Positions 1 to 12,355 of a stretch of 12,355 bases of DNA are shown here, one piece after another. The notes beneath the pieces are model-generated. The model was not told the origin of the DNA, did no database searches, and saw only the letters and a program-made list of their open reading frames with translations. Within the stretch, counting starts at the first letter, position 1; each line of letters begins with the position of its first letter. This DNA comes from Chloroflexota bacterium (GTDB lineage: Bacteria > Chloroflexota > Anaerolineae > Promineifilales > Promineifilaceae). The stretch is taken from assembly GCA_008501785.1 (NCBI GenBank), contig QQUD01001093.1, positions 1 through 12,355 of the forward strand, in the 5' to 3' direction. A program made the translations under genes and the position numbers.

Positions 1-1458
1 CGATAAATGCCCCGTCATTTGCTCATACGCTTCATCTATCGCGTCTTGATTGACGTGCAGTTCGACCAGCCGTGCTTCAAATTTGAGCGGCAGGGTTGCT
101 TTGTCCCGAATCGAATCTTCAAAGGAGTAGCGGTCCAGATAGCCGTTTTCGTCTTCTTCTGCGCCAAAGGCGTAAAAGGTGTTGCGGTCTCGTTTGTTGA
201 TGGGGGTGCCGGTGAGACCAAAGAGGAAGGCGTTCGGCAATGCTTCGCGCATGAAGCGGCCCAAATCTCCTTCCTGGGTGCGGTGCGCTTCATCGACCAT
301 AATGATGATATTGGAATCGGTATTTAGGGCTTCGGTGGCTTCGGCGAATTTGTGGATGGTGGTGATGATGATTTTGCGCACCCCTTTGCGCAGTAAATCT
401 TGCAGTTCATCCCGTTTGTCAGTAGTAACGACGTTGGCCACATCGTTGGCGAGGAAGGTGCCGCTGATTTGGGTGTCCAGGTCCACGCGGTCTACGATGA
501 TCAGGACGGTGGGCTTTTTTAGTTCGGGGATGGTGCGCAGGAGCTGTGCGGCAAAGAGCATGAGCAGCGATTTACCGGAGCCTTGGAAGTGCCAGATGAG
601 ACCTTTGCGCGGCCGTCCCAGCACGACGCGACGCACAATTTTGAGTGCAGCGTAATATTGCTGGTAGCGGGCGATGATTTTGATCATTCGCCCTTGTTTG
701 TTGGTGGCGTAGGTGGTGAAGTGGCGCAGCATGTCCAGCACCACGCGCCGGTCCAGCATGGCCCGCACCGTATCGGCAACAGCTTGTAACCCTTCATGCT
801 CGGGTTCGGTTTGGTCGCTGTTGTGCCAGGGACCCCAATGTTGCAAGGGCGCCTGCACGGAGCCGTACCGGTACACTTTGCCTTCGCTGGCAAAGCTGAA
901 GATGTTAGGCACAAAGAATTGCGGCACGGCTTCTTCGTACCCTTGAATTTGCACGGCCGCATCAAACCAGGACCACGCCGAACGTACTGGCGTTTTGGCT
1001 TCACCCACGACCAGCGGAATGCCGTTCACAAACAGCACATGGTCAAACCGTTTTTCGACGGCAGCAGGTTTGAAGGTGACTTCTTCGCTGACGATGTAGC
1101 TGTTGTTGTCGAGATTATCATAATCAATGAGGCGGATGGGGACGTGGCGGTTGTTTTTGCCGAAGGGCATCGTGATGTCGTTGAGCAGCCATTCGGACAT
1201 GCGCTGGTTGGCGCGGATCAGGCCGTCTGACTGCACGGTGAGCAGGATGGCCCGCAGGCGGTGAATGACTTCATCAGCACGGGCGGGTTGGGCAGCGATT
1301 TCGGGATTTAGCCTTTGCAGTGCGGCGGTGAGCTCATCCAGCAGAAACACATCCCGAATAGAGCGGTTGAGGTCAATCGCTTTGACTTCCTGCCAGCCTA
1401 ATTCGCGGCGCAGAATGTCGGTTATTTGACGTTGGGTAGTGTTGTTTTCGTTAAACAT
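1..1458 (-). CDS. hsdR: Type I restriction enzyme R subunit HsdR (partial, C-terminus beyond window)
   Basis: This is the motor and nuclease subunit of a Type I restriction-modification complex: ATP-driven DNA translocation followed by cleavage of unmethylated DNA. The frame is open for all 486 codons from ATG 1458 to the window edge. The N-terminal nuclease domain has the PD-(D/E)xK pattern: D139 in FDHVLF, then E153 and K155 in GEAK. The helicase motor follows with Walker A QGSGKS (K296), DEAH at residues 389-392 and motif III TGTP at 416-419. HsdR proteins are usually about 1000 residues, so roughly half is missing, including the second RecA lobe. The start lies 26 bp after the lipoprotein stop, with only a weak AGGT ribosome site. 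The first 33 codons are duplicated upstream at 2503-2601, where hsdR would normally begin next to hsdS. GC content is clearly higher than in hsdS or the lipoprotein gene. Confidence 0.96.
   Translation of the reverse strand, partial: MFNENNTTQRQITDILRRELGWQEVKAIDLNRSIRDVFLLDELTAALQRLNPEIAAQPARADEVIHRLRAILLTVQSDGLIRANQRMSEWLLNDITMPFGKNNRHVPIRLIDYDNLDNNSYIVSEEVTFKPAAVEKRFDHVLFVNGIPLVVGEAKTPVRSAWSWFDAAVQIQGYEEAVPQFFVPNIFSFASEGKVYRYGSVQAPLQHWGPWHNSDQTEPEHEGLQAVADTVRAMLDRRVVLDMLRHFTTYATNKQGRMIKIIARYQQYYAALKIVRRVVLGRPRKGLIWHFQGSGKSLLMLFAAQLLRTIPELKKPTVLIIVDRVDLDTQISGTFLANDVANVVTTDKRDELQDLLRKGVRKIIITTIHKFAEATEALNTDSNIIIMVDEAHRTQEGDLGRFMREALPNAFLFGLTGTPINKRDRNTFYAFGAEEDENGYLDRYSFEDSIRDKATLPLKFEARLVELHVNQDAIDEAYEQMTGHLS
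1360..1458 (-). repeat. Direct repeat: 5' end of functional hsdR (copy A)
   Basis: This 99-bp stretch encodes HsdR residues 1-33. It matches 2503-2601 in the same orientation with 11 mismatches by hand alignment (88/99). The similarity ends abruptly after the Ser33 codon. Upstream of the start, a short GATAG resembles the hsdS tail that precedes copy B, so the repeat may extend weakly in that direction. The two copies flank the lipoprotein gene. Confidence 0.9.
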
Positions 1459-1484
1459 GGTTTCTGTACCTATCGCATTCTCGA

Positions 1485-2447
1485 TTATTCTTGATATTGT
1501 TCTAAAATGCCTTCAGGGCTTAGGATCACAACATCTACAACTGAACAACCGTCACCATCTGAACAAGTTCCCGGAATTTTTTGTTCACTTACCAATCGGT
1601 CAGCAATTATTTCCCATTGGTCGGGCTTGGCATAGAAAGCACCATGCCAATTGTACAGTGGCTCTAATCCTGTCACTTCGTATGTTGCATCTGGAAGAAA
1701 TACCACAACACTCCCTCTGTCTGTCCCGCCAGGTAAGCAAACACTTAGGACACAAATTTTTCCTGCTGTCATTGCATGAATTTCCCCTTCATTTACAGTT
1801 ATCTTTGTAGAAGTACCATCTGTGCCTGTTTCTTCAAAAAACTTTTGAGGAACTGTTACTTCAACGATTGTTTCGGCAGTTTCTTTAGGTTGAGGAATAT
1901 CTGCACTACTTCCTGGACAGCCAATGTTTGCGGGGGGAACAAGTTCAATGCTGAAATCTCGTCGAAAACTGTAAGGAATTTGTTGATTGATTTCACCAGC
2001 AACAATAACAATTTCTCCAGTTTCCCATATTTCAAATTGTCGGATAGTGTGTAAAACATGTGAATTGGGAGCGGCTCCAACTGTTAGGGAGCGACTGATA
2101 GCTTCAGAACGTCCGTATCCGACTTGATATTGACTTGCGACTTCTGTGCCAAGACCAACCTCACCGATGCCGGGTACACCTGCTTTACCTTCAGCATTTA
2201 CTGTAATGCCCCCACCTAATTCTAAGGTGTACAAAATTGTATGGATTTTCTCAATTGTCTGAGTTGTCTCAGCCGTTCCATCACAATTATCTTGATCAAT
2301 ATCTTCTTCAGAAATTAAACGCTTTTCCTGATCTTGTGGAACAACAACAATTTGAGCATTTGGTGCTTCTGCAACTTCTGGCCCATTGCCATTGCACCCA
2401 ATAATGAAAATAATCAGTAAAAGTATAAATCCTGCTTTTTTGCACAT
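1485..2447 (-). CDS. Putative lipoprotein of unknown function inserted between hsdS and hsdR
   Basis: A 320-residue protein with a lipoprotein signal: Lys-Lys near the N-terminus, a hydrophobic core and a lipobox ending IIGC with the lipidation cysteine at residue 18. It is therefore predicted to be exported and anchored to the membrane outer face. I chose ATG 2447 over an in-frame TTG at 2459 because a strong GGGAGGG ribosome site (2451-2457) sits just before the ATG and overlaps the codons after the TTG. The mature part appears beta-rich and has six further cysteines (in DNC, IGC, KIC, SVC, GTC and DGC contexts), an even number that could form disulfides. No family was recognised. An envelope lipoprotein is foreign to Type I restriction operons. 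Low GC and flanking duplicated hsdR ends suggest acquired cargo. Its stop is 26 bp before hsdR, so read-through into hsdR is possible. Confidence 0.85.
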   Translation of the reverse strand: MCKKAGFILLLIIFIIGCNGNGPEVAEAPNAQIVVVPQDQEKRLISEEDIDQDNCDGTAETTQTIEKIHTILYTLELGGGITVNAEGKAGVPGIGEVGLGTEVASQYQVGYGRSEAISRSLTVGAAPNSHVLHTIRQFEIWETGEIVIVAGEINQQIPYSFRRDFSIELVPPANIGCPGSSADIPQPKETAETIVEVTVPQKFFEETGTDGTSTKITVNEGEIHAMTAGKICVLSVCLPGGTDRGSVVVFLPDATYEVTGLEPLYNWHGAFYAKPDQWEIIADRLVSEQKIPGTCSDGDGCSVVDVVILSPEGILEQYQE

Positions 2448-2450
2448 ATT

Positions 2451-2457
2451 CCCTCCC
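2451..2457 (-). promoter_or_regulatory. Strong ribosome binding site of the lipoprotein gene
   Basis: The minus strand reads GGGAGGG, then AAT, then ATG. This near-perfect Shine-Dalgarno element fixes the start at 2447 instead of the upstream TTG. The other genes in this window have weak sites or none, so it marks the gene as well translated and perhaps of different origin. Confidence 0.75.
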
Positions 2458-2496
2458 AAACTGTGAACATGTTCCTATTTTGACATTTTATATTTT

Positions 2497-2601
2497 CTAA
2501 GTGGAGCGAGTGAGGTCAATCGCTTTGACTTCCCGCCAGCCTAATTCGCTGATCAGAATGTCGGTGATTTGGCGTTGGGTAGTGTTGTTTTCGTTGAACA
2601 C
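2497..2601 (-). pseudogene. hsdR 5' remnant (copy B), 34 codons then TAG
   Basis: Reading from GTG 2601, 7 bp after the hsdS stop, this fragment encodes VFNENNTTQRQITDILISEL and on to AIDLTRST, then stops at TAG 2497-2499. The first 33 codons match the start of the functional hsdR (1458 downward) at 88 of 99 bases. Similarity ends at about 2503, where AT-rich sequence leading to the lipoprotein gene begins. The position directly behind hsdS is where hsdR starts in ordinary hsdMSR operons, so this is probably the original hsdR start. It would have been cut off when the lipoprotein gene and a second hsdR start arrived. An AGGA ribosome site within the hsdS tail may still allow a 34-residue peptide to be made. 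Function is unlikely. Confidence 0.85.
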
Positions 2602-2608
2602 GGGACTT

Positions 2609-3787
2609 CTATCCTGAAAGGAATTGACTCAAAAGCGCATTTTTTAAATTGATGGACTTTAGAACTTTTTGTTGCACAGCCTGAAACGCTTCTTCACATA
2701 TTTGAAGTTGTTCTAAAATCTCCTCTTGCATTTCAAGAGTTGGCAGTAATACTGGAACTTGTGACAGACTTTTTCTATTAATTTTTTTCATGCTGGCACT
2801 TGTTCCAGCAGAAATTCGTTGTAATTGGAACCTCCCTTCCCTAGAAAGTAGATACTGTTCAAGATACTTTTTGTTGATTTTTGATTCATCAACTGGAAGT
2901 CGCATCATTGTATCTGGAAAAGATACATCCAAACGATCTTCATTGAAGATTCCAACTAAACCAACCAACTCTCTAGTATTTGAACGTGAAATTAGAAAAT
3001 CATTTTTATAGAGGAGAGCAGCCCGCATTTGCGAGGTCAATTCTACTGTTTTTAGATGTCCAAATTCATAACCTGTTTTGCTTAATGCAGAAAGGGAAAG
3101 CACAAAATGCCCAGTAACCTTATCCACACTATGCGCTGAATGACCGCTTTCAGGATTACCGGTCAAAAGGTTTATGAGTTTGACGGTCTTTGCTGTATTT
3201 GATGTCTTGTGAATTAGTTGCTCACGAAACGCTCTTTGTAAATTAAAGGCTTGTTCTTCGCTATTTTGAAATTGTCGAATTGTTTCCTCAACGGCCGTTA
3301 ACACCTCAGCAATCCGTCTCTGCTCATCTGGAGGGGGCAGCGCAAATTCATACTTGGCGATGTCTTTCCAATTGACATACGGATTTGTAGAACCACGAGA
3401 GTTCTTGATTGAATGCTCTACAAATGGCTCACTCTGCATAATAAATGGCAAAAGCGGCGGGTAAATTTTCTCTGGTATAGCTTCAATAACAAAAGTTGTA
3501 TTGGCGCAGATACCATCAAATTCAGCAACGGCAACTTTGCGCAAATAGGTACGGCGTGAACCATATAGTATTTGCCCTTTCTGAAACTTGCGGTGAAATG
3601 CTGGCCCAAGATACCCGTCCCCAACTATCCCCCAGCGACGGATTTTCAGATCATCGGTATTCATATGTCCACCAGCCACATACCGATCTAAATCGCTTGT
3701 TTCGGGGTTGACTTTATCTTTGATTTGTCTGGCAACTTCGCCAAATTTCACCAAAGTCCAGCCAGCTTGTTTATTATGCTTATTCAT
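2609..3787 (-). CDS. hsdS: Type I restriction-modification specificity subunit HsdS
   Basis: HsdS chooses the bipartite DNA target and holds the methylase and motor subunits together. The protein is 392 residues with two target-recognition domains (about 9-150 and 200-348). Each is followed by a conserved helical spacer: PPPDEQRRIAEVL onward (151-195) and LPTLEMQEEILEQL to the C-terminus (349-392). Both halves are complete, so the target should be a normal two-part site. I chose ATG 3787, giving an N-terminus of MNKHNKQAGWTLV that places the typical GW-LV start of domain 1 at residues 9-13. This start overlaps the hsdM stop by 8 bp (ATGAATAA), implying translational coupling. An in-frame ATG at 3814 would add 9 residues and is less likely. 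The gene is AT-rich like the 3' half of the upstream hsdM, which suggests the two moved together. Confidence 0.95.
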   Translation of the reverse strand: MNKHNKQAGWTLVKFGEVARQIKDKVNPETSDLDRYVAGGHMNTDDLKIRRWGIVGDGYLGPAFHRKFQKGQILYGSRRTYLRKVAVAEFDGICANTTFVIEAIPEKIYPPLLPFIMQSEPFVEHSIKNSRGSTNPYVNWKDIAKYEFALPPPDEQRRIAEVLTAVEETIRQFQNSEEQAFNLQRAFREQLIHKTSNTAKTVKLINLLTGNPESGHSAHSVDKVTGHFVLSLSALSKTGYEFGHLKTVELTSQMRAALLYKNDFLISRSNTRELVGLVGIFNEDRLDVSFPDTMMRLPVDESKINKKYLEQYLLSREGRFQLQRISAGTSASMKKINRKSLSQVPVLLPTLEMQEEILEQLQICEEAFQAVQQKVLKSINLKNALLSQFLSG

Positions 3788-5255
3788 GAAGTTTGTCGTC
3801 TTGTAAAATGGCAAATAAAGTATCCATTGAAGCTCTTAAATCTTGTGAACTTTGCTGCCATTCTGCCAAAATGATTGGCAGTGATTTTTGAATGCCATAA
3901 ATGTGAATGTTGTTTAGCACGTAATAATCTATTTTGAGCGACGCATCATTTGCGAGAATAGCGTCAATATTTACAACTTTGGCAAATTGCTCAATATCCT
4001 CATACGCTTGATAAGCTGAAATAATCTTTTCAATGTGCGTATCTTCTAAATAACTGTTTGTCTTCTGGCGTGTTACCTCATTCACCGCATTGATAAACAA
4101 AATCTTACCTTGCCTGTCTTTCGTTTTTTGACTGCGGCAAATAACAATACAAGCTTCCATCGAAGAGTTGTAAAAAAGATTTTCACCAATGCCTATAATC
4201 GCTTCAATGAGATCGGCTTCAATGATGCTTTTCCGCATATGTTGTTCATCTTCACGAAACAACACACCATGCGGAAAAAGAATGGCACAACGGCCACTTT
4301 TCTCGCTCATGCTGGCGAGAATATGCTGCCAAAATGCAAAATCAGCACGTCCTTGCGGCGGTAATCCATACACATTTCTTGGATCATTTTCCCATTTGTC
4401 GCGGTTCCAGCTATTAATCGAATACGGTGGATTCGCCAGAATCACATCAAACTGCTGCAAGCGATTGCCCTGCTTAAAATAAGGGTTGGCTAACGTATCC
4501 CCACGCACCACCTGAAAATCCTCAAAGCCATGCAAAAACAGGTTCATCCGCGCAATCGCCGAGGTCATCAGGTTAATTTCCTGACCCGCCATGCGCAGCG
4601 TGCGCGTGTCCTGCCCGCGCCGCTTCAACTCATCTGCCGCCGACAGCAGCATCCCACCAGAGCCGCAGGTGGGGTCATAAATACTTTCACCCTCTTGCGG
4701 CTGCAACAGCAGCGTCATCAAATGCACCACCGTGCGATTCGTATAAAATTCAGCGGCCGTGTGGCCACTGTCATCGGCAAACTTCTTGATCAGATACTCA
4801 TACGCCTGCCCCAACAAATCCTCATTCACCCGCGCCCGCGAAAGCGTCTGCGTCGAAAAATGCTCCAACAAATCCGTCAACGTCACATCAGAGAGGCGGT
4901 TTTTATTCGTCCACGGTGCATCCCCAAAAATACCGTCCAGCAGCGGATTCGCCTTTTCAATCTCGCGCATTGCGTTTTGAATCCCCACGCCAATATTTTG
5001 CGTGACGGCCCGCACATCCTGCCAATGCGCCCCCTCCGGTATTTGAAAGCGATGGTATTCTGGAAAGTCATCCCCCACTTCCGCCACCGACTGCGCCCGC
5101 TCCTCATCATACACATCACACAGCCGTTTAAAAAACATCAGCGGGAAGATAAACTGCTTGTAATCCCCGGCATCAATAAACCCGCGCAGCAAAATCGCCG
5201 CGCCCCACAAATATGATTCCAGTTCGGATTGGGTAATGGATTGATTATTACTCAT
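3780..5255 (-). CDS. hsdM: Type I restriction-modification DNA adenine methyltransferase HsdM, copy 1
   Basis: Predicted N6-adenine methyltransferase subunit of the Type I complex, 491 residues. It has the helical HsdM N-terminal domain (about 10-140), the SAM-binding motif DPTCGSGG (194-201) and the catalytic motif NPPY (275-278), so catalysis looks intact. The conserved EFYTPR motif before motif I reads EFYTNR (169-174), losing the usual proline. The C-terminal segment, which contacts HsdS in this family, is shorter than in copy 2, and DWNLNIPRYV of copy 2 corresponds to a divergent DASLKIDYYV here. It starts 9 bp after the CBS/HEPN gene and overlaps hsdS by 8 bp. Hand counts give 58-62% GC in 5' sample windows (4621-4680, 4801-4860) but 35-40% in 3' windows (4021-4140), indicating a mosaic gene. 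It is clearly paralogous to copy 2. Confidence 0.94.
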   Translation of the reverse strand: MSNNQSITQSELESYLWGAAILLRGFIDAGDYKQFIFPLMFFKRLCDVYDEERAQSVAEVGDDFPEYHRFQIPEGAHWQDVRAVTQNIGVGIQNAMREIEKANPLLDGIFGDAPWTNKNRLSDVTLTDLLEHFSTQTLSRARVNEDLLGQAYEYLIKKFADDSGHTAAEFYTNRTVVHLMTLLLQPQEGESIYDPTCGSGGMLLSAADELKRRGQDTRTLRMAGQEINLMTSAIARMNLFLHGFEDFQVVRGDTLANPYFKQGNRLQQFDVILANPPYSINSWNRDKWENDPRNVYGLPPQGRADFAFWQHILASMSEKSGRCAILFPHGVLFREDEQHMRKSIIEADLIEAIIGIGENLFYNSSMEACIVICRSQKTKDRQGKILFINAVNEVTRQKTNSYLEDTHIEKIISAYQAYEDIEQFAKVVNIDAILANDASLKIDYYVLNNIHIYGIQKSLPIILAEWQQSSQDLRASMDTLFAILQDDKLHE

Positions 5256-5264
5256 AAAATTTGC

Positions 5265-7061
5265 TTACAATATCTCTTTACCTATGGCTTCTACTATTGG
5301 CAGCATAATTTGAACAAATTTGACCATTGTGGGAACTGCATCCTTGCGTAATGCAGTTAAGTCCTCTTCGCTATCTGTAATTCGCGCTTTATAGATACGA
5401 GAAATACGACAGGCACGTTTACTGTCCAAACGTTGCCATAAAAGCTCATGTCCTAAAGCCGTTTCTATTTCCTCTTTTTGTTCTTTAAGTTTGTCGAAAA
5501 ATTGCTTATTAAGCTCTTTGTCGCCAAAGTCAATATAAAATTCAACCCGAAAAATCCCCCCGCGTCCAAAAGAGTAATTTGATGAACCTAGATGACGGCC
5601 TTGAACGCCGAAATTTTTTGTCCAATACCAATTGGCTCCATCAGGACGTGGTGTATGCAAATGACTAAACAGCGGCTTTTCTCTTAGTTCATTAATTAAT
5701 GCACTATAGAAGTCTATATAAGCTCTTTGTCTTTCTTGAATTCTGGCGAAACGCGCAACCTGATTTGTCATATTAACTGAGGCAACACGCCATCCTACAT
5801 CAAGCCATTGCTTTGATTGCACATGCCCAACTGAATCATTTGCCCACCACGAGCGGTTTTTGTAAGCTGATGCAGGTAATTTTCCACCAATAATTTCTTC
5901 AATTTTTGAAAAAGTTGGTTTGACAATTTTCTTTTCAATGGGTTGATTTTGCAGCCAAATTGCAAGAGCTGCATATTTGCTTTCACCAGGAGCAGGTTCA
6001 TCAGCAATCGGTTGAATTTCCTGATCTGGTGCAGGTTCCTGTTCTTCCTCAATATCTAAGATTTCATCTGCGATAGAATCGTCGGGTGCGAAAACATCAT
6101 AAATTGCGGCTTGATGACTGACCAGCAAGTCATAGCAGTCTCGTAATTGAACACTTTGGTCGCGTGTGATTTCTCGGAAATGGGAAAGAGCGTTCCGTGT
6201 TTCACGAACATTGTCTAATAAATTTTGGAGAGACTTTTTCTCTAGTTCAAATATGTTCTCGTATTGAGACCAATGTTCCCTAAATAGAAACAAACTTATA
6301 TATTGGCCAAGCGTGAGATCATCAAAACTAACAGGTGGCCGTCTATCAACTATATGTTTTTCATACGTTTGGTTGAACAACTCATCATTAAAAGAAACGC
6401 TTTCTTCAGGTAGCGCATTTAGATAACTTTTTACGGCTTCAACAAATAATTGTGTATTGAAAACTTCATCAAACAGATCATCATCAAAAGGAAGGCACAC
6501 TGAGCTTAAATATTCTTTAAGTCCTTTTTTGAACTTTCGACGAATTCCAAAACTAGCACTTGTATTGCCTTGGATTAATTCAGTTAACCGAGCTTCTCCT
6601 TCAGGACTGCTGCTAAAAGCTAATTGCGTGTAATCTTTCAAGGTATTCTCAATATTTTCTACCAAAATAATATCTTTTGCTCTTTGCTGAAAATATTGAG
6701 CCGTATCATAGTCGGTAATGATTTGGATCAGCTTATCTTCATCATCTACAACAAGAGCAAGATTACCTGTCATATCCTCGAATAAATCAAGCAAGTCAAT
6801 ATTTTGATTGACTTGCTGTGGTTTGGTAAGCAAAGCATGTTTGATGCGAACGCCCTCAATAGACGTTGCATAATTATGCAAGGCTTTCAGAACTGAATCA
6901 CTCGTAATGATGCCAATCGGACAATTGTTTGAATCTACCACAGGCAATTGCGTGAAATCATTTTCTATCATTCGTTTAACGGCCGTTTTGATAGAATCGT
7001 CTAAGGTAACTGTCTCAACAGGGAGTTTATCTTTGATGAACTCTTGTACTGTCGTTGTCAT
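5265..7061 (-). CDS. CBS / HEPN-like / DUF7662-like / DUF4268-like accessory protein in the hsd operon
   Basis: A 598-residue soluble protein with four recognisable parts. Residues about 5-130 form a tandem CBS pair (FTQLPVVD-PIGIITSDSVL and LALVVDDEDKLIQIITDYD), a module that usually binds adenine nucleotides. Residues about 135-325 are helical and contain RETRNALSH; R289 to H294 fits the Rx4-6H ribonuclease motif of HEPN domains with the typical Asn after Arg, resembling Swt1-type HEPN. An acidic, proline-rich linker (325-360) follows. Residues 361-440 resemble DUF7662 (KYAALAIWL, SAYKNRSWWANDS, GWRV). Residues 443-595 resemble DUF4268 (RQRAYIDFYSALINELR, then FRVEFYIDFGDKE and QKEEIETALGHELLWQRL). 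It overlaps the upstream hsdM by 4 bp (ATGA) and precedes the second hsdM by 9 bp, so it belongs to the same operon. A role as a nucleotide-gated backup nuclease guarding the restriction system is my inference. Domain names come from memory of family patterns. Confidence 0.85.
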   Translation of the reverse strand: MTTTVQEFIKDKLPVETVTLDDSIKTAVKRMIENDFTQLPVVDSNNCPIGIITSDSVLKALHNYATSIEGVRIKHALLTKPQQVNQNIDLLDLFEDMTGNLALVVDDEDKLIQIITDYDTAQYFQQRAKDIILVENIENTLKDYTQLAFSSSPEGEARLTELIQGNTSASFGIRRKFKKGLKEYLSSVCLPFDDDLFDEVFNTQLFVEAVKSYLNALPEESVSFNDELFNQTYEKHIVDRRPPVSFDDLTLGQYISLFLFREHWSQYENIFELEKKSLQNLLDNVRETRNALSHFREITRDQSVQLRDCYDLLVSHQAAIYDVFAPDDSIADEILDIEEEQEPAPDQEIQPIADEPAPGESKYAALAIWLQNQPIEKKIVKPTFSKIEEIIGGKLPASAYKNRSWWANDSVGHVQSKQWLDVGWRVASVNMTNQVARFARIQERQRAYIDFYSALINELREKPLFSHLHTPRPDGANWYWTKNFGVQGRHLGSSNYSFGRGGIFRVEFYIDFGDKELNKQFFDKLKEQKEEIETALGHELLWQRLDSKRACRISRIYKARITDSEEDLTALRKDAVPTMVKFVQIMLPIVEAIGKEIL

Positions 7062-8554
7062 TTAAGCTCTCCTGGTGGCATCAGATCAGCATCAATTAAT
7101 AGTTGCTTCAATTTATCTTCAGCAGCATAGGCTTCTGCCAAAGCATTTTGTAAATTGGTTAAGGCTTCTTCCACAGTGATCGTTTCTTCTTCAATAATGG
7201 GTTCGACGTAGCGAGGAATATTGAGGTTCCAATCATTGGCTTCAATCTCGGCCAGCGTCACCACTTTGGCGTGCCCTTCCACATCTTCGTAGTTTTGTAC
7301 CCACGTCAAAATTTTTTGGGCGTGTTCTGGTTCGAGCGTGTTTTGGTTACGGCCGCTTTTGTACAAACTCGACGCATCCACCATCAACACTTCATCGGGG
7401 TGTTTTGTCTGTTGGCTAAAGATGAGGATACAGGCTGCCAGCCCCGTGCCATAGAAGAGGTTTGGTCCCAACCCAATCACCGCATCGAGCAGATTCATTT
7501 CCAGAATCTTTTGCCGTATTTTGCCTTCCTTGCCCATGCGGAACAGCACCCCATGCGGCAAGACGACCGCCATACGGCCGTTTGTCGGGTGCATCGACTT
7601 AATCATGTGCTGTACCCAGGCAAAATCCCCATTTTTGTTGGAAGGCAGTCCGGCAAAGTTACGTTTGTAGCGATCCGTTTCCCAAACTTCCAAGCCCCAC
7701 TGCTCCAACGAAAACGGTGGATTGGCGATGACCACATCAAATTGTTGCAACATGTCGCCGCTGTGAAACGCGGGATGCCGCAGCGTATCCCTACGCACAA
7801 TCTGAAAATCTTCAATGCCGTGCATAAACAGGTTGATGCGAGCGATGCTGGATGTGGTCAGATTCTTTTCCTGCCCATACAGCTTGCCCAGCAGCGTTTC
7901 GATACGGCCGCCTTGATTGCGCACATGGTTAATGGCTGCCAGCAGCATTCCACCCGTACCGCAAGCTGGATCATAAATCGTTTCACCCGGCTCAGGATTC
8001 AAAATATCCATCATCAACTGCACGACGCTACGCGGCGTGTAAAATTCGCCCGCTTTTTTATTCGTCGCGTCGGCAAACTTCTTGATCAAGTATTCGTATG
8101 CCTGACCCAGCACATCCGGCTCCACATGGCTGTTAGACAGTAGGAGTTCAGAAAAGTGCTCAATCAAGTCTGTTAGCAGCGCATCAGAGAGGCGTGCTTT
8201 GTTGCTCCATTGTGCGTCGCCAAAAATGTTGTGCAGTTGGTCTTGGTTAGCGGATTCAATCGCACGAAACGCATTTTGTAGTGCAATGCCGATATTTTGT
8301 GAAACAGCTCGCACGTTTTGCCAATGAGCACCATCGGGAATTTGGAAGCGATGATTTTCGGGAAAGTCGATGCCATATTCGGCAACGGCTTGCTCACGCT
8401 CTTCATCATAAACATCTGAAATACGCTTGAAAAAGAGCAGGGGGAAGATATATGTTTTGAAATCGGAAGCATCAACAGGGCCGCGTAAAATATTGGCAGA
8501 CTCCCACAAATGAGCTTCGAGTTGTGAAAGGGTTACGTTGGCTGATTCACTCAT
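7058..8554 (-). CDS. hsdM: Type I restriction-modification DNA adenine methyltransferase HsdM, copy 2
   Basis: A 498-residue HsdM with all hallmarks: helical N-terminal domain, EFYTPR (170-175), SAM motif DPACGTGG (195-202) and catalytic NPPF (278-281). The C-terminal DWNLNIPRYV segment and a final helical region complete it. NPPF and NPPY are both normal for adenine methylases. It is the first gene of the operon, and its TGA overlaps the ATG of the CBS/HEPN gene (ATGA). Copies 1 and 2 align end to end with many identical blocks (HRFQIP-GAHWQ-VRAV, GQAYEYLIKKFAD, DVYDEER), so they are ancient paralogues rather than a fresh duplication. With a single hsdS nearby, the complex could contain one of each methylase, or one copy could serve another role. 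No strong ribosome site precedes the ATG. Confidence 0.95.
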   Translation of the reverse strand: MSESANVTLSQLEAHLWESANILRGPVDASDFKTYIFPLLFFKRISDVYDEEREQAVAEYGIDFPENHRFQIPDGAHWQNVRAVSQNIGIALQNAFRAIESANQDQLHNIFGDAQWSNKARLSDALLTDLIEHFSELLLSNSHVEPDVLGQAYEYLIKKFADATNKKAGEFYTPRSVVQLMMDILNPEPGETIYDPACGTGGMLLAAINHVRNQGGRIETLLGKLYGQEKNLTTSSIARINLFMHGIEDFQIVRRDTLRHPAFHSGDMLQQFDVVIANPPFSLEQWGLEVWETDRYKRNFAGLPSNKNGDFAWVQHMIKSMHPTNGRMAVVLPHGVLFRMGKEGKIRQKILEMNLLDAVIGLGPNLFYGTGLAACILIFSQQTKHPDEVLMVDASSLYKSGRNQNTLEPEHAQKILTWVQNYEDVEGHAKVVTLAEIEANDWNLNIPRYVEPIIEEETITVEEALTNLQNALAEAYAAEDKLKQLLIDADLMPPGELK

Positions 8555-8612
8555 ACGCGACGATTATTCCCCAATTACGATGGCTTAGGATAGATTCTGC
8601 AAGTTTACATGA

Positions 8613-8657
8613 TTTTGGGACGCTAATCAATTTATATAATGATATTTTGTCCCAAAA
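8613..8657. promoter_or_regulatory. Divergent promoter region with 9-bp inverted repeat (candidate operator)
   Basis: Perfect arms TTTTGGGAC (8613-8621) and GTCCCAAAA (8649-8657) enclose 27 bp of AT-rich DNA. A consensus TATAAT at 8635-8640 faces right towards the ASCH stub and oxidoreductase. An overlapping minus-strand TATAAA (8636-8631) faces the hsd operon. Neither has a good -35 hexamer; the repeat arms occupy those positions, as expected if a dimeric regulator bound there. The leaders would be about 60-70 nt each. No regulator gene lies in the window. The repeat is seen directly; its use as an operator is inferred. Confidence 0.6.
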
Positions 8658-8708
8658 GTATGCTAATAATGAATGCATGGTTGAAGCAATAGTTTGAGGG
8701 GGATTGTG

Positions 8709-8801
8709 ATGAAAACATTAACAACGACTATCAAGCGACAATATCTTCGGGAAATCGTTGCCGGAACAAAAAAGATTGAATATCGCGAAATCAAAAAGTA
8801 G
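8709..8801 (+). pseudogene. Truncated ASCH-domain protein (30 codons)
   Basis: ATG 8709 follows a good ribosome site (GAGGGG, about 7 nt upstream) and the TATAAT promoter at 8635-8640. The 30-residue product starts MKTLTTTIKRQYLREIVAG and contains TKKIEYREIKK before TAG 8799-8801. This matches the beginning of ASCH-fold proteins, typically LTIKRKYFDMILSGEKKEEYREIK, where the Lys-x-x-E-x-R part forms the putative nucleic-acid binding groove. ASCH domains run to about 100 residues or more, so at least two thirds is missing, and the following DNA encodes an unrelated oxidoreductase 5 bp later. I read it as a gene remnant left by a deletion or insertion. It could still be translated as a short leader coupled to the next gene. 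Confidence 0.65.
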
Positions 8802-8805
8802 GCAA

Positions 8806-9270
8806 ATGTCCTCCAAAACAATTTACCATCGTATGAAGTCTTTCAATGCGCGAATGGCCGCCAATTACAGACGCGGAATTGGGCCAACTCGTTTCGTTTT
8901 ATTGCTAACTACCATTGGACGCAAATCCAGCTTGCCCCGAGTTACCCCACTCCAATTTGAAAAGGTAGATGGCGCATACTACATCGGCTCAGCACGAGGC
9001 CAGGATGCCGACTGGTTCAAGAACATCCTCGCCAATCCAAACGTACAGGTAAACATTCATGACCGTGAGTTTAACGCCATTGCCGAACCAATCACCGACC
9101 CAAGCCGTATTGCTGATTTTATTGATCTAAGATTACACCGCCACCCCATAATGGTTCGCCTGATTATGCATCTGTTTGATCATCTGCCCTTACGTTTCAC
9201 ACGCATAGACCTTGAGCAACTTAGCAAAGGAAAAGCATTGGTGATTTTACACCCCCACAAGACTTCATAG
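8806..9270 (+). CDS. Nitroreductase-family deazaflavin (F420)-dependent oxidoreductase (DUF385/Ddn-like)
   Basis: A 154-residue protein of the split beta-barrel Ddn family, which uses reduced F420 to reduce quinones or nitro compounds. Family patterns seen include RFVLLLTTIGRKS (strand plus G-R-K-S at about residues 27-41), TPLQFEKVDGAYYIGSARG, and ADWFKNILANPNVQV (W-x-x-N-I/L-x-A-N-P). Length matches the family. I chose ATG 8806; an open frame extends upstream to a TTG at 8758, but that part overlaps the ASCH stub. A second ATG at 8833 is also possible. It lies 4 bp after the ASCH TAG, so translation may be coupled to that stub and transcription probably starts at the TATAAT upstream. The true cofactor may be F420 or FMN, which the sequence alone cannot settle. 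Confidence 0.88.
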   Translation: MSSKTIYHRMKSFNARMAANYRRGIGPTRFVLLLTTIGRKSSLPRVTPLQFEKVDGAYYIGSARGQDADWFKNILANPNVQVNIHDREFNAIAEPITDPSRIADFIDLRLHRHPIMVRLIMHLFDHLPLRFTRIDLEQLSKGKALVILHPHKTS

Positions 9271-9293
9271 CCACCCTGTTAACTCAACCCTAT

Positions 9294-9328
9294 GGGACAT
9301 CAAAACCTGTCAAAACATCAAATGTCCC
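9294..9328. repeat. 7-bp inverted repeat GGGACAT / ATGTCCC
   Basis: Perfect arms at 9294-9300 and 9322-9328 are separated by 21 bp that contains TCAAAAC twice. It lies after the oxidoreductase stop and abuts the -35 box of the candidate small-RNA promoter. There is no T-run, so it is a poor terminator. The GGGAC/GTCCC core with 25-bp spacing echoes the operator-like repeat at 8613-8657 (27-bp spacing). Confidence 0.55.
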
Positions 9329-9329
9329 C

Positions 9330-9357
9330 TTGTAAAATCCGCAAAATTCGGTATCCT
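9330..9357 (+). promoter_or_regulatory. Candidate sigma-70-type promoter for the structured RNA
   Basis: TTGTAA (9330-9335), a 16-bp spacer and TATCCT (9352-9357) match the consensus at 4/6 positions each. The predicted start at about 9364-9366 lies just before the first base-paired segment of the structured RNA (GGC at 9370-9372), which supports the assignment. Each hexamer alone would be weak evidence. Confidence 0.5.
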
Positions 9358-9364
9358 CTATCCA

Positions 9365-9534
9365 ACTCCGGCCAGTGTACATGATGCAAGCAACCCCCTC
9401 CCCAAAACTGGCACGAAATTACTGAACGCAAGTTCGGTACGCGACTGGAACAACCTGGTCGGAGCAGGGCTTTGTTTCCTGCTTGTATCATGACACAGCC
9501 TGCAAAAAAGCCGTTCTTTCGAGAGCGGTTTTTT
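9365..9534 (+). ncRNA. Unrecognised structured small RNA, about 170 nt
   Basis: A long closing stem joins GGC (9370-9372), GTGT (9375-9378) and CATGATGCAAGCA (9380-9392) to TGCTTGTATCATG (9480-9492), ACAC (9493-9496) and GCC (9498-9500). The 13-bp core has one G-U pair, and one bulged A separates it from GTGT. Inside is an 8-bp hairpin, TACTGAAC-GCAA-GTTCGGTA (9420-9439), with a GNRA tetraloop. A second hairpin, CGACTGG-AACAA-CC-T-GGTCG (9442-9461), has one bulge. CTCC/CCC at 9395-9401 can also pair with GGAG/GGG at 9461-9469. An alternative hairpin, AGCAGG (9463-9468) with CCTGCT (9478-9483), would compete with the closing stem, so a switch is possible. A promoter candidate precedes the RNA and a terminator follows directly. 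It does not match tmRNA, SRP RNA, 6S, RNase P, T-box or the riboswitches I know. The 5' end is approximate. Confidence 0.6.
9511..9534 (+). terminator. Rho-independent terminator
   Basis: Stem CCGTTCT (9511-9517) with AGAGCGG (9522-9528), one U-G wobble, stable TTCG loop, then six T (9529-9534). Six A at 9504-9509 precede the stem, so it could also stop minus-strand transcripts. It ends the structured RNA and separates it from the ATPase gene. Confidence 0.85.
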
Positions 9535-9677
9535 GTTGCCTATAAACCATACTCTCAATCCTCATTACATCGGCTTCGCTCAACACAAGTCTAAAATCGC
9601 AAATCGCAAACCACTTTGGGTCATCACTGAATCCAAAACTAAATCCACCGTCCCACAAAACATGCTAAACTGCCCAC
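9535..9677 (+). promoter_or_regulatory. Intergenic region with a probable leaderless start for the ATPase gene
   Basis: No gene is visible here. TGCTAAACT (9664-9671) resembles an extended -10 element, with TAAACT exactly 6 nt before ATG 9678, so transcription could begin at the start codon. No Shine-Dalgarno sequence precedes that ATG (CTGCCCAC), which agrees with leaderless translation. TTTGGGTC (9615-9622) and GTCCCA (9650-9655) form an imperfect copy of the upstream operator-like repeat with the same 27-bp spacing. Confidence 0.4.
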
Positions 9678-11108
9678 ATGCGTTTACTTGTCACCGGCAA
9701 GACTCGAAGCGGTAAATCCACCACTTTGCATCGCTGGCTCAGCGAAACTCTGAACCGTGATTGCTGGCTGCGCATCATCCTGCTAGATGGAAAAGGCGTT
9801 GAACTTAACGCCTACTCCAACCTGCCCCACAAGCCCCGCCTCACATACTACGGCCCAAACGAGCTAGACCGCTGGGCTGACATTCTAGGGTTTCTGGCGA
9901 TCGGTCTTGAAAAACGGTATCAGCAGCTCAACCAACGTGGCCTGCGCGAAGCCGATCCAGATGACAAACGCAACCTGCTGATTATCGACGAGGTGCAAGT
10001 GGGATGTCGGGATAAAGAAAACGGCCGTTTCATCAAACAACACCTCACCCGCATCGCCGAACAATCCGCCGCCTTGCGTGACGTCATCATCATCACCTGC
10101 CAACGCGAACAAAACAGCGTACCTCCCGCTGTACGCTGGAACTGCTCCGCCAAACTTCGCTTGATGGGCAACGGCTACTTCCACTACCAGCCAGACGGCA
10201 AACCTCACATCGCCGGCAAAATCCCATACCTTTCATTAGACGAAGCCATCACCCACCTAAAAGACTGCCCGACTAACGACGACAAGACTATCGACTACCT
10301 GACTACCAACACCCTCCTCGACCTTCTCCAAGCCCATCACAGCGACCAAAGCCGCACCGCCCGCGCCAATGCAACCCTCTACCTCGGTGCAGACGGCAGC
10401 GGCAAAACCTACCGCTTACAAAAACACCCCGATCCCAAAACATCCCGCCGCATCTACGCCGACTTGCTCGACAGTCACCGAACCTGGCTGCTAACCATCC
10501 TAGAGTCATGCGGAGCCACCCCACCCACCAAAACGACCACTACCCAACTAGCCACCCTGGCCATGTTGGCCATCCAGGCCGAACCAACCACACTCCTTCT
10601 CGACAACATCGATCACGCCAATGTTGCAGCCCGCAAATCTATTCTCACCCTTATCAATGCCACAGAAATTTGTGCCTTGGCAGCCTGCCCACCTGATACA
10701 CCCACACTAAAACGCAAAATAAACCCGCTCATTTCCCGCTGCACCGTCGTTCGCATCCCACCTTTGACTACAGAACAAGCTGCCGCCCTGGCTGACCAGG
10801 AACTGCCACCCGACATCCCACGCCGCGCTGCCACACTGCGCCGTATTGTTGACATGGGCAGCGGCCATCCGGCCACCATCGTCAATCTTTGCCGCCAAGC
10901 TAAACGCGGCACCTTGCGCGAATTACGGCATCTGGAAAATGCGCCCAAGCGATTCAACCTGGTCTGGCTACTGCTGATCCCCATCCTGATTTTGATCATC
11001 ATCTGGCGTTACCGCATCGATAGCTACATGGCCAGCGCATTGCTTCTTACCATGCTCATGTTACTGCGCCCGATTATTTATCGTTCAGTACGGCAAACAT
11101 CCACCTAG
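9678..11108 (+). CDS. Membrane-anchored tandem ATPase: FtsK/SpoIIIE-like plus AAA-like domain
   Basis: A 476-residue protein with two nucleotide-binding domains. Domain 1 (1-195) has Walker A GKTRSGKS (7-14), the FtsK-like signature DGKGVELNAYSNLPH (37-51; DPKxVEL in FtsK), Walker B LLIIDE (100-105) and CQREQNSVPPAVRWNCSAKLRLM (split as 141-158 and 159-163), matching the FtsK TQRP segment. Domain 2 (about 225-420) has Walker A GADGSGKT (237-244), Walker B TLLLDN (305-310) and a small helical lid, as in AAA/ORC-like ATPases. Two membrane helices (427-444 and about 450-468) close the protein, placing both ATPase domains in the cytoplasm. It is much shorter than chromosomal FtsK and lacks its N-terminal four-helix anchor and gamma domain. 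DNA pumping or transfer at the membrane is plausible but inferred. It is co-directional with the hydrolase/HlyD-like gene 91 bp downstream. The start ATG appears leaderless. Confidence 0.85.
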   Translation: MRLLVTGKTRSGKSTTLHRWLSETLNRDCWLRIILLDGKGVELNAYSNLPHKPRLTYYGPNELDRWADILGFLAIGLEKRYQQLNQRGLREADPDDKRNLLIIDEVQVGCRDKENGRFIKQHLTRIAEQSAALRDVIIITCQREQNSVPPAVRWNCSAKLRLMGNGYFHYQPDGKPHIAGKIPYLSLDEAITHLKDCPTNDDKTIDYLTTNTLLDLLQAHHSDQSRTARANATLYLGADGSGKTYRLQKHPDPKTSRRIYADLLDSHRTWLLTILESCGATPPTKTTTTQLATLAMLAIQAEPTTLLLDNIDHANVAARKSILTLINATEICALAACPPDTPTLKRKINPLISRCTVVRIPPLTTEQAAALADQELPPDIPRRAATLRRIVDMGSGHPATIVNLCRQAKRGTLRELRHLENAPKRFNLVWLLLIPILILIIIWRYRIDSYMASALLLTMLMLLRPIIYRSVRQTST

Positions 11109-11133
11109 AAAATTATTGCTTGACAACCCGACC

Positions 11134-11182
11134 CCAGGGCGCGGCACACAAAAACAGCCTTTAGACACGCGCCGCGCCCTGG
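11134..11182. repeat. 12-bp GC-rich inverted repeat
   Basis: CCAGGGCGCGGC (11134-11145) and GCCGCGCCCTGG (11171-11182) are perfect complements around a 25-nt loop. No T-run follows on either strand, so this is not a standard intrinsic terminator. It lies in the 91-bp gap between the ATPase and hydrolase genes and would form a strong hairpin in a read-through transcript. It could be an attenuating or stabilising hairpin, or a REP-like element. A consensus -35 hexamer TTGACA (11120-11125) precedes it but has no -10 partner. Confidence 0.7.
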
Positions 11183-11199
11183 CCTTAACCAAGAAAATC

Positions 11200-12355
11200 A
11201 TGCGCTACTTTCTCAACTTCCAAGGTCCACTTATCCACACCCTTGCTGGACTCTTGTCCCCATTTTGGTTTTATGCCTGGACCCAAGCCCAACCTGATTT
11301 TCGCGTCCTGGCCGCCTGTGTTCTCATTGCTTTGCTCCCTGACATCGACAGTCAGGCTTCTGTCATTGGACGTCTATTCCCGTTTCTCAGCGTATCCCTC
11401 GAACGCCGCTTTGGTCACCGGCAGATTACTCATTCATTGTTGGCTGTGGGAGTGGTAACGGCCGTTACCTACCTCCTTTTCCGCAACGACTGGTGGCTGC
11501 TCACCGCCGCCTACGGTTCCCACCTCTTCATCGACATGCTCGTCGGCTATATCGGCATCCCGCTTCTTTGGCCGCTCCAGGTCCGTTTCTACCTACTCTC
11601 TATCCGCCCCCAATCCATCGGCGAACTACTACTCGGCTGTTGCATCGGAGTTGCCTTGCTTATTCCTCTCTTTGACACCGGCCGCAACCGTGTCGCCAGC
11701 CTCATCCCCCAAGAAGACATCGCCCTCGTTCCTTCCGCGACGCCTACACCATCCCCCACACCACGTATCGTCACCATCCGCATCCAAAACGTCTACGACC
11801 TTGACAACGAAATCCTCATCAGCATAGGCGACACCGTCCAACGAGGCCAACTCATCGCCAACCTCTTTACTCACTATCAACTCATCGCTACACCAACAAA
11901 CACCCTAACAGCGACTGTTACAATCACCCCATCACCAACTTACCCAATCCCGCCTACACCATTCGACACCCCCGATCCACTATACATCGCCCAACTCGAA
12001 AACAACCTCCACCTTGCCCAAGCCCGTTACAATGCTGTCATCGCTACAACCACTCCAAACCCATTGCGCCTGGACTACATTGCTGAATTGGAACAACAAA
12101 TTGCTGACCGCCTGCAATGCATCGGGGATATCAGCCGCAACCAGCTTGATTGGCGTGCGTGGGGTTGCAAAGTCGAATATGAAGAAATGAGTACCCAAGT
12201 CGCCATTCTCGCAGCCACGGCTGCCCCCCAATCCGCTGATATTCTTGATGCGGACATCGCTTACTACCAACTCCAATCTGCCCAAATTGCTTACGCCCAA
12301 GCCATTGCCCAACTCACTCCCCAACCCACTCCAACACCTACAAATACACCAACAA
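11200..12355 (+). CDS. DUF457/YdjM-type membrane metal-dependent hydrolase fused to an HlyD-like region (partial, C-terminus beyond window)
   Basis: Open from ATG 11200 to the right edge, 385 codons. Residues 1-160 form a multi-pass membrane domain with DUF457/YdjM motifs: H13, LLPDIDSQ (D48, D50), RRFGHRQITHSL (H73, H78) and GSHLFIDML (H108, D112), the presumed metal ligands. A TPTPSPTP linker (181-188) leads to a short barrel-sandwich segment (about 189-222) containing ISIGDTVQRGQLIANL, which resembles biotinyl-lipoyl or HlyD modules. A second Thr/Pro-rich stretch (230-258) and a helical, Gln/Ala-rich coiled-coil-like part (260-372) follow, then another PTPTPTNTPT run at the edge. HlyD adaptors usually have one N-terminal membrane helix; here a whole hydrolase domain takes that place, an unusual fusion. 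The linker style is common in Chloroflexota. No ribosome site precedes the ATG. The substrate is unknown. Confidence 0.82.
   Translation, partial: MRYFLNFQGPLIHTLAGLLSPFWFYAWTQAQPDFRVLAACVLIALLPDIDSQASVIGRLFPFLSVSLERRFGHRQITHSLLAVGVVTAVTYLLFRNDWWLLTAAYGSHLFIDMLVGYIGIPLLWPLQVRFYLLSIRPQSIGELLLGCCIGVALLIPLFDTGRNRVASLIPQEDIALVPSATPTPSPTPRIVTIRIQNVYDLDNEILISIGDTVQRGQLIANLFTHYQLIATPTNTLTATVTITPSPTYPIPPTPFDTPDPLYIAQLENNLHLAQARYNAVIATTTPNPLRLDYIAELEQQIADRLQCIGDISRNQLDWRAWGCKVEYEEMSTQVAILAATAAPQSADILDADIAYYQLQSAQIAYAQAIAQLTPQPTPTPTNTPT
11455..11468. repeat. 14-bp perfect palindrome GTAACGGCCGTTAC, best copy of an over-represented RCGGCCGY octamer
   Basis: This lies inside the hydrolase gene and extends the RCGGCCGY core found ten times in this window. 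The ten octamers are at 609, 953, 3291, 4753, 6979, 7349, 7574, 7904, 10021 and 11458. Four have the longer form AACGGCCGTT. Because they occur within unrelated coding genes, they look like a genome-wide signature rather than a site for one gene. Confidence 0.7.

Follow-up and report, generated by a model that had tools for sequence, protein, structure and literature searches.

A CBS-pair protein with a predicted HEPN domain, related to DS-11, is encoded between two hsdM genes of a Chloroflexota Type I locus

A protein that joins a CBS pair, a predicted HEPN domain and a DUF7662-DUF4268 tail is encoded between two hsdM genes in a 12,355-nt stretch of Chloroflexota DNA (contig QQUD01001093.1, hereafter the window), which confirms an observation made in a first-pass annotation of the same sequence. 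Comparison of sequences places the family of this protein as a sister architecture of DS-11 and not as a DS-11 member. DS-11 is a one-protein anti-phage system in which Y157, in the CBS region, and the HEPN catalytic residues are needed for defence, as reported in the sections of PMC13092281 used here, and CBS-HEPN fusions had been noted already in 2013 (PMC3710099). CBS-HEPN defence proteins are not new, and the four-part architecture differs from DS-11 by a missing N-terminal region and an added tail. The earlier interpretation of the gene is, overall, partly supported.

The gene is a member of a Type I operon

The candidate gene is a minus-strand ORF running from 7061 to 5265, a strand that the first-pass annotation had not given, and it encodes 598 aa. 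Gene order in the window is hsdM1, candidate gene, hsdM2, hsdS, a 324-aa lipoprotein-like ORF and hsdR, and hsdM, hsdS and hsdR, the last cut by the window, share one strand, which identifies a Type I locus. Pfam matched the hsd genes as N6_Mtase/HsdM_N twice, Methylase_S and HSDR_N/SWI2_SNF2, and the methylase motifs are intact in both neighbours (DPACGTGG/NPPF in one, DPTCGSGG/NPPY in the other). The ATGA overlap with the upstream hsdM (8554..7058) can be read directly on the sequence, and the 9 nt described between the candidate gene and the second hsdM separate its stop codon from the ATG of hsdM2 (5255..3780). The gene is an operon member, and its contexts are recurrent defence contexts.

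7058..8554, minus strand: hsdM1, first methylase subunit gene (Pfam and methylase motifs)
5265..7061, minus strand: CBS pair-HEPN-DUF7662-DUF4268 protein, 598 aa (ORF, Pfam and homologues)
3780..5255, minus strand: hsdM2, second methylase subunit gene (Pfam and methylase motifs)
2609..3814, minus strand: hsdS, specificity subunit (ORF from TTG; an ATG overlaps the hsdM2 stop)
1..1458, minus strand: hsdR, cut at the window edge (Pfam)

A 100-nt duplicate of the start of hsdR occupies 2504-2603, 90% identical to 1361-1460; it is placed upstream of the real hsdR start, after hsdS and before the lipoprotein-like ORF, and resembles what a cassette insertion at the hsdS/hsdR junction would leave behind. 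Locus L001 has nothing at this junction. The lipoprotein-like ORF (1485-2459, inside the hsd locus) had no match in Pfam or PADLOC, and with a homologue (3e-54) after hsdM2 in genome G435 (L097:7661-8527) it may be another recurrent cargo. Beyond the hsd operon, a plus-strand FtsK/SpoIIIE-like ATPase gene (9678-11108; 2.9e-10), followed by an ORF at 11116-12354, may point to a mobile element.

Domain layout and conservation

The layout proposed from the letters of the sequence, a CBS pair, a helical domain bearing RNALSH, an acidic linker and two DUF domains, was borne out by Pfam and by an AlphaFold2 model. In the window protein Pfam matched CBS over two stretches (7.8e-17), DUF7662 at residues 377-439 (1.4e-10) and DUF4268 at residues 449-586 (3.3e-19). 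The model has a mean pLDDT of 89.3 and falls below 50 in one stretch only, residues 329-347, inside the acidic linker.

6681..7061, minus strand: CBS pair, residues 1-127 (Pfam, model and Foldseek matches)
6954..6956, minus strand: F36, aligned with Y157 of the DS-11-type E. coli protein (alignment)
6705..6716, minus strand: T116-xx-D119, second CBS motif (alignment)
6087..6674, minus strand: predicted HEPN region, residues 130-325, including the segment between the CBS pair and the HEPN core (model and profiles)
6180..6197, minus strand: RNALSH, an Rx4-6H motif, residues 289-294 (sequence and alignment)
6021..6077, minus strand: low-confidence part of the acidic linker, residues 329-347 (model)
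5745..5933, minus strand: DUF7662, residues 377-439, possibly winged-helix (Pfam; weak fold match)
5304..5717, minus strand: DUF4268, residues 449-586, with a suggested chaperone/YbjN-like fold (Pfam, PADLOC and fold match)

A protein search returned 268 homologous proteins at E <= 0.001 among 7997 candidates scored, and all three Pfam domains were present in 117 of the best 120. Conservation was read from a 117-row alignment of the members 500-650 aa long among these best 120, window protein included. R289, N290, H294, D119 and E138 are invariant in its 117 rows, which answers a check on the R/H pair that the first-pass annotation had proposed. CBS, DUF7662 and DUF4268 are each found in 60/60 members of a 60-member alignment.

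The central domain is a predicted HEPN domain

RNase L, RloC and PrrC depend on the H of the HEPN motif, and KEN and PrrC on its R (sections of PMC3710099). The same source describes the motif of active-type domains as Rx4-6H, in which a polar residue follows the R, with an acidic residue further upstream, and places it at the end of helix-3, before helix-4. RNALSH follows this rule, with R, then a polar residue, then H, and in the model R289-H294 lies at the end of helix 275-293, ahead of helix 300-315, which matches the published place of the motif. Among the 60 members, HEPN_Swt1 was matched in 25 at E <= 0.1 (best 1.9e-5), with further matches to Abi_2 in seven, HEPN_Apea in six and DUF4145, which we take to be a HEPN family, in five. 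The window protein alone matched HEPN models at E 0.064 and 0.095, under their curated cut-offs.

Fold searches gave CBS-domain matches throughout the best 50 of 792 rows for the whole model and no match at E <= 0.001 for residues 130-598, and the fold comparison (VIA rows) covered mainly DUF4268. Solved HEPN structures are absent from the fold matches listed; these lists were filled by CBS or DUF4268 matches and left the HEPN part unreached, and thus neither confirm the fold nor count as evidence against it. Motif, profile and homology together support the HEPN identity first proposed for the central domain, and the protein is likely an RNA-cutting enzyme.

The CBS pair and its candidate ligands

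The proposal that the CBS pair senses adenine nucleotides fits the conservation of its nucleotide-site determinants. Position 36 is F or Y in 115 of the 117 rows and E in two, and T116 is kept as T in 116 rows and D119 as D in all 117; we take T116-xx-D119 to be a ribose contact. The member in the hsdM1/hsdM2 junction of G418 carries E in place of F/Y at the adenine-contact position. The best fold matches (50 listed of 792) include the SAM/MTA-bound CBS pair of MJ0100 as well as AMP-, ATP-, c-di-AMP- and Ap4A-bound pairs, so that these matches do not single out one ligand.

The DUF7662-DUF4268 tail

For DUF7662 there was a weak winged-helix fold match, and for DUF4268 the fold rows indicate chaperone/YbjN-like folds at middling Z; a reading of DUF4268 as a nuclease was not adopted on the strength of these rows. 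DUF4268 is described as recurring with restriction proteins (in part of PMC4619093). The tail is probably portable, since DUF7662-DUF4268 is joined to a different N-terminal region in L034:8560-10062 and L035:9587-11086, and Pfam found no CBS or HEPN match in these two proteins (genomes G347 and G365). Short proteins whose match to the family model is confined to DUF7662 occur in two genomes (L019:1498-2013 and L025:1489-2028), each directly preceded by a similar ORF of 431-434 aa. The PADLOC candidate PDC-S11 has the C-terminal DUF4268 region in common with the window protein (438-593, 3.8e-21), but its match is limited to that region and leaves the CBS, HEPN and DUF7662 parts uncovered.

Relation to DS-11

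The NCBIfam model NF053863 (DS-11, CBS domain-containing anti-phage protein) matched the window protein best over residues 14-149 (2.3e-25), at 89.3 bits against a cut-off of 260, so the protein falls outside DS-11 by this model. By comparison, the same model gives 393.5 bits to P0121, a 334-aa Chloroflexota protein that is a DS-11 member. A profile of 29 DS-11-type proteins compared with the 60-member family gave a probability of 99.8 and E 7.6e-29 over residues 2-317, and it brings the RNxxxH motifs of the two profiles into register. In KE47, a 365-aa DS-11-type protein of E. coli whose numbering we equate with that of PMC13092281 from the Y at 157, Y157 aligns with F36 of the window protein.

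Both proteins therefore have a CBS pair followed by a HEPN domain with RNxxxH and an aromatic residue at the Y157 position. The DS-11 N-terminal region of about 90 residues before the CBS pair is, however, absent from the window protein, in which the alignment starts at DS-11 residue 93, and DS-11 is without the DUF7662-DUF4268 tail that forms a two-domain extension in the window family. It is on these two differences that we separate the architectures. The earlier statement that no described system has this architecture thus holds only for the full four-part protein, its CBS and HEPN half being that of published DS-11. A literature search whose scope left aside subscription journals and most preprints found no paper on the four-part protein in hsd operons.

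Family loci and their neighbourhoods

Surveys with the family alignment were positive in 24 of 400 Chloroflexota genomes at E <= 1e-20 (many matches partial), in 5/56 genomes of the order at 1e-40 and in 7/396 of the class at 1e-60, the samples overlapping and being centred on gene-carrying genomes. Further order surveys (3/82 and 1/9 genomes positive) gave no new family locus, and a genome-contig scan with the single window protein as query found one locus. Besides the window, 14 genomes and one Anabaena plasmid make up 15 family loci, all 15 with RNxxxH, which in G359 lies within the second of two ORFs. Seven of the 15 were scanned with the Pfam CBS and DUF7662 models, and the remaining eight were counted by alignment match or tblastn. 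The count excludes L034 and L035 (G347, G365; no CBS or HEPN match), L037/L023 (G083), which is a DS-11 member, and the partial matches L011-L022 and L024-L026.

The 15 other loci comprise four Type I hsd, two DISARM, one Type III and eight elsewhere.

G001: hsd locus, between hsdM1 and hsdM2, gene order as in the window
G418: hsd locus, between hsdM1 and hsdM2, same slot as the window
G404: another Type I locus, flanked by hsdS (with a 171-aa ORF) and hsdM
G556: member without DUF4268, behind hsdR of a dual-hsdM operon
G079 (L031): DISARM locus, with DrmD, DrmMI and DrmA models matched
G035 (L032): DISARM locus, assigned by the same gene order as L031
G548: Type III locus, with Type III methylase, ResIII and GmrSD_N proteins
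Anabaena plasmid: member adjoining Avs2
Remaining seven loci: G310, G359 (copy split over two frames), G042, G427, G533, G495 and G421 (3.4-kb contig)

Homologues thus recur near hsd genes (4/15 other loci), which answers another check of the first-pass annotation, but the narrower claim of a guard of a Type I system stays unproven, with 11/15 outside hsd loci and three of these 11 in DISARM or Type III loci. RM or DISARM genes were absent from eight of the 15 within the parts examined, where hsd genes were sought with the window's proteins and few ORFs were compared with PADLOC or Pfam, so that other defence genes may be missed. Loss of the CBS pair in the G418 member was considered and rejected, as Pfam found CBS there.

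In the family tree, one 9-row clade (96/91) holds the members from the window and G001, and the G418, G404 and G556 members sit on other, partly long branches. These separate branches point either to more than one origin of hsd linkage or to rapid divergence of the protein in situ. The window protein had no match among phage records and no relative among viral contigs, which gave 15 pattern matches; among plasmids, 60 records matched and one of them, Anabaena pANA01, covers at least 80% of the query.

The hsdM1/hsdM2 junction

With HsdM1 as query (E <= 1e-120), 21/396 class, 6/400 phylum and 4/56 order genomes were positive, 26 distinct genomes in all. We read 27 loci, window included, and both hsdM genes and their junction were visible in 19; the slot count leaves out eight loci in which one hsdM or a contig end was seen (L096, L097, L100, L101, L105, L107, L108 and L109). 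Eight of the 19 junctions are occupied and 11 are empty.

Window, G001, G418: CBS-HEPN-tail family
G662: DUF3644 protein, with RNRIAH
G722: weakly HNH-like protein (0.005, below cut-off)
G626: DUF433 protein
G612 and G556: ORFs without a Pfam match

DUF3644 is listed as a HEPN family (in part of PMC3710099), and the junction is a variable cargo slot that takes two unrelated HEPN families. Between the window and G001 or G418, HsdM1 is 86% and 84% identical and the candidate protein only 66% and 43%, so that the cargo diverges more quickly than the genes that frame it. Of the seven family carriers in the 396-genome sample, three are among the 21 hsdM1 genomes, with both genes in one locus each time (hypergeometric P 0.004); without G001, the sample centre, two of six carriers are among 20 of 395 genomes (P 0.03).

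Dual-hsdM Type I operons recur in Chloroflexota (19 junctions), and the motifs of both hsdM genes are intact in the window; the two HsdM proteins may form a mixed M1-M2-S enzyme. In L105, hsdM1 is followed by a GmrSD_N protein. In two dual-hsdM operons an AAA ATPase gene follows hsdM2 (L089:3545-4732, PADLOC HEC-02A, and L090:5164-6348), and the post-hsdM2 site is a second cargo position.

Discussion

The explanation that we favour, at somewhat better than an even chance, is that the protein is a ligand-gated HEPN endoribonuclease carried as second-line cargo in DNA-modification defence loci, docked by its tail and co-expressed with the methylase. The CBS pair would bind an adenine-containing ligand and control a HEPN dimer, as proposed for DS-11, and the DUF7662-DUF4268 tail would be a DNA- or protein-binding module that docks the protein to a DNA-modification defence complex. 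The gene would travel as cargo inside defence loci, in the window between hsdM1 and hsdM2, where it would be expressed together with the methylase. Infection would alter the ligand pool or disturb the Type I complex, and RNA would then be cut and growth stopped, behind restriction. We infer the RNase activity, the identity of the ligand and its gating role, the dimer, tail docking, HsdM contact, silencing by the methylase and growth arrest, and likewise that the methylase either holds the protein in check or is watched by it. DS-11 homology, the invariant R, N and H, the CBS residues, the operon fit, the recurrent linkage and the DUF3644 protein of the slot speak for this explanation. Against it count the eight other family loci with no RM or DISARM genes in the parts examined, the 11 empty dual-hsdM junctions, which make the cargo dispensable, the G418 slot member without the aromatic residue, the HEPN models below cut-off for the window protein, the fold comparisons, none of which confirmed HEPN, and a co-occurrence whose P of 0.004 includes the survey-centre genome and becomes 0.03 without it.

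Several of these points would suit an independent DS-11-like gene that rides hsd, DISARM and Type III defence islands for co-expression and that the methylase neither silences nor triggers, a possibility to which we give a real but minority chance. DS-11 is reported to act as a single gene (PMC13092281, in part), the empty junctions and the loci outside RM and DISARM, as far as examined, are what such a gene would leave, and its position in hsd loci varies, from the slot (window, G001, G418) to before hsdM (G404) or behind hsdR (G556). Yet the tail that DS-11 lacks is kept throughout the 60-member alignment, its DUF4268 part is the one found with restriction proteins in the portion of PMC4619093 cited above, and two unrelated HEPN families occupy the same junction. 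We think it very unlikely that the protein is a regulator and not a killer, that is, an RNA- or DNA-binder that tunes hsd expression or the methylase by nucleotide level without cleaving RNA. CBS pairs are common in regulators (several among the NCBIfam matches), DUF7662 has its weak winged-helix match, and some motif-less HEPN proteins are taken as non-catalytic binders (PMC3710099, in part), but here the catalytic residues R, N and H do not vary, DS-11 needs its HEPN catalytic residues for defence according to the same part of PMC13092281, and the gene is missing from most dual-hsdM operons.

On a more far-reaching reading, the slot could be a standing place for restriction guards and the cargo a cofactor guard, whose CBS pair would read the SAM/MTA or ATP/AMP pool and whose HEPN domain would fire when a phage attacks restriction by way of that pool. 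The adenine-ligand pool read by the CBS pair would then be the pool on which methylase and translocase depend. A 2025 review (PMC12707154, section 74) suggests that systems still to be identified by experiment may be triggered by metabolite depletion, for which it gives T3 SAMase as an example, and the presence of a CBS pair makes this a candidate reading and not a result. The G418 slot member without the aromatic residue counts against it, and we hold this reading to be unlikely.

The idea of a second-line system embedded in a Type I locus is already known, with PrrC and DarTG2 as examples (parts of PMC12707154 and PMC12255303). Like the genes of PrrC and RloC, the window gene lies inside a Type I hsd locus, in this case between hsdM1 and hsdM2, and encodes a candidate HEPN ribonuclease with a putatively nucleotide-responsive part (PMC3710099, PMC2610378 and PMC12707154, in part). 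PrrC and RloC have an ABC ATPase domain and not CBS, whereas Pfam found no ABC ATPase match at E <= 0.1 in the window protein, and, according to PMC2610378, PrrC orthologues always accompany Type Ic systems, unlike the window family with its 11 of 15 other loci outside hsd. DarTG2, between hsdS and hsdR, is likewise a second defence module within an hsd operon, but it is a toxin-antitoxin pair at a different junction, and the part of PMC12255303 used here reports no CBS or HEPN domain for it.

The relatives of the window protein in several DNA-marking defence loci suggest a second line of defence. A newly validated type of CBS and HEPN effector is in this way linked to Type I, DISARM and Type III loci, where the conserved tail could dock it, and one junction of dual-HsdM Type I operons takes up what appear to be two unrelated HEPN proteins. 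Should the coupling to the methylase be real, the protein would be a compact and testable example of a guard that keeps watch on pools of nucleotides or cofactors during anti-restriction.
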